A stretch of 64,000 bases of DNA, taken from the NCBI GenBank assembly GCA_026005175.1, contig BPKO01000001.1, positions 868,001 to 932,000 on the forward strand. The letters are read 5' to 3'. Made by a program: the position numbers and the translations under genes. This document shows, piece by piece, positions 1-64,000 of this stretch. This DNA is from Candidatus Tectimicrobiota bacterium (lineage in GTDB: Bacteria; Tectomicrobia; Entotheonellia; Entotheonellales; Entotheonellaceae). Below the pieces are notes generated by a model. It did not search any database and was not told where the DNA came from. It saw only the letters and a program-made list of their open reading frames with translations. How positions within the stretch are numbered: position 1 is the stretch's first letter; each line of letters starts with the position of its first letter.

Positions 1-348
1 CTGCCGCAGCTGGTACTTGTTGCGCGTGGCCAGCACCGCCTCGGCCGGATTGTGGGGCAAGCCGAGAGCCGCAGCAGCCATCGCCGCCAGCGGTACCGTG
101 TCGTCGTCTACCCCCACCACGGCGGTGAGCGGGAACTGGCGGGCAAAAGCGACAATCGCCGCGGTGGCCGCCTGCGGCTGCAAGAAATCGAGGGCCAGCG
201 TGGTGCCTGGGGTAAGCGCGGCCAGGGCCTGCTCGCGCTCGGTGCCCACCACCACCTCGGCGCCCAGCCGCCGTGCTGCTTCCAGAAAATCGTGGCTCTT
301 GTACGTGCGGGTGGTCATCAGCAGCAGCAGGCGCGGCCGGGACGGCAC
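1..348 (-). CDS. ATP-grasp domain protein, N-terminal part (runs off window)
   Basis: Only the first 116 codons are present; the gene continues past the left edge. The protein starts with a Rossmann-like pre-ATP-grasp fold: a hydrophobic strand (RLLLLMTTRTYKSHDFL), then EAARRLGAEVVVGTEREQAL, then VVGVDDDTVPLAAMAAAALGLPHNP and an ATRNKYQLR segment. This is the usual opening of carboxylate-amine ligases and biotin-carboxylase-like ATP-grasp enzymes, where the ATRNK region leads into the ATP-binding domain. The GTG start is chosen because GGAGGGG lies about 8 bases upstream; an in-frame ATG ten codons later is the alternative. It follows the NfuA gene closely on the same strand, so the two are probably cotranscribed. 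The substrate cannot be told from this part. Confidence 0.72.
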   Translation of the reverse strand, partial: MPSRPRLLLLMTTRTYKSHDFLEAARRLGAEVVVGTEREQALAALTPGTTLALDFLQPQAATAAIVAFARQFPLTAVVGVDDDTVPLAAMAAAALGLPHNPAEAVLATRNKYQLRQ

Positions 349-366
349 GGCAGGCCCCTCCGGCGC

Positions 367-942
367 CTAGCCCTTGGCCGGCTGGTAGTACGGGTTGGTG
401 CCGGCGGCGTGGTCGGTGGTGTCGACCACTTCCCGGATCTCGGGCATTTCCTGGCGAATGAGGGCTTCGATGCCCTGCCGCAGGGTGACGTTCACCATGC
501 CGCAGCCCTGGCAGCCGCCGCCCAGGCGCACGTAGACGACGTCATCCTTGACATCGAGCAGCTCCACGTAGCCGCCGTGGGCAGCCACGCTCGGGTTGAT
601 GCGGGTGTCGAGCAGCTCCTGCACCTTCATCGCCTTGGGGTCGGTCCACACGGGATTGGGGTTGTCGATTTTGAAGCCGCTGCCCTGCACGCTCTCGATG
701 TAGTCGATGGTCGCCCCTTGCAGGTTGGGGGCGCTTTGCGGGTCGATGTGGACTTTGAGTCCTTCGCTGTCGATGATCACGTCGTCAGCGGCTTCCTGCC
801 CCGGCTCCACCAGCCCCAGGTAGTAGCGAAAGCCGGCCGAAGTGCGGCCGGTAATCGACACGCGCAGGCCGCTGCCCTGCCGGCCCTGGGCTTCCATCAC
901 CGCCCGGATCTTGTTGCGTGCCGCTTCGGTAATCGTCAGCAT
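367..942 (-). CDS. nfuA: NfuA-type Fe-S cluster carrier protein
   Basis: The 191-residue protein has the two-part NfuA build. The N-terminal A-type (HesB/IscA-like) scaffold (about 1-100: LTITEAARNKIRAVM, GLRVSI, FRYYLGLV) lacks the cluster-ligand cysteines. The C-terminal Nfu domain (about 105-180) has the CxxC motif in GGGCQGCGMVNVTL. In the family the CxxC pair holds a 4Fe-4S cluster at a dimer interface and hands it to client enzymes. Radical-SAM clients occur in this window (HemW, RlmN). An AAGGAG site precedes the ATG, and a strong sigma-70 promoter sits about 45 bases upstream. The last four codons carry no recognisable motif. Confidence 0.88.
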   Translation of the reverse strand: MLTITEAARNKIRAVMEAQGRQGSGLRVSITGRTSAGFRYYLGLVEPGQEAADDVIIDSEGLKVHIDPQSAPNLQGATIDYIESVQGSGFKIDNPNPVWTDPKAMKVQELLDTRINPSVAAHGGYVELLDVKDDVVYVRLGGGCQGCGMVNVTLRQGIEALIRQEMPEIREVVDTTDHAAGTNPYYQPAKG

Positions 943-985
943 GAACTTCTCCTTCGTTAGGGGTCTGACACGGCCCTACAAGGGG

Positions 986-1013
986 ATTGTACCGTCACGT
1001 GCGGCAATGTCAA
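986..1013 (-). promoter_or_regulatory. Sigma-70 promoter for nfuA
   Basis: On the minus strand TTGACA (1013-1008) and TACAAT (991-986) are separated by 16 bases and point at nfuA. It is back-to-back with the thiolase promoter. Confidence 0.6.
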
Positions 1014-1025
1014 ACGCGGCGGCGC

Positions 1026-1055
1026 TTGTGCGCTGGCGCTGCCCTCCGGTATACT
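1026..1055 (+). promoter_or_regulatory. Candidate promoter for the thiolase gene
   Basis: TTGTGC and TATACT are separated by 18 bases, about 45 bases before the ATG. The -10 box is good and the -35 box weak. Confidence 0.4.
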
Positions 1056-1097
1056 GAGCCGGAGCAGCGTGCAAAACCATACGGTAAGGAGAGCGGC

Positions 1098-2363
1098 ATG
1101 CGACCAGCCCGTCCGGTATATATTGCGGCGCAGGCAATCACCCCCTTTATTGGCAAAGGCAACCCGCACTTCATCGCTCCCGGGCATCCAGAATACGGCA
1201 AGCGGGACAACCCCACCCTGGAGGAGCATCTGTGCACGGTGGTGCGCAAGCTCCTCGACGACCACGGCATCGATCCCAGCCTTATCCAGCGGGGCTTTGT
1301 CGGCAACTTTGCCGGGGAGTTGTTCAGCAAGCAAGGGCATCTTGGCGCCATGGTGGCGCGTGCCGATGCCCGCCTGGCCAGCAAAGGCTTCACCCGCGTG
1401 GAGGCGGCCTGTGCATCTGGCGGCGTAGGCCTCGTGGGGGCCATTGAGGCCATCCAGGCCGGGTTTGACGTGGTTCTGGTGGTGGGTGCCGAGGTGCAGA
1501 CCACGGTGCGGGCGCGCGAGGGCGCCGATTACCTGGCGCGCGCGGCGCACTATGCCACCGAGCGCCCGATCGACGATTTTACGTTTCCCGCCCTGCTGGC
1601 CCGCCGCGCCAAGGCCTACAAGGAAACCTACGGCCTGACCGACCGCGACCTCGCGCACTTTACCGTTAAGGCTTACAGTAACGCCAACCGCAACCCGCTG
1701 GCCCACATGCACGCCGTAAAAATCACCCTCGAGCAGGCAGCCACCGCCGGTGACCACAACCCGCAAATCCTGCAAAATCCCGAGCTCAAGCCTCATCTCA
1801 AAGTGAGCGATTGCTCCCAGGTGAGCGATGGCGCCGCGGCGGTGCTGCTGGCAAGCGAAGCGGGCTTGCAGAAACTGGGACGCCGCAAGGCCGACTGCGT
1901 GCAGGTGCGGGCATACGGCTTCTGCACCAACCCCCTGGGACAGGTGCAGAACTTGCTGCGCTTTGACACCACGGCCGCGGCGGTGGCCGAAGCCTTACGT
2001 GACGCCGGCTGTACGCCGCAAGACGTGCAGGTGGCAGAAGTGCACGACTGCTTCACCATTGCCGAGCTGCTCATGTACGAAGCCATTGGCTGGGCCGAGC
2101 AGGGCAAGGGCATCGAGCTGCTGCTTTCAGGGCGCACCTCGCTCGAAGGCGACCTCCCGGTCAATACCGGCGGCGGCCTTCTCGGCTTTGGCCATCCCGT
2201 GGGCGCCACGGGGGTGAAGCAGGCTGCCGAGATCTATCGGCAGATGAAAGGCCTCTGCGGCGACTACCAGATCCCGCGGGAACTCCACACCGGCCTAACG
2301 GTGAACATGGGCGGCGACGACCGCACCGTAGTGGCGCTGGTCCTCGAAAACTGCACCGTATAG
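1098..2363 (+). CDS. Thiolase family protein (SCP2-type acetyl-CoA acyltransferase)
   Basis: A 421-residue thiolase-fold protein. The nucleophilic cysteine is in RVEAACASGGVG (about residue 103). The C-terminal half has the SCP2-thiolase motif VAEVHDCFTIAELLMYEAIG and the glycine-rich NTGGGLLGFGHPVGATG loop carrying the catalytic His; NMGGDDR near the end closes the fold. Such enzymes cleave or condense acyl-CoA thioesters, in beta-oxidation-like or sterol/isoprenoid side-chain degradation pathways. The start at the MRPARPVYI ATG is supported by TAAGGAGAG upstream; an open extension upstream has no homologous look. It stands alone, ends toward speD with a strong hairpin between, and no partner OB-fold protein lies next to it. 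Confidence 0.85.
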   Translation: MRPARPVYIAAQAITPFIGKGNPHFIAPGHPEYGKRDNPTLEEHLCTVVRKLLDDHGIDPSLIQRGFVGNFAGELFSKQGHLGAMVARADARLASKGFTRVEAACASGGVGLVGAIEAIQAGFDVVLVVGAEVQTTVRAREGADYLARAAHYATERPIDDFTFPALLARRAKAYKETYGLTDRDLAHFTVKAYSNANRNPLAHMHAVKITLEQAATAGDHNPQILQNPELKPHLKVSDCSQVSDGAAAVLLASEAGLQKLGRRKADCVQVRAYGFCTNPLGQVQNLLRFDTTAAAVAEALRDAGCTPQDVQVAEVHDCFTIAELLMYEAIGWAEQGKGIELLLSGRTSLEGDLPVNTGGGLLGFGHPVGATGVKQAAEIYRQMKGLCGDYQIPRELHTGLTVNMGGDDRTVVALVLENCTV

Positions 2364-2492
2364 GGCAGCTGGTCTCGCCGAGAACGTGCCCGGTGCCGGC
2401 TTGCGGGCTTCTCCGCTAAAGGGGAGGGACAGCGGTCGGGGAGGGAGAGCCCCCGCCGGCAGCAGTGCTGGCTTGCGGTCGCCGGCAGTCGC

Positions 2493-2524
2493 GCCCTGGT
2501 GCCTGCGGATGCAGACACCAGGGC
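2493..2524. terminator. Strong hairpin between convergent genes
   Basis: GCCCTGGTG (2493-2501) pairs perfectly with CACCAGGGC (2516-2524). CTGC/GCAG inside extends the stem past one mismatch, leaving a GGAT loop. It has no T tract, so termination is inferred from its place between the convergent thiolase and speD genes. The rest of the gap (2364-2565) shows no gene. Confidence 0.5.
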
Positions 2525-2565
2525 CACGGCATGAGGACGGTGCAGAAGAACGCCGGCGAGCGACG

Positions 2566-2952
2566 CTAAACACTCCCCCGAACGACTTCGCGCACACTGG
2601 GAGCGTACTCGAAGCCGCGCTTGAGTTCGGTGTATCGCACCTGCTTCGCCTGTAACGCTTCCTGCAGCGACCGCATGGCCCGGTGTGGGTCCCCCTTGCC
2701 GCAGAAGAAGAGGTCGGCGGCAAAGTAGCCAAACTCGGGCCAGGTATGCAGGGCGATGTGGGACTCGGCCAGGGTTGCGGTGGCCGTGATGCCGTGAGGG
2801 CTAAACTGGTGCACGCACAGGTCGATCAGCGTTGCCCCCCCAGCGGCCACTGCCTCCTGCAGCGCCTGGCGTATCCACTCCGGATCGTTGAGGAGATGTT
2901 CCGGAGATTGCCACGCATCAACGACCAGATGGGTTCCCACGTACTTGTTCAT
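2566..2952 (-). CDS. speD: S-adenosylmethionine decarboxylase proenzyme
   Basis: A 128-residue prokaryotic-type SpeD. The processing motif LAESHIALHTWPE is intact: the chain is cut before the Ser, which becomes the pyruvoyl cofactor, and the His of HTWPE assists. The catalytic Cys lies in ADLFFCGKGD. The product, decarboxylated SAM, donates aminopropyl groups for spermidine. The start MNKYVGTHLVVD matches the usual N-terminus, with an AGGA site just upstream; an upstream in-frame ATG would add 13 unlikely residues. The partner speA lies 31 kb away on the other strand, and no speE was seen here. Confidence 0.9.
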   Translation of the reverse strand: MNKYVGTHLVVDAWQSPEHLLNDPEWIRQALQEAVAAGGATLIDLCVHQFSPHGITATATLAESHIALHTWPEFGYFAADLFFCGKGDPHRAMRSLQEALQAKQVRYTELKRGFEYAPSVREVVRGSV

Positions 2953-3273
2953 TCTTCCTGCTCTCATCCCCCCTGGGGTCTGGAACGCCACACCACACCG
3001 GCAGTACCTTGCAAACGCAAGCCGTCTGTCAAGCGAAAGATGCGGCAGAAAGGATCACCCCTACGGCGGCGCATCCCCACTGCCGCACTGCGTTCCGCCC
3101 CGCCACAAGGCGAGGTGAGAACTCCCCGACCTGGCGAGCTACACCAAGAGTCGCCGAGATTGCAGCCCTAGATATTAGCATACCCCTACCGGTTTCGCTA
3201 TAGATGGGGAGACGTTTTTACAGCGGGCGGTTGGGGCTTGGGCTGGCCAAGCCCCAGGGGCAGCAGAGCCTTC
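2953..3273. other. Intergenic region, no gene seen
   Basis: About 320 bases between the divergent end of the SDR gene and the speD start. No open frame here has a recognisable product. The stretch near 3170-3200 is richer in A/T (TAGATATTAGCATA) and may hold the speD promoter, but no convincing -35/-10 pair was found. Confidence 0.4.
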
Positions 3274-4086
3274 TCAGCGCCCACCAAGCGGCGCAGCGGC
3301 AGGGACAAAAGTGGTAAAGTCGGGCAGGCCGGTATGGGCAAGGAGGCCGCCGTCGACCACCAGGGACGCCCCGGTGACAAAGGCGGCGGCGTCCGAAGCC
3401 AGAAAGAGAATCGCCTCGGCAACCTCTTCGGCCTTGCCCATGCGGCCAAGGGGGTGGATCGCCACCATGGCCTGCCGGAAGGCCTCCGCGCGGCCCGGCG
3501 CCAGCAGCTCGGGAGCCCGCGTGTCGATACCGCCCGGGCAGACGCAGTTGACGCGGATCCCGTAGGCAGCGTTTTCCAGCGCGGCGGCGCGGGTCAGGTT
3601 GATGACCCCGGCCTTGGCGGCGTTGTAAGCGGCCATGCCGTAGTCGCCGCGCAGACCCGACACCGAGGCGGTGTTGACAATGGCCCCGCCGCCTTGCCGG
3701 CGCATGAGGGGCACCACGTACTTGAGGCCAAGAAAGACGCTGGTAAGGGTCACCGCCAAGGTGCGCTGCCAGGCCTCCAGCGACAGCTCATGGAGGGGGC
3801 CGGGCACGGCGTAGCCGGCGTTGTTGACGAGCACGTCGAGGCGCCCAAAGGCCTCGAGGGTGGCGGCTACCGTGGCCTGCACGGCCTCGGGGTCCGCAGC
3901 GTCCATTTTCTGCCACCGCGCCTCTCCACCGCTTTGGCGGATCTCCTCGGCCACCGCTTGGGCGCGCCGGCCACTGAGGTCAGCGACCATGACCGCCCCG
4001 CCGTCGCGGGCAAATCCCCTGGCGGTGGCAGCACCAATACCGGAGCCCGCGGCGGTAATGAGGGCCACTTTGTTCCGGAAACGCAT
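3274..4086 (-). CDS. SDR family NAD(P)-dependent oxidoreductase
   Basis: A 270-residue classical short-chain dehydrogenase. It has the cofactor motif TAAGSGIGAAT (residues 11-21), the NNAG motif in DVLVNNAGYA, the catalytic Ser in VNTASVSG, and YNAAK as the Tyr-x3-Lys pair. CPGGIDTR and VTGASLVVDGG complete the fold. The Asp in VMVADLSGR after the second strand suggests NAD preference. The substrate is not known. The start at MRFRNKVALITAAG fits the family length and has AAGGAGAAG just upstream; longer in-frame starts would add over 100 residues unlike the family. Confidence 0.88.
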   Translation of the reverse strand: MRFRNKVALITAAGSGIGAATARGFARDGGAVMVADLSGRRAQAVAEEIRQSGGEARWQKMDAADPEAVQATVAATLEAFGRLDVLVNNAGYAVPGPLHELSLEAWQRTLAVTLTSVFLGLKYVVPLMRRQGGGAIVNTASVSGLRGDYGMAAYNAAKAGVINLTRAAALENAAYGIRVNCVCPGGIDTRAPELLAPGRAEAFRQAMVAIHPLGRMGKAEEVAEAILFLASDAAAFVTGASLVVDGGLLAHTGLPDFTTFVPAAAPLGGR

Positions 4087-4218
4087 GGCTTCTCCTTGCA
4101 CGCAAAGTGAACGACCGCGCCCCCGTAGCATACGCGCCCTGCCCCCGGCAGGCAAGGCGGGCTTGCACCCCCTGGGAGGCCGTGCTAAGGATCCTCTGGC
4201 GCAAGGGAGGGAGAGGCC

Positions 4219-4695
4219 ATGACCGTGTACTTGGTGCAGCATGCCGAAGCCATGCGCGAGGAAGAAGACCCGCAGCGGCCCCTGACGCCGCGCGGCTGGC
4301 AGGACATCCGCGCGGTGGCTGCCTTTTTGGCCCGCAGCGGCCGCGTGCCCGTGGCACGGATCGTCCACAGCGGCAAGACGCGCGCGCAGCAGACGGCCGA
4401 GGTGCTGGCCGAGGCCCTGCGGCCCTCCCAAGGGGTGACGGCGGGGCAAGACCTCGACCCCCTGGCCGATCCGCGGCCCTGGGTGGAGCGGCTACAGGCC
4501 AGTACCGAAGCGATGATGCTCGTCGGGCACCTGCCGCACCTGAGCAAAGTGGCGGCCCTGCTGCTTTGCCAGGACGAGACCCGGCAGCCGGTGGCGTTTC
4601 AAATGGGCGGCGTGGTGTGCCTGCAGCGAAACGCCACAGGGCAGTGGGCCGTGCAGTGGATGGTCGTTCCCGCCCTCCTGGCAGAAGGCGGCTGA
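4219..4695 (+). CDS. sixA: SixA-type histidine phosphatase
   Basis: A 158-residue protein of the histidine phosphatase (phosphoglycerate mutase-like) superfamily. It has the SixA form of the catalytic motif, VQHAEA, in place of RHG. The second conserved patch IVHSGKTRAQQTAEVL and the late His in LVGHLPHLS are present. SixA enzymes remove phosphate from phosphohistidine in HPt or phosphotransferase proteins. GGGAGAGGCC precedes the ATG. It is divergent from the SDR gene and convergent with a small unknown gene. Confidence 0.85.
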   Translation: MTVYLVQHAEAMREEEDPQRPLTPRGWQDIRAVAAFLARSGRVPVARIVHSGKTRAQQTAEVLAEALRPSQGVTAGQDLDPLADPRPWVERLQASTEAMMLVGHLPHLSKVAALLLCQDETRQPVAFQMGGVVCLQRNATGQWAVQWMVVPALLAEGG

Positions 4696-4708
4696 AGCGC
4701 AGCCCGCT

Positions 4709-4960
4709 TCAGGCGTCGATGTGGTCTTCGTCAAGGCGGGAAGAGGGGTAGGTGTCCCCGTTGACCTCCGTATGCTGGCACGCCTCGAGCTGCGTGCACA
4801 CGTAGCTCAGCATCTCGTCGGCGTGTTCGAGGACCTGGCCGGCATAGGCGCTGTCGCCGCGATGGGTCGCAAAATCGGCTGCCACGGCCTGGGCTTCGGC
4901 GGCGCAGCTGGCCTCGATGATAAAGGTCTCCCGGTGTTCGACGAGCACGCGGTACTTCAC
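4709..4960 (-). CDS. Small hypothetical protein
   Basis: An 83-residue acidic protein that I do not recognise. It begins MKYRVLVEHRETFIIEASCAAEAQAVAADF, which looks like a beta-strand followed by a helix in a small ferredoxin-like fold, and ends with an acidic tail (SSRLDEDHIDA). The GTG start has TAGGAGACC about 6 bases upstream, which supports it as a real gene. It is 13 bases from the convergent sixA. Confidence 0.55.
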   Translation of the reverse strand: MKYRVLVEHRETFIIEASCAAEAQAVAADFATHRGDSAYAGQVLEHADEMLSYVCTQLEACQHTEVNGDTYPSSRLDEDHIDA

Positions 4961-5080
4961 CCCTGGTCTCCTATCCGCTCACGGCAGAGGCCATCGCCTC
5001 TCTGGGTTCCTCTACAGTGTATGCGCATCCCTGCCAGGCTTGTCAATCCTCGTGCGTGGGCGAGGGCGTGCCGCCGCTTC

Positions 5081-5089
5081 TGCTATAAT
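5081..5089 (+). promoter_or_regulatory. Extended -10 promoter for the selenoprotein gene
   Basis: TGCTATAAT is a perfect -10 box with the TGn extension, 43 bases before the ATG. No clear -35 box is present, as is common with extended -10 promoters. Confidence 0.5.
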
Positions 5090-5131
5090 GCCCGCGTTCC
5101 CGTTTGCTTCCCCTGACGAGGAGACGACCCC

Positions 5132-6805
5132 ATGGCCCGACTCGATGTGCTCCATCCGGTGGCCCAGACGCTCCAGCACCACGTGCCGCCCGCCCCGCGG
5201 CTGGCCGACCTGCGCGGCAAGCGCCTTGGCCTTTACTGGAACATGAAAGCCGGCGGCGACGTGGCCCTGGCGCGCGTCGCCGAGCGCCTCCAGGCCCAGT
5301 ACCCCGGGCTCAGCGTCCGCCAGTACGTCGGTTCGGTCGGCTTCCTCATGCGCCACCTGACCGCCGACGACGCTGACCGCATAGCGCGCGAGTGCGATGC
5401 CGTGGTCGGCACCACCAGCGACTGAGGGTCGTGCACGTCGTGGCTTGTCCACGACATGGTGGAACTCGAGCGGCGCGGGGTGCCTACGGTCAGCTGGACG
5501 GCCGCCCACTTTGTGGCCGACGCCCGGCGCAGCGCCCGCCACTTTGGCTTGCCGCACTTGCCCTTGGCGGTGATGCCCTTGCCCTTTACCAACCAGCCTC
5601 CCGAGCGCATCCGCGCCATGGTGGACGAGGCCTGGCCGCAGGTGGTGGCCGGCCTCACCCAGCCTGTGGCCGATGAGCCGGTGCCGGAACCCCGGGTGCA
5701 GCCGGCCGAGGTGCTCACTTTCGAGGGCAGCGACCTGCTGGCCGCAGCGGCGCAGATGCAGCAGCAGTTTCTCGCCGAAGGCTGGAGTGACGGCTTGCCG
5801 CTGCTGCCGCCCACCCCCCAGGCGGTCGAGGCGATGCTCAAAGGCACCACCCTGAGCCCGGATACCGTGGTGGCCACCCTGGAGCCTGGCTTTGGCCTGG
5901 CCACGGTGGAGAAGCTAGCCATCAACGCGGTGATGGCTGGCTGCCAGCCGCCGCACCTGCCGGTGCTGATTGCCGCCGTGCGCTGCCTGGCCGAACCCCG
6001 CATGTACCTGCGCAACAAAGCCATGTCCACCGGGCCGCACGCGCCGCTGCTGCTCGTCAACGGGCCGCTGGCCAAGACCCTGCGCCTCAATGCCGGCTGC
6101 TGTGCCTTGGGGCCAGGAGCGCCCTCGTACGCCAACACGGTTATCGGCCGCGCCGTGCGCCTGATCATGATGAACGTGGGCCACACGTACCCCGGGGTGT
6201 CGGACATGGACACCATCGGCTCACCACTCAAATACAGCCTGTGCGTGGCCGAAAACGTCGACGACAGCCCCTGGCCGCCTTACCACGTGGAGAAGGGCTT
6301 CGACGCCGAGACGAGCACGGTGACGGTGCAGTTTGTCTACGGCATGTGCGAGCTGCACGACTTCTCCAGCACCACCCCCGAGCGGCTGGCGGCGGTCTTC
6401 TGCACCGCCATCACCAACGTAGCCCAGGTGGGCACCGGCCTGTGGCTCATCGGCCGGCGTGCCGACCCGCGCTACGGGGTAGAAGAAAAAGAGCACAACC
6501 TGCTTCTGGTCTGCCCCGAGCACGCCCGTCTCTTTGCCGAGGCCGGCTGGTCAAAAGCCCGGCTGCGACAGCACCTCTACGCCAAGGCACGCCTGCCCTT
6601 CGAAACCCTGATGCTCAACAAAGAAGCGCAGGCTTTTGCCCTCGCCCACCCCGAGCTGCAGTGGCTGCACGATTCGCCGCAGACCCTGCTGCCGGTGGTG
6701 GAAGACCCCGAGTGCTTCGACATCGCCGTGGTGGGGGGTGCCGCCGGGCGCGGGGCGTACTTTTATGGCGCCGGGGCGCCGGTAACCAAGCCCATCGAGC
6801 CCTGA
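5132..6805 (+). CDS. UGSC family selenoprotein (TGA read as selenocysteine)
   Basis: An opening of 97 residues (MARLDVLHPVAQTLQ..., DAVVGTTSD) meets TGA at 5423-5425. The same frame then runs on without another stop for 459 codons. Reading TGA as selenocysteine gives the motif U-G-S-C at residues 98-101, the signature that names the UGSC family. A hairpin of the bacterial SECIS kind follows directly. The UGSC domain ends near residue 180. A long C-terminal region (about 210-557) follows, with FLAEGWSDGLPLLPPT and several conserved-looking cysteines (AGCCALG, GMCELH); I do not recognise its function. The U/C pair suggests redox or thiol chemistry, which is inference. The alternative is two genes, but the downstream part has no good ribosome site at its first ATG (5456), which lies inside the UGSC domain. 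AGGAGACGACCCC precedes the start. Confidence 0.82.
5437..5455 (+). promoter_or_regulatory. Candidate bacterial SECIS element
   Basis: GTCGTGG (5437-5443) and CCACGAC (5449-5455) form a perfect 7-bp stem around CTTGT. The loop starts 18 bases after the TGA, within the distance at which SelB-binding hairpins lie. Opening the top G-C pair puts G at the loop start, as in known bacterial SECIS loops. Confidence 0.65.
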
Positions 6806-6811
6806 GCCGGC

Positions 6812-7588
6812 TCAGCGAGCACGGTACACGGGCTGGCGCTTTTCCACAAACGCCCGGGCCGATTCCTCGAAGTCTTCGCTCAGGTGAAGAGGAATGGCCT
6901 GGGCGTAGTAGTCCGCTTCCGCCACCAGCTTGGTCCACTGCCAGCGCAGAATGCGCACCCCGGCGCGCACCGCCAGCGGCGGTGCCTGGAGGATCTTGTC
7001 GGCCAGCGCTTTGGCCCCTTCCAGGTGCTGTCCGGTGGGCACCAGGCGGTTGATAAAGCCCAGCCGGTAGAGCTCGGCCGCCGGGTAGCGGTCGCCGGTG
7101 AGCAGCATCTCGGCGGCCATCTTCGAGCCCATGCTGAACTGCACCTTGGCCCATACGCGGCCGCCGTGGATGCCGCGCAAGGTTTCGGTGATGCCGAACT
7201 GCGCCTCTTCCGAAGCGACGATGAGGTCGCACTCGGCGGCGATGGAAATGCCGGCGCCCAGCGCGTAGCCATGCACCGCGGCGATGACCGGCTTCCAGTT
7301 GATGGTGCGGCCGAGGTAGCCCTCGGGGCTGCGGCCGCGGGCCATGGTGCGCTGCCGCTGTTGGCGGTCCTGGCCGTGAAAGCGCTGCTTGACGTCGGCA
7401 CCGGCGCAGAAGCAGCGCCCTGCGCCGTGTAAAATCCCCACCCACGCCTCCTCGTCGAGGTCGAAGGCTTCAAGCGCGGCAACCAGGTCGTGCTCGAGCT
7501 GGTCGTTGACGGCGTTGAGCGCTTCTGGCCGGTTGAGGGTGATGTAGCCAATGCGGCCGTCGCGGTGGTAAGTGACGGTAGGGGGCAT
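6812..7588 (-). CDS. Enoyl-CoA hydratase/isomerase family protein
   Basis: A 258-residue crotonase-fold protein. The oxyanion-hole segments are GRCFCAGADVKQRF (about 60-72) and HGYALGAGISIAAECDL. An acidic residue sits in the usual first catalytic position (FGITETLRGIHGG), as in hydratases, while the second is less clear. LNRPEALNAVND and the C-terminal ARAFVEKRQPVYRAR are typical of the family. The acyl-CoA substrate is unknown. The ATG at MPPTVTY has AGGAGGAACC just upstream and is preferred over the longer frame. It is the last gene of a three-gene operon after the Arg-rich protein and the amidohydrolase, and ends six bases from the convergent selenoprotein gene. Confidence 0.85.
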   Translation of the reverse strand: MPPTVTYHRDGRIGYITLNRPEALNAVNDQLEHDLVAALEAFDLDEEAWVGILHGAGRCFCAGADVKQRFHGQDRQQRQRTMARGRSPEGYLGRTINWKPVIAAVHGYALGAGISIAAECDLIVASEEAQFGITETLRGIHGGRVWAKVQFSMGSKMAAEMLLTGDRYPAAELYRLGFINRLVPTGQHLEGAKALADKILQAPPLAVRAGVRILRWQWTKLVAEADYYAQAIPLHLSEDFEESARAFVEKRQPVYRAR

Positions 7589-7652
7589 GCGGGTTCCTCC
7601 TGTGTTCATGGAGTTGCACCTTGGCACTTCCTAGCGCAGCCCGCGCTGGCGG

Positions 7653-7967
7653 TCAAGCGCCTGGGGCGTCGACCGGCTGGCGCCTGCTGCGGCGCCGCCG
7701 GGGAGCCGGTGCGGCTTCCGGGGCAGAGGCGGGGGTGGCCCGCCTGCGAGGGGAGCGGCGGGAGGGCGGGGGCACCAGCAGCGCCTCAAACAGCTGCCGC
7801 GCTTTGTCCTCCGTGGTTTCGATTTGCAGCGTGTAGCCGCCAGCGCGCGCCGGCAGGGTAAAAGTGAGCACCACCCCGTGGCCGGGGCGCTGCTCGAGAC
7901 CCTGCAGCACGTATGTGCCATCGGGCACCAGGGCCCGCACGGTCTCAGCGCGGACCGTAAACGCCAT
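7653..7967 (-). CDS. Small protein with Arg-rich tail
   Basis: A 104-residue protein that I do not recognise. The first 65 residues look like a small beta domain (MAFTVRAETVRALVPDGTYVLQGLEQ, GVVLTFTLPARAGGYTLQIETTEDKARQLFEALL). The last 40 residues are low-complexity Arg/Pro/Ala (RRSPRRRATP..., RRRRSRRQP), possibly contacting nucleic acid or acidic partners. GGAGGTTCC precedes the ATG. It sits between the amidohydrolase and enoyl-CoA hydratase genes on the same strand with short gaps. Confidence 0.6.
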   Translation of the reverse strand: MAFTVRAETVRALVPDGTYVLQGLEQRPGHGVVLTFTLPARAGGYTLQIETTEDKARQLFEALLVPPPSRRSPRRRATPASAPEAAPAPRRRRSRRQPVDAPGA

Positions 7968-7998
7968 GGAACCTCCTGCAAGAGGGCCGGCGGTGGCC

Positions 7999-8838
7999 TC
8001 AGGGCGTAAGCGGCCAGTCGAGCCAGGCGGCCAGGCCACGCCCCATAATCCAGGCCTTGTCGTCGTCGGAGAGGAAGTCGAGTTCCTCGGTAAATAGCGT
8101 CACGGCCTGCCGGTACGGGCAAGGCAGGCGCGACAAGTCGGTACCCCAGAAGACCCGCTGCGGACCGAAGGCTTCCACCACGCGGCGAATAAGGGGGTGC
8201 AGGGTGGGGAAGGGGTAGGGTTCGGTGACGTAGCAGGGCAGAGCCGAGGCCTTGACGGCGACGTTGGGAAAGCGGGCCAGGGCAAGCACTGGCTCGATGG
8301 CCGCGGCGAGGGCGTGGTCCTTGAGGTCGCTCCGCAGGGCTAGGTGGTCGATAATCAGCCGCAGCCCCGGGTGGCGGGCGGCGATGTCGCCGATTTTGGA
8401 GACTTGTCCGGGCGCAAACACCATCACCGGCAAGCCGGCGCGCTCCGCTGCCGGCCAGAACCAGTCGGCGGTACCGTCGCTGAGCCAGTCGCTGTGCGGC
8501 GGGCGGTGAAAGGTTAGCCGCACCCCCAGCATCCCCGGCTGCGCCTTCCAGGTGGCCAGCTGCGCGCGGCTCTCGGGCCGCTCGAGAGCCAGCCGCCCCA
8601 TGACGGCAAAGCGGTCGGGATGCTGCTGGGCAGCCGCCAGGGCCAGGTCGTTGCGGTCCCCTTCCCACGACGGCGGCACCAGCACGGCGCGGTTGACTCC
8701 GGCGGCGTCCATCTCGCGCAGCAGCTCGTCTTTGCCCAGCGGCTGCGGGCGGTGGACATAGGCCTCGGCACCGGGAGGCCAGGGCCGTTCGGGGGTATTG
8801 GCACCCCAGATGTGCACTTGGGCATCGATGATCACCAT
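7999..8838 (-). CDS. Amidohydrolase family protein (TIM-barrel, PF04909 type)
   Basis: A 279-residue metal-dependent hydrolase of the amidohydrolase-2 group. The N-terminal metal motif is IIDAQVHIWG (QVH in place of the common DxHxH form). Further barrel landmarks are LVPPSWEGDRN, the conserved His in LRLIIDHLALR, and the late Asp in RVFWGTDLSRLPCPY. Members hydrolyse or decarboxylate ring compounds such as 2-pyrone-4,6-dicarboxylate or gamma-resorcylate. The actual substrate is open. AAGGAGGCCCTT precedes the ATG. It heads the operon with the Arg-rich protein and enoyl-CoA hydratase, suggesting breakdown of a ring acid followed by CoA-level oxidation (inference). Confidence 0.83.
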   Translation of the reverse strand: MVIIDAQVHIWGANTPERPWPPGAEAYVHRPQPLGKDELLREMDAAGVNRAVLVPPSWEGDRNDLALAAAQQHPDRFAVMGRLALERPESRAQLATWKAQPGMLGVRLTFHRPPHSDWLSDGTADWFWPAAERAGLPVMVFAPGQVSKIGDIAARHPGLRLIIDHLALRSDLKDHALAAAIEPVLALARFPNVAVKASALPCYVTEPYPFPTLHPLIRRVVEAFGPQRVFWGTDLSRLPCPYRQAVTLFTEELDFLSDDDKAWIMGRGLAAWLDWPLTP

Positions 8839-8928
8839 AAGGGCCTCCTTTGCGGCTCGTGCGCAAGCTGCCCCACCCTAGACCGGAAGCGGCGCCGTGT
8901 CAAGCCCGCCGCGGACCGGAAAGAACGC

Positions 8929-8957
8929 TTGACAGAGAGGCAGGCAGGTGCTACAGA
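8929..8957 (+). promoter_or_regulatory. Sigma-70 promoter for the nucleoid-associated protein gene
   Basis: TTGACA (8929-8934) and TACAGA (8952-8957) have exactly 17 bases between, 31 bases before the ATG. Confidence 0.6.
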
Positions 8958-8988
8958 AGGCCCATCCCCTACTGTTGAGGATGCTGCC

Positions 8989-10128
8989 ATGCTCACGGTG
9001 AGCGAACCGTTTGTCATCCACGTGCTGGACCACCGCCAGCCCGCGGCGCAGTGCTCGCAAGCCCTAACCCCGCTTCCCGACAGCCTGCGCCTGCGGCTCG
9101 AAGAGTACCTGCGCGCGGTGCTGCGCCCTGGCTTTCGGCGCAAGCACTACGGCCGCTTTCGTCCCGAGTCGCCGGTGCTGCGGGAGTATCGGCGGCTGCT
9201 TACTTCCACCAACGGCACTGGCCGCGTCGAGCCCGAGACGTTTCTCGACGTCTCGCAGCGGCTGGCGACGCTGCTCTTTCTTGCCATGCGCCAACACGCT
9301 CCCAACGGCAATGGCGTCCGCCCCGGGGAAGTGGCGCCTGGCGACTTGCTGGTAGGCGTGTGCACGCTCCAGGCGCCGGAGGCCCCCGCCACCCCACAGC
9401 TGTTTCTTATCAAAGTGGACCTGGAGACGGCACTGCAGCGCCAGCTGCGGCCGCATGCCGCCGGTGGGGTGCAGAGCGTGCTGGTGCCCTGCGACAACCT
9501 GGTGCCGCGGCTGACGGCCGAGCACGTGCACAAGGTGGCGCTGATCCGCCACCCCCCGCAGCCCGACGCGTACGAGGTGTTGATGGTTGACCCCCAGGGG
9601 GGCAAGGCGGGCATTGCCCGCTTCTTTGCCGAGGCCTTCTTGCAAGTCGAGCCCTTTCACACCCCGGACGAGCAGGCCGAGTTGCTCTTTGTGCGCACCC
9701 ACCGCTGGGTGCAGGCCCACGAAGACGACCTCTCGCCGCGCGAGCGGGGCGAGGTGCTGCAAGCGGTGCGCACGCTCCTGGTCGAGCGTGCCGCGCGTGC
9801 CGAACCCATCGTGCCGCGTGAGCTGGTAGAGACCCTGCCGCTGCGCGAAGCCCGCGACGAGCAGGCGGTAGCCGCACTGCGCCAGTCGTTGCAAGAAGCG
9901 CTCACGGCGCCGGCCGCGGCGCAGCCGCTGCCGCCAGAAGCGCCCATCGTGCTGCGCGAGGTGCCGCCGCGCTTGCAAAAGACCCGCATGACGTACGAGC
10001 TCGACGGCGGCGTGCAGCTCAGCGGCGAGCCCGAAGCCCTCGAACGGCTCTTTGCGGTGCCACCGCACCGTGTCGACGGGCTGACGGAGTTTACGATACG
10101 CACCCGCACCTTTCGCCCCCTGCCCTGA
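8989..10128 (+). CDS. Nucleoid-associated protein, NdpA/YejK-like
   Basis: A 379-residue protein with the layout of the 37-kDa nucleoid-associated (NdpA) family. It opens EPFVIHVLDHRQPAAQ, with conserved blocks LEEYLRAVLRP, FLDVSQRLATLLFLAM, PGDLLVGVCTL, LFLIKVDLETAL, HKVALIRHPP and ARFFAEAFLQ. The family binds DNA and interacts with topoisomerase IV in enterobacteria. The C-terminus (after about 270) is rich in Glu/Ala/Arg and is divergent. The start ATG is placed by GAGG about 9 bases upstream and by the promoter; longer frames upstream run into the divergent amidohydrolase promoter region. The assignment rests on overall pattern, not on a single catalytic motif. Confidence 0.68.
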   Translation: MLTVSEPFVIHVLDHRQPAAQCSQALTPLPDSLRLRLEEYLRAVLRPGFRRKHYGRFRPESPVLREYRRLLTSTNGTGRVEPETFLDVSQRLATLLFLAMRQHAPNGNGVRPGEVAPGDLLVGVCTLQAPEAPATPQLFLIKVDLETALQRQLRPHAAGGVQSVLVPCDNLVPRLTAEHVHKVALIRHPPQPDAYEVLMVDPQGGKAGIARFFAEAFLQVEPFHTPDEQAELLFVRTHRWVQAHEDDLSPRERGEVLQAVRTLLVERAARAEPIVPRELVETLPLREARDEQAVAALRQSLQEALTAPAAAQPLPPEAPIVLREVPPRLQKTRMTYELDGGVQLSGEPEALERLFAVPPHRVDGLTEFTIRTRTFRPLP

Positions 10129-10190
10129 GGCGGCGCGTGCCACTCTGCCGGCGGGGCCCCTGCCGGCTCGACGCCAAGGAGGGGCGCCTT

Positions 10191-12296
<2,106 letters not shown>

Positions 12297-12424
12297 CGCT
12301 TGTCCTCACGCTTGTGCTCTAGGCGTGATCATAAAGCGTTTGGCCGCTGCAGACAAGCCTGGCCCCGCTTGCTGGGCGCCCCGGCCGCTGGCTAAGATTA
12401 CGGGACGACAGGCGGAGGCGCCCC

Positions 12425-14225
12425 ATGGAGCAGAGCCGGATTCGCAACTTCTGCATCATCGCCCACATCGACCACGGCAAGTCGACGCTTGCCGACCGCC
12501 TGCTGGAGCGCACCGGCACCCTGCCGCCGGAGCAGATGCAGGAGCAAGTGCTCGACAGCATGGACTTGGAGCGCGAGCGCGGCATCACCATCAAAGCCCA
12601 CGCCGTGCGCATGTCTTATCGGGCGCCCGACGGCCAGGATTACGTGCTTAACCTCATCGACACGCCAGGGCACGTGGACTTTGCCTACGAGGTGTCGCGC
12701 AGCCTGGCGGCTTGTGAGGGGGCGCTGCTGGTGGTCGACGCCACCCAGGGGGTGGAGGCACAGACGGTGAGCAACCTCCTGCTGGCGCTCGACAACAACC
12801 TGGCCATCGTGCCCATCCTCAACAAAATCGACATGGCCAGCGCCCAGGTGGCGGCCGTAGAGCGCCAGGTGGCCGAGCTGCTGGGCTGCCCGCCGCAGGA
12901 AATTCTGCACATCAGCGCCAAGCACGGCATCGGCATCGACGCCGTGCTGCAGGCCATCCTCACCCGCATCCCGCCGCCGGCCGGCGATGCCAGCAAGCCC
13001 TTGCGGGCGCTGATTTTTGATTCTCTCTACGACGCCTACCGCGGGGTGGTGTGCTTCGTGCGCCTCGTCGACGGCACCCTCAAGCCGGGGATGAAGGTTC
13101 GCTTTTACGCCACCGGCCGCGAGTACGAGGTGGAAGAAGTGGGGGTGCTGCAGCTGCGCCGCGTGCCGGTGGCGGCGCTACACGCCGGCGAGGTGGGCTA
13201 CGTCATTGCCGGGGTGCGCACCGTGGCCGACGCGCGCGTGGGGGATACCCTGGTGGAGGCCAAGGACCAGACTGTCCAGCCCCTGCCCGGCTACCGGCCG
13301 CTCAAGCCCATGGTCTTTAGCGGCCTCTACCCGGTCAACCCCGACGACTACGACGACCTGCGCCGCGCCCTCGAGCGCCTGCGCCTCAACGACGCTGCTT
13401 TTACATACGAGCCGGAGACCTCGGCGGCGCTGGGGTTTGGTTTTCGCTGCGGCTTCCTGGGGCTGCTGCACATGGAGGTCGTGCGGGAGCGCCTGGAGCG
13501 AGAATACCATCTTGAGCTGATCACCACCGTGCCCAGACGTGCGCTACGAGGTATGCAAGCGCGACGGCACGGTGGTGGAAGTCGAGACCCCGGCGGCGCT
13601 GCCGCCGCCGCAGGAAATTGCCGAGCTGCGCGAGCCCATTCTGGCGGCCCAGATCCTGGTGCCCAGCGCTTACCTGGGCGGCGTCATGCAGCTGCTGAGC
13701 GAGCGGCGCGGCACTTACGTGAACACCGAGTACCTCGACGCCGAGCGCGTCATTCTGTCCTATGAAGTGCCGCTGGCCGAAGTCATCACCGACTTTTACG
13801 ACCGGCTCAAGTCGGTGTCGCGCGGCTACGCCTCGTTTGACTACGAGTTCAAGGGCATGCGCCGCGCCGACCTGGTCAAGCTGGACATTTTGATCAACGG
13901 CGAGCCGGTCGATGCCCTCTCCACCATTTTGCACCGCGAGCGGGCCTACAGCTGGGGGCGGGAGCTCTGCGCCCGCCTCAAGGAGCTCATCCCGCGGCAG
14001 CTCTTCGAGGTGGTCATTCAGGCGGCCATTGGCAGCCGCGTCATTGCCCGCGAGGTGGTGCGGCCGCTGCGCAAGAACGTCACCGCCAAGTGCTACGGCG
14101 GCGATGTGACGCGCAAGCGCAAGCTGCTCGAAAAGCAAAAAGAGGGCAAAAAGCGCCTCAAGCAAGTCGGCCGCGTGGAGATTCCGCAGGAGGCCTTTCT
14201 CGCCGCCCTGCAGCGGGGAGGCTGA
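12425..14225 (+). CDS. lepA: Elongation factor 4 (LepA), frame broken once
   Basis: A translation GTPase that back-translocates stalled ribosomes. The first frame carries the G domain: [14 protein letters not shown] (G1), [12 protein letters not shown] (G2), DTPGHVDF (G3), NKIDM (G4), SAKHGIG (G5). The LepA signature [22 protein letters not shown] is also there. After LELITTVP the frame is lost: an extra A near 13535 breaks CCC-GAC-GTG-CGC. From there [10 protein letters not shown] continues to the end in the +1 frame, including the LepA-specific C-terminus [21 protein letters not shown]. Removing one base gives 599 residues, the usual LepA length, so a sequence error is more likely than a dead gene. 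GCGGAGGCGCCCC precedes the start; hemW follows four bases after the stop. Confidence 0.9.
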
Positions 14226-14229
14226 AGCC

Positions 14230-15395
14230 GTGGCCGCATTGGGCCTCTACGTGCACCTGCCTTTTTGCCGCCAACACTGCCCTTACTGTTCCTTTGCCGT
14301 GGTCACCGGCCACGAAGCGCTCTACGCCCCTTACGTTGACGCCGTGTGCCAGGAGATTCGCCGCTGGCGGCACCTGGCGGCGCGCGGCCCGCTGCAGACG
14401 GTCTTTTTGGGCGGCGGCACGCCCAGTCTGCTGGCGCCCGAGCTGATCGGGCGCCTTCTCGACACGGCGGCGGCCACCCTGGGGCTGGCGGCCACGGCCG
14501 AGATCACCCTGGAGGCCAACCCCCATCCTGCCGACGCTGCCCGCTTTGCCGCCTTTCGCGCCCTGGGCTGCAACCGCCTCAGCCTGGGAGTGCAGGCCTT
14601 CGTCGACGCCGACCTGCGCGCTTTGGGGCGCGACCACAGCGCCCGCGACGCCGAGGCGGCCTACGAGGCCGCGCGCCGGGCCGGCTTTGACAACGTCAAC
14701 CTCGACCTCATCTTTGCCATTCCGGGCGCCCCGCGCCACCACTGGCAGACCACCCTGGCCCGCGCCGTGGCTTTGCAGCCCGAGCACCTTTCCACGTACG
14801 GCCTGACCATCGAAGCAGGGACGCCGCTGGCGCGCCGCCTGCGCCGCGGCGAGCTGGCATGGCGGTGGCCGAAGACGACGACGCCTGGGCCTACACGGAG
14901 GCCATGGAAGTCCTCAGCGCCGCCGGCTACGAGCACTACGAAGTGTCCAACTTTGCCCGCCCCGGGTGGCGGTCGCGGCACAACTGGGGCTACTGGCACG
15001 GCGCGCCCTATCTGGGGGTGGGGCTGGGGGCGCATTCCTTCATCGACGGCGTGCGCTGGTGGAACGTGCGCAACCTGCGCAAGTACCTCCAGGCCATGGC
15101 CAGCGGGACCTCGCCCTGCGCCGGCCGCGAGGTGCTGACGGCGGCGCAGGCACGCGCCGAGCAGATCTGGCTGCGGCTGCGCACCTGCGAGGGGGTAAGG
15201 CTCAGCGCCTGGGAACGCGAGCGCCTGCAGCGGCAGCCGCGGTTTGGCCAGCTCATCGAGGCCGGCTTGCTTTGCCTCGAGGGGGACTGCCTGCGCCTGA
15301 CACGCGCCGGCATGCCCCTGGCCGACGCCCTCGGGGTGGAGGTGGTGCGCCTGCGGGAAGCGCCAGCGCCGCCGGCGGTGGCAGAGAGGAGGTAA
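14230..15395 (+). CDS. hemW: HemW-type radical SAM heme chaperone, frame broken once
   Basis: Related to coproporphyrinogen dehydrogenase; HemW binds heme and delivers it to proteins. The radical-SAM motif CRQHCPYC (C-x3-C-x2-C) is at residues 14-21. FLGGGTPSLL, TLEANPHP, GCNRLSLGVQAF and LDLIFAIPGAP follow. Near 14857 (GAGCTGGCATGGCG) one base is missing. The protein continues in the next frame with MAVAEDDDAWAYTEAMEVLSAAG..., YEVSNFARPG, and the HemW block HNWGYWHGAPYLGVGLGAHS. Repaired length is about 388 residues, normal for HemW. The GTG start has GGGGAGG 7 bases upstream and overlaps the lepA end region, so lepA-hemW is an operon, a common pairing in bacteria. Confidence 0.87.
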
Positions 15396-15399
15396 GGCC

Positions 15400-15918
15400 A
15401 TGCCTGGTCGTTTCATTGCGACCTTGGTGCTGCTGGGCCTGCTGGGGCTTTGGCTGCCGGCGTGGGGGGAAGCCCCGCCCACCGTGTCGCTCGACGTGCA
15501 GGACGCCGACCTGCGTGACGTGCTGCGGCTGCTGGCCACGGTGGGCGGCGTCAGCCTGGTCCTGGGCCCGGAAGTCAAGGGCAAGGTCACCACCCGCCTG
15601 GTCGACGTCTCCTGGCAGCAGGCCTTTGACGCCTTGCTGCGCGTCCATGGCCTGGCCTGGGAGCGGCAAGGCGACGTGGTGGTGGTGCTGCCGGCCGAGA
15701 AGCTGCTGCGCGCTCGCCAGCAGCAGCTCGCGCTGCAGCGCTTGCAGCAGCAGGGCGAAGCCGCCGTCACCCGCGTCATTGCCGTTAAATACCGCGATGC
15801 CACCGAGCTTCAGCGCCTGCTCGAGGCGCACTTTGGCGCCTGCGCCACTTTCAGCGCCGATCCCCGCACCAACACCCTGCTCGTCACCGGCCCTCCCTCG
15901 TGCTGGCAGGGGCGCTGA
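15400..15918 (+). CDS. Truncated secretin/PilQ-like N-domain protein
   Basis: A 172-residue exported protein. A signal peptide (MPGRFIATLVLLGLLGLWLPAWG) leads into a secretin/TonB short N-terminal domain (VSLDVQDADLRDVLRLLATVGGVSLVLGPEVKGKVTTRLVDVSW), which in PilQ-type secretins precedes the N1 domain. The start of N1 follows (VIAVKYRDATELQRLLEAHFG, ADPRTNTLLVTGP). There the frame ends with CWQGR. No N2 or pore-forming secretin domain follows in any frame; instead an A/T-rich stretch begins. It may be a shortened pilQ, a pseudogene, or a small stand-alone periplasmic domain. AGAGAGGAGGTAAGGCC gives a strong ribosome site five bases after hemW. Confidence 0.6.
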   Translation: MPGRFIATLVLLGLLGLWLPAWGEAPPTVSLDVQDADLRDVLRLLATVGGVSLVLGPEVKGKVTTRLVDVSWQQAFDALLRVHGLAWERQGDVVVVLPAEKLLRARQQQLALQRLQQQGEAAVTRVIAVKYRDATELQRLLEAHFGACATFSADPRTNTLLVTGPPSCWQGR

Positions 15919-15992
15919 CGCCTGCTTTCCCCCTTGCCCTTAGCACCGCAGTGCCGGCAAGCGCGGGTGCCGTACCAGAACTGTTTTTTTTC

Positions 15993-16021
15993 TTGACATT
16001 ATTTCTCTCCACGCGTAAATC
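15993..16021 (+). promoter_or_regulatory. Candidate promoter of the A/T-rich orphan gene
   Basis: TTGACA (15993-15998), 17 bases, then TAAATC. The -35 is perfect and the -10 weak. It sits in a sharply A/T-rich stretch behind an 8-T run. Confidence 0.45.
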
Positions 16022-16082
16022 ATACGACGGTATGGGCTAACTTGCGCTTGTGGGGAAACTCGCCACGCGAGGAGGTCGGATT

Positions 16083-16889
16083 ATGTGGTCTCGCCTGTCT
16101 CGTTTGGGCTTGCTGCTGGCGTCTGTGTTTTTTGTTGTGATGCTTCCAGGAAATTTGGAGGCTAATCCATGTCCTGATTGTGAGTGCTACCCTACCCGCG
16201 AGCCGGGTTGTCCTCTTCTTAAATATTGTTGTGGCTATTGGGAAAAAGGTTGCGAATGTAAGTTAAAGCAATCAAATAATAAAATGCTTGATGGAATTTG
16301 TGTGTGGTTTTGGCACGGGTTGTTCTCTAGTATTGAAAACCCTGTTAATCCATGGGAACTGGTATCCCGAGAAGAGGTAGTAGAAGGGCTTGATTTGTAC
16401 TTCGTTGCTTTTGACGAAGTCATTCAAAGACGAGGCGGAAGGCCGGAAGAAGAGGTATGGAATCAGGCAATTACGTTTCCTTTGCCTGATCCGTGGCCAA
16501 GCGGGCTGCAGAGGCTCATGTTTGCCGTCTTGGATCTGCTTTTTGGATGGAATTTTCGCCCTGAGATTCTCGCCTGTCCTCTATGTCCTGAAGAACTGCG
16601 GCCTTTTTTGGGAGGGGTGATGGATTGGGAAAAGGCCAGAGAACTCCTTTCTCTGGTGCGAGAGGGGATGATAGTCGCAATTCTAGAAAACAACCCTACT
16701 GCAGTTAGGCCGTTTCTGAGAGAATTCTGGAGCCGAAGAGAGAACCGGCGTTTTAGGCCTGGACACACGGGTCGTTGTTATCCTCATGGTCACGAGGAAG
16801 TCAGAAGGATTCGAGATACTTTCCAGTGCCAGGCGAACGGAATTGAGGCTATCCTTTCGTCTTTCTTCCAGGGGACGCCGCCGGAGTAG
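16083..16889 (+). CDS. A/T-rich orphan gene for a secreted Cys-rich protein
   Basis: A 268-residue protein that I do not recognise. The N-terminus is a signal peptide (about 27 residues, GLLLASVFFVVMLPGNLEA). A dense cysteine cluster follows: NPCPDCECYPTREPGCPLLK, then YCCGYWEKGCECK. Such clusters bind metal or form disulfides once exported. Later pairs ACPLCPEEL and GRCYPHG hold more Cys/His. Base use is far richer in A and T than all neighbours, with codons like TTT, AAT and ATA common, which points to recent acquisition. The ATG is chosen for GAGGAGGTCGG seven bases upstream. Its end converges with hyuA. It sits directly behind the truncated secretin gene and has its own promoter. Confidence 0.7.
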   Translation: MWSRLSRLGLLLASVFFVVMLPGNLEANPCPDCECYPTREPGCPLLKYCCGYWEKGCECKLKQSNNKMLDGICVWFWHGLFSSIENPVNPWELVSREEVVEGLDLYFVAFDEVIQRRGGRPEEEVWNQAITFPLPDPWPSGLQRLMFAVLDLLFGWNFRPEILACPLCPEELRPFLGGVMDWEKARELLSLVREGMIVAILENNPTAVRPFLREFWSRRENRRFRPGHTGRCYPHGHEEVRRIRDTFQCQANGIEAILSSFFQGTPPE

Positions 16890-16916
16890 GGACAGGCGCC
16901 TTGTTGCCGCCGGCCG

Positions 16917-18949
16917 TCACGAGGGCTCCTGGCGCACGAGGACCAGGTTGCCGTAGTCGTCCACCTGCGCCGCGTACCCTGGGGGGAGCACGGTGGTGGC
17001 GCCGAGCTCCTCGACAATGGCCGGCCCGGTAAAGGCCTGGTGCCGCGGCAGCCGCTCGCGGACGTACACCGGCGTGTCGCAAAAGGTGTGCGCGAAGTAC
17101 ACCGGGCGCCGCTCGCGGAGGGCCGCGGCCAGGGTGCCGGTGGCGGGGGGCCGGCGCCCTCAGGTCGGGCTTTGGCACCTCCCCAAAGGTGGACAGGCGG
17201 AAGTTGACGATTTCGCAGGGCTTGCGCAGGCTGTGGTGGTAGCGCTCCTGATGGAGGGCGTAGAAGGCCTCGGCGATATCGGCCACGGTGCGGAACGTCT
17301 CCTGCCAGGGCACGGCCAGCTCGAACGACTGCCCCACGTAGCGCATGCCCAGCAGCCGCTGGTGGCGTACCCGGGCGGGGTCGAGCCCCTCGCGGCGCAT
17401 CGCCGCTTCTCCCGCCGCTTCTAGCTCGGCAAAGAGCGCCGTGATGTCTTCCAGGCGGGCTTCGTCCAGGCGCAGCACGCGGGGTGCGCACGAAGTCCTG
17501 GCGCAGGTCTGACACCAGCATGCCCAGCGCCGAGAAGTTGCCGGGGGCCGGAGGGACGACCACGGTGCGGATGCCCAGCTCCGAGGCGATCTGGGCGGCG
17601 TGCATGGGCCCGGCGCCGCCGTAAGCAAAAAGCACGAAGTCGCGCGGATCGCGCCCGCGCGCGATGGTAATCTCCTTGATCGCCCCGGTCATTTTGGCCA
17701 CCGCAAGGCGGATGATCCCTTCGGCCAAGCGATAAGCATCGAGGCCCGGCAGCTGCCGGGCCAGCGCCGCGAGGGCGGCCTGAGCGCGAGAGCGCTTGAG
17801 GGCGATTTCGCCCCCCAGCGGTTTGGTAGGGCTCAGGCGGTTGAGCAGGAGCTGGGCATCGGTCACCGTGGCCTCAGTGCCGCCCTGGTCGTAGCAGGCC
17901 GGACCGGGGACAGCGCCGGCGCTGCGCGGGCCCACGCACAGCCGCTGCCCTGCGTCAAGCCAGGCAATGCTGCCGCCCCCGGCGCCGATGGTGTTGATGT
18001 CGATTTGCAACGTCTTGTTGGGATAGCCGGCAATGGGGCGTTCGGCGGTGAGGGTGGGACGTCCGTTTTCGATGAGACAGACGTCGGTGCTGGTTCCCCC
18101 CATGTCGTAGGTGATGAGGTGGGAATAGCCGGCCAGGCGCCCGAGATACGCCGCTGCCGCCACGCCGGCCGCCGGTCCCGAGAGCATCGACTTGACCGGA
18201 AAGCGGCGGGCATGCGTCGCGCTCATGAGGCCGCCGCTGCTGGTAACAATCGCCAGCTCGGCGCCGTAGCCGCGCGCGCGCAGCGCCCTTTCCAGGTGGC
18301 GCAAGTAGCCATCAAGCAGGGGACCCACGTAGGCGTTAAGCACCGTGGTGCTGAAGCGCTCGTACTCGCGAAACTCCGGTACCACCTCTGCCGAGGTACA
18401 CACAAACGCCCCTGGCAGGTGCTCTTGGATCACCGCTGCCGCGGCCTGCTCGTTGGCGGCGTTCACGTAGGAATGTAAGAAGCAGACGGCCACGGCAGCC
18501 ACTTCCTGGGCTTTGAGGCGCGCCGCCACTTCTTGCACTTCCTGCCGCGCCACCGGTTGCAACACCGTGCCGTCAAAGAGGGTGCGTTCGGCCACTTCGT
18601 GCACGCGGCTTCTTGGCACCAGCGGCAGTGGCGGCCGGTAGCGCATGTCGTAGAGCACCGTGCGGTTGCCGCGCCGCAGCTCCAGGACGTCGCGGAAGCC
18701 GGCGGTGGTGACCATCCCCACCTTGACCCCTCTGCCTTCCAGCACGGCGTTGGTGGCCAGGGTCATGCCGTGGGTGATGCGCCGGGTGGCGCGCAAGTCG
18801 AGGCCGAGCTTGGCCAGCCCCTGCAGGATGCCGCGGGCAGCGTCTTCAGGGGTGCTGGCGGTTTTGGTGACGGCGAGGGCCTGTGCCTGCTCATCGTAGA
18901 CCACCACGTCGGTGAAGGTGCCGCCCACGTCGATGCCTACCCAGTACAT
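16917..18949 (-). CDS. hyuA: Hydantoinase/oxoprolinase subunit A, frame broken twice
   Basis: ATP-dependent amide-ring opening subunit of the HyuA/N-methylhydantoinase A type. It has the actin-like ATPase signature YWVGIDVGGTFTDVVVYD at the N-terminus, then GITHGMTLATNAV-type text (RRITHGMTLATNAVLEGRG). The second phosphate loop is ITYDMGGTSTDVCLI, and FAYGGAGPMHA and GNFSALGMLVSDLRQDF follow. Near 17487 (after FVRTP) a base in a C run shifts the frame; VLRLDEARLEDITALFAEL continues. Near 17148, in a six-C run, it shifts again and ends RRPVYFAHTFCDTPVYVRERLP...VLVRQEPS. Repaired length about 677. Both breaks are at C homopolymers, so a consensus error is likely. It lies 15 bases after hyuB on the same strand. 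Confidence 0.85.
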
Positions 18950-18964
18950 ACGGCCGGCCTCACC

Positions 18965-21067
18965 TCAGGTGCCCATGGGCATGCTGGTGGCCTTGCGCAG
19001 GCAGCGGATCTCAACCTGGTCGCCCGGCTGCACCCCAAGCATCCGTTGTCCCTTGCTGTCCAGCGGAACCGCCGTCTCCGGGGCATGGGCGTCGACTTCC
19101 ACCCAGGCCCGCAGGGGCGCGCCGTGGCGCCCCCAGAGCTCCACCAGGTCGCCGGCAGCCAGCTGCAGCGACGCCGCCAGAGCGGGGTGCAGCACCACGA
19201 CCCGGTGCTTGCCCTCCTGGCCGCGGTAGGGATCGGCGTCGCTGTGCTGCACGCGCACCCGCCGCGCGGCCGCCCGCAGCGCCTGCCGCAGCGCGGCCGT
19301 GGCTTCAGGGTCTGGGGAACCGTCGTCGCGCAGCACCACCCCATAGACCTGGCGCGCCTTTTCCGCACTGAGGTAGCCCTCGCGCACGTCGGCGGCCACC
19401 TCCTCGGGGGCGCGCGCCAGCGGCGACCCGTAGCCGCCACCGCCCGCCGACTCCATGACCACCACGTCGCCTTCTTGCAAGGGAAAGCCGGTCACTTTGC
19501 CGGGCGTGGCAAAGGGGAGTTCTTTCCCGCCGCGCACCACCGTGGTGCGCACCGGCGCCGCGGCATAGCCCCCGCAGACGCCAAAGGGAGGAAGCACGGC
19601 ACGGTCGGCAAGCACCGAATAGGCCCCCCGCGGGCTCAGCAAGCGCACCTCGCGGCGCCCGCCCAGCCCGCCGCGGAATTGGCCGTCGCCGCCCGAGTCG
19701 GGGCGCAATGCCAGGCGCTCGACGCGCAGCGGGAACTCGATTTCCAGCGCCTCTGCCGGCAGCACGGTTTTGATGTCTCCAAAGTCGAGGTTGCCCATCA
19801 CACTTACCCCATCGCCGCCGCCGTAAGCGCCGTTGCCCCCGGCCAGGGCGTCGTAATAGACGAAGGGTTCGCCGCGGCGCCCGTTAGCCCCCCCGATGGC
19901 ATTGGGAAACGAGGTTCCGCACAGGTCGCCGCACACCCGCTCGGGAATCACCTGGGCCAGCGCGCCCAGGGTCACCGACGCGGCCCGCTTGCGCACTTCT
20001 CCGTGCGCCCCGGCCGGGGCGTAAGGGCCGACGTTGGTAATGGTTTTCTCCGGCGCCGTCACCGTGATGGCGCGAAAGACGCCGCTGTTGATCGGGCCTT
20101 CGGGGTCGAGCACCGCCTTGAGCGCCGCAAAGACGCCGGTGGCGGTAACCGCCAGGGAGGCGTTGACCACCCCGGCCACCTGCGGCGAAGAGCCACTAAA
20201 GTCGGCGTAGAGGTGGTCGCCGGCGATGGTGAGCGTGAGGTGCATGAGCACCGGATCGAGGCGGCCGTCGTGGTAAAACTCGAGGTAGTCCTCGTACTCG
20301 TACACCCCGTCGGGCAAGGCGCGGATCTGCGCCCGCATGCGCGCCTCGGAGCGCGCCAGGTTCCACTCGACGCAGCGCAAGAAGGTGTCGCGGCCGTACT
20401 TCTTGACCATTTCCAGAATCCGCTGCTCGGCGGTCTTGAGCGCCGCCACGGCGGCCCAGAAGTCGCCCTCGCGCTCGTGCGGCACGCGCATGTTGGCCCA
20501 CAGCAGGGCGAGCGCGGCGCGGTTAAAAACGCCGCGCTCGCAGATCTTGAGGGGCGGGATGCGCACCCCTTCCTGGTAAATCTCGGTAGAGAGCCCGGAG
20601 TAGCTCCCCGGCACCATGCCGCCCACGTCGGTCCAGTGCTCGCGCACGGCCGGGAAGACAAACAGCGCGCCATCGAGAAAAACGGGATAAATCAGGGTGA
20701 CGTCGTTGAGGTGGGTGCCGCCGCGGTAGGGGTCGTTGAGCAGGATGAGGTCGCCCGGCTGCAAGTCGCCGGCAAAGTCCGCCATGGCGCACTGCACTGA
20801 CCAGGGCAAGGGGATGACGTGGCCGGGGTGGTCCTCTCCCTGGGCAATGAGGCGCGTCTGGGGATCAAAGAGGCCGCAGGAAAAGTCGTCCATCTCGTAG
20901 ATGACCGAGGAGTACGCCGTGCTTTTGACCGCGGCGCGCATCTCGCGCACGATGGCTTGCAGCCCCTCGCAGACGCACTCCAGGGTGATGGGATCGACTT
21001 CGGGCAGCGCCGCCTCGGACGTGCCCGAAGGGTGTCCTTTGCCCGTTGGCATGCTCCTGCTCCCCAT
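18965..21067 (-). CDS. hyuB: Hydantoinase B/oxoprolinase family protein
   Basis: A 700-residue partner subunit of HyuA. Landmarks of the family in order: DPITLECVCEGLQAIVREM, STAYSSVIYEMDDFSCGLFD, GHVIPLPWSVQ, GDLILLNDPYRGGTHLNDVTLI, TDVGGMVPGS, FSGSSPQVAGVVNA, SVMGNLDFGD, and a Gly-rich GGGGYGSPLARAPE tail. The extra C-terminal 90 residues (RVRVQHSDADPYRG..., GDQVEIRCLR) resemble the short C-domain seen in some acetophenone carboxylase-like beta chains. Together HyuA and HyuB use ATP to open hydantoin, oxoproline or related substrates, or carboxylate ketones; which one is not visible. The start is either this ATG (AAAGAGG upstream) or one five codons later with GGGGAG. A remnant of an amidase gene lies just upstream. 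Confidence 0.83.
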   Translation of the reverse strand: MGSRSMPTGKGHPSGTSEAALPEVDPITLECVCEGLQAIVREMRAAVKSTAYSSVIYEMDDFSCGLFDPQTRLIAQGEDHPGHVIPLPWSVQCAMADFAGDLQPGDLILLNDPYRGGTHLNDVTLIYPVFLDGALFVFPAVREHWTDVGGMVPGSYSGLSTEIYQEGVRIPPLKICERGVFNRAALALLWANMRVPHEREGDFWAAVAALKTAEQRILEMVKKYGRDTFLRCVEWNLARSEARMRAQIRALPDGVYEYEDYLEFYHDGRLDPVLMHLTLTIAGDHLYADFSGSSPQVAGVVNASLAVTATGVFAALKAVLDPEGPINSGVFRAITVTAPEKTITNVGPYAPAGAHGEVRKRAASVTLGALAQVIPERVCGDLCGTSFPNAIGGANGRRGEPFVYYDALAGGNGAYGGGDGVSVMGNLDFGDIKTVLPAEALEIEFPLRVERLALRPDSGGDGQFRGGLGGRREVRLLSPRGAYSVLADRAVLPPFGVCGGYAAAPVRTTVVRGGKELPFATPGKVTGFPLQEGDVVVMESAGGGGYGSPLARAPEEVAADVREGYLSAEKARQVYGVVLRDDGSPDPEATAALRQALRAAARRVRVQHSDADPYRGQEGKHRVVVLHPALAASLQLAAGDLVELWGRHGAPLRAWVEVDAHAPETAVPLDSKGQRMLGVQPGDQVEIRCLRKATSMPMGT

Positions 21068-21102
21068 AACAAGCCTCTTTGGCCGGCGCGCGGGCATTGC
21101 CA

Positions 21103-21260
21103 TCAAAGCGGCGGCCTCTTGAGGTGCCACTCGGTGCTCGCTTCGTACGCCTGCCCCACCCGGAGCACCATTGCCTCGTCAAAGGGCTTGCCCACGACCT
21201 GAAGCCCGATAGGGAGGTTCTCCTTGGAAAACCCGCAGGGCGGGGTAGCGGCATCGTATC
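21103..21260 (-). pseudogene. C-terminal remnant of an amidase-signature enzyme
   Basis: About 50 codons read PPCGFSKENLPIGLQVVGKPFDEAMVLRVGQAYEASTEWH, the standard last segment of amidase/GatA-family enzymes, ending normally with a stop. The Ser-Ser-Lys catalytic region, some 400 residues in the family, is absent upstream in every frame. An amidase beside hydantoinase genes would fit a joint role, so this looks like a deletion scar. Confidence 0.6.
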
Positions 21261-21654
21261 CGGGGCGTGTGGGGGTGTCAAGACAAAGCCCCGCGGCGCT
21301 CTGGATGCTCAAGGTTCATCTTGAATCTTCCCGCCGGGGTACAGCAGGGAGCGCTGCGCCCAAGCACATCCTTGTCCTGGGGGTTGCCCCTGCGGCGGAC
21401 ACCTTTTGGCGGCCTTTATTGCCTGGCCTGGCCGATTGCGGGCTTCCGGATGTGAGCTTGAAAGCGTACTCGGCACGCTGCGGGCGACATCCGGAAAACG
21501 CTGGCGGATTCCCCGGGGGCTGCGGGATGTCCGCTAAGGCCGTTTTCGCGGACGCTTCCGCCGATGCAGTACCTGTAGCGTCTCCGGAGGAACGGGCCAG
21601 GATCGCAGTGCCATCCTGGGAAGCGCGCGCTTCCTTGGGCGCAGGTGGCTTTCT
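21261..21654. other. Gap without a supported gene
   Basis: About 390 bases between the amidase remnant and the prenyltransferase gene. Short open frames exist on both strands, but none resembles a known protein or has a ribosome site. It may be the decayed edge of the amidase deletion. Confidence 0.4.
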
Positions 21655-22995
21655 TTACCTGACTCCCACTGCCACGCCGACAACCACGAGGAGGCCAAAG
21701 ACAAAGTGCAGCTGGGCGGTCAGCAGGTCGAGGAAGGTGAAGGCCACGCGCATCGGACGAAAAGCGATCTGTACGTTGCGCCAGGCGAGGGGCAGCGACA
21801 GCGCCGTCAGCAGGCACCACCACGGCAGGACGCCGGCCTCCATCAGGGCCAGCGTGACAGCGTAGGCGCCGACGACAAGGAACAGGTAGTACACGCTGGA
21901 GCCGTGGGAGCCAAGCAGCTGGGCCACCGTCACGTAACCGCTCTGGCGATCCTCTTCCACATCACGGAAGTTGTTGCCGTGCAGCACACCCACCGTGAGC
22001 AGTCCCGGCGGAACGGCCGCGAGGACTGGGGCCCAGGCGAGCTGTTGTGCCTGGACGTAGAAAGCGCCAAGCGCCATCAGCGGCCCGAAGGCCAGAAAAA
22101 CGGCCGCGTCGCCTAGTGCCCGATATTTTAGGCCAAGTGGCGGGGCCGTGTAGCTGACGCCGATAACGACGCCGACCAGCCCGAGCCACAGCACCGGCCA
22201 CCCGCGAAGCCACGCGAGGGTTAGACCGATGAGCCCGCCGAGCGTCAGGAGCGCCGCACCGAAAAGCAGCACCTGGCGGGGCGTCAGCAGCCCGTCCACC
22301 AAGACGCGGCTGGAGCCGAGCACCGTCCAACGATCGGCACCACGGCGGTAATCCATGTAGTCGCTGAGCACGTTAACGCCGGCGTGCAGCAGCAGCGCCC
22401 CCAGGAGCGTGGCAACGAGGAGGGCCCAGTCGCGCGCCGGAGACAGCAGCGCTCCGAGCACCACCGAGATGAGCGTGACCGTGAAGGAGAAGGCGCGCAC
22501 CGCCTGGAAGTAGCGCTTCCAGAGGGGCCGAGGGGTGTTGAGCACCGTTCGGAAGGCCTCGCGCACCTGCTCGTCAACCGTGACCTCGGCCCGGGGCTTC
22601 CAGTCACCGGTGAAGTCCGAAATATACAGCTTCGTGGGGCGGATACGGACTACTTGCACGCCAGGGAAGGCCTTGGCAAAAGCCACCAGTTCAAAGGCGT
22701 TGCGAAAGATGAGGTGCCGCTCCGGGCGCTCGGCGATGTCTCCCAAGATCTCGGCGACACCCTCCCCTTGGATGAAGCGGTCGGGGACGCCGTGCTCGAT
22801 GACGAAGAAGACGTGAGGATTGGCCTTGATGTTGCGAAAGTTTCGGCCCTGCTCCAAGGCCACATAGAGATCGCCTTCGTGCTCGGCGAAGTAAACCTTG
22901 CCGGCCCACACCTGGCCATCGGTGTGGCTGACTAAGGTCAGCGTCTTGTTGCGGCGGAAGATCTCTTTTGCGGCGTGGAGCGCGGCCCAGTCCAT
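21655..22995 (-). CDS. PPOX-domain/UbiA prenyltransferase fusion protein
   Basis: A 446-residue protein joining two families. Residues 1-150 form a pyridoxamine 5'-phosphate oxidase-like split barrel (LVSHTDGQVWAGKVYFAEHEGDLYVALEQGRNFRNIKANPHV..., RIRPTKLYISDFTGDWKPR). This barrel usually binds FMN, F420 or heme. Residues 160-446 are a polytopic UbiA/MenA-type prenyltransferase with both Asp-rich motifs: NVLSDYMDYRRGAD and NNFRDVEEDRQSG. About eight hydrophobic segments follow the order expected. MenA-like enzymes attach a polyprenyl chain to a naphthoate or other ring. The start is uncertain: ATG at MDWAAL or a TTG five codons earlier. The gene is not in an obvious quinone operon. Confidence 0.75.
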   Translation of the reverse strand: MDWAALHAAKEIFRRNKTLTLVSHTDGQVWAGKVYFAEHEGDLYVALEQGRNFRNIKANPHVFFVIEHGVPDRFIQGEGVAEILGDIAERPERHLIFRNAFELVAFAKAFPGVQVVRIRPTKLYISDFTGDWKPRAEVTVDEQVREAFRTVLNTPRPLWKRYFQAVRAFSFTVTLISVVLGALLSPARDWALLVATLLGALLLHAGVNVLSDYMDYRRGADRWTVLGSSRVLVDGLLTPRQVLLFGAALLTLGGLIGLTLAWLRGWPVLWLGLVGVVIGVSYTAPPLGLKYRALGDAAVFLAFGPLMALGAFYVQAQQLAWAPVLAAVPPGLLTVGVLHGNNFRDVEEDRQSGYVTVAQLLGSHGSSVYYLFLVVGAYAVTLALMEAGVLPWWCLLTALSLPLAWRNVQIAFRPMRVAFTFLDLLTAQLHFVFGLLVVVGVAVGVR

Positions 22996-23162
22996 CCCTT
23001 TGCAACCCAATGCCTATTCAAAGGCACGCCGTGCCACCGGTGGCAGCCAAAGGGTGTCAGGAGTGTTCAGCGGAGGAAAATACCCCTCTGGGGCTTGCAC
23101 CCCGAGGGAGCCTACAACCCGCGCCCTGTGAGGTGGCGGCTGACAGGGACTCTGACAGCGAC

Positions 23163-23185
23163 GAGCCCCGCATTAAGCGGGGCTC
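23163..23185. terminator. Perfect 9-bp hairpin downstream of tRNA-Leu
   Basis: GAGCCCCGC and GCGGGGCTC pair around ATTAA. No T tract follows on either strand, so it is either a weak terminator for the tRNA transcript or an RNA-processing stop. Confidence 0.45.
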
Positions 23186-23236
23186 AGCCAGAAAAAGCAA
23201 GCTTCATCACTACAGACAGCCGGTTGGTTTCTCAAG

Positions 23237-23321
23237 TGCCGAAGGGGAGACTTGAACTCCCACGGGCACGAGGCCCACATGACCCTGAATCATGCGCGTC
23301 TGCCAATTCCGCCACTTCGGC
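23237..23321 (-). tRNA. tRNA-Leu (anticodon CAG)
   Basis: An 85-base class II tRNA on the minus strand. The acceptor stem GCCGAAG pairs with CTTCGGC and is followed by discriminator A. The D-arm region reads TGGCGGAATTGGCAGACGC, as in leucine tRNAs. The anticodon loop TTCAGGG gives CAG, decoding CUG, the main Leu codon in this GC-rich genome. The extended variable arm and the TTCAAGTC T-loop are present. The 3' CCA is not encoded. Confidence 0.93.
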
Positions 23322-23384
23322 GCCGTTACCGGTCAAGTAATATACGCCCTTTTGCCGGAGTTTGCAACCCGCTGCCGGGTGCCG

Positions 23385-24896
23385 TCAGTCACAGACAGGC
23401 ACAGGGGGGCGTGGTCCCACGTGGTGCACGCGCACCGGCTGCCGGCGGCCGCGGAGCCGCGCTTCCAGCGTGCGGTAAACGACGACTTCTTGCCCCACTT
23501 GCTGTAGGGTGCCGTCGCTCACCAGCACCTCCCCACTCGAAACCAGGGCCTGCAAGCGCTGGGCCACGTTGACCATGTCCCCGACTGCCGTGTACTCCAT
23601 GCGCTGCTCGGAGCCGATGTTGCCCACAATCGCCTCCCCGGTGTTGATGCTGATGCCCAGCTCCAGGGTAGGCAGCCCCTGCGCGCGCCGTGTCTTGTTG
23701 AGTTCGGCCACCGCCTGCTGCATGGCAAAGGCCGCCCGCACCGCCCGCACCGCGTGGTCGGGCTGGACGAGCGGCGCGCCAAACAAGGCCAGCAGGCCAT
23801 CGCCAAGGAATTTGTCAAGGGTCCCCTGGGACTGGAAGACGCTGGCCACCATGGCCTCGAGATACTGGTTGAGGACGGCCACCACCGTCTCGGGGGGGTG
23901 CTGCTCGGCAAAGGCCGTAAAATGCCGCAGGTCGGCAAACAGCACGCTGAGCTGCCGCCGGTTGCCGGCCAGCGCAGGCCGGTGCTGGCCGGCCAGCACC
24001 TGTTCGAGCACCGGCTGGCTCAGGTAGCGGCTGAAGGTCTCGCGCAGGAGCTCGCGCTTGGAGATGTCGTCGATAAGGACGATGACCCCTCGGTTTTCCC
24101 CCTTGTGGTTGTAAAACACCTGCCCTTTGATGTAGCAGTACGCCTCGCGACCGTCGGCCGTCTGCAGCCGGTGCTTGCGCAGGGTAATCGTCCCCTGGCG
24201 CTCGACTTCCTCGGCAAACTCCGCGATGGGCAAGCCGCGCACGTCGCCAAAGACCTCTTCCACCGTCTTGCCGACCAGATCGGCCGCACTGCGGCCGGTG
24301 AGGCGCTCCATGGCCCGGTTGACCTTGAGAATGCGGTGCGTTTCTTTGTCGGCGACCAGCAGCCCGCTGGTCACGCTCTGTAGAATGCTCTCGTTGAACT
24401 CCTGCAGCGTTTGCACCTCGTCGCCCACGCGCACGAGCTGCGCTTCAAGCTGGCGGCTGTAAGCTTGCAGCTGCGCCTGCTGGCGGCGAAAGAGGTCCCG
24501 CGCCTGCGTTTCGTAGTGGGCGACCAGGCGGGTGAGGAGGGCGTCTTTGAGCCCGTGCAGGCGCTGGAGCGCCTCGGCAAGGCGGGCAGTGTCAGTGCCA
24601 TAACACTCCCGCAGCAGGTCCAGGAGGAGGTCCCCAAAGGCCGTAAAGCCGCGATGCAGCACCGCCAGCGGCAGCTCGGTGACGGTGCGCGAAACGACCA
24701 GGCTGGCCAGAAAGCGCTCGAGAGGCGCCAGGTCGTTGGCGCGCAAGGCGTCGAGGAACGCCGCCACCCCCCGCGCGATCCAGGCCCGCACCTCTTGCGG
24801 CTCCAGGGGCACCGCGGCGGCCAGGGTCGGGTAAATGCGTGCCAGCAGGGCGTCGACGATGCGCTCGGCGCGCGCGGAAAAAAACGCCAGGAGCAC
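23385..24896 (-). CDS. PAS-containing class III adenylate cyclase
   Basis: A 503-residue signalling enzyme. Residues 1-150 are helical (possible globin-like or RsbR-like sensor fold, not identified). A coiled stretch (about 140-175) and a PAS domain (about 170-290: ESILQSVTSGLLVADKETHRILKVNRAMERLTG) follow. The cyclase domain is residues 310-490. It has the metal Asp in LSVLFADLRHFTAFAE, the adenine-selecting Lys and second Asp in DKFLGDGLLALFG, and YTAVGDMVNVAQRLQ with the transition-state Asn/Arg pair. All catalytic residues appear present, so it should make cAMP. No membrane segment is evident. It is divergent from rlmN and lies behind tRNA-Leu. Confidence 0.85.
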   Translation of the reverse strand: MLLAFFSARAERIVDALLARIYPTLAAAVPLEPQEVRAWIARGVAAFLDALRANDLAPLERFLASLVVSRTVTELPLAVLHRGFTAFGDLLLDLLRECYGTDTARLAEALQRLHGLKDALLTRLVAHYETQARDLFRRQQAQLQAYSRQLEAQLVRVGDEVQTLQEFNESILQSVTSGLLVADKETHRILKVNRAMERLTGRSAADLVGKTVEEVFGDVRGLPIAEFAEEVERQGTITLRKHRLQTADGREAYCYIKGQVFYNHKGENRGVIVLIDDISKRELLRETFSRYLSQPVLEQVLAGQHRPALAGNRRQLSVLFADLRHFTAFAEQHPPETVVAVLNQYLEAMVASVFQSQGTLDKFLGDGLLALFGAPLVQPDHAVRAVRAAFAMQQAVAELNKTRRAQGLPTLELGISINTGEAIVGNIGSEQRMEYTAVGDMVNVAQRLQALVSSGEVLVSDGTLQQVGQEVVVYRTLEARLRGRRQPVRVHHVGPRPPVPVCD

Positions 24897-24966
24897 GGCC
24901 TTGCCTTTCTTACCGTGTGACCCTACTGTACCAAAACTCGCGCCGCGGTCAACGCCTGAAAAGGTC

Positions 24967-24995
24967 CCGAGGTCCCCTCGGATCTGTGCTACAAT
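24967..24995 (+). promoter_or_regulatory. Extended -10 promoter with inverted repeat, before rlmN
   Basis: TGCTACAAT (24987-24995) is an extended -10. CCGAGG-TCC-CCTCGG (24967-24981) covers the place of the missing -35 box and could be an operator. The gene it serves is rlmN. Confidence 0.35.
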
Positions 24996-25025
24996 CTGAA
25001 GGTAGAGGAGGAGTCCCTAGCGGCG

Positions 25026-26183
25026 ATGGCTCGCATTGACTTGCGCGATTTGACCCTGCCAGAGATGGCCGCCCTGCTTGAGGAAGCGGGGCAGCCTGCC
25101 TACCGCGCCCGCCAGCTGTGTCACTGGGTTTACCAGCGGCTGGTGACTGATTGCGCGCAGATGAGCGACTTGCCGCTTGCCCTGCGGCAGTGGCTGGCCG
25201 AGCGCTGTTACGTCAGCACCTTGACCCTGGTGTGCCGGCAGCAGAGCGTGGACGGCACCGAAAAGTTCCTCTTTGCCCTCGAAGACGGCCGGCAGATCGA
25301 GACGGTGCTGATTCCCGCGCCGCCGCGGCGCACCCTGTGCGTTTCTACCCAGGTGGGCTGTGCCCTTGGTTGCCGCTTTTGCCTCACCGCCCAGGGCGGC
25401 CTGGTGCGCCATCTGCGGCCAGCGGAGATCGTCAATCAGGTGCTGTTTTTCTGCCAGCCCGGCCAGACGCCGCCGCGCCCGTTTACCAACATCGTCTTCA
25501 TGGGCATGGGCGAGCCGCTTGACAACTATCGTGGCACGGTGCAGGCGCTGCGCATCCTCACTGCCCCTTGGGGGGTGGGCATCTCGCCGCGGCGCATCAC
25601 CGTCTCCACCTCGGGGCTGGTCAAGCGCTTGGAAGCCTTTGGCAAGGAAGGGCTGAAAGTCAACCTGGCGGTGTCCCTCAACGCCACCACCGACGAAGTG
25701 CGCTCGCAGCTTATGCCGGTCAACAAGGCCTACCCCCTGGCGCGGCTGCTGGCGGCCTGCCGCGCCTATCCCCTGGCGCCGCGGCAGCGCATTACCTTCG
25801 AGTACGTGCTGCTGGCTGGCGTCAACGACTCCCTGGCCGACGCCCAGCGCTTGGTCAAGCTGCTTCAGGGCCTGCGCTGCAAAGTGAACCTGCTGCCTTT
25901 CAACGAGATCCCCGGCGCTCCCTACCGGCGTCCTGACGACGAGACGGTGCAGCGCTTCCAGGCTTACTTGCTCGCCCACGGCCTGTCGGCTTTTGTGCGC
26001 CAGAGCCGTGGCCGCGACATCTCGGCGGCGTGCGGACAGCTGCGCTACGACGCCCAGGCCCAGCCGGCATTGACAGGCACGCCGCCTTTGGCTATGCTGA
26101 CGCCACCCCGGAGGTCGCAGGGGCAAGAGAAGCCCGGCGCGCGTGCAGAGAGCCGGCGCGTGGAAAGCGCAAGTGCGGACTGA
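25026..26183 (+). CDS. rlmN: 23S rRNA A2503 / tRNA A37 methyltransferase RlmN
   Basis: A 385-residue radical SAM methyltransferase. It has the family N-domain ([32 protein letters not shown]), then the cluster motif CALGCRFC (C-x3-C-x2-C) in [30 protein letters not shown] and the late catalytic Cys in [11 protein letters not shown] follow. A GTEKFLF strand and [10 protein letters not shown] are typical. It methylates C2 of adenosine via a methyl-cysteine intermediate. The last 30 residues (after QPAL) are an unusual Arg/Glu-rich tail that runs up to the coaD start and may not be conserved. AGAGGAGGAG lies upstream, a little far from the ATG. Confidence 0.92.
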
Positions 26184-26199
26184 GCAAGAGGAAGCGAGC

Positions 26200-26682
26200 A
26201 TGGCTGTGGCCGTCTACCCGGGGACGTTCGACCCCATCACCAACGGGCACCTTGACCTCATCAAGCGCAGCCTGCGCATGTTCGACCGGCTGATCGTCGC
26301 CATCTTCGACAACCCTATGAAGGGCCCCCTCTTCACGGTGGAAGAACGTCGCCGCCTGGTGGAAGAAGCGACGCGCGGCTTGCCCAACCTCGAGATCGAC
26401 ACCTTCAATACCCTGCTGGTGCTCTATGCCAAGCAGCGCAACGCCGACGTCATCATTCGCGGCTTGCGCGCCATTGCCGACTTTGAGTACGAGTTCCAGA
26501 TGACGCTGATGAATCGGCGGCTAGACGAAAATATCCAGACGGTGTTTTTGATGCCGCGCGAAGAGTACACCTACGTCTCCTCGCGCCTCATCAAGGAGGT
26601 GGCGGCCTATGGCGGTGACGTGGAGCGGCTCGTGCCGCCGCCGGTGGCGGCAGCCCTCAAGGAGAAGTTCCGCCGTCCGTGA
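26200..26682 (+). CDS. coaD: Phosphopantetheine adenylyltransferase
   Basis: A 160-residue CoA-pathway enzyme (fourth step, makes dephospho-CoA). The nucleotidyl-transferase motif is [16 protein letters not shown] (T/HxGH form). The adenylate-binding ISSTLIKE-type motif reads [19 protein letters not shown], and [14 protein letters not shown] is present. Length is standard. The ATG at MAVAVYPG is chosen over an upstream one because it gives the family N-terminus. CAAGAGGAAGCGAGC lies before it. It lies 16 bases after rlmN, and an aminotransferase gene follows 12 bases later. Confidence 0.94.
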
Positions 26683-26694
26683 GAAAGGGGTGCG

Positions 26695-27888
26695 ATGCGC
26701 CTGTCCCAGTTTGCCCAGCGCCTGAAGCCTTCGGAAACACTTGCCATTTCCACCCGTGCCAAGACCCTGCGCGCGCAAGGCCGCGACATCCTCGACTTTG
26801 GCCTGGGGGAGCCGGACTTCCTTACGCCGCCCCACATTATCCGCGCCGCCGAGCGGGCCATGGCCGCGGGCTACACCAAGTACACGCCGCCCAGCGGCCT
26901 GCCGGAGCTGCGGGCGGCCATCGCCGAAAAGCTCAAGCGCGAAAACCAGCTCGACTACCGGCCCGAGCAAATCATCGTTTCGTGTGGGGCCAAGCATGCT
27001 CTCTACAATCTGGCGATGGTCCTTGTGGACCCCGGTGACGAGGTGCTCATTCCCGGCCCCTGCTGGGTGACCTATCCGGCCCAGGTGGCGATGGCCGGCG
27101 GCACGCCGGTGATCATCCCCACCCGCGCCGAGGAGGACTTTAAAGTCTCCGGTGCCTTACTGCGCCGCTACCTGACCCCCAGGACCAAGGGCCTGATCCT
27201 CAACAGCCCCTGCAACCCCACCGGCACCGTGTACACGCCCGAGGAGCTGGAAGACCTGGCGCGCGTGCTGCTCGACACCTCGCTGTTTGTCATCAGCGAC
27301 GAGATCTACGAGCACATCATTTACGATGGCCTTAAGCAGGTTAGCCTGGCCACCCTGCATCCGGCTCTCAAGGAGCGCTGCGTCGTGGTCAACGGCTTTT
27401 CCAAGTCCTACGCGATGACCGGCTGGCGGCTGGGCTACTGTGCCGGACCGCAGGCGGTGATTGAGGCCTGCGGCCGCCTGCAGAGCCAGACGACGAGCAA
27501 CCCCACGGCGTTTGCCCAGGTGGCCGCCATCGAAGCCCTCACCGGCCCGCAAGACAGCGTGCGGCGCATGGCCGAGGAGTTCGAGCGCCGCCGCAACTTC
27601 GTCATCCCGCGCCTCAACGCCATCGACGGCCTGTTCTGTAACTTGCCGCGGGGCGCTTTTTACGCCTTCCCGCGCGTGGAGGGCCTCTTTGGCCGCCGCT
27701 ATCAGGGAAAACCGCTGCAAAACTCGACGGACGTGGTCGCTTTCCTGCTCGACGAGGCCGGGGTGGCCCTGGTGCCCGGGGAAGGCTTTGGCGACAGCCG
27801 TCACCTGCGTCTCTCCTACGCTGCCTCCATGGCCGAGCTGGAGGAAGGGCTGCGGCGTATCGAACAGGCTATCGCGCGCTTGGAGTGA
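26695..27888 (+). CDS. Class I aminotransferase (aspartate aminotransferase type)
   Basis: A 397-residue PLP enzyme of fold type I, subgroup I-gamma. LDFGLGEPDF starts the substrate-binding N-terminus. SPCNPTGTVY and ISDEIYEHIIYDG hold PLP-ring contacts (Asn, Asp, Tyr). The Schiff-base Lys is in FSKSYAMTGWRLGY, and the carboxylate-binding Arg is in SRHLRLSYAAS. The start ISTRAKTLRAQGRDI block is as in AspC/prephenate aminotransferases. The exact amino acid is not provable here. The gene is downstream of coaD and ends six bases before the MFS start, so rlmN-coaD-aminotransferase-MFS is likely one transcript. Confidence 0.87.
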   Translation: MRLSQFAQRLKPSETLAISTRAKTLRAQGRDILDFGLGEPDFLTPPHIIRAAERAMAAGYTKYTPPSGLPELRAAIAEKLKRENQLDYRPEQIIVSCGAKHALYNLAMVLVDPGDEVLIPGPCWVTYPAQVAMAGGTPVIIPTRAEEDFKVSGALLRRYLTPRTKGLILNSPCNPTGTVYTPEELEDLARVLLDTSLFVISDEIYEHIIYDGLKQVSLATLHPALKERCVVVNGFSKSYAMTGWRLGYCAGPQAVIEACGRLQSQTTSNPTAFAQVAAIEALTGPQDSVRRMAEEFERRRNFVIPRLNAIDGLFCNLPRGAFYAFPRVEGLFGRRYQGKPLQNSTDVVAFLLDEAGVALVPGEGFGDSRHLRLSYAASMAELEEGLRRIEQAIARLE

Positions 27889-27893
27889 TTGCC

Positions 27894-29123
27894 ATGAAAT
27901 CCGCACCGACGGCACACGACATCCAGGTTGGTGAGGCGCGCCGCCCGTACGGGCTGCTGGCGGGGCTGAGCGTGGCGCACCTGGTCAACGACTTTTACAC
28001 CATGCTGCTGCCGCCGCTGCTGCCGCCGCTGCTGGCGGCGTTTGGCCTCTCGTACTTCCAGGGCGGCCTCCTGTCGCTTTGCTACTACCTGCTCTCTGGG
28101 GTCTTACAGCCCACCGTGGGTCACCTGGCTGACCGCTACGCCCTACGCAAGCGGCTCATGATGGCCGGCTTTGCCATTTTTGCCGTCGGGTTTCTGGCCA
28201 TCGGCCTGGCGCCGACGTATCCGGTGCTGCTGCTGGCCTGCTTGCTCTGCGGGCTGGGGGCCGCCACGTTTCACCCCCAGTCGACGTACTTCCTGACGCG
28301 GGCCTTTCCCGAGGCCAAGGGCTGGGCCATGGGCATCCACGGCTGGGGCGGCTCGATCGGCAATTTCCTGGCGCCGCTGACGGTGGCCGCCCTCGTCTCG
28401 CTTTACGGCTGGCGCCAGGGGGTGATGCTGGCCGCCGTGCCGGCGGTGCTCGTCATTGGCCTGCTGGCCTGGCTGCTGCGCGAACCCCAGGAGGTGAACC
28501 CGACGCGCTTTGGCAAAGGGTTTACCCGCGAGCTGCTGCTGGTGGCGCTCACTTTTGCCCTCATCAGCATGGTGCTGCGCGCTTTCCTTACTTTTCTGCC
28601 CACGTTTCTCGTTGAGCGCGGCTCGAGCCTCACCCAGGCAGGCTTCTTCACGTCGCTCATGCTCTGCGTGGGCCTGGTGGCGCAGCCCCTCGGGGGACAA
28701 GTCTACGACCGGGTGGGCGGCAAGGCGATGTTCCTGGTGGCTTCGCTGGCCACGGGGCTGGCGCTGTGGCTGTTTACGCTTTCCGCGGGCCTGCTGCTGG
28801 TGGTGTGGGCGGTGGTGATCGGCTTCTTCGTGTTTGCCCTTTTCCCGGTGTCCCTGGCCATGGGCAGCGAGCTGGCTAGAGACAACGGGGTGGGGGTCAG
28901 CGTGGGGATCATTTTCGGCCTGTCGTTTACCCTCTCGGCGTTTACCCCTGCCGTGACCGGATTTGTGGCCGACCGCTTAGGGCTCAACCTGGCTTTCCAG
29001 CTGCTGGTGTTCCTGGCAGCACTGGCTGCCTTGCTCTCCTTGTGGCTGCCGGCCAGGCGGGCCAGCGCCGCACGCCACGCCGGCCGCTTAGGGCTCGCTA
29101 GAGAGTGCGAAGAGGAACCGCGT
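27894..29123 (+). CDS. MFS transporter (fosmidomycin-resistance/NNP-like), stop unclear
   Basis: A polytopic major facilitator with about 12 hydrophobic segments over 400 residues. The loop 2-3 motif reads GHLADRYALRKRLM, and a Gly-rich half-centre reads GLGAATFHPQSTYFLTRAFPEAKG, as in fosmidomycin-resistance (Fsr) proteins. It probably exports a small molecule. In this sequence the frame has no stop at the natural end (LSLWLPARRASAAR) and runs straight into the enoyl-CoA hydratase start. One frame over, a TAG lies at 29089-29091. A base error in the last 30 codons is the likely reason; a true fusion is less likely. TTGGAGTGATTGCC provides the ribosome site at the aminotransferase stop. Confidence 0.8.
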
Positions 29124-29901
29124 ATGCCAGATCCCGAGTTCATCCGCTGTGAGGTCGAGAACTTCATCGCCACGGTGACCATGGACCGGCCGCCGGTCAA
29201 CGCCCGTCAACCGCCAGTTTCAAGAAGAACTAACGTACGTCTTTGACACTCTGAGCGACCGTGATGACGTGCGGGTGGCCATTCTCACCGGCGCCGGGCG
29301 CACGTTCTGTGCCGGCGCCGACATCAAAGAGCGCGCCGGACGCGCGCCGCAGCCGGGCGACGTCTGGCAGCATAGCCGGCGGGCACGGGAGGCGTTTTAC
29401 GCCATCATGGAGTGTAAGGTGCCGGTGATTGCCGCCATTAACGGCCCGGCCTTGGGCGCCGGGCTGGCCATCGTTGCTTCCTGTGACATTCTCGTCGCCT
29501 CGGAAAACGCCGTGCTGGGCCTTCCCGAGATCAACGTCGGCCTTCTGGGGGGCGGCAAACACGCCATGCGCCTTTTTGGCCATTCCAAAGCGCGGCGCCT
29601 GATGTTCACTGGCGAGCGGCTCTCGGGTGCCGAGCTCTACCGGCTTGGCGTGGTCGAGGCGTGCGTGCCGCCGGCGCAGCTTATGGAGGCGGCGCGAGCC
29701 ATTGCCGCCGAAATTGCCGCCAAAAGCCCGATTGCCATCCGCCTGGCCAAGCACGCCATGAACACCATCGAGTTCATGAGCCTGCGCGACGGCTACCGCT
29801 TCGAGCAGAACATGACCGCCGAGCTCGGCAAGTACGAGGATTCCAAGGAAGCGATGCGCGCCTTTGTCGAAAAGCGACCCCCGGTATTCAAGGGGCGCTA
29901 G
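29124..29901 (+). CDS. Enoyl-CoA hydratase/isomerase, frame broken once
   Basis: A crotonase-fold protein of 258 residues once repaired. The start MPDPEFIRCEVENFIATVTMDRPPVNA has AGAGGAACC upstream. Then GCCCGTC should read GCC-GTC: one extra C in the run at 29203-29205 breaks the frame. The chain resumes NRQFQEELTYVFDTLSDRDDVRVAILTG. Oxyanion-hole segments RTFCAGADIKERAG and NGPALGAGLAIVASCDI are intact. LGLPEINVGLLGGGKHAM carries the Glu expected in hydratases. The end MRAFVEKRPPVFKGR matches the other crotonase in this window. The homopolymer site suggests a consensus error. Confidence 0.82.
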
Positions 29902-29914
29902 GCGGCCGGCCCGC

Positions 29915-29943
29915 TTGCAAAGGCCGGGGGGGTCTGCTATGTT
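29915..29943 (+). promoter_or_regulatory. Sigma-70 promoter of the thiamine operon
   Basis: TTGCAA (29915-29920), 17 bases, then TATGTT (29938-29943). The predicted start lies a few bases before the riboswitch. Confidence 0.55.
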
Positions 29944-29949
29944 TAAGCA

Positions 29950-30036
29950 TCGCTAGGGGTGCGTGACGCTGAGAGTTCCCGCAGCGGGAACAACCCTCGG
30001 AACCTGATCTGGGTAATACCAGCGCAGGGAAGCGCC
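29950..30036 (+). ncRNA. TPP riboswitch (THI element)
   Basis: All conserved parts are visible: AGGGGTGC, GCTGAGAG, then ACCCTCGGAACCTGATCTGG and GTAATACCAGCGCAGGGAAGC. CGCT/AGCG closes P1. It binds thiamine pyrophosphate and sits directly before thiSGE, as expected for feedback control. Confidence 0.93.
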
Positions 30037-30054
30037 ATACAGCCCAAGACGTGA

Positions 30055-30119
30055 GTGCCGCGGCGGCGCTTGCCGCCGCGGCACCGTGGCCGCACGCCAA
30101 GCGCTGCGGCTTTCTTTTT
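30055..30119 (+). terminator. Riboswitch expression platform: hairpin plus intrinsic terminator
   Basis: A perfect 13-bp stem (GTGCCGCGGCGGC, 30055-30067, with 30072-30084, loop GCTT) is followed by GCCGCA...TGCGGC (30089-30110) and TTTCTTTTT. The second hairpin with its T run is a Rho-independent terminator ahead of thiS. Control by early termination when TPP is bound is inferred. Confidence 0.7.
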
Positions 30120-30136
30120 GGAGTCAGGCGTGACCT

Positions 30137-30343
30137 ATGATGGAAGTGGTCATCAACGGGGAACCGCGCCAGATCCCGGAAAATAGCACGGTACGCAGCC
30201 TCCTGGAGCAGCTGGGCCTGGCCGACCGTGACGGCGTTGCTGTGGCAGTGAACATGGAAGTGGTGCCGCGCCACGCCCATGCCACGACTGCGCTGCACGC
30301 GGGGGATCGTATCGAGATCGTACACGCCGTGGGCGGCGGATAG
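30137..30343 (+). CDS. thiS: Sulfur carrier protein ThiS
   Basis: A 68-residue ubiquitin-fold carrier ending in the essential Gly-Gly (AVGGG). The C-terminus is adenylated and then thiocarboxylated to feed sulfur to ThiG. The core reads [25 protein letters not shown], then [13 protein letters not shown]. Two adjacent ATGs are possible starts; CAGG lies 8 bases before the first and GGAG further up. It is the first gene of the riboswitch operon. Confidence 0.92.
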
Positions 30344-30354
30344 GAGGAGGTCCC

Positions 30355-31134
30355 ATGATCCATGACGATCCGTTGGTCATCGCCGGCAAGGAGTTCCGCT
30401 CACGCCTCATCGTCGGCACCGGCAAGTATCCGAGCCTGGAGCTGATGCAAAAGTGCCACGAAGCCTCGGGTGCCGACATGGTGACCGTGGCCATCCGCCG
30501 CATCGAGCTGCCGGGCACCGACAAGACGCTGCTCGACTACATCGACCGCGACCGCTATACCATTTTGCCCAACACCGCCGGTTGCTACGACGCCGAAACC
30601 GCCGTGCTCACCGCTAGGCTGGCGCGCGAGGCCGGGCTTTCGGACTTCATCAAGCTGGAAGTGATTGGCGACCCCAAAACCCTCTTCCCCGATACCGAGG
30701 AGCTGCTCAAGGCCACCCGTATCCTGGTGAAGGAAGGGTTTATCGTCCTGCCCTATACCAACGACGACCCGGTGGTGGCCAAGAAGCTCGAAGACGCCGG
30801 AGCGGCGGCGGTGATGCCTCTGGCGGCCCCCATCGGCTCGGGGCTGGGGGTCTGTAACCCTTACACCATCCGCCTCATCATGGAGGCGGTGAGCATCCCG
30901 GTGATCGTGGATGCCGGGGTGGGTACGGCTTCAGACGCCACGATTGCCATGGAGCTGGGCGTGGATGCGGTGCTGATGAACACCGCCATTGCCTGTGCCA
31001 AGGATCCGCTGGCCATGGCCCACGCCATGCGCCTGGCGGTGGAAGCGGGGCGTCTGGCCTACAAGGCGGGTCGCATCCCGCGCAAGCTTTATGCTTCGGC
31101 CAGCAGCCCCCTGGAAGGGGTGATCGGCACCTGA
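30355..31134 (+). CDS. thiG: Thiazole synthase ThiG
   Basis: A 259-residue TIM-barrel enzyme that builds the thiazole phosphate of thiamine from DXP, dehydroglycine and ThiS thiocarboxylate. Recognised blocks: [14 protein letters not shown] with the Schiff-base region, [60 protein letters not shown] and [20 protein letters not shown]. Length and ends match the family. GGAGGAGGTCCC precedes the ATG; the start is 12 bases after thiS. No thiF, thiH or thiO is present in this operon. Confidence 0.95.
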
Positions 31135-31135
31135 A

Positions 31136-31762
31136 ATGCCCGTTCCGTTTCGCCTCTACGTGGTGACCGACCGCCAGCAGACGGGCGGGCGCCCGCTTGA
31201 GGAAGTGGTGGCCGCCGCGGCGCGTGGCGGCGCCGGCGCCGTGCAGCTGCGGGAAAAGGACTTGCTGGCGGCCGAGCTCTACGGCCTTGGCCAGCGGCTC
31301 CAGGAAGCCCTGGCGCCCTGGGGCGTGCCGCTGCTGGTCAACGATCGCCTCGACGTGGCCCTTGCCCTTGACGCCGCCGGGGTCCACCTGGCCGGCCACT
31401 CTTTACCCCCGGCGGTGGCACGGCGCCTGCTTGGCCCGCCAAAGCTGCTGGGAGTCTCGACCCACCATCTCGAGGAAGCCCGCCAGGCGGAAGCGGCAGG
31501 CGCCGACTTCGTGGTCTTTGGCCCTGTCTTTGCGACGCCTTCCAAGCTGGCGTACGGCCCGCCCCAGGGCCTGCACGCTCTGGCCGCGGTGGTCCGGCAG
31601 CTCACCATTCCCGTCTTTGCGATTGGCGGCATCGACGCCACCAACGTGGCGCAGGTCTTGGAGACCGGGGCTTACGGCGTGGCGGTAATTCGCGCCGTGC
31701 TGGCTGCCCCTGACCCGGCGGCGGCAGCGCAGGCGCTGGCCACCGCCCTGCGCCGGCGCTGA
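31136..31762 (+). CDS. thiE: Thiamine-phosphate synthase
   Basis: A 208-residue TIM-barrel enzyme joining the pyrimidine (HMP-PP) and thiazole (THZ-P) halves. It has LYVVTDR at the N-terminus, AVQLREKDL for pyrophosphate binding, LLVNDRLDVALALDAAGVHLAG, FVVFGPVFATPSK, and the C-terminal phosphate site FAIGGIDATNVAQVLETGAYGVAVI. It begins one base after the thiG stop, so translation is probably coupled. Confidence 0.94.
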   Translation: MPVPFRLYVVTDRQQTGGRPLEEVVAAAARGGAGAVQLREKDLLAAELYGLGQRLQEALAPWGVPLLVNDRLDVALALDAAGVHLAGHSLPPAVARRLLGPPKLLGVSTHHLEEARQAEAAGADFVVFGPVFATPSKLAYGPPQGLHALAAVVRQLTIPVFAIGGIDATNVAQVLETGAYGVAVIRAVLAAPDPAAAAQALATALRRR

Positions 31763-31776
31763 GGGGCAGCTCCTGC

Positions 31777-32658
31777 TCACTCTGCCAGCAGGCGTGCCAC
31801 CTCGGCACGCAGGGCTTCAAGGTAGGCGGGGTAAGGGTGATCCTGATAGCGCAGCAGCCGCTGCGAGGCTTCCGTGTCGTACCAGTCCACCCACCCCGGA
31901 CGGGAAGGGTCGCGGAAGCGCGCCAGTTCCAGCGGCACGCCAAGCAGGGCGTAGAGGTCGGCCACGTACTGCCGCCCGGTTAGCTGCCAGCTTGGCCCCC
32001 CGGCGATGTTGAGCGTTAGCCCCCAGGCTTGTGGCGTGACCAGGGCGTGGTAGAGGGCGGTGACCACGTCGTCGCGGTGCACCATTTCCAGCCGCTGCTC
32101 GGCGGTAAAAGGCCACTCTTCAGGTGGCTCTTGCAGCGCTGGCACGGCAATGCCGGCAATGCGCAGGATCAGCGCCGGGCGTGGGGCTTGGCGCACCAGC
32201 CGCTCGGCGGCGATTTTGCTCTCGGCGTAAACGTCGAGGGCCGCTTGCGGGTGGGTGACGCGGATGGGCGGGGTGGCGGCAGTGGTGTCACCGTAAGTGC
32301 TCACCGAGGAGCTAAAGACGAGCACGGCGTCGCGGGCGGCAGCGGCCATGGCCTCGACCACGTGCGCCGTACCCTGCACGTTGATGGCGAAAGTGCGGGC
32401 GCGGTCGCGCTCGCTGGCCGGCGGCAGCAAGGCAGCCAGGTGCACCACCGCCCCTGCCCCCCGCACCGCCTGCCGCACTGCCGCGGCGTCGGTGATGTCG
32501 CCGCGGCAGATTTCGACCCCGGCTTGCCCCTCCAGGCCGCTAAAATCGCAGCCGGGAAGGTCGAAGACGCGCACCCGGTGGCCGTGGGCCAGGCAGCGCT
32601 GCACCAGCAGGCGCCCGACGCTGCCAGCCCCGCCCGTTACCACCACGGGGCCGTTCAT
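31777..32658 (-). CDS. NAD-dependent epimerase/dehydratase family protein
   Basis: A 293-residue extended SDR. The NAD motif is VVVTGGAGSVGRLLVQRCL, with Asp in RVFDLPGCDF. VVHLAALLPP, then VFSSSVSTYGDTT, mark the active-site region. Where most family members have YxxxK, DVYAESKIAAERL fits as Tyr-Ala-Glu-Ser-Lys. The substrate is probably a nucleotide sugar or sugar-like ketone, not provable. The start overlaps the stop of the upstream gene by four bases (ATGA), implying coupled translation. Confidence 0.82.
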   Translation of the reverse strand: MNGPVVVTGGAGSVGRLLVQRCLAHGHRVRVFDLPGCDFSGLEGQAGVEICRGDITDAAAVRQAVRGAGAVVHLAALLPPASERDRARTFAINVQGTAHVVEAMAAAARDAVLVFSSSVSTYGDTTAATPPIRVTHPQAALDVYAESKIAAERLVRQAPRPALILRIAGIAVPALQEPPEEWPFTAEQRLEMVHRDDVVTALYHALVTPQAWGLTLNIAGGPSWQLTGRQYVADLYALLGVPLELARFRDPSRPGWVDWYDTEASQRLLRYQDHPYPAYLEALRAEVARLLAE

Positions 32659-32996
32659 GTGATGGTCGTCCCGTCCATCTTGGCTTTGGTCACTAGCGTC
32701 TGCGTGGCTTTCTGCAGCCGGCCCAGCGCCGCCGGCACCTCTGCCCACTGCTGGGCGCCAACCAGCGACGCCAAGGCGGCGGCTTCCGTCTTGCAGGCCC
32801 GCGTGGGTGGCACGCTCAGCTGGGTCTTGAGGAAAAACTTCTCGCGCACCCCTTCCAGGGCCTGCACCACTTCGGCCAGCCCTGCGTAGGCCTGCTGCGC
32901 CTCGGGGGCAGCGGCACTGGCCAGCGCCGCCTGCACCTGCTGGCAGGTGGCCAGCGCCGCCTCGAGGTTTTCCTGTCCTTTGGTGAGCGTGGCCAT
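32655..32996 (-). CDS. Small helical hypothetical protein
   Basis: A 113-residue all-helical protein that I do not recognise. Segments are ENLEAALATCQQVQAALASAAA, AQQAYAGLAEVVQALEGVREKFF, then a short loop with one Cys (PPTRACKTEAAALA), and a last helix. No signal peptide. AGGAGGGGTC precedes the ATG, and it lies 13 bases after the DUF362 gene and overlaps the epimerase gene. The three genes form one minus-strand unit. Confidence 0.6.
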   Translation of the reverse strand: MATLTKGQENLEAALATCQQVQAALASAAAPEAQQAYAGLAEVVQALEGVREKFFLKTQLSVPPTRACKTEAAALASLVGAQQWAEVPAALGRLQKATQTLVTKAKMDGTTIT

Positions 32997-33009
32997 GACC
33001 CCTCCTCCC

Positions 33010-34419
33010 TCAGTCGGCGGTGGGCGCCTCAGCCTCGGCTTTGTCCACCGGCTGGCGGCCGCCGTTGCCGTGCCAGGTCTTGACGTATTCCAAGTCGACT
33101 TCGGGCTCGCGCAGGAAGCCCTGTCCTTCGTAGCGGTCGTAGGGGAAGGGCGAGAACTTGCGGAACTTCTCGCCGAAGCGCCGGCCGGTGGGCCGCTGGT
33201 CGAGCGGGAAGACGTGGCGCTGCAGGGGCTGCGGCTCGACTTCGATGAGCACGTAGTCGCGGTTGCCCAGCCCGTTGAGGGTGCCGGTGTTGATTTGCGT
33301 CTCCTCGCTCAGCCCGTGCACCAGGGCCGAGATGGTCTCGAACTTTTTCTGTCCGGGTTCCAGGATCTCGAAGTCCTCGGCCAGGGAGCCGGGCATGCCG
33401 TGGGCAGCGCGCACCTTGTCGAGGCACGCTTTGTCGATGGCCACCGGGTCCTTGCTGGCAAAGACCCCGAGGTTGGGCACGATGGGCATGTCGGCAAAGT
33501 TCACGCAGTCGCAGCGCGGCGAGATGTCGATGGCCAGGTTGATGAAGCCACACTTTTCCCGCCCCACGGCGAGCACCGCCCCCAGGGCAGCATCGGCAAT
33601 GGCGGCGTCGGTGGCGGCAAAGTTTTCTTCGGGAAACTCAAAGAGGCCGCGCGGTCCCATCACCCCGATGCAGCCCAGGCAGCTGGTGCACTTGGCGCGG
33701 TCCCAGTGGATGGTGTCTTCCTCCACCTTGAACAGCCCGTAAGGGCAGCACTCCTCGAGGATCTGCCAGTCGGGGGTGTTGGCCTTGCCGCGGAAGTTTT
33801 CCGGGTGCCAGATGGCCGAGTTGGCAACGCTGTACTTGGGGTGACCACCGAGGTGGACGTTGTGCTTGCCGCGCTTGGACTGGCAGCCAATCCCCAGGTT
33901 CTTGATGGCGCCGCCGATGACCCCCATGGGGTGGCCTTTGAAGTGGGTCAGGCAGATGAGCACGTCGGCCGCGGCGATGGCCTGGGCGATGTATGCCTCT
34001 TTGAGAAGATAGCCGGTGGGGATCTCGACCCGGTAGTCGGCGGTGCCGATGAAGCCGTCGGCGCAAATGAAGGGGCAGCCCAGGGTGGCCGAGCTAAACC
34101 CGTTGCGCTCGGCGGTGAGCTTAAGGTCGAGTTCGGTGGCCCGCGAGGCGTAAGGCTGGTAAGTGAGCGTTGTGGTATCGCAAACAAACGGCCGGCCACC
34201 GAGTTCTTTAATGCGGTCGGCCAGCGCCCGTGGGTAGACCGGTCGCAGGTAAGCCGTATTGTTCCACTCGCCGCAGTGGATCTTGATAGCCACCAAATCG
34301 CCAGGCCGGATGAGTTCGTGCAGCCCGGCGGCCTCGAAAACCGTCAGCATTTTTGCCACCAGGCTGGTCTGAGGCGAGTCACTGCGCGCGTCCATAAAAT
34401 AAACTTCCGAAGCCGCCAT
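33010..34419 (-). CDS. DUF362 protein with ferredoxin-like Cys cluster
   Basis: A 469-residue cytoplasmic protein of the DUF362 family. The family core reads AASEVYFMDARSD..., VAIKIHCGEWNNTAYLRPVYPRAL, GGRPFVCDTTTLTY, and CLTHFKGHPMGVIGGAIKNLGIGC. A cluster motif follows near residue 235: DRAKCTSCLGCIGVMGPRGLF, reminiscent of C-x2-C-x2-C ferredoxin ligands, with further Cys nearby (ECCPYG, PRCDCVNF). The family's role is unsettled, with redox or Fe-S linked suggestions. CGGAGGAGAACGCAC-like text lies before the ATG. It leads the operon with the helical protein and the epimerase, and is divergent from speA. Confidence 0.8.
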   Translation of the reverse strand: MAASEVYFMDARSDSPQTSLVAKMLTVFEAAGLHELIRPGDLVAIKIHCGEWNNTAYLRPVYPRALADRIKELGGRPFVCDTTTLTYQPYASRATELDLKLTAERNGFSSATLGCPFICADGFIGTADYRVEIPTGYLLKEAYIAQAIAAADVLICLTHFKGHPMGVIGGAIKNLGIGCQSKRGKHNVHLGGHPKYSVANSAIWHPENFRGKANTPDWQILEECCPYGLFKVEEDTIHWDRAKCTSCLGCIGVMGPRGLFEFPEENFAATDAAIADAALGAVLAVGREKCGFINLAIDISPRCDCVNFADMPIVPNLGVFASKDPVAIDKACLDKVRAAHGMPGSLAEDFEILEPGQKKFETISALVHGLSEETQINTGTLNGLGNRDYVLIEVEPQPLQRHVFPLDQRPTGRRFGEKFRKFSPFPYDRYEGQGFLREPEVDLEYVKTWHGNGGRQPVDKAEAEAPTAD

Positions 34420-34630
34420 GTGCGTTCTCCTCTGCCACGGGCGTGCCTCCGCGGTGCACGGTCTGGATGCCCTTGCGGGGCACTATAGAGAAACCCATGG
34501 GCGAAGTCAAAGCCCGTCGCAAAAAAAAGCTGCCGGCGGCGGTCAGGTGTGGTATGGTATTGACTCCCGAAGTGTCCTTGTGGCCCCAATCACAGTACCC
34601 TGACGTGTGGCATGCAGCGGGGAGAGGCGC

Positions 34631-36550
34631 ATGCAGCGCAAAGGAGGGCGCCTGCCCAAGCGGTGGTCGATTGCCGATGCGATCGAGACGTACGGAATTC
34701 GGGAGTGGGGCAACCACTACTTCCAGATCAGCGAGGCCGGACACGTGCTGGTGACGCCACCGGGGGAGGGTGGCACCATTGACCTCAAGGCGCTGGTGGA
34801 CGAGCTGCGCCAGCGCGGCGTCGAGCCGCCCATTTTGTTTCGCTTTTCTGACATCCTGCGCAGCCGCATCGACGAGCTCAACCAAGCCTTTCGTAAAGCC
34901 ATCAAGACCTATGGCTATCCTGGCGTTTACCGTGGCGTCTATCCCATCAAAGTCAACCAGGAGCGGCAGGTGGTCGAAGAAATCGTGCGCTTTGGCCGCC
35001 CCTACCACCACGGCCTGGAGGCTGGCTCCAAGCCAGAGCTGCTGGCGGTGCTGGCCATGCTCGACGACCCCGAGGCCCTGATCATCTGCAACGGCTACAA
35101 GGACGCCGAGTACGTGGAGACGGCGCTGCTGGGAAGCAAGCTGGGGCGCACCGTCATCTTGGTGGTGGAAAAGCCAAGCGAGCTGCCGCTCATCGCTCGC
35201 CTGGCGCAGCAGACCGGGGTGCGGCCGCGGCTGGGCGTACGGGCCAAGCTGGCCACGCGCGGCAGCGGCCGCTGGGAGGCCTCCGGCGGCGACCACGCCA
35301 AGTTCGGCCTCACGGCGCGGGAGATGCTCGAGGCGGTGCAGTTCCTCTGCCAGCACCGGCTGCTGGACACCTTTGAGCTCTTGCACTTCCACTTGGGTAG
35401 CCAGATCTCCAATATCCGCAACATCAAGGAGGGGCTGCGCGAAGCCGGACGGCTCTACTGCGAGCTGGTTAAACTGGGCGCCCCTTTGCGGTACTTTGAC
35501 GTGGGGGGTGGGCTGGGGGTGGACTACGACGGCTCGCAGACCAACTTTGCCTCTTCCATGAACTACACCTTGCAGGAATACGCCAATGACGTCGTCTATG
35601 CCGTACTCGAGATGTGCGACGCCGCGGGCATCAAGCCGCCAACGCTGGTCAGCGAGTCGGGTCGCGCCACCGTGGCGCACCACTGCGTGCTGGTGGTCGA
35701 CGTGCTTGGCACCAGCGAGTTTCGCGCCCCTGCGACGCTTCAGGCGCCGCCCGAAGAGGCGCAGGCGGTGGTGTGGAACCTCTACGACACCTACCGCGAG
35801 CTGACGCGCAAGAACCTCCTCGAGGCCTACCACGACGCCGTGCAATATAAAGACGAGAGCCTGACCCTCTTTGCCCTTGGGCACCTGAGCCTGCACGAGC
35901 GCGCCCTCGCCGAGGAGTACTTCTGGGGCATCTGCCACAAGATCCTGCGCTTTACCCGCGAGATGGCCGAGGTGCCCGAAGAGCTCGAAGACTTGGAGCG
36001 GCTGCTGGCCGATACGTATTTTTGCAACTTTTCGATTTTCCAGTCGCTGCCCGATGCCTGGGCGATCAACCAGCTCTTTCCCATCATGCCCATCCACCGC
36101 TTGCACGAAGAGCCCACGCGGCGGGCGGTGCTGGCCGACATTACTTGCGATTCCGACGGCAAAATCGACGCCTTCATCGACCGGCGCGACGTCAAGCACG
36201 TCCTTCCCTTGCACCCTCTCAACGGCGACCACTACTACCTGGGGATTTTTCTGGTGGGGGCTTACCAGGAGATCCTCGGTGACCTGCACAACCTCTTTGG
36301 CGACACCAACACCGTGCACGTGGCGCTGGCTCCCGAAGGGGGCTACCGGCTAGAGCGGGTGGTGGCCGGCGACACGGTGGCCGACGTGCTGCGTTACGTC
36401 AGCTATTCCCGTGAGGACTTGGTGGCGCGCATCCACGAAGCCAGCCGGCGGGCGCTGAAGGCACGGCAGCTGACGCTGCACGAGGCGCGCGCTTTCCTCA
36501 AGCTCTACGAAACCGGGCTGTCAGGCTACACCTACCTGCAGCATCGCTGA
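34631..36550 (+). CDS. speA: Biosynthetic arginine decarboxylase
   Basis: A 639-residue PLP enzyme of the alanine-racemase fold, making agmatine from arginine. YPIKVNQERQVVEEI carries the PLP lysine. HFHLGSQISNIRNIKEGLREA and YFDVGGGLGVDYDGS are phosphate-binding loops. SLTLFALGHLS and DITCDSDGKIDAFID lie in the C-terminal half; the second holds the Cys-Asp used at the dimer site. Length matches the E. coli-type SpeA. The start MQRKGGRLPKRW is picked for GGGGAGAGGCGC just upstream. With speD it points to polyamine synthesis through agmatine; agmatinase or AguA/B genes are not in the window. Confidence 0.93.
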   Translation: MQRKGGRLPKRWSIADAIETYGIREWGNHYFQISEAGHVLVTPPGEGGTIDLKALVDELRQRGVEPPILFRFSDILRSRIDELNQAFRKAIKTYGYPGVYRGVYPIKVNQERQVVEEIVRFGRPYHHGLEAGSKPELLAVLAMLDDPEALIICNGYKDAEYVETALLGSKLGRTVILVVEKPSELPLIARLAQQTGVRPRLGVRAKLATRGSGRWEASGGDHAKFGLTAREMLEAVQFLCQHRLLDTFELLHFHLGSQISNIRNIKEGLREAGRLYCELVKLGAPLRYFDVGGGLGVDYDGSQTNFASSMNYTLQEYANDVVYAVLEMCDAAGIKPPTLVSESGRATVAHHCVLVVDVLGTSEFRAPATLQAPPEEAQAVVWNLYDTYRELTRKNLLEAYHDAVQYKDESLTLFALGHLSLHERALAEEYFWGICHKILRFTREMAEVPEELEDLERLLADTYFCNFSIFQSLPDAWAINQLFPIMPIHRLHEEPTRRAVLADITCDSDGKIDAFIDRRDVKHVLPLHPLNGDHYYLGIFLVGAYQEILGDLHNLFGDTNTVHVALAPEGGYRLERVVAGDTVADVLRYVSYSREDLVARIHEASRRALKARQLTLHEARAFLKLYETGLSGYTYLQHR

Positions 36551-36557
36551 GAGGGGC

Positions 36558-37712
36558 TCAGCGGTAAGGGAGGAACTCTCGCCCCAGGAGCTCGCGCGCC
36601 ACGACAATCTTCTGAATCTGGGCGGTGCCGTCACCGATTTCCAGCCCCATCACGTCGCGCAGGCGCTGGTCAAAGGGCATGTCCTCCACGTAACCGTAGT
36701 GTCCGTGCAGCAGCAGGCAGTGGTGGATCACCTCCACTGCGAGCTTGGGCGCCCACCACTTGCACATGGAGGCCTCCTTGGTATGGGGCAGCCCTTCGTC
36801 TTTAAGCCACAGGCAGCGATAACTCAGCAGGCGCGCCGCTTCCAGCAGGGTGTAGTCCTCGGCGATAGGGAACTGCACGCCTTCGAACTTGGCAATCGGC
36901 CGGCCAAAGGCATGGCGCTCTTTAACATACTGCATGGTCTCTTCCAGCGACTGCATGGCGCAGCCGATACACATGAGGGCAATGAGGGCCCGGGCGTAGT
37001 CAAAGCCCGACATGATCATGTAAAAGCCCTTGCCTTCTTCGCCGATGAGGTGGTCACGCGGCACGCGCACGCCGTCTAGAACCAAAGTGCCGCGCAGCAA
37101 GCACTTCGAGCCGATGCTGGGCAGCACGGTACGGCGCACGCCGTCCCACTCCGAGCGCACCACGAAGGCACTTATTCCGCGCGCCCCTGCGCGGGGATCG
37201 GTTTTGGCAAAAACGACGCAGGCGTCCATGGCCCCGGCAAAGGAGACGGACGTCTTCTCGCCGCTGAGCACGTAGACGTCTCCTTCGCGCACAGCGCGGG
37301 TGGTGAGATTGGCGGCGTCAGAGCCCACCGCCGGTTCCGTAAGGGCGATGCCCATCACCAGCGAGCCGTTGGCCATGCCCGGCAGGTAACGCTCTTGGAG
37401 CTGCGGCGAGCCAAAGCGCCACAGCAGCTCTCCCAGGAAGGCGTTCTGTTCGACGAAGTAGCCGCAGTTAAAATCGGCACGGGCCACTTCCTCGGCGGCA
37501 ATGCCGCTTACCAGGCAGGGCTGAAGCGAGCCACCCCACGCTTCCGGAATGCGCAGCCCCGTAAGGCCAAGCTCGGCCATGGCGGCAAGCTGGCGGTGGG
37601 GAAAGGCTTTGGTATGGTCGCCTTCGCGGTAGTAAGGGGCGAGCTCGCTGCGCGCAAAGCGCCGCACCGTATCACGAAACTGCTCCTGTTCCTCGCTGAA
37701 ACGAAAGTCCAC
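36558..37712 (-). CDS. Acyl-CoA dehydrogenase family protein
   Basis: A 384-residue flavoprotein. FRFSEEQEQFRDTVRRFARSELAP opens the all-alpha N-domain. GIALTEPAVGSDAANLTTRA binds FAD, then VFAKTDP. RQAFGRPIAKFE-type text reads RHAFGRPIAKFEGVQFPIAED. LHGHYGYVEDMPFDQRLRDVMGLEIGDGTAQIQKIV holds the usual C-terminal FAD contacts; in this text the catalytic-base position (often Glu) appears as an Ile-Gly-Asp-Gly-Thr context. The GTG start follows AAAGGAGGACGTCAC; an ATG 47 codons up lacks family similarity. The acyl group is unknown. It ends eight bases from the convergent speA. Confidence 0.87.
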   Translation of the reverse strand: MDFRFSEEQEQFRDTVRRFARSELAPYYREGDHTKAFPHRQLAAMAELGLTGLRIPEAWGGSLQPCLVSGIAAEEVARADFNCGYFVEQNAFLGELLWRFGSPQLQERYLPGMANGSLVMGIALTEPAVGSDAANLTTRAVREGDVYVLSGEKTSVSFAGAMDACVVFAKTDPRAGARGISAFVVRSEWDGVRRTVLPSIGSKCLLRGTLVLDGVRVPRDHLIGEEGKGFYMIMSGFDYARALIALMCIGCAMQSLEETMQYVKERHAFGRPIAKFEGVQFPIAEDYTLLEAARLLSYRCLWLKDEGLPHTKEASMCKWWAPKLAVEVIHHCLLLHGHYGYVEDMPFDQRLRDVMGLEIGDGTAQIQKIVVARELLGREFLPYR

Positions 37713-37786
37713 GTGACGTCCTCCTTTTGCTCCCGCAGGGGTTGCTTTGGTATAGCACGCCGGCGCTGGCCGGGCAAGCGCGGCGC

Positions 37787-37816
37787 TTGCCACCTCCGCA
37801 AGGGGTCCGGTACAAT
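37787..37816 (+). promoter_or_regulatory. Promoter of the TPR protein gene
   Basis: TTGCCA (37787-37792), 18 bases, TACAAT (37811-37816), 25 bases before the ATG. Confidence 0.55.
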
Positions 37817-37841
37817 CAGGCAGCGCAAGGGAGGAACGGCG

Positions 37842-38171
37842 ATGGATGCGCAACGGTTGGCCCAGTTCCAGGCGCTGCTGGCCCTTGACCCTACCGATAC
37901 CGTGGTGCGGTTCGGTCTAGGGGAGCTTTACCTGGAGGCGGGCGATTACGCGCAGGCAGCAGAACAGTTTGCCGAGATCCTACGCCTTGACCCGCACTAC
38001 TCCGCGGCTTACCGCCACCTCGGGCAGGCGTATGCCAAGCTTGGACGCCGCGCCGAGGCCGAGGCGACCTTCCGGGAGGGAATCGCCGTCGCCGAGCGCC
38101 GCGGCGACTTGCAGACGGCCAAAGAGATGCGCGTGTTTCTGCGCCGGCTGCAAAAAGAAGGCGCCTGCTGA
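37842..38171 (+). CDS. Small TPR-repeat protein
   Basis: A 109-residue cytoplasmic protein with about two and a half tetratricopeptide repeats: VVRFGLGELYLEAGDYAQAAEQFAEILRLDP, YSAAYRHLGQAYAKLGRRAEAEATFREGIAVAERRGD, then a capping helix. It should be a protein-binding adaptor. AAGGGAGGAACGGCG precedes the ATG. It lies 20 bases before the membrane protease gene, suggesting a shared transcript, but the partner is unknown. Confidence 0.75.
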   Translation: MDAQRLAQFQALLALDPTDTVVRFGLGELYLEAGDYAQAAEQFAEILRLDPHYSAAYRHLGQAYAKLGRRAEAEATFREGIAVAERRGDLQTAKEMRVFLRRLQKEGAC

Positions 38172-38191
38172 GCTGCAGGTGAGGAGCGCCT

Positions 38192-38818
38192 ATGTTCGAT
38201 CCGGCCTTTTTGCTGCCGTTTCTTCCTGTCTTCTTGTTGGCGCTCACCTTGCACGAGTTTGCCCACGCCTGGACCGCCTGGCGCTACGGCGATCCCACCC
38301 CCAGGCTGGCGGGGCGGCTGACCCTCAACCCGCTGCGCCACCTCGACCCTCTGGGCACCCTCTGCCTGTTTCTGGCCTACGTGGGCTGGGCCAAGCCCGT
38401 ACCCGTAAACCCGGCTTATTTTACCCACCGGCGGGCCGAGCTCTACGTGTCGCTGGCGGGGATTGTGGCCAACTTCTTGCAAGCCGTTGGCTATGCGCTG
38501 CTGTGGCACTTCGTGCCGCTTACGGCGCCTGCGGCGCTGGCGCTGGCCTGGCACCGCTTCCTCTGGCTGGGGGTGCTAATCAACCTCAGCCTTGCCCTCT
38601 TCAACCTGCTGCCCCTCTTTCCCCTCGATGGCGCACACGTCCTCAAACACCTGCTGCCGCGGCCCCAGGCGCAGCGGTTTCAGGCCTTTGGCCAGCGCTA
38701 CGGTGCTGCCCTCCTGGTGGGCCTGTTGCTCGTTGGCTACGTTTCGGAAGTGTCGCCGCTGGGGCTCCTCATCGGCGTGCCGCGCGACTGGCTGGCTCGT
38801 CTGCTCTTGGGCGTATAA
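38192..38818 (+). CDS. Site-2 protease family (M50) membrane protein
   Basis: A 208-residue integral membrane zinc metalloprotease of the small FtsH-independent Rhizobial/actinobacterial S2P kind. The zinc motif HEFAH (in LTLHEFAHAWTAWRYGD) is in the first hydrophobic segment. The third ligand motif, LFPLDGAHVL (NxxPxxxLDG form), comes after three more segments. No PDZ or CBS domain is present. NLLPLFPLDG is typical. GTGAGGAGCGCC precedes the ATG. Substrates of such small members are mostly unknown. Confidence 0.88.
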   Translation: MFDPAFLLPFLPVFLLALTLHEFAHAWTAWRYGDPTPRLAGRLTLNPLRHLDPLGTLCLFLAYVGWAKPVPVNPAYFTHRRAELYVSLAGIVANFLQAVGYALLWHFVPLTAPAALALAWHRFLWLGVLINLSLALFNLLPLFPLDGAHVLKHLLPRPQAQRFQAFGQRYGAALLVGLLLVGYVSEVSPLGLLIGVPRDWLARLLLGV

Positions 38819-38895
38819 AGCGCGTCCTCGGGCCGCCAGACTTGCAAAGTGGCCGCGCTCTTGCTACCCTGCCAAGCCATCACGCCAAGGAGACC

Positions 38896-39567
38896 ATGCC
38901 GACGCCTGTAGCGTGTGAGGACAGAACGCTTGCTATGGCCAGATCGAGAAAAATGTCGCCGTCCAAGGAGCAGGAGATTGTCGCTGTCGCGGCTCGCCTC
39001 TTCAAGGAGAAGGGCTACCGGGCCACCACCCTGGAAGACATCGCCGCTGCGGTCGGCATGCTCAAGGGAAGCCTCTATTACTATATCCGCAGCAAAGAGG
39101 AGCTTCTCTACCTGGTGGTGCGCGACCCGATCCGCCAGGCTTATACCCGCTTAGAAGAAATCGTGGCTTCCCAGGCGCCGGTGGCCACCAAAATCGCCCA
39201 GGCAATTACCAACCACATGACCCTCTTCCACCGTCACTACCCGCACATCGCCGTCTACTTACACGACTTCCCCCACCTCATGCACAAGCTCCAGCAAAGC
39301 GTGCGCGAAACGCCCAAGCAGTACCAGCGCCTGTGGACCACCCTGCTGGCGCAGGGGGTGGCAAGCGGGGAGCTGCGCCGTGATCTCGACGTGAAGATCG
39401 CCGCCTATGCCATTCTGGGCATGTGCAACTGGGTCTACCGCTGGTACGATCCGCGGGGAAAGCTCTCGGCGGAAGAAATCGCTGCCCTTTTCACCCGCAT
39501 GATCCTAGAGGGGGTGCTGCGCCCGCGTCCCGCCTCCCCGCCTGCCGCCAGCGAGGCAGTCCCGTAA
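38896..39567 (+). CDS. TetR/AcrR family transcriptional regulator
   Basis: A 223-residue one-component repressor-type protein. The N-terminal TetR helix-turn-helix is residues 25-75: IVAVAARLFKEKGYRATTLEDIAAAVGMLKGSLYYYIRSKEELLYLV. The all-helical ligand-binding C-domain follows (HMTLFHRHYPHIAVYLHDFPHLM). The KGSLYYYIRSKEELL pattern occurs in regulators of fatty-acid or phenylacetate degradation genes in related bacteria, but no operator was recognised here. AAGGAGACC sits before the ATG; a second in-frame ATG 13 codons on (MARSRKM) is possible. Confidence 0.87.
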   Translation: MPTPVACEDRTLAMARSRKMSPSKEQEIVAVAARLFKEKGYRATTLEDIAAAVGMLKGSLYYYIRSKEELLYLVVRDPIRQAYTRLEEIVASQAPVATKIAQAITNHMTLFHRHYPHIAVYLHDFPHLMHKLQQSVRETPKQYQRLWTTLLAQGVASGELRRDLDVKIAAYAILGMCNWVYRWYDPRGKLSAEEIAALFTRMILEGVLRPRPASPPAASEAVP

Positions 39568-39592
39568 CCGGTTCGCTTCCCGTCAGGGCCTG

Positions 39593-40015
39593 CTAGCCGG
39601 CTTGCTGCTTGCGCTCGGCGCGCCAGGCGGCCAGCTGCTTCCCCATACCCAGCTCTTTGGCCATCTTGCGCCGCCGTGCCGACAAAGTGCGGGCACTAAG
39701 CGCTTGCGTCATGCGAATACCGTGTTTCTGCTTGTATTCCCGCGGTGTTAGCCCGTGGAGGGCGAGGTGGCGGTTGGACAAGAGCTTGAAGGCCTTGCCA
39801 CACTCGAGGCACACCACGTGGTTGCGCTGGATAGACGCTTGCGGATCTTTGGCGCTGAGCTCCTCGAGCTCCAGCCCCTCGTCTTGTTGCTTGATCTCTT
39901 TGAGCGTCTGGAACACCTTGGTGAGACTTTCAGCAATTTCTTCGGGGGAAAGTCGGGTGTGACTGGCCTGGGCCGTGACAATCTCTGCGCACATCTCCAC
40001 CAGTGATTTCGGCAT
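39593..40015 (-). CDS. MucR/Ros-type zinc-finger regulator
   Basis: A 140-residue regulator with an N-terminal helical oligomerisation part (MCAEIVTAQASHTRLSPEEIAESLTKVF). The Ros-type C2H2 finger is VVCLECGKAFKLLSNRHLALHGLTPREYKQKHG (C-x2-C-x9-H and a second His). A basic tail (ARTLSARRRKMAKELG) binds DNA. MucR proteins act as H-NS-like global silencers on A/T-rich DNA; in alphaproteobacteria they control surface polysaccharide and motility. Its own upstream region is A/T-rich with inverted repeats, suggesting self-control. CGGGGAGGACACG lies before the ATG. Confidence 0.88.
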   Translation of the reverse strand: MPKSLVEMCAEIVTAQASHTRLSPEEIAESLTKVFQTLKEIKQQDEGLELEELSAKDPQASIQRNHVVCLECGKAFKLLSNRHLALHGLTPREYKQKHGIRMTQALSARTLSARRRKMAKELGMGKQLAAWRAERKQQAG

Positions 40016-40050
40016 TGTCGTGTCCTCCCCGTCCCATCAATGCCCTTTCT

Positions 40051-40093
40051 AGCAGCGTGCTGCTCGCAAGGTACTCGTTTCATTCCAACGAGT
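40051..40093. promoter_or_regulatory. Two inverted repeats over the mucR transcript start region
   Basis: AGCAGC-GT-GCTGCT (40051-40064) and ACTCGTT-TCATTCC-AACGAGT (40073-40093) lie between the mucR promoter and start codon. They are candidates for operator sites or a leader hairpin. Confidence 0.4.
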
Positions 40094-40104
40094 GAACACC
40101 GCAA

Positions 40105-40132
40105 ATTATAACAGAATTCGTTCGGTCGTAAA
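40105..40132 (-). promoter_or_regulatory. Sigma-70 promoter of mucR
   Basis: On the minus strand TTTACG (40132-40127), 16 bases, then the perfect TATAAT (40110-40105), in an A/T-rich stretch (40090-40200). The rest of the 40016-40315 gap holds no gene. Confidence 0.6.
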
Positions 40133-40315
40133 CAACAATTGTGGGTCGATCTCAGGTGCGCTTCTCCCGGCATATATTGTTGATATTTCGAGCTATACAC
40201 TGCTGGAGGCGGCGGCTCGCGGGGCAGCACGGGGGGGACGGTGGTTGACACGCGGGGCGGTTTCCCGCATGCTACAGAGTTCGAAGCGACGTTTGCGTGT
40301 GGCAAGGAGAGCGCT

Positions 40316-41104
40316 ATGTCTGCAGTTGCTTGGAGCGAAGAGACGGTTCAGGTGGCGGGCACGCCCGTCCACTACTACTGCGGCGGGGAGGGGCCGCCGC
40401 TGCTGGTGCTGCACGGGCTGGATCCCAATCCTGCCTGGCTGGCTTGCCATCAGGCGTTGGCAACCCACTTCCGCGTCTATGCCCCCACCCATCCCGGCTT
40501 TGGGCGCACTCCCCTGGTGCCGTGGATGCGCCGCGTCAGCGATCTGACCCTCTTTTACCTCTGGCTGCTGGAGGAGATGGGGCTGGAGCGCGTCCTGCTG
40601 CTGGGGCACGGCCTGGGGGGTTGGGTAGCGGCCGACCTGGCCATCACGTGCCCGCACCTCGTGGAGCGGCTCGTCCTCGTCGATGCTGCCGGGGTCAAGC
40701 CGCCGCACGGCGAGATCCTCGACGTCTTTCTCTTGCCCTGGCCGGAAGTGCAAGCAGCGCTGGTGGCCACCCCGACGCCAGAGTGGCAGCGCCACTTCGG
40801 CGCCACCTCCACCCCCGAAGAGGAAGAGCGCTGGGAAACGGTCCTGGTGGCGCTGGCTCGCCTGAGCTGGAAGCCTTATCTTTACGATCCCCGCCTGCCC
40901 CACGTGTTGCCGCGTCTTCGCTGTCCTACCCTCATTGTCTGGGGCCGTGAGGACCGCCTCCTGCCGCTGGCCTGCGGCGAGCTGTACCGGGAGCGGATTG
41001 CCGCCTCGCGCCTGGTGGTGCTGGAGGCCTGCGGCCATTATCCCCACGTCGAGCAGCCGCAGGCGTTTCTTGAGGCCGTCGTGCCGTTTCTGCGTCCAAA
41101 CTGA
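40316..41104 (+). CDS. Alpha/beta hydrolase with Gly at the nucleophile position
   Basis: A 262-residue alpha/beta-hydrolase fold protein. VLHGLDPNPAW is the oxyanion region. The nucleophile elbow, normally GHSLGG, reads LLLGHGLGGWVAADLA: GGC (Gly) stands where AGC (Ser) is expected. The acid (WGREDRLLP) and the base (ACGHYPHVEQP) of the triad are intact. So it may be catalytically dead, use another mechanism, or the base may be wrong. AAGGAGAGCGCT precedes the ATG. It heads the operon with the LLM oxidoreductase; both probably process the same imported compound (inference). Confidence 0.82.
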   Translation: MSAVAWSEETVQVAGTPVHYYCGGEGPPLLVLHGLDPNPAWLACHQALATHFRVYAPTHPGFGRTPLVPWMRRVSDLTLFYLWLLEEMGLERVLLLGHGLGGWVAADLAITCPHLVERLVLVDAAGVKPPHGEILDVFLLPWPEVQAALVATPTPEWQRHFGATSTPEEEERWETVLVALARLSWKPYLYDPRLPHVLPRLRCPTLIVWGREDRLLPLACGELYRERIAASRLVVLEACGHYPHVEQPQAFLEAVVPFLRPN

Positions 41105-41116
41105 AAGGAACGCGCC

Positions 41117-42256
41117 ATGCAGGTCTACTTCTTCTCGGAGTTTCCCTACCACGAGTACCCCGATGCCGAAGGCGACAAGTACCCCTCGCTGCGCCTGACG
41201 TTTCCCAACCGTTTCTACGACCCGCAAAAAGCCCACCACCTGTTTCACCGCTACCTCGACGAGTATCTCTACTGCGAAGAAATGGGCTTCGACGGCCTGA
41301 TGATCAACGAGCACCACAACACGCCCTCGTGCATGAACGCCACCATGAACCTTATCGGCGCCATTTTGGCGCGCACCACGCGGCGGGCCAAGATCCTGCT
41401 GCTGGGAAACATCCTGCCCATCTGGGACAACCCGGTGCGCCTGGCCGAGGAAATCGCCATGCTCGACGTCCTCTCCAACGGGCGCATCATCTCGGGCTTC
41501 GTGCGTGGCATCGGCATCGAGAGCCTGGCCACCAACACCAATCCGGTCGACAACCGCGAGCGCTTCGAGGAGGCCCACGACCTGATTCTCAAAACCTGGA
41601 CCACCCCCGGGCCCTTCCGCTGGGAAGGCCGGCACTACCACTTCCGCGTCGTCAACCCCTGGATCGTGCCCCTGCAAAAGCCCCATCCGCCCATCTGGGT
41701 GCCGGGCAGCGCCAGCCCTGAAACCGCTGCCTGGGCAGGACGCCATGGCTACACGTACGTGGGCTTCCTTACCCCCTTGCAGATGACCAAGGAGCTCTTT
41801 GCCATTTACCGCACGGCGGCGACCGAGGCCGGACACGCGGTGACGGAAGCCAACTTTGGCTACTTGCTGTGCTGCTATGTGGCCGACTCCGAAGCCAAGG
41901 CCCAAGAAGAAGCACGGCACTTCCTCTGGCGCATGGGCCCCACCCTGCGCGGGCCAAAGGCGTATTTTGCGCCGCCGGGCTACCGCAGCCGTGCCGGCAC
42001 CGAAATGGCCGCCCGCCGCCTGAGTGGCGGCGGCAAGCCCCTGGCACAGCAGAGTCTGGAAGAACTCCAGGCCAACTACCATATCGTTGCCGGCACCCCC
42101 GACACGGTCTTAAAGAAGCTCAAGTTCATCAAGGACGAGCTCGGCATTGGCCACCTCATCTTCTACGGCCAGGAATCGCGTATGTCGCACGAGGCCACGC
42201 TGCGCTCGATCGAGCTCTTTGGCAAAGAAGTGATGCCCGCCTTGAAGGCGTGGTAA
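41117..42256 (+). CDS. LLM class flavin-dependent oxidoreductase
   Basis: A 379-residue bacterial-luciferase-like monooxygenase (TIM barrel, FMN or F420). FDGLMINEHHNTPSCMNATMNLIGAILARTTRRAKILLLGN is the typical N-terminal block with the EHH active-site patch. VRLAEEIAMLDVLSNGRIISGFVRG and PPIWVPGSASPETAAWAGRHGYTYVG are core blocks. Such enzymes in catabolic operons cleave C-N, C-S or C-C bonds. AAAGGAACGCGCC precedes the ATG, 12 bases after the hydrolase. It is larger than the second LLM gene in this operon. Confidence 0.9.
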   Translation: MQVYFFSEFPYHEYPDAEGDKYPSLRLTFPNRFYDPQKAHHLFHRYLDEYLYCEEMGFDGLMINEHHNTPSCMNATMNLIGAILARTTRRAKILLLGNILPIWDNPVRLAEEIAMLDVLSNGRIISGFVRGIGIESLATNTNPVDNRERFEEAHDLILKTWTTPGPFRWEGRHYHFRVVNPWIVPLQKPHPPIWVPGSASPETAAWAGRHGYTYVGFLTPLQMTKELFAIYRTAATEAGHAVTEANFGYLLCCYVADSEAKAQEEARHFLWRMGPTLRGPKAYFAPPGYRSRAGTEMAARRLSGGGKPLAQQSLEELQANYHIVAGTPDTVLKKLKFIKDELGIGHLIFYGQESRMSHEATLRSIELFGKEVMPALKAW

Positions 42257-42295
42257 CGCCACCTTGGCCAGAGGATACGGAAGAAGGAAACGGCG

Positions 42296-42616
42296 ATGCT
42301 GTTTTTGCTCCACGTCAAGCTGCGCAAGCCCGAGAGCATGTCACGCCAGGCGTTTTACAGCCTGTGGCGCGAGGAGGCGGCGGCCGCGCTCAAGGCCCTG
42401 GAGCGCGGTGCCGTGCAGGCGCTTTACAAAGTGGCCGGCAAGGACGAAGTGATTGCGCTGCTCGAGGCCGATTCCGCCGCCCAGCTCGACCGGGCCCTGC
42501 ATAGCATGCCCATGTGGCGCCGCGGCTACGGGCATCTGGCTACCGAGATCACGTGGACGCCGCTGCGTCCCTATGCCGAGTGGGCAGAAGAGCTGTCCCG
42601 CTTGGCCCAAGCCTGA
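42296..42616 (+). CDS. Muconolactone delta-isomerase-like protein
   Basis: A 106-residue ferredoxin-like (alpha-beta barrel) protein matching the muconolactone isomerase family. It reads MLFLLHVKLRKPESMSRQAFYSLWREEAAAALKALERGAV, then LYKVAGKDEVIALLEADSAAQLDRALHSMPMW and HLATEITWTPLRPY. CatC-type enzymes move a double bond in ring-derived lactones. Here it stands without other beta-ketoadipate genes, so the real substrate may differ. AAGGAAACGGCG lies before the ATG. Confidence 0.8.
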   Translation: MLFLLHVKLRKPESMSRQAFYSLWREEAAAALKALERGAVQALYKVAGKDEVIALLEADSAAQLDRALHSMPMWRRGYGHLATEITWTPLRPYAEWAEELSRLAQA

Positions 42617-42628
42617 GGGGAATTTCCG

Positions 42629-43123
42629 ATGCGCTTGCAAGACTGTCCGACCCTGGAGGTGGAAATGGTCATCGCCGCCCCGCCCATGCGGGTGTGGCAG
42701 CTGGTGACCGACCTCGAGCGCATGGGGCAGTGGAGCCCCGAGTACCGGGGCGGGGCGTGGCTCGACGGCGCCACCGGCCCGGCAGTGGGCGCGCGCTTTA
42801 AGGGCTACAACGAGCGCAAAGGGCGGCGCTGGGAAAGTGTGGCCACGATCATCGCCGCCGAACCGGGGCGCCTCGTCGCCTGGGCGGTGGGCGATCCCCA
42901 AAATCCCGGCGCCGTCTGGCGCTTCGAGCTTTTCCCTGAAGGCAGCGGCACCCGCGTGCGCCAGCGCGTGCAGCTTGGCCCGGGGCCCTCGGGCCTCTCG
43001 GCGCGCATCGCCGAGCTTCCCGAGCGCGAAGCCGACATCCTCGCCGCCCGCCTGGCAGAGCACCGCCGCAACATGCAGGCCACCCTTGCCGGCCTGAAGG
43101 CGGCAGCCGAACAGGAGGGTTGA
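42629..43123 (+). CDS. SRPBCC (START-like) family protein
   Basis: A 164-residue helix-grip protein of the polyketide-cyclase/START kind. The N-terminal beta strand and phosphate-site helix read VEMVIAAPPMRVWQLVTDLERMGQWSPEYRGG. Core strands include WESVATIIAAEPGRLVAWAV and GTRVRQRVQLG. The C-terminal helix (EADILAARLAEHRRNMQATLAGLKA) closes the cavity. These proteins bind hydrophobic ligands. It lies 12 bases after the muconolactone-isomerase-like gene and two bases before the solute-binding gene start. Confidence 0.83.
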   Translation: MRLQDCPTLEVEMVIAAPPMRVWQLVTDLERMGQWSPEYRGGAWLDGATGPAVGARFKGYNERKGRRWESVATIIAAEPGRLVAWAVGDPQNPGAVWRFELFPEGSGTRVRQRVQLGPGPSGLSARIAELPEREADILAARLAEHRRNMQATLAGLKAAAEQEG

Positions 43124-43125
43124 GC

Positions 43126-44652
43126 GTGCACGCTGCTCCCAAGCGGGGTGGCACGCTGATTGCCGTGCTGGGCAACTCGCCCCGCCACCTCAACCCGGCG
43201 GTGCAGTCGGGAGTGGTAACCGGCGTGCCGGGCACGCAGATCTTTGCCAGCCCGCTGCGCTACGACGCCAACTGGCAGCCGCAGCCGTACCTGGCTAAGC
43301 GCTGGGAGGTGTCGCCCGACGGGCTGGCGGTGACCCTGCACCTGGTAGAAGAGGCCACTTTTCACGACGGCCACCCGGTGACCAGCGAGGACGTCGCCTT
43401 CTCGGTGCAGGTGGTGAAGGAAAACCACCCCTTCCAGACGATGTTTGCCCCCGTCGAGCGCGTGGAGACACCCGATGCGCACACCGCTATTCTCCGCCTG
43501 GCGCAGCCGCACCCGGCGATCTTGCTGGCCATGTCGCCGGCGCTGCTCCCCATCCTGCCCAAGCACGTCTTTGGCGACGGGCAGGACCTGAAAACCCACC
43601 CCCGCAACCTGGCTCCCATCGGCGCCGGACCGTTTAAGTTCGTAGAGTACAAGCCGGGCGAATACATCATCCTGGAGCGCAACGAGCACTTTTTCCTCAA
43701 GGGGAAGCCGTACCTCGACCGCATCATTTTCAAAATCATCCTCGACAAGAGCACCGAAGCCTTGGCCTTTGAGCGCGGCGAAGCCCACTACGGGGCATAC
43801 TCCGCCATTTCCCTGCGCGTCCTTGACCGCCTGGAGAAGCTGCCCCATCTCAAGACCACCACCCGTGGCTACGAAGCCATCGGGCCGCTCAACTGGCTGG
43901 CGTTCAACTTGCGCCGCAAGCCGCTCGACGACCTGCGCGTGCGCAAGGCCATTTCTTATGCTATCGACCGCGATTTTATTACCCAGCGGCTGCACTACGG
44001 CCGCTCGCGGCGGGCTACCGGCCCCATTGCCCCCGACAGTCCCTTTTACACCGACGAGGTAGAGCCTTACGACCTCGATCTGGCGCGGGCCAACCGCCTG
44101 CTTGACGCCGCTGGCCACGTGCGGGGCGCTGACGGTACGCGCTTTTCCCTCACCATCGACTACATTCCCGGCTTTCCCGAGCAGCAGAAAAACATTGCCG
44201 AGTACCTCAAATCGCAACTCAAAAAAATCGGGATCGACTTGCAGGTGCGCGCCGCTCCCGACTTCCCCACCTGGGCCCAGCGCGTGGCCAACTGGGAGTT
44301 TGACCTCACCCTGGATATCGTCTTCAACTGGGGCGATCCGGTGATCGGCGTGCACCGCACCTACCTGTGCAGCAACGTCCGCAAAGGGGTGATCTGGTCC
44401 AACACCCAGGGCTACTGCAACCCCAAGGTGGACGCGCTGCTGGCCCAAGCGGCGGTGGAACTCGACGTGGAAAAGCGCCGGGCGCTGTACCATGCCTTCC
44501 AGCGCCTGGTGGTCGACGAGCTGCCGGTGGCCTGGATCAACGTAGTGCCCTTTCACACCCTCTACCATGCCGACTTGCGCGGCTTGCCGCTGAGCATCTG
44601 GGGGGCGTTCTCGCCCTTTGACGAGCTATACTGGGAGCGGCCGCCGCAGTAA
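43126..44652 (+). CDS. ABC transporter solute-binding protein, family 5, without signal peptide
   Basis: A 508-residue peptide/nickel-type (SBP_bac_5) solute-binding protein. The mature-like start (APKRGGTLIAVLGNSPRHLNPAVQSG) runs into KRWEVSPDGLAVTLHL, FHDGHPVTSEDVAFSV, GAGPFKFVEYKPGEYIILERN and VRKAISYAIDRDFI. No hydrophobic leader is visible. The GTG start has CAGGAGGG 7 bases upstream, overlapping the SRPBCC stop; no leader lies in another frame upstream either. A missing leader would leave the protein in the cytoplasm, so this is an oddity or another base error. It is followed by two permease genes. Confidence 0.87.
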   Translation: MHAAPKRGGTLIAVLGNSPRHLNPAVQSGVVTGVPGTQIFASPLRYDANWQPQPYLAKRWEVSPDGLAVTLHLVEEATFHDGHPVTSEDVAFSVQVVKENHPFQTMFAPVERVETPDAHTAILRLAQPHPAILLAMSPALLPILPKHVFGDGQDLKTHPRNLAPIGAGPFKFVEYKPGEYIILERNEHFFLKGKPYLDRIIFKIILDKSTEALAFERGEAHYGAYSAISLRVLDRLEKLPHLKTTTRGYEAIGPLNWLAFNLRRKPLDDLRVRKAISYAIDRDFITQRLHYGRSRRATGPIAPDSPFYTDEVEPYDLDLARANRLLDAAGHVRGADGTRFSLTIDYIPGFPEQQKNIAEYLKSQLKKIGIDLQVRAAPDFPTWAQRVANWEFDLTLDIVFNWGDPVIGVHRTYLCSNVRKGVIWSNTQGYCNPKVDALLAQAAVELDVEKRRALYHAFQRLVVDELPVAWINVVPFHTLYHADLRGLPLSIWGAFSPFDELYWERPPQ

Positions 44653-44666
44653 GGGGCAAGCCGGCC

Positions 44667-45650
44667 ATGGCCTGGCTGCGCTTTGTGCTGCAGCGCCTGC
44701 TCTACGGCGCGGGGCTGCTGCTGGCGGTGCTCGTCCTCAACTTCCTGCTCATCCAGCTTGCCCCGGGCGATCCGGCGGATACCATCGCCGGCGAGATGGG
44801 CGGAGCCACACCGCAGCTGCTGGCCCAGATCCGCGCCGCCTACGGGCTCGACCGCAGCCTGCCAGTGCAGCTCTTGACGTATTTAGGGCGGGCGCTGCGC
44901 GGCGACCTGGGGTACTCCTTTTTTTTCAATGCGCCGGTGACGGCGCTCATCTGGCAGCGGATGCCAGCCACGGTACTCCTGGTGGTGACGGCCTTGTGCC
45001 TGGCCGTCACCCTGGGCACGGCGCTGGGCGTGCTGGCCGCCTGCTTTCCGCGCGGGCTCCTCAGCCATGCCGTGACCGTGCTGTCGCTGGTGGGCTATGC
45101 GGCCCCTGCCTTCTGGCTGGGCATTATGCTGCTGCTGCTCTTTGCCGGGGCGGTGCCGCTGTTTCCGGTGTCGGGCATGCGCACCATCGGCCAGGCCGGC
45201 GGCCTGCTGGCCACGGCAGCCGACGTAGCGCATCACTTGGTGTTGCCAGCGGTGACCCTGGGAATTATCTTCATGGCCGTTTACAGCCGCCTGGCGCGGG
45301 CTGCCATGCTTGAGGTGCTGGGTGCCGATTACGTGCGCACGGCACGCGCCAAGGGGTTGCCGGAGTGCCTGGTAATTGCCAAGCACGCCTTGCGCAACGC
45401 CCTCATCCCGGTGGTCACCGTGGTGGGCCTGCAGTTCAGCCAGCTCTTTGCTGGCGCCGTGCTGGTGGAGACGGTGTTCAACTGGCCCGGCCTGGGGCGC
45501 CTCGCTTTTGAATCCATCCTGCGCCGCGACCACCCGGTGCTGCTTGGCATTCTGGTGTTCTCCACGCTGCTGGTCATCGTCGCCAATTTGCTCACCGACG
45601 TGGCCTATCGGGGCATCGACCCGCGCATCCGCGTGGGGGCCAAGTTGTAA
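44667..45650 (+). CDS. ABC transporter permease, DppB type
   Basis: A 327-residue membrane protein of the peptide ABC importer class. WLRFVLQRLLYGAGLLLAVLVLNFLLIQLAPGDPAD is the typical DppB N-terminus, with six or so membrane segments. The ATPase-contacting loop reads YVRTARAKGLPECLVIAKHALRNALIP. VLVETVFNWPGLGRLAFESILRRDHPVLLG is a DppB/OppB signature. It partners with the following DppC gene. No ABC ATPase gene follows. Confidence 0.92.
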   Translation: MAWLRFVLQRLLYGAGLLLAVLVLNFLLIQLAPGDPADTIAGEMGGATPQLLAQIRAAYGLDRSLPVQLLTYLGRALRGDLGYSFFFNAPVTALIWQRMPATVLLVVTALCLAVTLGTALGVLAACFPRGLLSHAVTVLSLVGYAAPAFWLGIMLLLLFAGAVPLFPVSGMRTIGQAGGLLATAADVAHHLVLPAVTLGIIFMAVYSRLARAAMLEVLGADYVRTARAKGLPECLVIAKHALRNALIPVVTVVGLQFSQLFAGAVLVETVFNWPGLGRLAFESILRRDHPVLLGILVFSTLLVIVANLLTDVAYRGIDPRIRVGAKL

Positions 45651-45662
45651 AAGGAAGAACGG

Positions 45663-46538
45663 ATGCCGGCGACGCTGTCCACGCCGTCCGTTACGCCACG
45701 CCAGCCGCCGCCGGGATTCTGGCGGCGCTTTGCCCGCAACCGCGCCGCCGTCGCTGGCCTGGCGATCGTCGCCGGCATGCTCCTGGTGGCGCTGGGCGGG
45801 CCGCTGGTTTACCGCGCCGATCCTTTTGCCGTGGTCTGGGCGCCACTGGCCCCGCCCGGCGAGGCGGGCTTCTGGCTGGGAACCGACTACCTTGGGCGCG
45901 ACTTGCTCGCCGGCCTCGTCTACGGGGCACGCACCACTCTCGTGGTAGGCACGGCCGCGGCGCTGTGTACGGTGGTCATCGGCGTGCTCCTCGGTGCCAG
46001 CGCCGGCTACTACGGCGGCTGGGTGGACGCGCTGCTCATGCGCGTTACCGAGTTCTTCCAGGTGCTCCCGGCGCTGCTGCTGGCCATGGTGCTGGTAGCG
46101 CTCTTTGCGCCCACGCTCACCACCATTGCCCTGGCCATTGGCGTGGTCAGCTGGCCCCTGGTGGCGCGCCTGGTGCGTGCTGAGTTCCTGCGCCTGCGCG
46201 AGCGTGAGTTTGTGCTGGCCGCCCGCGCCTTGGGCGCCAGCGACCGGCGTCTCATCTGGGGCGTCATCCTGCCCAACGCTCTGCCGCCGCTCATCGTCAC
46301 CGCCGCCCTCCTGGTTGGCGTTGCCATTCTCTTCGAAGCCGGCCTCAGCTTCCTGGGCCTTGGCGACCCCAACGTCATGAGCTGGGGGCTGATGATCGGC
46401 AGCAACCGTGACTACATCTTTGATGCCTGGTGGGCGGTGACGTTTCCCGGCCTGGCCATCTTCCTCACCGTGCTCAGCCTCAGCCTGGTTGGCGACGGCC
46501 TCAACGACGCCCTCAACCCGCGCCTGCGCGAGCGCTGA
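45663..46538 (+). CDS. ABC transporter permease, DppC type
   Basis: A 291-residue partner permease. It opens with the DppC extension (FWRRFARNRAAVAGLAIVAGMLLVALGGPLVY). LGTDYLGRDLLAGLVYGARTTLVVG and REFVLAARALGASDRRLIWGVILPNALPPLIV (EAA loop) follow. FEAGLSFLGLGDPNVMSWGLMIGSNRDYI is the DppC signature near the end. Together with the binding protein it makes an importer for peptides or other oligomeric or drug-like solutes. The ATP-binding subunits must come from elsewhere. Confidence 0.92.
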   Translation: MPATLSTPSVTPRQPPPGFWRRFARNRAAVAGLAIVAGMLLVALGGPLVYRADPFAVVWAPLAPPGEAGFWLGTDYLGRDLLAGLVYGARTTLVVGTAAALCTVVIGVLLGASAGYYGGWVDALLMRVTEFFQVLPALLLAMVLVALFAPTLTTIALAIGVVSWPLVARLVRAEFLRLREREFVLAARALGASDRRLIWGVILPNALPPLIVTAALLVGVAILFEAGLSFLGLGDPNVMSWGLMIGSNRDYIFDAWWAVTFPGLAIFLTVLSLSLVGDGLNDALNPRLRER

Positions 46539-46629
46539 TGCGCCGGGGCTGCGTTGCGCCCCGGCCCCAGGTATGGTAGGGTAGGCTGGTCGCCGAGGGC
46601 TTGTTCTCCTGTACCCTGGAGCATCCGAA

Positions 46630-47622
46630 ATGACGCGTCTTGGTCTGGCCCTCACCGGCGGGCTCTCCCCCTGGGACGTCATTGAGTGCGTGCGGCTGGC
46701 TGAGGACCTGGGGTACGAATCGGCCTGGATTGCTGAGGGGCATGGCGGCGATCAGTTTGCCCTGCTCGCCGCCTGCGCCCTCCACACCCGGCGCATCCGG
46801 CTGGGCACTGGCGTTAGCAGCGTCTTCGTGCGCAGCATCCCAACCCTGGCCATGGCTGCCGCTACGGTGGACCACCTGGCGCAGGGGCGCTTTCTGCTCG
46901 GCTTGGGCTCGAGCCACCGGGTGCAAGTGGAGCCCGAGCATGGCCTTGCCTACAGCAAGCCCGTGCAGCGGGTGCGGGACAGCGTGGCCATCATTCGCGC
47001 CCTGCTTCGCGACGGGGCCGTGTCTTACCAGGGCGAGACGGTGCGCATTGCCCACTTTGACTTCTGGTTCACTCCGTACCGGCCGCAGATCCCCATTTAC
47101 CTGGCGGCGCTGTTTCCGCCCATGCTCGAAGTGTGCGGCGAGCTGGCCGAAGGGGTGCTGCTGACGCGCAGCACCCTGGCCACCGCCCGCCAGGTGGCCG
47201 GGCCTCTGGCTACCGGGGCGCGGCGGGCCGGGCGCCGGCCCGAAGAGATCGACATCGCCTCGCTGCTTCCCTGCAGCGTGGCTGCCAGCCGCCAGGAGGC
47301 CCTCGACGCCCTGCGCCCAGGCGTGGCTTTTTACGTCGGCTTTTTCCCGCGCTACCGGCGGTTGATGGCCGAAAGCGGCTTTGCTGAAGCGGCGGCGGCC
47401 ATCCACGCCGCCTGGCAGCGCGGCGACCGGCAGGCTGCGGTGCGCGCCGTGCCCGATGCCCTTATTGCCAGCACCGGGGTGGTGGGCACGCCAGCCGAGT
47501 GCCAGGAGCGGCTTGCCGCCTATCGCCATTCCGGCATTGCCCTGCCCATCATCAGTCCCTTTACCCGCGTTGCCGACGGCAAGCAGCGCGCGCTGGAAGC
47601 GATCCGCGCCTGCGCGCCGTAA
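46630..47622 (+). CDS. LLM class flavin-dependent oxidoreductase, second copy
   Basis: A 330-residue luciferase-like enzyme closer to F420-dependent reductases in its pattern. LGLALTGGLSPWDVIECVRLAEDLGYESAWIAEGHGGDQF is the N-terminus, and LAACALHTRRIRLGTGVSSVFVRSIPTLAMAAATVDHLAQGRFLLGLGSSH is characteristic. ALTVDRLSNG-like blocks are absent, so it is a different subgroup from the first LLM gene. The cofactor (FMN or F420) is not settled by sequence alone. It ends the importer operon. Confidence 0.88.
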   Translation: MTRLGLALTGGLSPWDVIECVRLAEDLGYESAWIAEGHGGDQFALLAACALHTRRIRLGTGVSSVFVRSIPTLAMAAATVDHLAQGRFLLGLGSSHRVQVEPEHGLAYSKPVQRVRDSVAIIRALLRDGAVSYQGETVRIAHFDFWFTPYRPQIPIYLAALFPPMLEVCGELAEGVLLTRSTLATARQVAGPLATGARRAGRRPEEIDIASLLPCSVAASRQEALDALRPGVAFYVGFFPRYRRLMAESGFAEAAAAIHAAWQRGDRQAAVRAVPDALIASTGVVGTPAECQERLAAYRHSGIALPIISPFTRVADGKQRALEAIRACAP

Positions 47623-48003
47623 GTGCTGCACCGGGACGCTGTGGCGCTCAAAAGCAGGAGACGGCAGCCGCAGGCTGGACTTGGCGTGCCCCCCGCAGCG
47701 TGCGTGCCGCGCAGAGGCCGGCCCGGGGATCGGTGGCTGCGTGCAGGACAGGCCCTCACCACCACCGCGTCCGCAAGGCGCAGTGAGATGCAAGCTGTGA
47801 AGCGTTGGATTGCAGCGGTTTAATGGACCTAGCGTTTACAAGACCGACCCCATGGTTGGGTGTCACGGCTTTTGGGGGGCGCGCCCGAAGTACCATTTAT
47901 TCCGTTCGATATCATATCGAATCCATCGTTTCCATCGTTCTCCTGCCGCCGACTTGATCACCACTTCCATCTCGGTATCGCTGTACCACTCTTCTACACA
48001 ACT
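47623..48003. other. Gap with a degenerate repeat copy, no gene
   Basis: About 380 bases. TACAAGACCGACCCC (near 47837) resembles the 17-bp repeat ATTCAAGACCTGACCCC with a deletion. The stretch 47890-48000 is A/T-richer than the surroundings. No open frame with homology was seen. Confidence 0.4.
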
Positions 48004-48508
48004 TTAGCGACACGGCGCATCAAAGTAGAGAGACCAGACCGCCATTCCGTTTTGCTCGACCGCCAGTTCGTGGGTCGAGCGCTTGGACAGGTGGAACAGG
48101 TGGTGCGCAGACGGGCAGGTCACTTCCAGGCGGCGCTTACCGGAATGCCACACAAGTGCCTCGGTGCACGTTCGCTTCTGGAATTGGGTCAAGGCGCTGA
48201 AATCGCCACTTTCATTCCAGCGTTGTATCTCCTCGTTGTGTACGGGAATAGACCAAGTGTGCTGGCGGATAATCATGCTTCGCATCGAGCACCGCCACCG
48301 ATTCCAGCCAGCTACCGTCGGCTATCTCATCCCACCATGTTTGCCAATTTTGCGGAATTCTGATCTCGTCTCGCCGTTGCTGCAAAAGTATCACGGCGTC
48401 GTTGCAGGTCCCAGTGACAGGCGGTGCGGGCAGCAGTGCTTGGATTGCGATGGGTATCGCAAAAGTCCAAAAGCGCCTTGCCAGGATGAATGCCCTACCC
48501 CGCCTCAT
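48004..48508 (-). pseudogene. Decayed or frame-broken exported-protein ORF
   Basis: One frame starts MRRGRAFILARRFWTFAIPIAIQALLPAPPVTG, which looks like a leader, and goes on CNDAVILLQQRRDEIRIPQNWQTWWDEIADGSWLESVAVLD before ending at 48212. A second frame overlaps it (48285 down) and reads IPVHNEEIQRWNESGDFSALTQFQKRTCTEALVWHSGKRRLEV, ending FDAPCR. One base shift near 48250 would join them into one protein of about 167 residues. I do not recognise it. Base use is poorer in G/C than the neighbours. It lies inside the repeat-rich accessory stretch. Confidence 0.38.
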
Positions 48509-48553
48509 TTCACCTTCCCGATCCCATCGGCTGAGCCTGGCGATTAACTCACG

Positions 48554-48570
48554 ATTCAAGACCTGACCCC
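48554..48570 (+). repeat. 17-bp repeat, copy 1 (left end of inverted pair)
   Basis: ATTCAAGACCTGACCCC, exact copy. It faces the copy at 49142-49158 across the small repeat-protein gene. Confidence 0.85.
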
Positions 48571-48614
48571 GTGTTTGCGTAAGCTTTAACCGAGGGAGGG
48601 AGCAAGGCCGGGTC

Positions 48615-49136
48615 TCACCAGCCCCTGCAAAGGGCCCAGAGGGCATCTACCCAAAGCCCGGCCTTGCCTCCGATTGAGTCGATATAGGTGCCCGCCGGGC
48701 AAAGGGCATCCTGGGTGGAGCCCCCGCCGCCTCCCGCGTTGACCGTTTTCCACCGGTGGGTCGAGCTTTTCCATCGGGTACAACGAATCGACACAATCTT
48801 GTCGACGTAGAGGCCTCCCTTGCCCCGGAGCCCCGTGATCACATACCCGTCGGGACAATAGGCGCTCCTTTCCACCCTGCCAAATCCTGAGTCCAGCGTA
48901 TTCACCCCATTTACCGCACCCCCGTATCGTGCGCTCCTTGCCCGCAGATCGTTTGTCGGGGCACAGTAAAGCCCGACTTCGTCCACGTACTGGGCTCCCT
49001 CCACACGGATGCCCACCGCCGCCTCGGCACCAGAAGGGCATTTCTCCGTTTGCAGCTTGGCCCAGGAATTGGAATTGCCGATCACGCTGGTACGGATTGC
49101 CCCCTGACCCCCCTGGGGAAGGAAGATCAGGAGCAC
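48615..49136 (-). CDS. Three-repeat Cys/Gly protein, related to the 61.7-kb protein
   Basis: A 173-residue protein made of three copies of a motif of the form C-P/x-x-G-x5-G-x2-G-x3-GxYVD-x5-L/V-x2-C. They read CPSGAEAAVGIRVEGAQYVD, CPDGYVITGLRGKGGLYVD and CPAGTYIDSIGGKAGLWVD, each followed by a strand ending in Cys. The same motif forms the C-terminal half of the caspase-like protein near 62 kb. The pattern resembles repeats of VMO-I/jacalin-like beta-prism proteins, which is a guess. The GTG start directly follows the right-hand 17-bp repeat; no signal peptide is visible, so the 5' end may have been lost. The gene nearly fills the segment between two inverted 17-bp repeats. Confidence 0.62.
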   Translation of the reverse strand: MLLIFLPQGGQGAIRTSVIGNSNSWAKLQTEKCPSGAEAAVGIRVEGAQYVDEVGLYCAPTNDLRARSARYGGAVNGVNTLDSGFGRVERSAYCPDGYVITGLRGKGGLYVDKIVSIRCTRWKSSTHRWKTVNAGGGGGSTQDALCPAGTYIDSIGGKAGLWVDALWALCRGW

Positions 49137-49141
49137 CTTAG

Positions 49142-49158
49142 GGGGTCAGGTCTTGAAT
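49142..49158 (-). repeat. 17-bp repeat, copy 2 (right end of inverted pair)
   Basis: Exact reverse complement of copy 1. The longer match to copy 3 is CTGA-C/T-AATTCAAGACCTGACCCC. Confidence 0.85.
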
Positions 49159-49222
49159 TGTCAGCCGGTTCGCCATCTTGGCCAGGCCGCAGCCGTCGTG
49201 GCAAAGCGAAGGTGAACTGATA

Positions 49223-49239
49223 ATTCAAGACCTGACCCC
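49223..49239 (+). repeat. 17-bp repeat, copy 3
   Basis: Exact copy in the same orientation as copy 1, 64 bases beyond copy 2 and inverted to it. Confidence 0.85.
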
Positions 49240-49331
49240 TTCCGCTTTCAAAAATGCAATTCGTTTGCGCAAGATTTCGCTGCCGCTGCCGGGCAGAGGG
49301 CCCATTTGGCAGCACTGGCAGGGCTGGCCGA

Positions 49332-49347
49332 TGGCACGGATCTTGTA
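49332..49347 (+). promoter_or_regulatory. Candidate sigma-54 promoter of the autotransporter operon
   Basis: TGGCACGGATCTTGTA: the -24 part is perfect (TGGCACG), and the -12 part is TTGTA (GT for GC), with the required 10 bases between. It lies 40 bases before the ATG. Confidence 0.55.
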
Positions 49348-49386
49348 TGCGGGAAGCGGAGTGGCCACAGGCAAAGGGAGGACAGC

Positions 49387-50804
49387 ATGCAAGGCAAGAG
49401 ACGCAGGCAGCGACGAAAATGGGTTTGGGGGGCAGTACTGGTGCTGAGCTGGGGACTGGCGCAGCCAGGCCACGGCCAGGAGCCGCCGCCGAATTTTCGC
49501 TCCCTTCCTGGCCTCAACCCCGTGCAGCAGGCGGTGGCCGAGGGAACCGACGCCTTTTGTGACTCGCCGGCGGGAGCGGGCACCGACTTGAATCGCTCCC
49601 TGTGTGGCGGTGGCTTCCGCGGTGGGGTGCAGAGCGGGACGACGGACGCCGAAACGGCAAAAGTGGGCCTGCAGCAGCTGGGCTACGAAGAGGTGGCGGC
49701 ACAGGGCACAACGGCGATCGAAGTTTCGCAAACGCAGTTCGCCCACATTGGGGCGCGGCTTGCCGCCCTACGCGGCGGGGGGCAACGACCCTGAGCCTGC
49801 GCCGCTTCGCCTTGCAACGGCACGAGGAAGGCCTTGCCTGGACACGCCTCGCCAGTCTAGGCCAGCCGATGGCCCTGGCGAGTACGACGCCAGCACCGCC
49901 GCTGGTGCGGCGCCTGGGCGTATTCCTTACCGGCACGCTCGCTGCGGGGCGACAAGGCGGCGACGTCGCGCGAGGCAGGGTTCGACTTCGGGGCCATGGG
50001 TATCACTGGGGGCGTCGATTACCGCCTCACCCGCCTGGCTGGTGATCGGCTTGGCCGCGGGGTATACGACCACTGACGTCGACCTCGACGCCACTGCTGG
50101 CAACCTGGATGTCGAGGGCTGGAGCGTGTCGGGCCCCTACGGCACGTATCAGACTCCCGCAGGATTGTATGTGGACGGCATCGTTACCCTCGGCTGGAAC
50201 GACTACGAGATGACGCGGCGCATCGACTACCGCTTTACCGACCGCACCGGGGCGTCGCGGCGGGTCAACCAAACGGCACTGGGAGAAACCGCGGGCCGCT
50301 GGTACGCCGCCAGCGTGGGCCTTGGCTACGACTGGCAGCGGCGTGCCTGGACCCTCGGGCCGCTGCTGCGGGTAAGCTACACGCGGGTCGACATCGACGG
50401 CTTCACCGAGGCCGTGGTCTTCAACCCCGGCAATACCGAGGTCGGTCAGCACCTTACCATCGACGGCCAGGACCTCGAGTCTCTGACCACGGCAGTGGGC
50501 GTGCAGATGGCCTATGCCCTCAGTACCCCCTTGGGGGTGCTGCTGCCCCAGGCGCAGCTCGAGTGGGAGCACGAATTCGAAAACGACAGCCGCACCCTGG
50601 TCGCTCGCTATGTGGGTGACCCTGGGGCGACCCCGCTGCGACTGCGCACCGACGCCCCGGACCGCGATTTCTTCAACCTCGGCGTCGGTCTTACCGCCAC
50701 GCTGCCCCTACGGCATTTCGGCCTTTGTGCGCTACCAGACGGTCCTTGACTTGGCGGCGGTCACGGTGCACAGCGTCGCCCTGGGCGTGCGCCTCGAGCT
50801 GTAA
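49387..50804 (+). CDS. Autotransporter outer-membrane beta-barrel protein, frame broken several times
   Basis: A short autotransporter-type outer membrane protein. It opens with a basic, hydrophobic signal (RRQRRKWVWGAVLVLSWGLAQPGHG), then LPGLNPVQQAVAEGTDAFC, EEVAAQGTTAIEVSQTQFAHIGARLAALRGG, the family's pre-barrel block. After a six-G run near 49787 the frame shifts: TTLSLRRFALQRHEEGLAWTRLA..., LGVFLTGTLAAG. Shifts near 49935 and 50036 lead through FDFGAMGITGGVDYRLTR to VIGLAAGYTTTDVDL and the barrel strands. Near 50707 (CCCC) it shifts to YGISAFVRYQTVLDLAAVTVHSVALGVRLEL, a normal aromatic-ended barrel terminus. Total about 470 codons. AAAGGGAGGACAGC precedes the ATG. Consensus indels are the simplest reading. 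The caspase lipoprotein gene follows closely. Confidence 0.75.
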
Positions 50805-50869
50805 GGAAGGAGCCGTGTGGGGAAAAGGGTGTCAGCAAAGGGCGTCTTTTCTGGGGTGGGCTGGTCACA

Positions 50870-52861
50870 ATGGGCCTCCTGGCCGGGGGATGTGCCCCAC
50901 CGGTACCACCCTCCCAACCCCCTACTGCCCCTTCGGCCACGCGGGCCGAAGATTTCCTGGTGGTCGATTGCTTGCTGCCCGCCCAGGTGCGCCAGCTGGG
51001 GGCGGCACCTGACTTACCTGGCGCCCCGTCGTCCCATTCGCACCTCTGCCCACGACTGCGCCTTGCGGGGGTGGGGAATACGTCGCTTACGATCGCAGCA
51101 AACTACGCCACCGCGCTCAAGGTTTGGCTGCCCCTCGCCAAGCAGGGCGACCCCGAAGCTCAGACCAATGTGGGCGAGATTTACGAAAAAGGTCTGGGAG
51201 TCCCTCCTGACTACGCCCAGGCAGCGGCGTGGTACCGCAAGGCAGCCGAGCAGGGGTTTGCGCGAGCCCAAATCAACCTTGGCCACCTGTACGAAAAGGG
51301 GCTGGGGGTGCCCAAAGACCCAGTACAGGCGCTGCATTGGTATCGCCAGGCTGCCGGACTGAGCCAGGGCATTGCCCTTGACATAGGCACGCTCAAGGCT
51401 GCCGCCCAGGAGGAGCTTGCCACGCTTCGAGAGGAGGTGGCGCGCTGGCAGCGCGAAGCCGAGACGCTGCGTGCGCAGCTCAAGGCGGCGCAGGAGCAGC
51501 TCGAGCGCCTGCAGCAGCAGCTCCGCGAGCGGCAAAGCCAAGTGGAAGCCGAGCGCCAGGCCCTGGCGCAGGCCCGGCGCGAGCTGGAGGCGCACCAGCA
51601 GCAGGACGCCACAACTCGGCAGCAGCTGGCCGCGCAGCTCGCCCGGCGCGAAGCCGAGCTCGAACGCCAGCGCGCAGAAGTCGCCCGCCTGCAGCAAGAG
51701 ATTGCCCGCCTGCAGGCCGATACCGTTCGCTACCGGGCGCAGCTGACGCAAGTGGAACGCCGCCAGCAGGAGGTGGCGGTTGCGCCACCCACCATCACCG
51801 TCATCGACCCGCCGCTGGCGGCAACGCGCGGTCTAGTGCGGGTGTCGGACGTCACCACGGCAGGCCAGCCCCAGCGGCTGGTGGTAGGACGGGTGGAGGC
51901 CCCAGCGGGGCTTCTCTCGCTGACCGTCAACGGCCATGAAACCCAGCCTGAAGCCGGAGGGGTGTTTCGCGTCACCGTCCCCGTGGCGGCAGGACGTACC
52001 CCAGTGCGCATCGTCGCCGTCGATCGGCAAGGCAAGCACGCCAGCCTGGAGTTCGTCCTGACCACGGCGGCTGCCGCCCAAGAGAGCACCACACGGCCCT
52101 TGCTGCCGGCGGCAGATTTTGGCACCTACCACGCCCTGATTATCGGCAACAGCCACTACGCCCACTGGCCAGACCTGCAAACCCCGCATCGCGACGCGCG
52201 GGAAGTCGACCGGTTGCTGCGTGGCAAGTACGGCTTTCGTACCCGGGTGTTGCTCGACGCCACGCGCTACGACATCCTGCAGGCGCTCAACGAGCTGCGC
52301 CGGCAACTGACAGAGCGGGATAATCTGCTCATTTACTATGCCGGCCATGGCTACCTGGACCCCCAAATCGACCGCGGCTACTGGATCCCGGTCGATGCCC
52401 ATCTCGACAGCAACGTGCAGTGGATCTCCACCCTGGCCATTACGGACATGGTCGCCGCCATGTCGGCCAAACACGTCCTGGTGGTGGCCGACTCCTGTTA
52501 TGCCGGGGCTCTGACGCGCTCGGCACTGGTACGCCTGGAAAGCGGGATGTCGGCGGAAGCGCGGCAACACTGGCTGCGTCTCATGGCTGCCAAGCGCTCG
52601 CGGACGGTCCTGACGGCCGGGGACTTGCAGCCGGTGCTGGACAGCGGTGGCGGCGGCCATTCGGTGTTTGCCAGGGCCTTTCTCGCCGTGCTGGCCGACA
52701 ACCTCGAGGTTCTGGAAGGGCAGCGCCTGCACCAGGAAATCGCGGCCCGCGTGACCTACGCGGCGGCGGCGGCTCTGGTGGAGCAGGTTCCCCAGTACGC
52801 CCCCCTTCGCTACGCGGGTCACGAGGCAGGAGATTTTCTCTTCGTGCCCCAAGTGAATTAG
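50870..52861 (+). CDS. Lipoprotein with Sel1 repeats, coiled coil and caspase domain
   Basis: A large envelope protein. The lipobox is LLAGGC near the N-terminus; the leader continues upstream in frame without a start (FWGGLVT), so the true 5' end (about 50816) is probably frame-broken. After DCLLPAQVRQLG two shifts (about 51000 and 51066) hide TYLAPRRPIRTSAHDCALRG and GEYVAYDRS. A third, near 51107, precedes NYATALKVWLPLAKQGDPEAQT. Two Sel1 repeats (about 80-165, YEKGLGVPPDYAQAAAWYRKAAEQG) lead into a long Glu/Gln/Arg coiled coil (about 175-305), a beta domain (315-400), and a C14 caspase domain (420-650). The caspase domain carries YYAGHGY (His493) and VVADSCYAG (Cys543). Both catalytic residues are present. 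It should act outside the inner membrane. Confidence 0.83.
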   Translation: MGLLAGGCAPPVPPSQPPTAPSATRAEDFLVVDCLLPAQVRQLGAAPDLPGAPSSHSHLCPRLRLAGVGNTSLTIAANYATALKVWLPLAKQGDPEAQTNVGEIYEKGLGVPPDYAQAAAWYRKAAEQGFARAQINLGHLYEKGLGVPKDPVQALHWYRQAAGLSQGIALDIGTLKAAAQEELATLREEVARWQREAETLRAQLKAAQEQLERLQQQLRERQSQVEAERQALAQARRELEAHQQQDATTRQQLAAQLARREAELERQRAEVARLQQEIARLQADTVRYRAQLTQVERRQQEVAVAPPTITVIDPPLAATRGLVRVSDVTTAGQPQRLVVGRVEAPAGLLSLTVNGHETQPEAGGVFRVTVPVAAGRTPVRIVAVDRQGKHASLEFVLTTAAAAQESTTRPLLPAADFGTYHALIIGNSHYAHWPDLQTPHRDAREVDRLLRGKYGFRTRVLLDATRYDILQALNELRRQLTERDNLLIYYAGHGYLDPQIDRGYWIPVDAHLDSNVQWISTLAITDMVAAMSAKHVLVVADSCYAGALTRSALVRLESGMSAEARQHWLRLMAAKRSRTVLTAGDLQPVLDSGGGGHSVFARAFLAVLADNLEVLEGQRLHQEIAARVTYAAAAALVEQVPQYAPLRYAGHEAGDFLFVPQVN

Positions 52862-52873
52862 AGGAGAACGACC

Positions 52874-53636
52874 ATGCGCGGGAGTTGGCTTTTGGTCCTC
52901 GGCTTGACGGTCCTGGTGGCAGGGCAAGAACCGGCGGCCAGCGCCGAGACGCCGGCGTTTGCTGGCGTCTTCACAGGCACCATCGCCGGAACCGCCGCCA
53001 CGCTGGTGCTGGAACGCCACGGAGACGCCCTCAAGGGCCAGATCGATGCCAGTGGCTACCTCTACCTGCTATCGGGCACCGTCGGCGGCCAGCAGGCTCA
53101 GGGCACGCTGAGCGATCCGCAGGCCGGCGGCGCCGTGGCGTTTCGTGCCACCCTAGACGGCGACCGCCTTCACCTCACTCTGCACGACGCGGCTTCAGGG
53201 CAGCAGGTGGCCATCACGCTAACGCGCGGCCCCGCCACGGCCACTCCGCCAGAGGCTCCGGCAGCCCCGGCCCCCTACGACAGGCGAGCGCGATCCCGCT
53301 CTGGTCGGAAGGTGGGCCAAGCAGGAGGCAATGAGCGGCGGTGGCGCCTCCCTGGCGATGCAGACCTTTCTCACCGTGAGCGCCGACGGCACCTTCTCTT
53401 ACGGCAGTGCCCGTGCCGTTGGCGGCGGCGAGACCCCCTGGGGCACCTGGGGTGTCGACACCGGTACCGGCGGCGACACGATGAGCGGGCGCTGGCGGAC
53501 GGCCGACCGTATCTTGTACCTCCTCCATCCGACGACGGGCCAGTGGGTCCCCGCGGCTCGCTACTACGTGGAGGGAAACCAGCTGCTGCTGTACTTGCCC
53601 GACGGATCGCGGGAACTGTGGTACCGGCAGCCCTAG
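52874..53636 (+). CDS. Small exported protein, frame broken once
   Basis: A secreted protein of about 253 residues. A signal peptide (MRGSWLLVLGLTVLVAGQEPAASA) leads a small beta domain: FTGTIAGTAATLVLERHGDALKGQIDASGYLYLLSG..., AVAFRATLDGDRLHLTLHDA. Near 53285 a base is gained; ERDPALVGRWAKQEAMSGGGASLAMQTFLTVSADGTFSYG continues in the next frame. It ends GNQLLLYLPDGSRELWYRQP. The second half has repeated beta strands (lipocalin-like order, GTWGVDTG..., MSGRWRTAD). Function unknown. It starts 12 bases after the caspase lipoprotein gene, with GAGGAGAACGACC upstream. Confidence 0.65.
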
Positions 53637-53698
53637 ACCCTCGTGCTTCCTCGCTACAAAGGAAGGGCGGTCGTCTCTATGGCAAGAGGAGAGGTCTC

Positions 53699-54334
53699 AT
53701 GCTGCTTTGGCTCGTTGGCGTGTTTGTGCTCGTTTCCTGGCCGGGCGGGCAGGCAGGGGACGCTCAGGCGCAACCCTCCCCGGCAGAGGTCTTCGAGCTG
53801 CACCTGGGGGGACGCGTCTACGAAGTGTCCCTGGATCGGCCCTTTACGCTGGTGACGCCCGCCGGAGAGCGGGTCGAGCTGGTGTTGCGCCGCCGAGAGG
53901 TGCTCCGCTATGAGACGCCGGAACTTGCCTTTGACTATCCCGCCGCGCTGCGGCTGCACCGCGAGATCGAAAGCGGCATTACCACCCTGACCCTGGAAGG
54001 CGTGGCCTCGCCCTTTGTGCTCATCCAGCTCTATCCGGGCTCGCCCGCAGCCGCCGACATCCTGGCCAACCTGGTGGCAGCCTTCCTCGACGAGTACGCC
54101 GGGCGCCAGGCGCAGTTTTTATCCGGGAACAACACCCCGGTGTCCCGCCTCATGGGAGGGCATTCCCGCGATGGACGGCAGCTGCGATTCCGGCTCGCGG
54201 GCCAAGAGATGGTGACCGAGATCTATGCTTTTGCCAAGCCCAATGCCGTGGTGGCCGTGGTCCTCCAGCACGACACGGCCGAGGCGTCCCTTGCCGAGCG
54301 GTATTTTGCGATCGTTACACGGCGCTTGCAGTAG
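53699..54334 (+). CDS. Exported hypothetical protein
   Basis: A 211-residue secreted protein: signal MLLWLVGVFVLVSWPGGQAGDAQA, then an alpha/beta domain (FELHLGGRVYEVSLDRPFTLVTPAGERVELVLRRREVLRYETPELAFDYP). FVLIQLYPGSPAAADILANLVAAFLDEYAG and EMVTEIYAFAKPNAVVAVVLQHD are further clear strands and helices. I do not recognise it. AGAGGAGAGGTCTC precedes the ATG. It is the last gene of the unit that begins with the autotransporter and ends against the convergent DUF4384 gene. Confidence 0.65.
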   Translation: MLLWLVGVFVLVSWPGGQAGDAQAQPSPAEVFELHLGGRVYEVSLDRPFTLVTPAGERVELVLRRREVLRYETPELAFDYPAALRLHREIESGITTLTLEGVASPFVLIQLYPGSPAAADILANLVAAFLDEYAGRQAQFLSGNNTPVSRLMGGHSRDGRQLRFRLAGQEMVTEIYAFAKPNAVVAVVLQHDTAEASLAERYFAIVTRRLQ

Positions 54335-54351
54335 CACCTGCCGGATTGCCC

Positions 54352-55304
54352 TCACTCGTGACGGAACCACCGCGTGATGACGAGCTCCGCGCCGCTGGTT
54401 TCAAAGGCCGTCGCCGTCACGGGCTGTCCTGCACCGGTGGCAGTCGGAATGGAGACCGGAGCTGCGCTGTGCACGCGGCGGATGCCGCGGGTGAGCACAA
54501 TGGCGGGCTCGCGCACCGGACGGTACCCCGGCCCGCGCATTTCGCGCTTGCCTCTTGCCAGGGTGGCGATGACGTGCTCCAGCTCCGGACGCCGCGTTGA
54601 CGAAGCGATAAAGTACACGTGTTCGATGCCGCGGTACTCGTCGAGCCCATACCAGACGGTGTCGTCCTTGGGGATGAGGTACTGGTGACCTGGCATCACG
54701 GGGTTGGCTTCGGCATCGTCGGCATGCGGGAAAGCGACTTCGACAAAGCCCGAGCCATCGATGGCAACGACATAAACGTAGCAGGCACAGTTGGCTCTGA
54801 AAAAGAATTTTAGCTTGTCGCCAGCCTGGGGATCGCCACGCCCGTCGCGCAACACGGCGCCATCTTCGATGGCCTCGACGCCCACCCTGCCGTCGGCCAG
54901 GACTACCTGCTTGTAGAGGCCGACTTCCAGGACCAGCGGGGGGCCTGCGCTGCCACCGCAGGAGGAGACGGCGCAGGCGGCGCCTCGTAGGGGACGGGAG
55001 CGCTGGCTGCCACCTCCTGGACGGGCTGCGGGGCTTCGGGAACGGCAGGCGGCGCTATGCTTGTCGCCAGAGCGGCGCTGCCGCTATAAGAGGCAGAAAT
55101 GGTCTGCATGAACTGGGCCAAGGTGTTGACGTACGGGCTCTGGAAGTTTGCGGCCGCCGCCGAGAGCAGATCCGCGCCGGTTTTGATCATGGCTGGCAAC
55201 AGGGGAGCTGCCGCACAGGAGGCAAGCAGCAGGCAGGCGGGAACCCCAAGCCACCCCCAGTGCCGCGACCGCCTGCTTCGGAAGCGCGAGGCAAGAAACC
55301 CCAT
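54352..55304 (-). CDS. DUF4384 lipoprotein, frame broken once
   Basis: An envelope lipoprotein of about 317 residues. The lipobox LLLASC (SRHWGWLGVPACLLLASCAAAPLL) is followed by a short helix and a Pro/Ala linker (PPAVPEAPQPVQEVAASAPVP...). A six-G/C run near 54943 shifts the frame. PLVLEVGLYKQVVLADGRVGVEAIEDGAVL then continues into the DUF4384 domain: GDKLKFFFRANCACYVYVVAIDGSGFVEVAFP, MPGHQYLIPKDDTVWYGLDEYRGIEHVYFIAS. DUF4384 often accompanies caspase and kinase-linked surface proteins. AAGGAGAAGGTCCT precedes the ATG, and a perfect sigma-54 site lies 65 bases upstream. Confidence 0.8.
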
Positions 55305-55368
55305 AGGACCTTCTCCTTGTCAAGGCACCGTTCAGGACCCCCCGTGCCGGGGAGTCCTTGCCATGAGG

Positions 55369-55384
55369 AGCAAGGACTGTGCCA
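55369..55384 (-). promoter_or_regulatory. Sigma-54 promoter of the DUF4384 lipoprotein gene
   Basis: TGGCACAGTCCTTGCT on the minus strand fits TGGCAC-N5-TTGCW with GG and GC 10 bases apart, 65 bases before the ATG. Confidence 0.7.
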
Positions 55385-55434
55385 AGCCCGGGTGTCGCGC
55401 GTGCCGGGCCATGGTGCGCACTGCAGTGGCCGGC

Positions 55435-55461
55435 TTTCACTGCTGAAATTCACCGCTGAAA
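55435..55461. promoter_or_regulatory. Tandem candidate enhancer (UAS) sites
   Basis: TTTCACTGCTGAAA (55435-55448) and ATTCACCGCTGAAA (55448-55461) are near-palindromes 50-80 bases upstream of the 55369-55384 promoter. TTTCACTCGCGAAA near 61.5 kb is similar, so they may bind the cluster's sigma-54 activator. Confidence 0.35.
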
Positions 55462-55899
55462 TTGTTTCCGTGCTGTGTCCTGCGGAACTGGGCGTCCGTC
55501 AACCACCGGCAGCATGTCGGTCACCGTCTGCTCGACCCGCAAAAACAGGCGGTAGTTGGCTGGAGAGGGGAGGGTGGCCGGGAGCTGGAGGCGGAGCCTG
55601 ACCACGGTGCTGCGCTGCCCGCTGGTGAAGCGGGTCAGGGAAACTTCGGGGGTGTCGACGGCCGGCGTGGCCCCAGGCGCCACCAGCATCAGGGATACGG
55701 CTTCGGCGCTGGGGTGACCGGTGTTGTGGAGACTCATGTAAAGAAGCACGGTCCCGGCGCCAAGCGGGGTGAGCTGCACCTGCCCAAAGCGCCAGTTGGA
55801 CTTCGGGAAAGCCAGCGCCAAGCTGCCAAAGACCACGATCGCCATCATCAGGAAACACGCTTCCCGGCGCAGCGGGACGCGTTGCCATCGAGGGGCCAT
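55450..55899 (-). CDS. Membrane-anchored hypothetical protein
   Basis: A 149-residue protein with one N-terminal membrane segment (ACFLMMAIVVFGSLALAF). It has a beta-rich exported part: FGQVQLTPLGAGTVLLYMSLHNTG, SLMLVAPGATPAVDTPEVSLTRF, then TVVRLRLQLPATLPSPANYRLFLRVEQT. I do not recognise it. GGGAGACAGCCC precedes the ATG, and a perfect sigma-54 promoter lies 38 bases before it. An in-frame ATG 14 codons upstream would overlap that promoter, so the shorter start is preferred. Confidence 0.62.
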   Translation of the reverse strand: MAPRWQRVPLRREACFLMMAIVVFGSLALAFPKSNWRFGQVQLTPLGAGTVLLYMSLHNTGHPSAEAVSLMLVAPGATPAVDTPEVSLTRFTSGQRSTVVRLRLQLPATLPSPANYRLFLRVEQTVTDMLPVVDGRPVPQDTARKQFQR

Positions 55900-55936
55900 G
55901 GGCTGTCTCCCGCGTGCTCTAGAACCCCTTGGGTGA

Positions 55937-55952
55937 AGCAACTTCCGTGCCA
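55937..55952 (-). promoter_or_regulatory. Sigma-54 promoter of the membrane-anchored protein gene
   Basis: TGGCACGGAAGTTGCT on the minus strand matches the full -24/-12 consensus, GG-N10-GC, 38 bases before the ATG. Confidence 0.72.
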
Positions 55953-56116
55953 GCCACAGAGTCTTTCCCCGCTGTGCAGATGCTGCGCTTCGGCAGGCAA
56001 AGCGCCTCTGCAGATGGTTGTCCTGCGGCAGCAGGCACCTGCCACGCCGGAGGCTTGTCGTTTCATCTGCTGTCGTATAAGATGAGGGAACAACAGGCAG
56101 TCTAGGGACGGCCGGT

Positions 56117-59100
56117 ATGATCTACACTTTTGACGAGTACGAGCTGGATACCGACCGCTACGAGTTACGCCGTCAAGGCCAGCTCGTCCCACTGCGCCCC
56201 CAGGCTTTCAATGTTCTTCTTTATCTCATCCGTCAACGACACCGGCTGGTTGCCAAGCAAGAGCTGGTAGAGCGGCTGTGGGGCGGGCGTTGCATCAGCG
56301 ACGCCGCCCTTGAGCGCTGCATTGCCTCGATTCGTAAGGGCCCTGGGCGACAGTGGCCGCACGCAGCGCCGGTTGCAAACCCAATACCGTCGGGGCTACC
56401 GCTTTATTGCTTCGGTGGTAGAGCGGGATCCCGTAGCGACGACGGAGACCCCCCTGCTGTCGCCAGCGACCCTCGCCACCGGTGCGAGCGCCGGTGGCGC
56501 CGCCGGCGCCCGCAGCGCGTCCGCTGCACGTAGAGCGCAAGCCGGTAACCGTTCTCTCTTGCCGTGTGACCAACCTCACCAGTCAGCCTTGGCACGACGA
56601 TCCTGTTGCCCGCAGCGCGGTGCTTTCGGCCTTCTGGTCCACTGCCTTGCGCGTTGTCGAGCAGTACGGGGGCACCGTGGACACGATGGGCGATGACAGC
56701 TTCGTGGCGCTTTTCGGCGTCCCCGTGGCCTATGAAGATCACGCCTGGCGTGCATTACTCGTCGCCCATCGCCTGCCGCAGGCCTTGCAGCAGGCCGCCG
56801 AAACTCGCCTGACGGCTCTGTCTCTGGGTATGGGCATTCACAGTGGAACCGTCATCGCCTGGTACGTTGGCAACGACGTGCGCGTTAGTCCGGCGGAGGC
56901 GGAAAACGCAGTGGCGCTGGCGTGCCGGCTCCAGCAGGTTGCTGCGCCGCGGTGCCTCCTTCTCAGTGAGGCCACGCGCCGCTTGCTGCGAGACGCGATG
57001 CCCCTCCAGAAGCAGGGAATGCTGCAAGTGGCTGGACATGACGAACCGCTGGCCGTGTACACGATTTTGACGGAGCCGACGGGGGCAGAAGCGCCATCGC
57101 TGGGACCTCGTCCCCGGTGTTTCGTGGGACGGGCTCGCGAGCTGGCACTCCTGCACGAGCGCTTCTGCCAGGCGCAGGCAGGTCAAGGCCAGGTGGTAGC
57201 CTTGGTCGGGGAAGCCGGGATAGGCAAGAGCTGCCTGCTTGCCGAGTTTCACCGCCGGGTGTCGGCAGAGTGTTGTACGTTCCTTGAAGGCTACGGCCTC
57301 TCGTACGGCATAACGCAACCTTACGGGCCGGTGCGGGCGCTGCTCTGGCAGGCGTGTGGGCTGTCGCCGGCAGAGGGGGCAGACACGCTGATTGCCAAGC
57401 TACGGCGACGCTTGCGGAGCCTGGCCCTGGATACCGAGCAAGCCGTGGCGGTATGCTTACGCCTGCTTGATCTCAGCCCGGCGGCCGACGGCCTTGAGAC
57501 GCTGACACCGGCAGCGTTGCAGGCGCGCTTTCTGGAGGTGCTGGGGCAGCTGTGGGTGCGGCTAAGCGAGGAGCGGCCGCTGGTGGTGGTGCTGGAAAAC
57601 CTCCACTGGATTGACCAGGCTTCACAAGCGTGGCTGGCCGCGCTGGTGGAGCGGGTTGCCGGCGCCGCCATCCTGCTGCTGCTCACTTACCGTCCTGGGT
57701 ATCATGCCCCCTGGCTGACCAAATCCTACGTCACCCAGATCGCGCTGCGGCCTCTGGGGTCGGCAGAGAGCCTGGCCCTTGTCCATGCCATCGTGCCCCC
57801 GGTGCGTCTGCCGGCGTCCGTAGCCCAGCAGATCTTGCAGCGGGCCGAAGGCCACCCGTTTTTTCTCGAAGAGCTGGCCCGTGCGGCAGCCGAGCAGGGG
57901 CTGGAGTCCGGTACGTTCACCGTGCCGGCGACGATCCAGGATGTGATCATGGCGCGGCTCGATCAGCTTCCGCCGGCGGCAAAGCGCCTGCTGCAGACCG
58001 CCTCGGTGCTGGGCCGTCGCTTCTCGCAGGGCCTGCTCGAAGCCCTCTGGGAAGAGCCAGAAGGGGTGGGGCCGCTGCTGGGCGAATTGCAACGGCACGA
58101 AATGCTCTACGAACAGCGCGAGGCTGGAGAGTCGCTTCATGTCTTCAAGCATGCCCTCATCCAGGAGGTCTCTTACCACAGCTTGCCGCTGGCGCGGCGG
58201 CAGGCCCTGCACGCCGCTGCCGGTGCGGCGCTGGAGAGGCGCCACGCTGGCCGCCTCGAGGCCGTGTATGCCCAGCTCGCTTACCACTACGCCCGCACCG
58301 AAGTGGCAGCCAAAGCCGTCGAGTATCTGCACGTGGTAGCCAAGAAGGCCCTTCGTAGCCACGCCCATCACGAGGCCCTTGCCGCCCTGCGTGAGGCTGC
58401 CGAGCACGCGGCCCGGCTGTCGCCACCCGAGCGCGACCACTGCCTGGTGACGCTGGCCCTGGCAGAAGCTTTTTCGCTTTCGGTTTTGGGGCGCTTCCGC
58501 GAGGTGCAAGCATGCTTGCAACGGCACCACGAACGCATCGAGCGACTGCAGGAGGCTGCCTTGACTGGCCCGTATTACTTCCGCCTTGGCCTGACAGCGC
58601 TTTATCTTGGCGAGGTGGCCCAGGTGGTGCCCTACGCGCAGCGCGCCCTTGCGGCCGCACGACGCGTTCAGGATCGCGTCACCCTGGGGCAGGCATACTA
58701 CTGTCTTGCCTTGCACTATTACCTGAGCGGGGACTTTGCCCAGGGCATGGCCTATGGCAGGCAGGCCATCGCCGCGCTGCAAGAGACGGGTGAGCAGCAC
58801 TGGCTGGGCCTTGCCTACTGGGTCCTGGGGTACAGCGCCGCCTTGCTGGGGGAAGTAAAGGCGGCGCTTGACGCGCAAGCCCAGGCTCATGCCATCGGGG
58901 TGGCTACGGAGGATCGTCGCCTGCAGAGCTTTGCCGACGGGGTACGGGGCTGGGTGCTGGCACTGTGTGGCGCCACGCAAGAAAGCCTTGCCGCCTGCCG
59001 GCGAGGCTACGCCCACGCCGCCGACCCGGTGAGCAAGGGCCCTGGCGGCCGGCTTCCTGGGTTGTGCCTACCTGGAAGCTGGGGAAGCCGCGTCGGCGCT

Positions 59101-59560
59101 GCCGTTGCTGCACGAGGCGGTGACCCATTTCACCAGCCAGCAGTTTGCCCAGGGCCAAGCTCGCTTCATGCCTTTTCTTGCCCAGGCCCATCTCCAGGTG
59201 GGGGCGGTGGCCGAAGCGCGCGTGTGGGCACGCCGCGCCATGGCCGTGTCGCGCAGCGTGGCATACTGGCACGGCATCGGTTGGGCAGCCCGGGTGCTTG
59301 GCCGCCTCGAGCGACTGCAGGGGCGATTTGCCGAGGCTGCCCACCACTTTCAGGAAGCCCTGGAGATTTTTACGGCGCGGCAGGCGCGCTATGAGATGGC
59401 CTGCGTGCGACTTGAATTAGCCGCTCTGGCGCAAGGGGACGAGGTGGCGGTGCGGGACCACTTGCGGGCGGCAGCCGTCCTCCTGCGTGCTATGGGTATG
59501 CCCTCCCCACGGAGACGCCTGCGGCAGCTGGCGCAGAGCTACGGCGTGTCCGTCTTATGA
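56117..59560 (+). CDS. Winged-helix/cyclase-like/AAA/TPR regulator, frame broken three times
   Basis: A regulator of about 1147 residues. The N-terminal OmpR/ToxR-type winged helix (YTFDEYELDTDRYELRRQGQLVPLRPQAFNVLLYLI, LVERLWGG) breaks at AAGGGCCC near 56337. It goes on ALGDSGRTQRRLQTQYRRGYRFIASV. After a low-complexity linker and a second break (about 56522) comes a cyclase-like domain (ERKPVTVLSCRVTNL..., YGGTVDTMGDDSFVALFG). Its first metal Asp is replaced in LSCRV, so it is probably inactive. An AAA/STAND ATPase follows (Walker A LVGEAGIGKSCLL; Walker B VVVLENLHWID) with a TPR region. A last break at AAGGGCCC near 59038 leads to the C-terminal repeats. It is divergent from the 55.9-kb gene. 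Confidence 0.8.
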
Positions 59561-59575
59561 GGCGGACCCTGCCAG

Positions 59576-59593
59576 AAAAATTCAGCAATTTTT
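59576..59593. terminator. A/T hairpin after the regulator gene
   Basis: AAAAATT-CAGC-AATTTTT, a perfect 7-bp stem, starts 16 bases after the stop and is the most A/T-rich spot nearby. It may terminate the upstream transcript. Confidence 0.4.
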
Positions 59594-59674
59594 CAGGAAA
59601 AAGTCAGGCAACCCCTGCCGCTGCCGCCTATATTTGGCCATGTGTGGTCATGGCCCAGGGCAGAGGCAGGTTCT

Positions 59675-61479
<1,805 letters not shown>

Positions 61480-61485
61480 CAGCTC

Positions 61486-61528
61486 TTTCACTCGCGAAAG
61501 CTTACAGAACTGCATTGCGCCAGTGAAA
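61486..61528. promoter_or_regulatory. Candidate enhancer site upstream of the 61.7-kb gene
   Basis: TTTCACTCGCGAAA (61486-61499) plus the half-site AGTGAAA (61522-61528), 45-85 bases before the -24 box. It is similar to the tandem sites near 55.4 kb. Confidence 0.35.
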
Positions 61529-61570
61529 TCACCCTGCCTGTAACGCAAGTGTGATAAGCGTTTCTGCTCC

Positions 61571-61586
61571 TGGCATACCTTTTGCT
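61571..61586 (+). promoter_or_regulatory. Sigma-54 promoter of the caspase/repeat protein gene
   Basis: TGGCATACCTTTTGCT: GG-N10-GC with TTGCT at -12 and one change (CAT for CAC) at -24, 92 bases before the ATG. Confidence 0.65.
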
Positions 61587-61638
61587 CTCTAAAGCGCCTA
61601 AAGCCAGGCATGCCGCTGGCGCTCGTTACTCATTACCA

Positions 61639-61656
61639 CCGCTGACGAGTCAGCGG
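61639..61656. repeat. Perfect inverted repeat in the 5' leader
   Basis: CCGCTGAC-GA-GTCAGCGG lies 22 bases before the ATG, inside the predicted leader RNA. The loop of two is too tight for a plain hairpin, so either the top pairs open or it is a protein-binding palindrome. Confidence 0.4.
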
Positions 61657-61677
61657 CTTCTTGTGAGGAGATATGCC

Positions 61678-62943
61678 ATGTCCCAACCCACAACCCGAGT
61701 TCCCCGTCGCCGGCACGGTGGGCTTGCCCCGCTGCTGGCTCTGGTGATTCTGCTTGTTCTGGGCAGCGGCGTTGCACGGGGTCTGGGAACCGCCGAGCGC
61801 GACTTGCTCATCCTGGTGGCAGATTTAAGCAAAGGCTACGATGCCCCAGCCCAGCAGGCGTTTTACCAGTTGGTCGGTTTTGCCGCCGAAGCTGCGGCTG
61901 CCACCACCCTCAAACCCCTTTACCGCGAGATTCACGTGCTCAAAGGGGGGCAAGCGACGCTGGCGATGCTGCGCAGTCGCCTGCACACCGTCACCGCCAA
62001 CGCGGCAGTCAAGGCCGTGGACGTCATCTTCGTCACACATGGCCTAGATTCCAGGCTGTACTTTACCGACAGGGCGCACACGAGCGCCGAGGTGCGGGAT
62101 CAGATCCGGACCCTTCCCGAGGCGCAACGCGCCAAGTTGCGCATGCTGTTTTCTACGGCGTGCTATGGCTCGACCCACATCAACGACTGGCTGCAAGCGG
62201 GCTTTAAAGTCGTCTCGGGCTCCAAGCGCATCTATGCCGACAGCGCCCTGAGTTATCCGGCCTTCCTCGGCGCCTGGGCCCTAGGCCAATCCTTTGCCCA
62301 GGCCGCTGCGGCAGCCAACGCGGCCGATCCGCTGCGGGTGCAGGACAAAGCAGCGATGGAAGTGCTGCGCCAGTGGAAGCATCCTTCTTGGCAGGACGTG
62401 GACAGTACCCGGGTGGTGGGGGGCAACGGCGCCCTCACGATAAACAGTGCAGTGGTACCGTCCAGTACGCCCACCGTAGCCCGCACCGGGCTGGTTGGGG
62501 GCAACGGCGGCAGAGACTTTGAGCGCTCCTGTGCTGCCGGTGAGGTCCTGGTAGGCCTCAAGGGCCGCAGCGGCTGGTGGCTGGATCAGGTCCAAGTGCA
62601 GTGTGTGCGCATCGATGGCCAGGGGCGCTGGAGCAGTGGCGTGGTCACCCGGGGCAGCGCCGGGGGCAACGGGGGCAATCCCTTTACCCGCACCTGCAGT
62701 TCGGGCTACGCGGTGGTGGGTTTTGACGGCAAGGCCGGCAGCTATGTCGATCGTCTCGAGCTGCGCTGCCGCAAGCTGACCGGCGCCTCTAGCACCAGTG
62801 GCTCTGAAGTGGCGCTTGCTGCCGTTGGCGGCAACGGCGGCAGAGACTTTAGCGCCAAGCGCTGCCCGTCGTCGCGCCCGGCTGTGGGGATCTACGGCCG
62901 CTCCGGCAGCTACGTCGACGCGTTTGGCCTGGTGTGCCGCTGA
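61678..62943 (+). CDS. Secreted caspase-like protein with three C-terminal Cys/Gly repeats
   Basis: A 421-residue exported protein. An N-terminal leader (LAPLLALVILLVLGSGVARG) starts it. Residues 40-235 look like a clan-CD cysteine-peptidase fold: LLILVADLSKGYDAPAQQ, VDVIFVTHGLDSRLYF (His121) and LRMLFSTACYGSTHIND (Cys162). The His-Cys spacing of about 41 is as in caspase-like domains. Three repeats at about 273-309, 328-364 and 383-420 follow: VGGNGGRDFERSC-x-AGEVLVGLKGRSG, then CSSGYAVVGFDGKAGSYVD and CPSSRPAVGIYGRSGSYVD. These match the small gene near 48.6-49.1 kb. TGTGAGGAGATATGCC precedes the ATG. Peptidase activity is inferred. Confidence 0.78.
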   Translation: MSQPTTRVPRRRHGGLAPLLALVILLVLGSGVARGLGTAERDLLILVADLSKGYDAPAQQAFYQLVGFAAEAAAATTLKPLYREIHVLKGGQATLAMLRSRLHTVTANAAVKAVDVIFVTHGLDSRLYFTDRAHTSAEVRDQIRTLPEAQRAKLRMLFSTACYGSTHINDWLQAGFKVVSGSKRIYADSALSYPAFLGAWALGQSFAQAAAAANAADPLRVQDKAAMEVLRQWKHPSWQDVDSTRVVGGNGALTINSAVVPSSTPTVARTGLVGGNGGRDFERSCAAGEVLVGLKGRSGWWLDQVQVQCVRIDGQGRWSSGVVTRGSAGGNGGNPFTRTCSSGYAVVGFDGKAGSYVDRLELRCRKLTGASSTSGSEVALAAVGGNGGRDFSAKRCPSSRPAVGIYGRSGSYVDAFGLVCR

Positions 62944-63012
62944 GCGGACTGTCCTGGGCTGCCTGCTTGGCCTCTGGCTTGCCACCGAGGGATAGCAATC
63001 CAGAACGGAGGG

Positions 63013-64000
63013 CTATGGTGACCCCGGTGGCGAGCCCCTGGCGGGCGGACTGGCCGCGGAAGCCTGGCGAGAAGCGCGCACCGCGGCCAGCTGCAGATGG
63101 TAGAGAAGGCCGCCGTATCCCCCCCGCTGCGGTGGCCAGCAGCAGCGCCGCGAGGCTGGCCCCGTGTTGGGGGTGAAAGCCGCGCGCCGCTTCCAGCACC
63201 GCTCCCGTTACCGCACTTGCCAGGAGCGCCCTCCCCAGAGAAGACCACAGTCGCCCACGGCGCCGGCCGCGGCTTTCGGCTACCAGGTAGCCAAAGAGGG
63301 TAAACGCGGCGAGGGACTCGAGCAGGCGCAACAGCGGCACCACCGCCGGAATGTCGGCCAGGTCGGCCAGCCCCAGGCTGCCGCGCCAGGGCTGCGGCGT
63401 CCAGGGCCAGGGCCACAGGGCCATCAGGCCCAAATAGGCGCCATACAGGGGCCAGAGGCGCCGCAGGACGAGGCCTTCGAAGCGCCGCTCGGCCCCTGGT
63501 GCCAGCGACAAGCCCCGGGTTTGCACCGCGGTGGCCAGTGCCAGGCCCAGGGCGCTGGCCAGCAGGAAGCGCGGCTGCTGCGGCAGTCGCGGCATCACGC
63601 CCACCAAGAACCACAGCGCCACTGCCAGAGACAGCAAGATCGGGGACAGCACCCGCGCCGGCTGCAGGCGGTGGCGCCACACCGCCGCCAGGATCACGCT
63701 GCCGCAGAGGCCAAGCAGCGGTGCCAGTCCCAGCCGCGTGCCTTCTTTTCCCGCGGCCAGGCTATGCAGCCACAGCAGGGGCAGCAGCAAGTAGAAGACC
63801 TGCATCAGGGGCAGCTCCAGTGCCAGCTGCCCTACCAGCCGCGCGTGCAGGTGCCGCCGCAGGCGCTCGTAGAGCCCTGCCCCCAGCCAGCAACCTAAGC
63901 TGTTGGCCAGCACGTCCAGCAGGCTGCTGTAGCGGCCAGGGAGCAGGAGCTGCGCCAGCTCGGCACAAGTGCTGACCGCCAGGCCAAAGGCCGCAGCCGA
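63013..64000 (-). CDS. VanZ family membrane protein (partial, frame broken once)
   Basis: A polytopic protein that enters from beyond the right edge. The VanZ core is clear: AAAFGLAVSTCAELAQLLLPGRYSSLLDVLANSLGCWLGAGLYERL. Seven or eight further hydrophobic stretches follow (VILAAVWRH, LLSLAVALWFLVG, LLESLAAFTLFGYLVAESRGRRRGRLW). At a seven-C/G run near 63125-63130 the frame shifts; the normal end then reads YGGLLYHLQLAAVRASRQASAASPP and stops at 63013. Read in the unshifted frame, the tail would run antisense into the neighbour's 3' end. VanZ proteins are membrane proteins of uncertain role, sometimes linked to teicoplanin resistance or to exosortase-like surface systems. Confidence 0.75.

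Follow-up and report, generated by a model that had tools for sequence, protein, structure and literature searches.

Sequence comparison indicates that the window, by which we mean the whole analysed stretch of 64,000 nucleotides from Candidatus Tectimicrobiota bacterium, almost certainly encodes a selenoprotein, and not a pseudogene, at positions 5132-6805. The gene is a further member of the UGSC family and its type of fusion has already been reported, so that the gene itself is not of a new kind. Unexpected are a probable kinship of the family with GrdB, an unclassified and apparently obligate partner domain, and a very high copy number in one Chloroflexi MAG.

The UGSC gene and its signals

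The reading frame runs from an ATG at position 5132 to position 6802 (557 residues) and contains a single in-frame TGA at 5423. This codon (5423-5425) is followed by GGG-TCG-TGC and would thus spell U-G-S-C with selenocysteine (Sec) as residue 98; from there 459 residues lead to the stop codon at 6803-6805. The first-pass annotation had described this in-frame TGA, the three codons after it and the 459 further codons, all of which we confirmed on the window sequence. Standard ORF calling splits the gene into an ORF of 97 amino acids (5132-5425) and one of 449 amino acids starting from an ATG at 5456. The features are as follows.

5118-5123, plus strand: GAGGAG, a Shine-Dalgarno-like match to the consensus upstream of the ATG
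5132-6805, plus strand: complete predicted selenoprotein gene, 557 residues, Sec as residue 98, ordinary TGA stop at 6803-6805 (sequence; full-length homologs at 25 loci)
5132-5692, plus strand: N-terminal UGSC domain, PF24696 at residues 5-176 (Pfam E 1.2e-39), probably remotely homologous to the Sec domain of GrdB/PrdB (hhalign E 3.3e-7)
5423-5425, plus strand: predicted Sec codon, in-frame TGA, the U of UGSC (TGA in all aligned homologs except locus L050, which has TGC)
5437-5455, plus strand: SECIS-like hairpin, 7-bp stem, loop CTTGT (pairing and covariation in the family; broken in the Cys homolog L050)
5690-6802, plus strand: C-terminal partner domain (C-domain) of about 350 residues, without a family or fold match in Pfam/NCBIfam, PDB sequence and PDB fold searches, found fused to or beside UGSC

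The assignment to the UGSC family, proposed from the motif, was borne out by the PF24696 match, which scored 136.6 bits against a gathering cut-off of 25. The equivalog cut-off of NCBIfam NF041046 was missed (101.5 versus 125 bits), and the window copy differs from the family described by these two models in its C-terminal extension of 370 residues. Since 2008 UGSC has reportedly been counted among the most abundant selenoprotein families in the environment, with no function assigned to it.

Decoding of the in-frame TGA

The genome from which the window derives encodes SelA (638 bits), SelB directly downstream of selA as seen in the ORF translation, a tRNA-Sec (selC) with anticodon TCA, and SelD, whose gene has an in-frame TGA of its own (contig C9:120631-121554, locus L056). 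The presence of selA, selB, selC and selD had been predicted from the window alone, and all four were indeed found. A further fused UGSC gene is located about 9 kb from selD, and LarC- and LarB-like ORFs were recognized by eye near the selA-selB-tRNA-Sec region (L055 16279-18165).

A search of 84,980 species genomes yielded homologs at 25 loci. The TGA-bearing homologs are 30-80% identical and are distributed across phyla, with the motif variants UGSC, UGGC, UGTC and UGAC. The aligned codon is TGA at all homolog loci except that of Phytohabitans suffuscus (L050), where it is TGC and the motif reads CGSC. In this Cys version the downstream hairpin is broken. SelA was not found in the Phytohabitans genome, and no Phytohabitans UGSC copy among the matches listed contained a TGA. 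The alternation of U and C at residue 98, suggested earlier as a check, therefore occurs, and it does so in a genome without SelA; the homologs read through the TGA, and it was ending at it that had been named as speaking against a selenoprotein. The Phytohabitans chromosome (G041) carries five Cys-type copies of UGSC and C-domain, two of which are separated by about 9 kb; these copies might serve as useful Sec-free models for expression.

We read the gene as one for a selenoprotein because of the Sec machinery, the TGA shared across phyla, the covarying stem described below and the Cys homolog in a genome without SelA. That the TGA is a true stop, separating two genes or marking a decayed one, would agree with the two ORFs obtained from standard calling, but it is highly improbable and was rejected, since diverged homologs keep the TGA, the Sec machinery is complete, the stem is conserved, U changes to C where SelA is missing, and the second ORF would start inside the UGSC domain without its active site.

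A conserved hairpin downstream of the Sec codon

The perfect 7-bp hairpin with a G-bearing loop, noted before as beginning 12 bases after the TGA, is exact: positions 5437-5443 pair with 5449-5455 around the loop CTTGT, starting at the 12th base. Bacterial selenoprotein genes are expected to have such a SECIS-like stem-loop immediately downstream of the UGA, its loop containing a G. The folding energy of the window hairpin is unremarkable on its own (z -1.4 versus shuffles) and is not lower than that of synonymous recodings of the same stretch. Across 42 distinct homologous sites, 89.5% of the stem cells pair, versus 56% after synonymous recoding (maximum 64% in 300 trials), and pairing falls to 20-51% when the 3′ arm is slid. 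Compensatory cells numbered 20, versus 4.9 in shuffles, a control that is weakened by the relatedness of the sequences, whereas the synonymous and slide controls preserve it. The evidence for the hairpin is thus a signal of the family only, and the energy in the single window is uninformative. Scoring it as a SECIS element had been proposed in the first-pass annotation; the stem proved conserved with covariation across the homologs, but no Rfam model, including those for SECIS, matches it.

The C-terminal partner domain

The C-terminal part of about 350 residues, described from the start as unfamiliar, has no match in Pfam, NCBIfam or PDB. Searches with 30 C-domain members at E-values up to 10 returned nothing from Pfam and NCBIfam beyond single chance matches, and a C-domain profile found no sequence match among PDB chains. 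An AlphaFold2 model of the domain (pLDDT 81) gave at best a Z of 4.7 and a Foldseek E-value of 0.012 against PDB folds, below the noise level stated by the tool. The best of these weak resemblances were to class I fumarases and cyclic amide hydrolases, and at such values this likeness was set aside as noise. Invariant residues of the domain are D, G, T, A, N, M, P, R, L, E and W, and its two best conserved cysteines are replaced in some members. As its cysteines are not strictly conserved, the C-domain need not be redox-active, and a pyruvoyl group derived from one of them is unlikely. A relationship to GrdE/PrdA was rejected because no similarity was detected.

C-domain and UGSC domain co-occur in seven genomes, that of the window included, and at every locus surveyed for pairing the two are either fused or located within a few hundred bases of each other. 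In the Chloroflexi MAG described below, 111 of the 116 UGSC domains are paired with a C-domain, four domains being counted twice in these figures. A tree of 69 C-domains contains four arrangements, namely the two fusions N-C and C-N and the two orders of separate genes, N then C and C then N, with at least 12 changes between them. Since fusion, fission and change of order recur on this tree, UGSC and C-domain would in all likelihood form an obligate two-part enzyme. The fusion to an unfamiliar domain noted in the first-pass annotation is therefore real, but it is not peculiar to this gene: the C-domain is a near-universal partner of UGSC, either fused or adjacent. In the genome of the window two of the pairs are frameshifted, in the C-domain of the copy on contig C2 (L079 6700-8570) and in the UGSC domain of the copy on contig C6 (L080, around 86.4-87.0 kb), due to either decay or assembly error. 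No relatives were found on viral contigs.

A fusion of UGSC with a domain named 'Unknown_1' appears in the Global Ocean Sampling survey of Zhang and Gladyshev (2008, Fig. S1A; PMC2398784). As described there in the relevant passages, it occurs in aquatic bacteria and resembles the window gene in joining UGSC to an unknown domain, one that has at least one conserved Cys; separate adjacent genes go unmentioned in those passages. Going by this description rather than by alignment, 'Unknown_1' is likely the C-domain found here.

Probable relationship to GrdB and PrdB

A direct HMM match to GrdB/PrdB (PF07355) was not obtained in Pfam, and TIGR01917 matched only with an E-value of 0.12. This hint led us to compare UGSC and GrdB/PrdB by profile-profile alignment. 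Using GrdB/PrdB-like proteins of related genomes, hhalign aligned Sec on Sec over 98 columns, with a probability of 93% and an E-value of 3.3e-7. The score was 52, and 34 with the motif removed; the 200 column-shuffled targets scored 13.3 ± 2.9 (maximum 27.6), and the reversed target scored 19.4. Both families have UxxC at the same place, followed by E..G[IV]P and a similar C-terminal helix, but UGSC lacks the N-terminal 200 residues of GrdB. In our view UGSC and the Sec domain of GrdB/PrdB are very probably remote homologs, a kinship detected by profile-profile comparison only. No paper stating this link was found in the literature searched. The tie to this Sec domain, together with the fixed unclassified partner, provides a testable enzyme model for UGSC.

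A thioredoxin-like fold was suggested for UGSC in 2008 (PMC2398784). Thioredoxins of the same genomes reached a score of 12.9 (E 0.22) against the UGSC profile with the motif outside the overlap, and the earlier suggestion appears unsupported by the profiles. PDB neighbours of the modelled N-terminal domain are flavodoxin-, PurE- and Rossmann-like, which does not exclude a thioredoxin fold; the list of Foldseek matches for the full-length protein is likewise dominated by generic Rossmann and flavodoxin matches to this domain.

Expansion in a Chloroflexi MAG

The genome of the window has seven UGSC genes and other genomes have 2-13, in contrast to the Chloroflexi MAG NC_groundwater_644 (G054, JACPQD01, 5.0 Mb), in which we counted 127 UGSC and 147 C-domain matches. 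In the 579 kb examined (L054, L083-L122) there are at least 105 distinct UGxC sites with TGA, and the hairpin stems have a mean of 6.2 bp versus 3.9 after synonymous recoding. The UGSC domains of this MAG have a median identity of 66% to their nearest paralog; eight that are at least 90% identical represent locus L054 counted twice. Stretches of one 350-kb contig carry 20 copies, and stretches of a 69-kb contig carry 14. Because the paralogs are diverged, copies cluster on single contigs, composition is uniform and selA is single, a mixture of strains behind the expansion is unlikely, even in a MAG. A few UGSC-like paralogs in this genome lack UGxC and are neither Sec nor Cys versions (e.g. 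GFGCSGVYTIW; L091, L087, L088, L095, L116), and in one gene the motif is UGTU, a second TGA taking the place of the resolving Cys (L091 10911-11456).

Published maxima of selenoproteins per bacterium are 57 and 63, the latter from PMC13188914, so that the count in this MAG is roughly double the record. This known upper bound would rise with a genome that has more than 100 selenoprotein genes from a single family, and so many copies would run counter to the view that the use of Sec is always sparing.

Gene neighbourhoods

Family-5 solute-binding proteins make up 52 of the 103 neighbouring proteins in the Chloroflexi MAG. By a home-made profile, 84 of 112 UGSC domains have such a protein within 2.5 kb in the same orientation, compared to 5 with one in the opposite orientation, and the density of these proteins is 85 in 579 kb versus 11 in control stretches totalling 400 kb; the examples at L054 are lipoproteins by eye. 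Near the UGSC pairs in the genome of the window we found genes for CoA ligase, biotin carboxylase, enoyl-CoA hydratase, Liv transport and hydantoinase, and a Trx-like gene downstream of the copy on contig C2. Dipeptide transporters, CoA transferase III and MmgE/PrpD are found among the neighbours of the fused subfamily in other genomes. Among the six-frame ORFs, many of which are spurious, no conserved neighbourhood was recognized for this subfamily beyond blocks shared within Rokubacteria. Outside of the Chloroflexi MAG the neighbourhoods are varied, with no single conserved pathway. Since solute-binding, transport and catabolic genes adjoin UGSC pairs, the gene context points to catabolism of imported small molecules, and the repeated pairing with solute-binding proteins indicates where substrates might be sought.

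Proposed function

By analogy with glycine and proline reductase we lean towards a Sec-dependent reductase of imported small molecules, in which the C-domain would replace the pyruvoyl subunit. These reductases encode a pyruvoyl subunit (GrdE/PrdA, PF09338), which was not found in the Chloroflexi MAG or in the genome of the window (a MAG with a completeness of 77%). Nor is the C-domain GrdE-like, and a scheme without pyruvoyl is proposed for these reasons. The 557-residue product would be a cytoplasmic selenoenzyme, with UGA 5423 recoded by the genome's own SelA, SelB, SelC and SelD with the help of the SECIS-like hairpin downstream. The C-domain, in the role of GrdE/PrdA, may bind an imported small-molecule substrate (carboxylate, amide or CoA-linked), which the Sec selenolate, presumably at the N-terminus of a helix, would attack. 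A C-X bond would be reductively cleaved while the U-x-x-C pair becomes a selenenylsulfide, which a thioredoxin-type protein might then reduce again. The reductive cleavage itself we put forward more tentatively than the reductase as such. The chances are evenly balanced that UGSC represents a pyruvoyl-independent class of Sec reductases diversified for many imported substrates, with at least 105 genes in one Chloroflexi genome constituting the largest selenoproteome known.

Two other functions seem unlikely, to a similar degree. UxxC selenoproteins are mostly redox proteins, and with its UxxC motif UGSC might be a general thiol/peroxide oxidoreductase of thioredoxin type, with the C-domain as a regulatory or docking module. 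However, the profile resembles no thioredoxin of the same genomes, the PDB neighbours of the modelled domain are flavodoxin-, PurE- and Rossmann-like, and more than 100 diverged copies adjoining solute-binding proteins are unlike one housekeeping redox protein. Alternatively, Sec might act as a nucleophile on imported small molecules in a non-reductive, isomerase-, lyase- or hydrolase-type reaction, the C-domain being perhaps distantly fumarase- or cyclic-amide-hydrolase-like. This would accord with its best, though weak, PDB resemblances and with invariant residues that include D, N, R, E and W and no Cys; yet those resemblances fall below the level that the tool notes as usual for unrelated folds, and the UxxC pair and the GrdB/PrdB kinship favour redox chemistry.

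Also encoded in the genome of the window is a PrdB-like protein whose gene has an in-frame TGA and whose motif reads UPVC (contig C5:119379-119765, L071), probably a second selenoprotein lacking its usual partner, as GrdE/PrdA is missing from this genome. Genomes of the same family (L067-L069, L073, L074) have GrdB with an in-frame TGA (UGTG or UGTC) adjoining GrdE-type genes.

What the first reader, a model, noticed from the sequence alone, without database searches (positions are those of the whole stretch)
49332..61586. Four sigma-54 promoters in one surface-protein cluster that also encodes a sigma-54 activator
TGGCACGGATCTTGTA, TGGCACAGTCCTTGCT, TGGCACGGAAGTTGCT and TGGCATACCTTTTGCT each lie 38-92 bases before a start codon, in the right orientation. 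They serve the autotransporter operon, the DUF4384 lipoprotein, the membrane-anchored protein and the caspase/repeat protein. I saw no other such sites before genes in the first 47 kb. The sigma-54 activator lies between these units. This looks like a self-contained regulon.
Basis: partly seen in the sequence, partly recalled or inferred. Interest (0 to 1): 0.88.

Follow-up and report, generated by a model that had tools for sequence, protein, structure and literature searches.

The report
Local sigma-54 regulon with private enhancers
A bacterial cluster of surface-protein genes carries real sigma-54 promoters, three of which share an enhancer-like sequence found almost nowhere else in the genome, and the likely activator, which looks like an unusual membrane-anchored sensor, is encoded inside the cluster.

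Summary
All four sites are present, correctly oriented, intergenic and 37-91 b before ATG codons. Three (55369-, 55937-, 61571+) are strict TGGCAYN5TTGCW; the fourth (49332+) has TTGTA and is weaker. The strict motif occurs 37 times in the 3.99 Mb genome against 1 for the reversed control, so sigma-54 sites are real but genome-wide, and the genome has about ten activators.

A dyad sets this cluster apart. TTTCA-N4-TGAAA, in tandem copies 13 b apart, starts 56-86 b upstream of three sites (49332, 55369, 61571). It is rare in the genome (23 places with up to one mismatch, 4 of them here), and a blind dyad search picks it. Other sigma-54 promoters are enriched instead for TCTCA-N4-TGAGA, including PEP-CTERM genes. 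The 55937 site has neither dyad.

The cluster's activator (GAFTGA, HTH) appears joined to a transmembrane, extracytoplasmic sensor, unlike the genome's nine other activators examined. The join crosses a frameshift that is probably a sequencing error. RpoN is missing from this 77%-complete assembly but present in two family members.

Verdict: a local regulon of at least three promoters is well supported; control by the local activator is likely but unproven.

The parts
49246..49272 (+). Candidate enhancer of the 49332 promoter: tandem dyads 49246-49259 (TTTCAAAAATGCAA) and 49259-49272 (weaker)
49332..49347 (+). Sigma-54-like promoter TGGCACGGATCTTGTA (weak: TTGTA), 39 b before ATG 49387
49387..50749 (+). 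Autotransporter with signal peptide; frame broken near 49.8 kb
   Evidence: PF03797, 2.8e-44
50870..52861 (+). Sel1-repeat, caspase-domain lipoprotein
   Evidence: PF08238, PF00656
52874..54334 (+). Two or three further proteins of the same orientation with no family match; frames broken
54352..55304 (-). DUF4384 lipoprotein; frame broken near 54.9 kb
   Evidence: PF14326, 1e-14
55369..55384 (-). Strict sigma-54 promoter TGGCACAGTCCTTGCT, 64 b before ATG 55304
55435..55461 (-). Candidate enhancer of the 55369 promoter: tandem dyads TTTCAGCGGTGAAT and TTTCAGCAGTGAAA, 13 b apart
55450..55899 (-). Small N-terminally membrane-anchored protein, no family match
55937..55952 (-). Strict sigma-54 promoter TGGCACGGAAGTTGCT, 37 b before ATG 55899; no TTTCA or TCTCA dyad upstream
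56117..59560 (+). Winged-helix / nucleotidyl-cyclase-like / AAA_16 / TPR regulator; frame broken in two places
   Evidence: PF00486, PF00211, PF13191, PF13424
59675..60265 (+). Apparent sensor half of the activator: TM helix, extracytoplasmic PAS/sCache-like domain, TM helix, start of a HAMP-like linker
60247..61479 (+). Sigma-54 activator half: AAA+ with GAFTGA, lid, helix-turn-helix
   Evidence: PF00158, 1.3e-70
61486..61528 (+). Candidate enhancer of the 61571 promoter: dyads 61486-61499, 61502-61515 (weak), 61515-61528
61571..61586 (+). Strict sigma-54 promoter TGGCATACCTTTTGCT, 91 b before ATG 61678
61678..62943 (+). Secreted protein with GGNGG/jacalin-like repeats; no Pfam caspase match
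   Evidence: PF01419, 7e-10

Best explanation
This is a local sigma-54 regulon. A one-component sigma-54 activator (59675-61479), probably anchored in the inner membrane and sensing an extracytoplasmic signal, binds tandem TTTCA-N4-TGAAA dyads roughly 90-105 b upstream of the expected transcription starts. It then drives RNA polymerase-sigma54 at three promoters: the autotransporter / Sel1-caspase operon, the DUF4384 lipoprotein, and the jacalin-repeat secreted protein. Shown here: the promoters and their genome-wide enrichment, the shared near-private dyads at consistent spacing, and an activator with GAFTGA and HTH inside the cluster. Inferred: that this activator binds these dyads, that sensor and AAA+ are one polypeptide, the signalling direction and the signal. 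The 55937 promoter is not assigned; it may use the 55369 enhancer from about 500 b downstream, or another activator.
For: Strict motif 37 against 1 reversed control in the genome. The four sites are top intergenic hits in the window. TTTCA-N4-TGAAA with up to one mismatch: 23 places in 3.99 Mb, four of them in the cluster; among 38 sigma-54 sites tested it lies within 250 b upstream of only 49332, 55369, 61571 and one other, against 0.06 expected. The dyads are tandem, 13 b apart, at matching distances. A blind search over 5-b half-sites and gaps 0-12 picks this dyad for the cluster, score 7.7 against at most 5.5 in 400 random sets, and picks a different one, TCTCA-N4-TGAGA, for the other sites. 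The activator lies between the units and has GAFTGA, AAA+ and HTH. It is unlike the nine other activators of the genome examined, which lack an N-terminal TM pair.
Against: RpoN is not found in this assembly, though it is 77% complete and two family members have RpoN. 55937 has no dyad and 49332 a poor -12 element. The dyad was first noticed by eye before the blind test. The activator and several target genes have broken frames, probably sequencing errors (lepA in the same window is broken too), but decay is not excluded. No relative with the same cluster and enhancers was found, so conservation of the sites is untested.
Confidence: 0.62

Rival explanations
1. The sites are real sigma-54 promoters of a local or wider 'cell exterior' programme, but the dyads are read by another activator of the genome, and the activator in the cluster serves other targets.
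For: About ten activators and 37 strict sites in the genome. A TTTCA-type dyad also lies upstream of a sigma-54 site on another contig (L021). No direct link between activator and dyad.
Against: The dyad is concentrated in this cluster, and activators of this kind often sit beside their targets (established knowledge).
Confidence: 0.25
2. The cluster belongs to the known PEP-CTERM / PrsK-PrsR sigma-54 regulon.
For: A PrsR above its curated cut-off is encoded in the genome, and a PEP-CTERM gene with a sigma-54 site lies about 6 kb beyond the cluster (window coordinate 68170).
Against: No PEP-CTERM gene was called in the window. PEP-CTERM promoters carry TCTCA-type dyads, the cluster TTTCA-type. 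The local activator scores below the PrsR cut-off (292.7 against 502.6).
Confidence: 0.06
3. The four sites are chance matches.
For: With one mismatch allowed the window total is at chance level; 49332 is such a one-mismatch site.
Against: Strict motif 37 against 1 control; all four are intergenic top hits; three have dyads at consistent distances.
Confidence: 0.03
4. The cluster is decaying: broken frames mean the activator and several targets are pseudogenes, and the promoters are relics.
For: Broken frames in the activator, autotransporter, DUF4384 gene and the 56117-59560 regulator.
Against: lepA in the same window is broken the same way and the genome is scored 77% complete, as expected of indel errors in the assembly.
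Confidence: 0.1

Closest known systems
PEP-CTERM / PrsK-PrsR sigma-54 regulon (Haft et al. 2006, PMC1569441)
   Same: Sigma-54 promoters of exported surface proteins, each with an activator motif, sometimes repeated, about 63 b upstream and a start codon about 71 b downstream.
   Different: No PEP-CTERM targets, a different dyad, and an activator that is not PrsR. The PrsR regulon itself is present elsewhere in this genome.
Local regulons of one-component enhancer-binding proteins, as reconstructed in Desulfovibrio (PMC4641369) and Clostridiales (PMC6615313)
   Same: An activator gene near operons with sigma-54 promoters and multiple upstream inverted repeats.
   Different: In Clostridiales most sensory domains of these activators lack transmembrane regions; here the activator appears to carry two TM helices and an extracytoplasmic sensor.
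Sel1-caspase lipoprotein / autotransporter neighbourhoods in other phyla
   Same: A full-length Sel1-caspase homolog beside an autotransporter in a Gammaproteobacteria MAG (L095), an Eisenbacteria MAG (L096, DUF4384 also adjacent) and Nitrospira (L097).
   Different: No near-consensus sigma-54 site and no TTTCA dyad in those three loci.

Membership tests
sigma-54 promoter | GG at -24 and GC at -12 with fixed spacing | tested here: met
   Met for 55369, 55937 and 61571; not for 49332 (TTGTA)
sigma-54 promoter | Enriched over control and upstream of genes | tested here: met
   37 against 1 in the genome; all four sites intergenic
sigma-54 promoter | Organism has RpoN | tested here: inconclusive
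   Absent from the 77%-complete assembly; present in G002, G003, G004
sigma-54 promoter | Transcription start at the predicted position | not testable with these tools
   Needs RNA data
enhancer-binding protein (NtrC/NifA type) | Sigma54_activat AAA+ domain with GAFTGA | tested here: met
   PF00158 236.8 bits; GAFTGA in the translation
enhancer-binding protein (NtrC/NifA type) | C-terminal Fis-type HTH | tested here: inconclusive
   HTH-like C-terminus by eye; only weak generic HTH matches
enhancer-binding protein (NtrC/NifA type) | Upstream activating dyads at its targets | tested here: met
   Three of four promoters; that this protein binds them was not tested
enhancer-binding protein, membrane-anchored | TM sensor and AAA+ in one open frame | tested here: inconclusive
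   Two overlapping frames; HAMP-like linker halves line up across the break by eye, but Pfam finds no HAMP
PEP-CTERM / PrsR regulon | Targets carry PEP-CTERM; activator is TIGR02915 | tested here: not met
   No PEP-CTERM gene called in the window; local activator 292.7 bits against a cut-off of 502.6

The most novel reading that the evidence does not exclude
A sigma-54 activator that is itself a transmembrane receptor: an extracytoplasmic sensor joined through a HAMP-like linker to the AAA+ domain, acting from the membrane on its own private tandem enhancers to switch on a surface autotransporter/caspase/lipoprotein set without a kinase or response regulator.
Probability: 0.4. Interest if true: 0.65.

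Novelty: new variant of a known kind. Interest (0 to 1): 0.5.

Why it matters
Upstream dyads alone sort the sigma-54 promoters of this little-known lineage into classes, so activator-target wiring can be predicted without culture. If the membrane anchoring is real, it is a very short route from an envelope signal to sigma-54 transcription. The targets include a Sel1-caspase lipoprotein and an autotransporter that recur side by side in distant phyla; I found no paper describing that pairing in one search.

Tried and rejected
An ungapped shared-motif search of the four upstream regions (10-14 b) gave nothing above random regions; the dyad search did. A fifth neighbouring site (window coordinate 68170, outside the window) was rejected as a member: it precedes a PEP-CTERM gene with a broken frame and has a TCTCA-type dyad. 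The strict match at 66105 lies inside a gene. A search for relatives of the sensor half found none. No convincing DUF4384 ortholog in the family. RpoN by family and by a relative's protein: none in this assembly. The structure of the 61678-62943 protein failed (mean pLDDT 34.7) and is not used.

Full report
Observation. All four sites exist as described, 39, 64, 37 and 91 b before ATG codons. Only three are strict sigma-54 sites; 49332 has TTGTA. In a weighted scan they are four of the five best hits in the window and all are intergenic, while 160 kb of background has one comparable intergenic hit. No strict site lies in the first 55 kb. With one mismatch the plain pattern is at chance level.

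Genome context. The strict pattern occurs 37 times in the 3.99 Mb genome against 1 for the reversed pattern. About 29 of the 37 lie upstream of gene starts, by my count: PEP-CTERM proteins, pilin, porin-like protein, Hsp20, universal stress protein, transport and others, named from the translations. Two relatives, G001 and G004, show similar enrichment (36 against 3, 36 against 1). The genome has ten clear sigma-54 activator domains, one of them partial, plus one marginal match. RpoN is not in this 77%-complete assembly but is in family members G002 and G003. So sigma-54 control is a genome-wide habit, and the sites alone do not make the cluster self-contained.

Enhancers. Reading the upstream sequences printed, I noticed a perfect TTTCA-N4-TGAAA dyad upstream of the 55369 site, then tested it. 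With up to one mismatch it occurs at 23 places in the genome, four of them in this cluster. Copies lie in tandem, 13 b apart, starting at -86/-73, -77/-64 and -69/-56 (plus -85) relative to the promoters at 49332, 55369 and 61571; some second copies are weak. A tandem pattern built from them finds these three places and four others, near the number its control gives. A blind search over 5-b half-sites and gaps 0-12 picks the TTTCA dyad as best for the four regions (score 7.7 against a maximum of 5.5 in 400 random sets). The same search on the other strict sites picks TCTCA-N4-TGAGA, found within 250 b upstream of 9 of 38 sites with about none expected, including PEP-CTERM genes. A PrsR above its curated cut-off is encoded beside one of those genes, in line with the published PEP-CTERM regulon (PMC1569441). 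Thus at least two promoter classes can be told apart by the second base of the half-site. That PrsR reads the TCTCA dyad is inference. The 55937 site has neither dyad; L021 elsewhere has one TTTCA-type copy.

Activator. ORFs 59675-60265 and 60247-61479 read as one protein across a frame change: TM helix, sensor of roughly 115 residues, TM helix, a HAMP-like linker whose two halves lie in the two frames at the usual distance (read by eye; Pfam finds no HAMP), AAA+ with GAFTGA, and an HTH-like end. The sensor model (mean pLDDT 69, single sequence) resembles extracytoplasmic sensors such as the periplasmic domain of a LapD ortholog, CitA and WalK, with modest scores. None of the nine other activators of this genome that I examined has an N-terminal TM pair, and among the relatives' activators sampled at most one (L060) has a hydrophobic stretch near its N-terminus. 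The frame change is probably a sequencing indel, because lepA in the same window is broken in the same way and the genome scores only 77% complete. This is unproven.

Targets. The 49332 unit encodes an autotransporter and a Sel1-caspase lipoprotein; 55369 a DUF4384 lipoprotein; 61571 a secreted protein with jacalin-like repeats and no Pfam caspase match. Full-length Sel1-caspase relatives sit next to autotransporters in a Gammaproteobacteria MAG, an Eisenbacteria MAG (with DUF4384 also adjacent) and Nitrospira, with no near-consensus sigma-54 site in those three loci. The gene set is therefore a recurring surface neighbourhood, and its sigma-54 control looks lineage-specific.

Conclusion. A local sigma-54 regulon of at least three promoters is well supported by sequence. 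The local activator as its driver is the most likely reading (0.62), and membrane-anchored sensing is plausible (0.4). It is a new variant of a known kind.

Noticed in passing
G000 sigma-54 sites L001, L010, L015, L018, L025, L027, L036, L039, L040: These share a TCTCA-N4-TGAGA dyad within 250 b upstream; several precede PEP-CTERM genes, and a PrsR lies beside L039. It looks like a PrsR regulon outside the window.
   Followed up: partly
upstream regions of other strict sigma-54 sites of G000: A possible third dyad class, GACAA-N1-TTGTC, is upstream of 4 of the other strict sites with none in 223 kb of background. By eye it may include L023 (phosphoribosyltransferase) and L028 (universal stress protein).
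   Followed up: no
L096 2997-8876: Eisenbacteria MAG with a lipase/ricin-lectin gene, DUF4384, Sel1-caspase and autotransporter genes in a row on one strand.
   Followed up: partly
window 49142-49239: An 18-b inverted repeat, GGGGTCAGGTCTTGAATT, with arms 62 b apart directly upstream of the 49246 enhancer, and a partial copy at 48557: possibly a small REP/MITE-like element.
   Followed up: no
window 48615-49136 (-): A protein with repeats similar by eye to those of the 61678-62943 protein, with a weak VOMI match, so similar repeat proteins flank the cluster; it is divergent from the 49332 promoter.
   Followed up: no
window 12425-14300: lepA has a broken frame, evidence of indel errors in this assembly.
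   Followed up: yes
G000 C2:81000-85000 (L019, L073): A strict sigma-54 site precedes a run of three small heat-shock (Hsp20-like) genes next to a sigma-54 activator gene.
   Followed up: no
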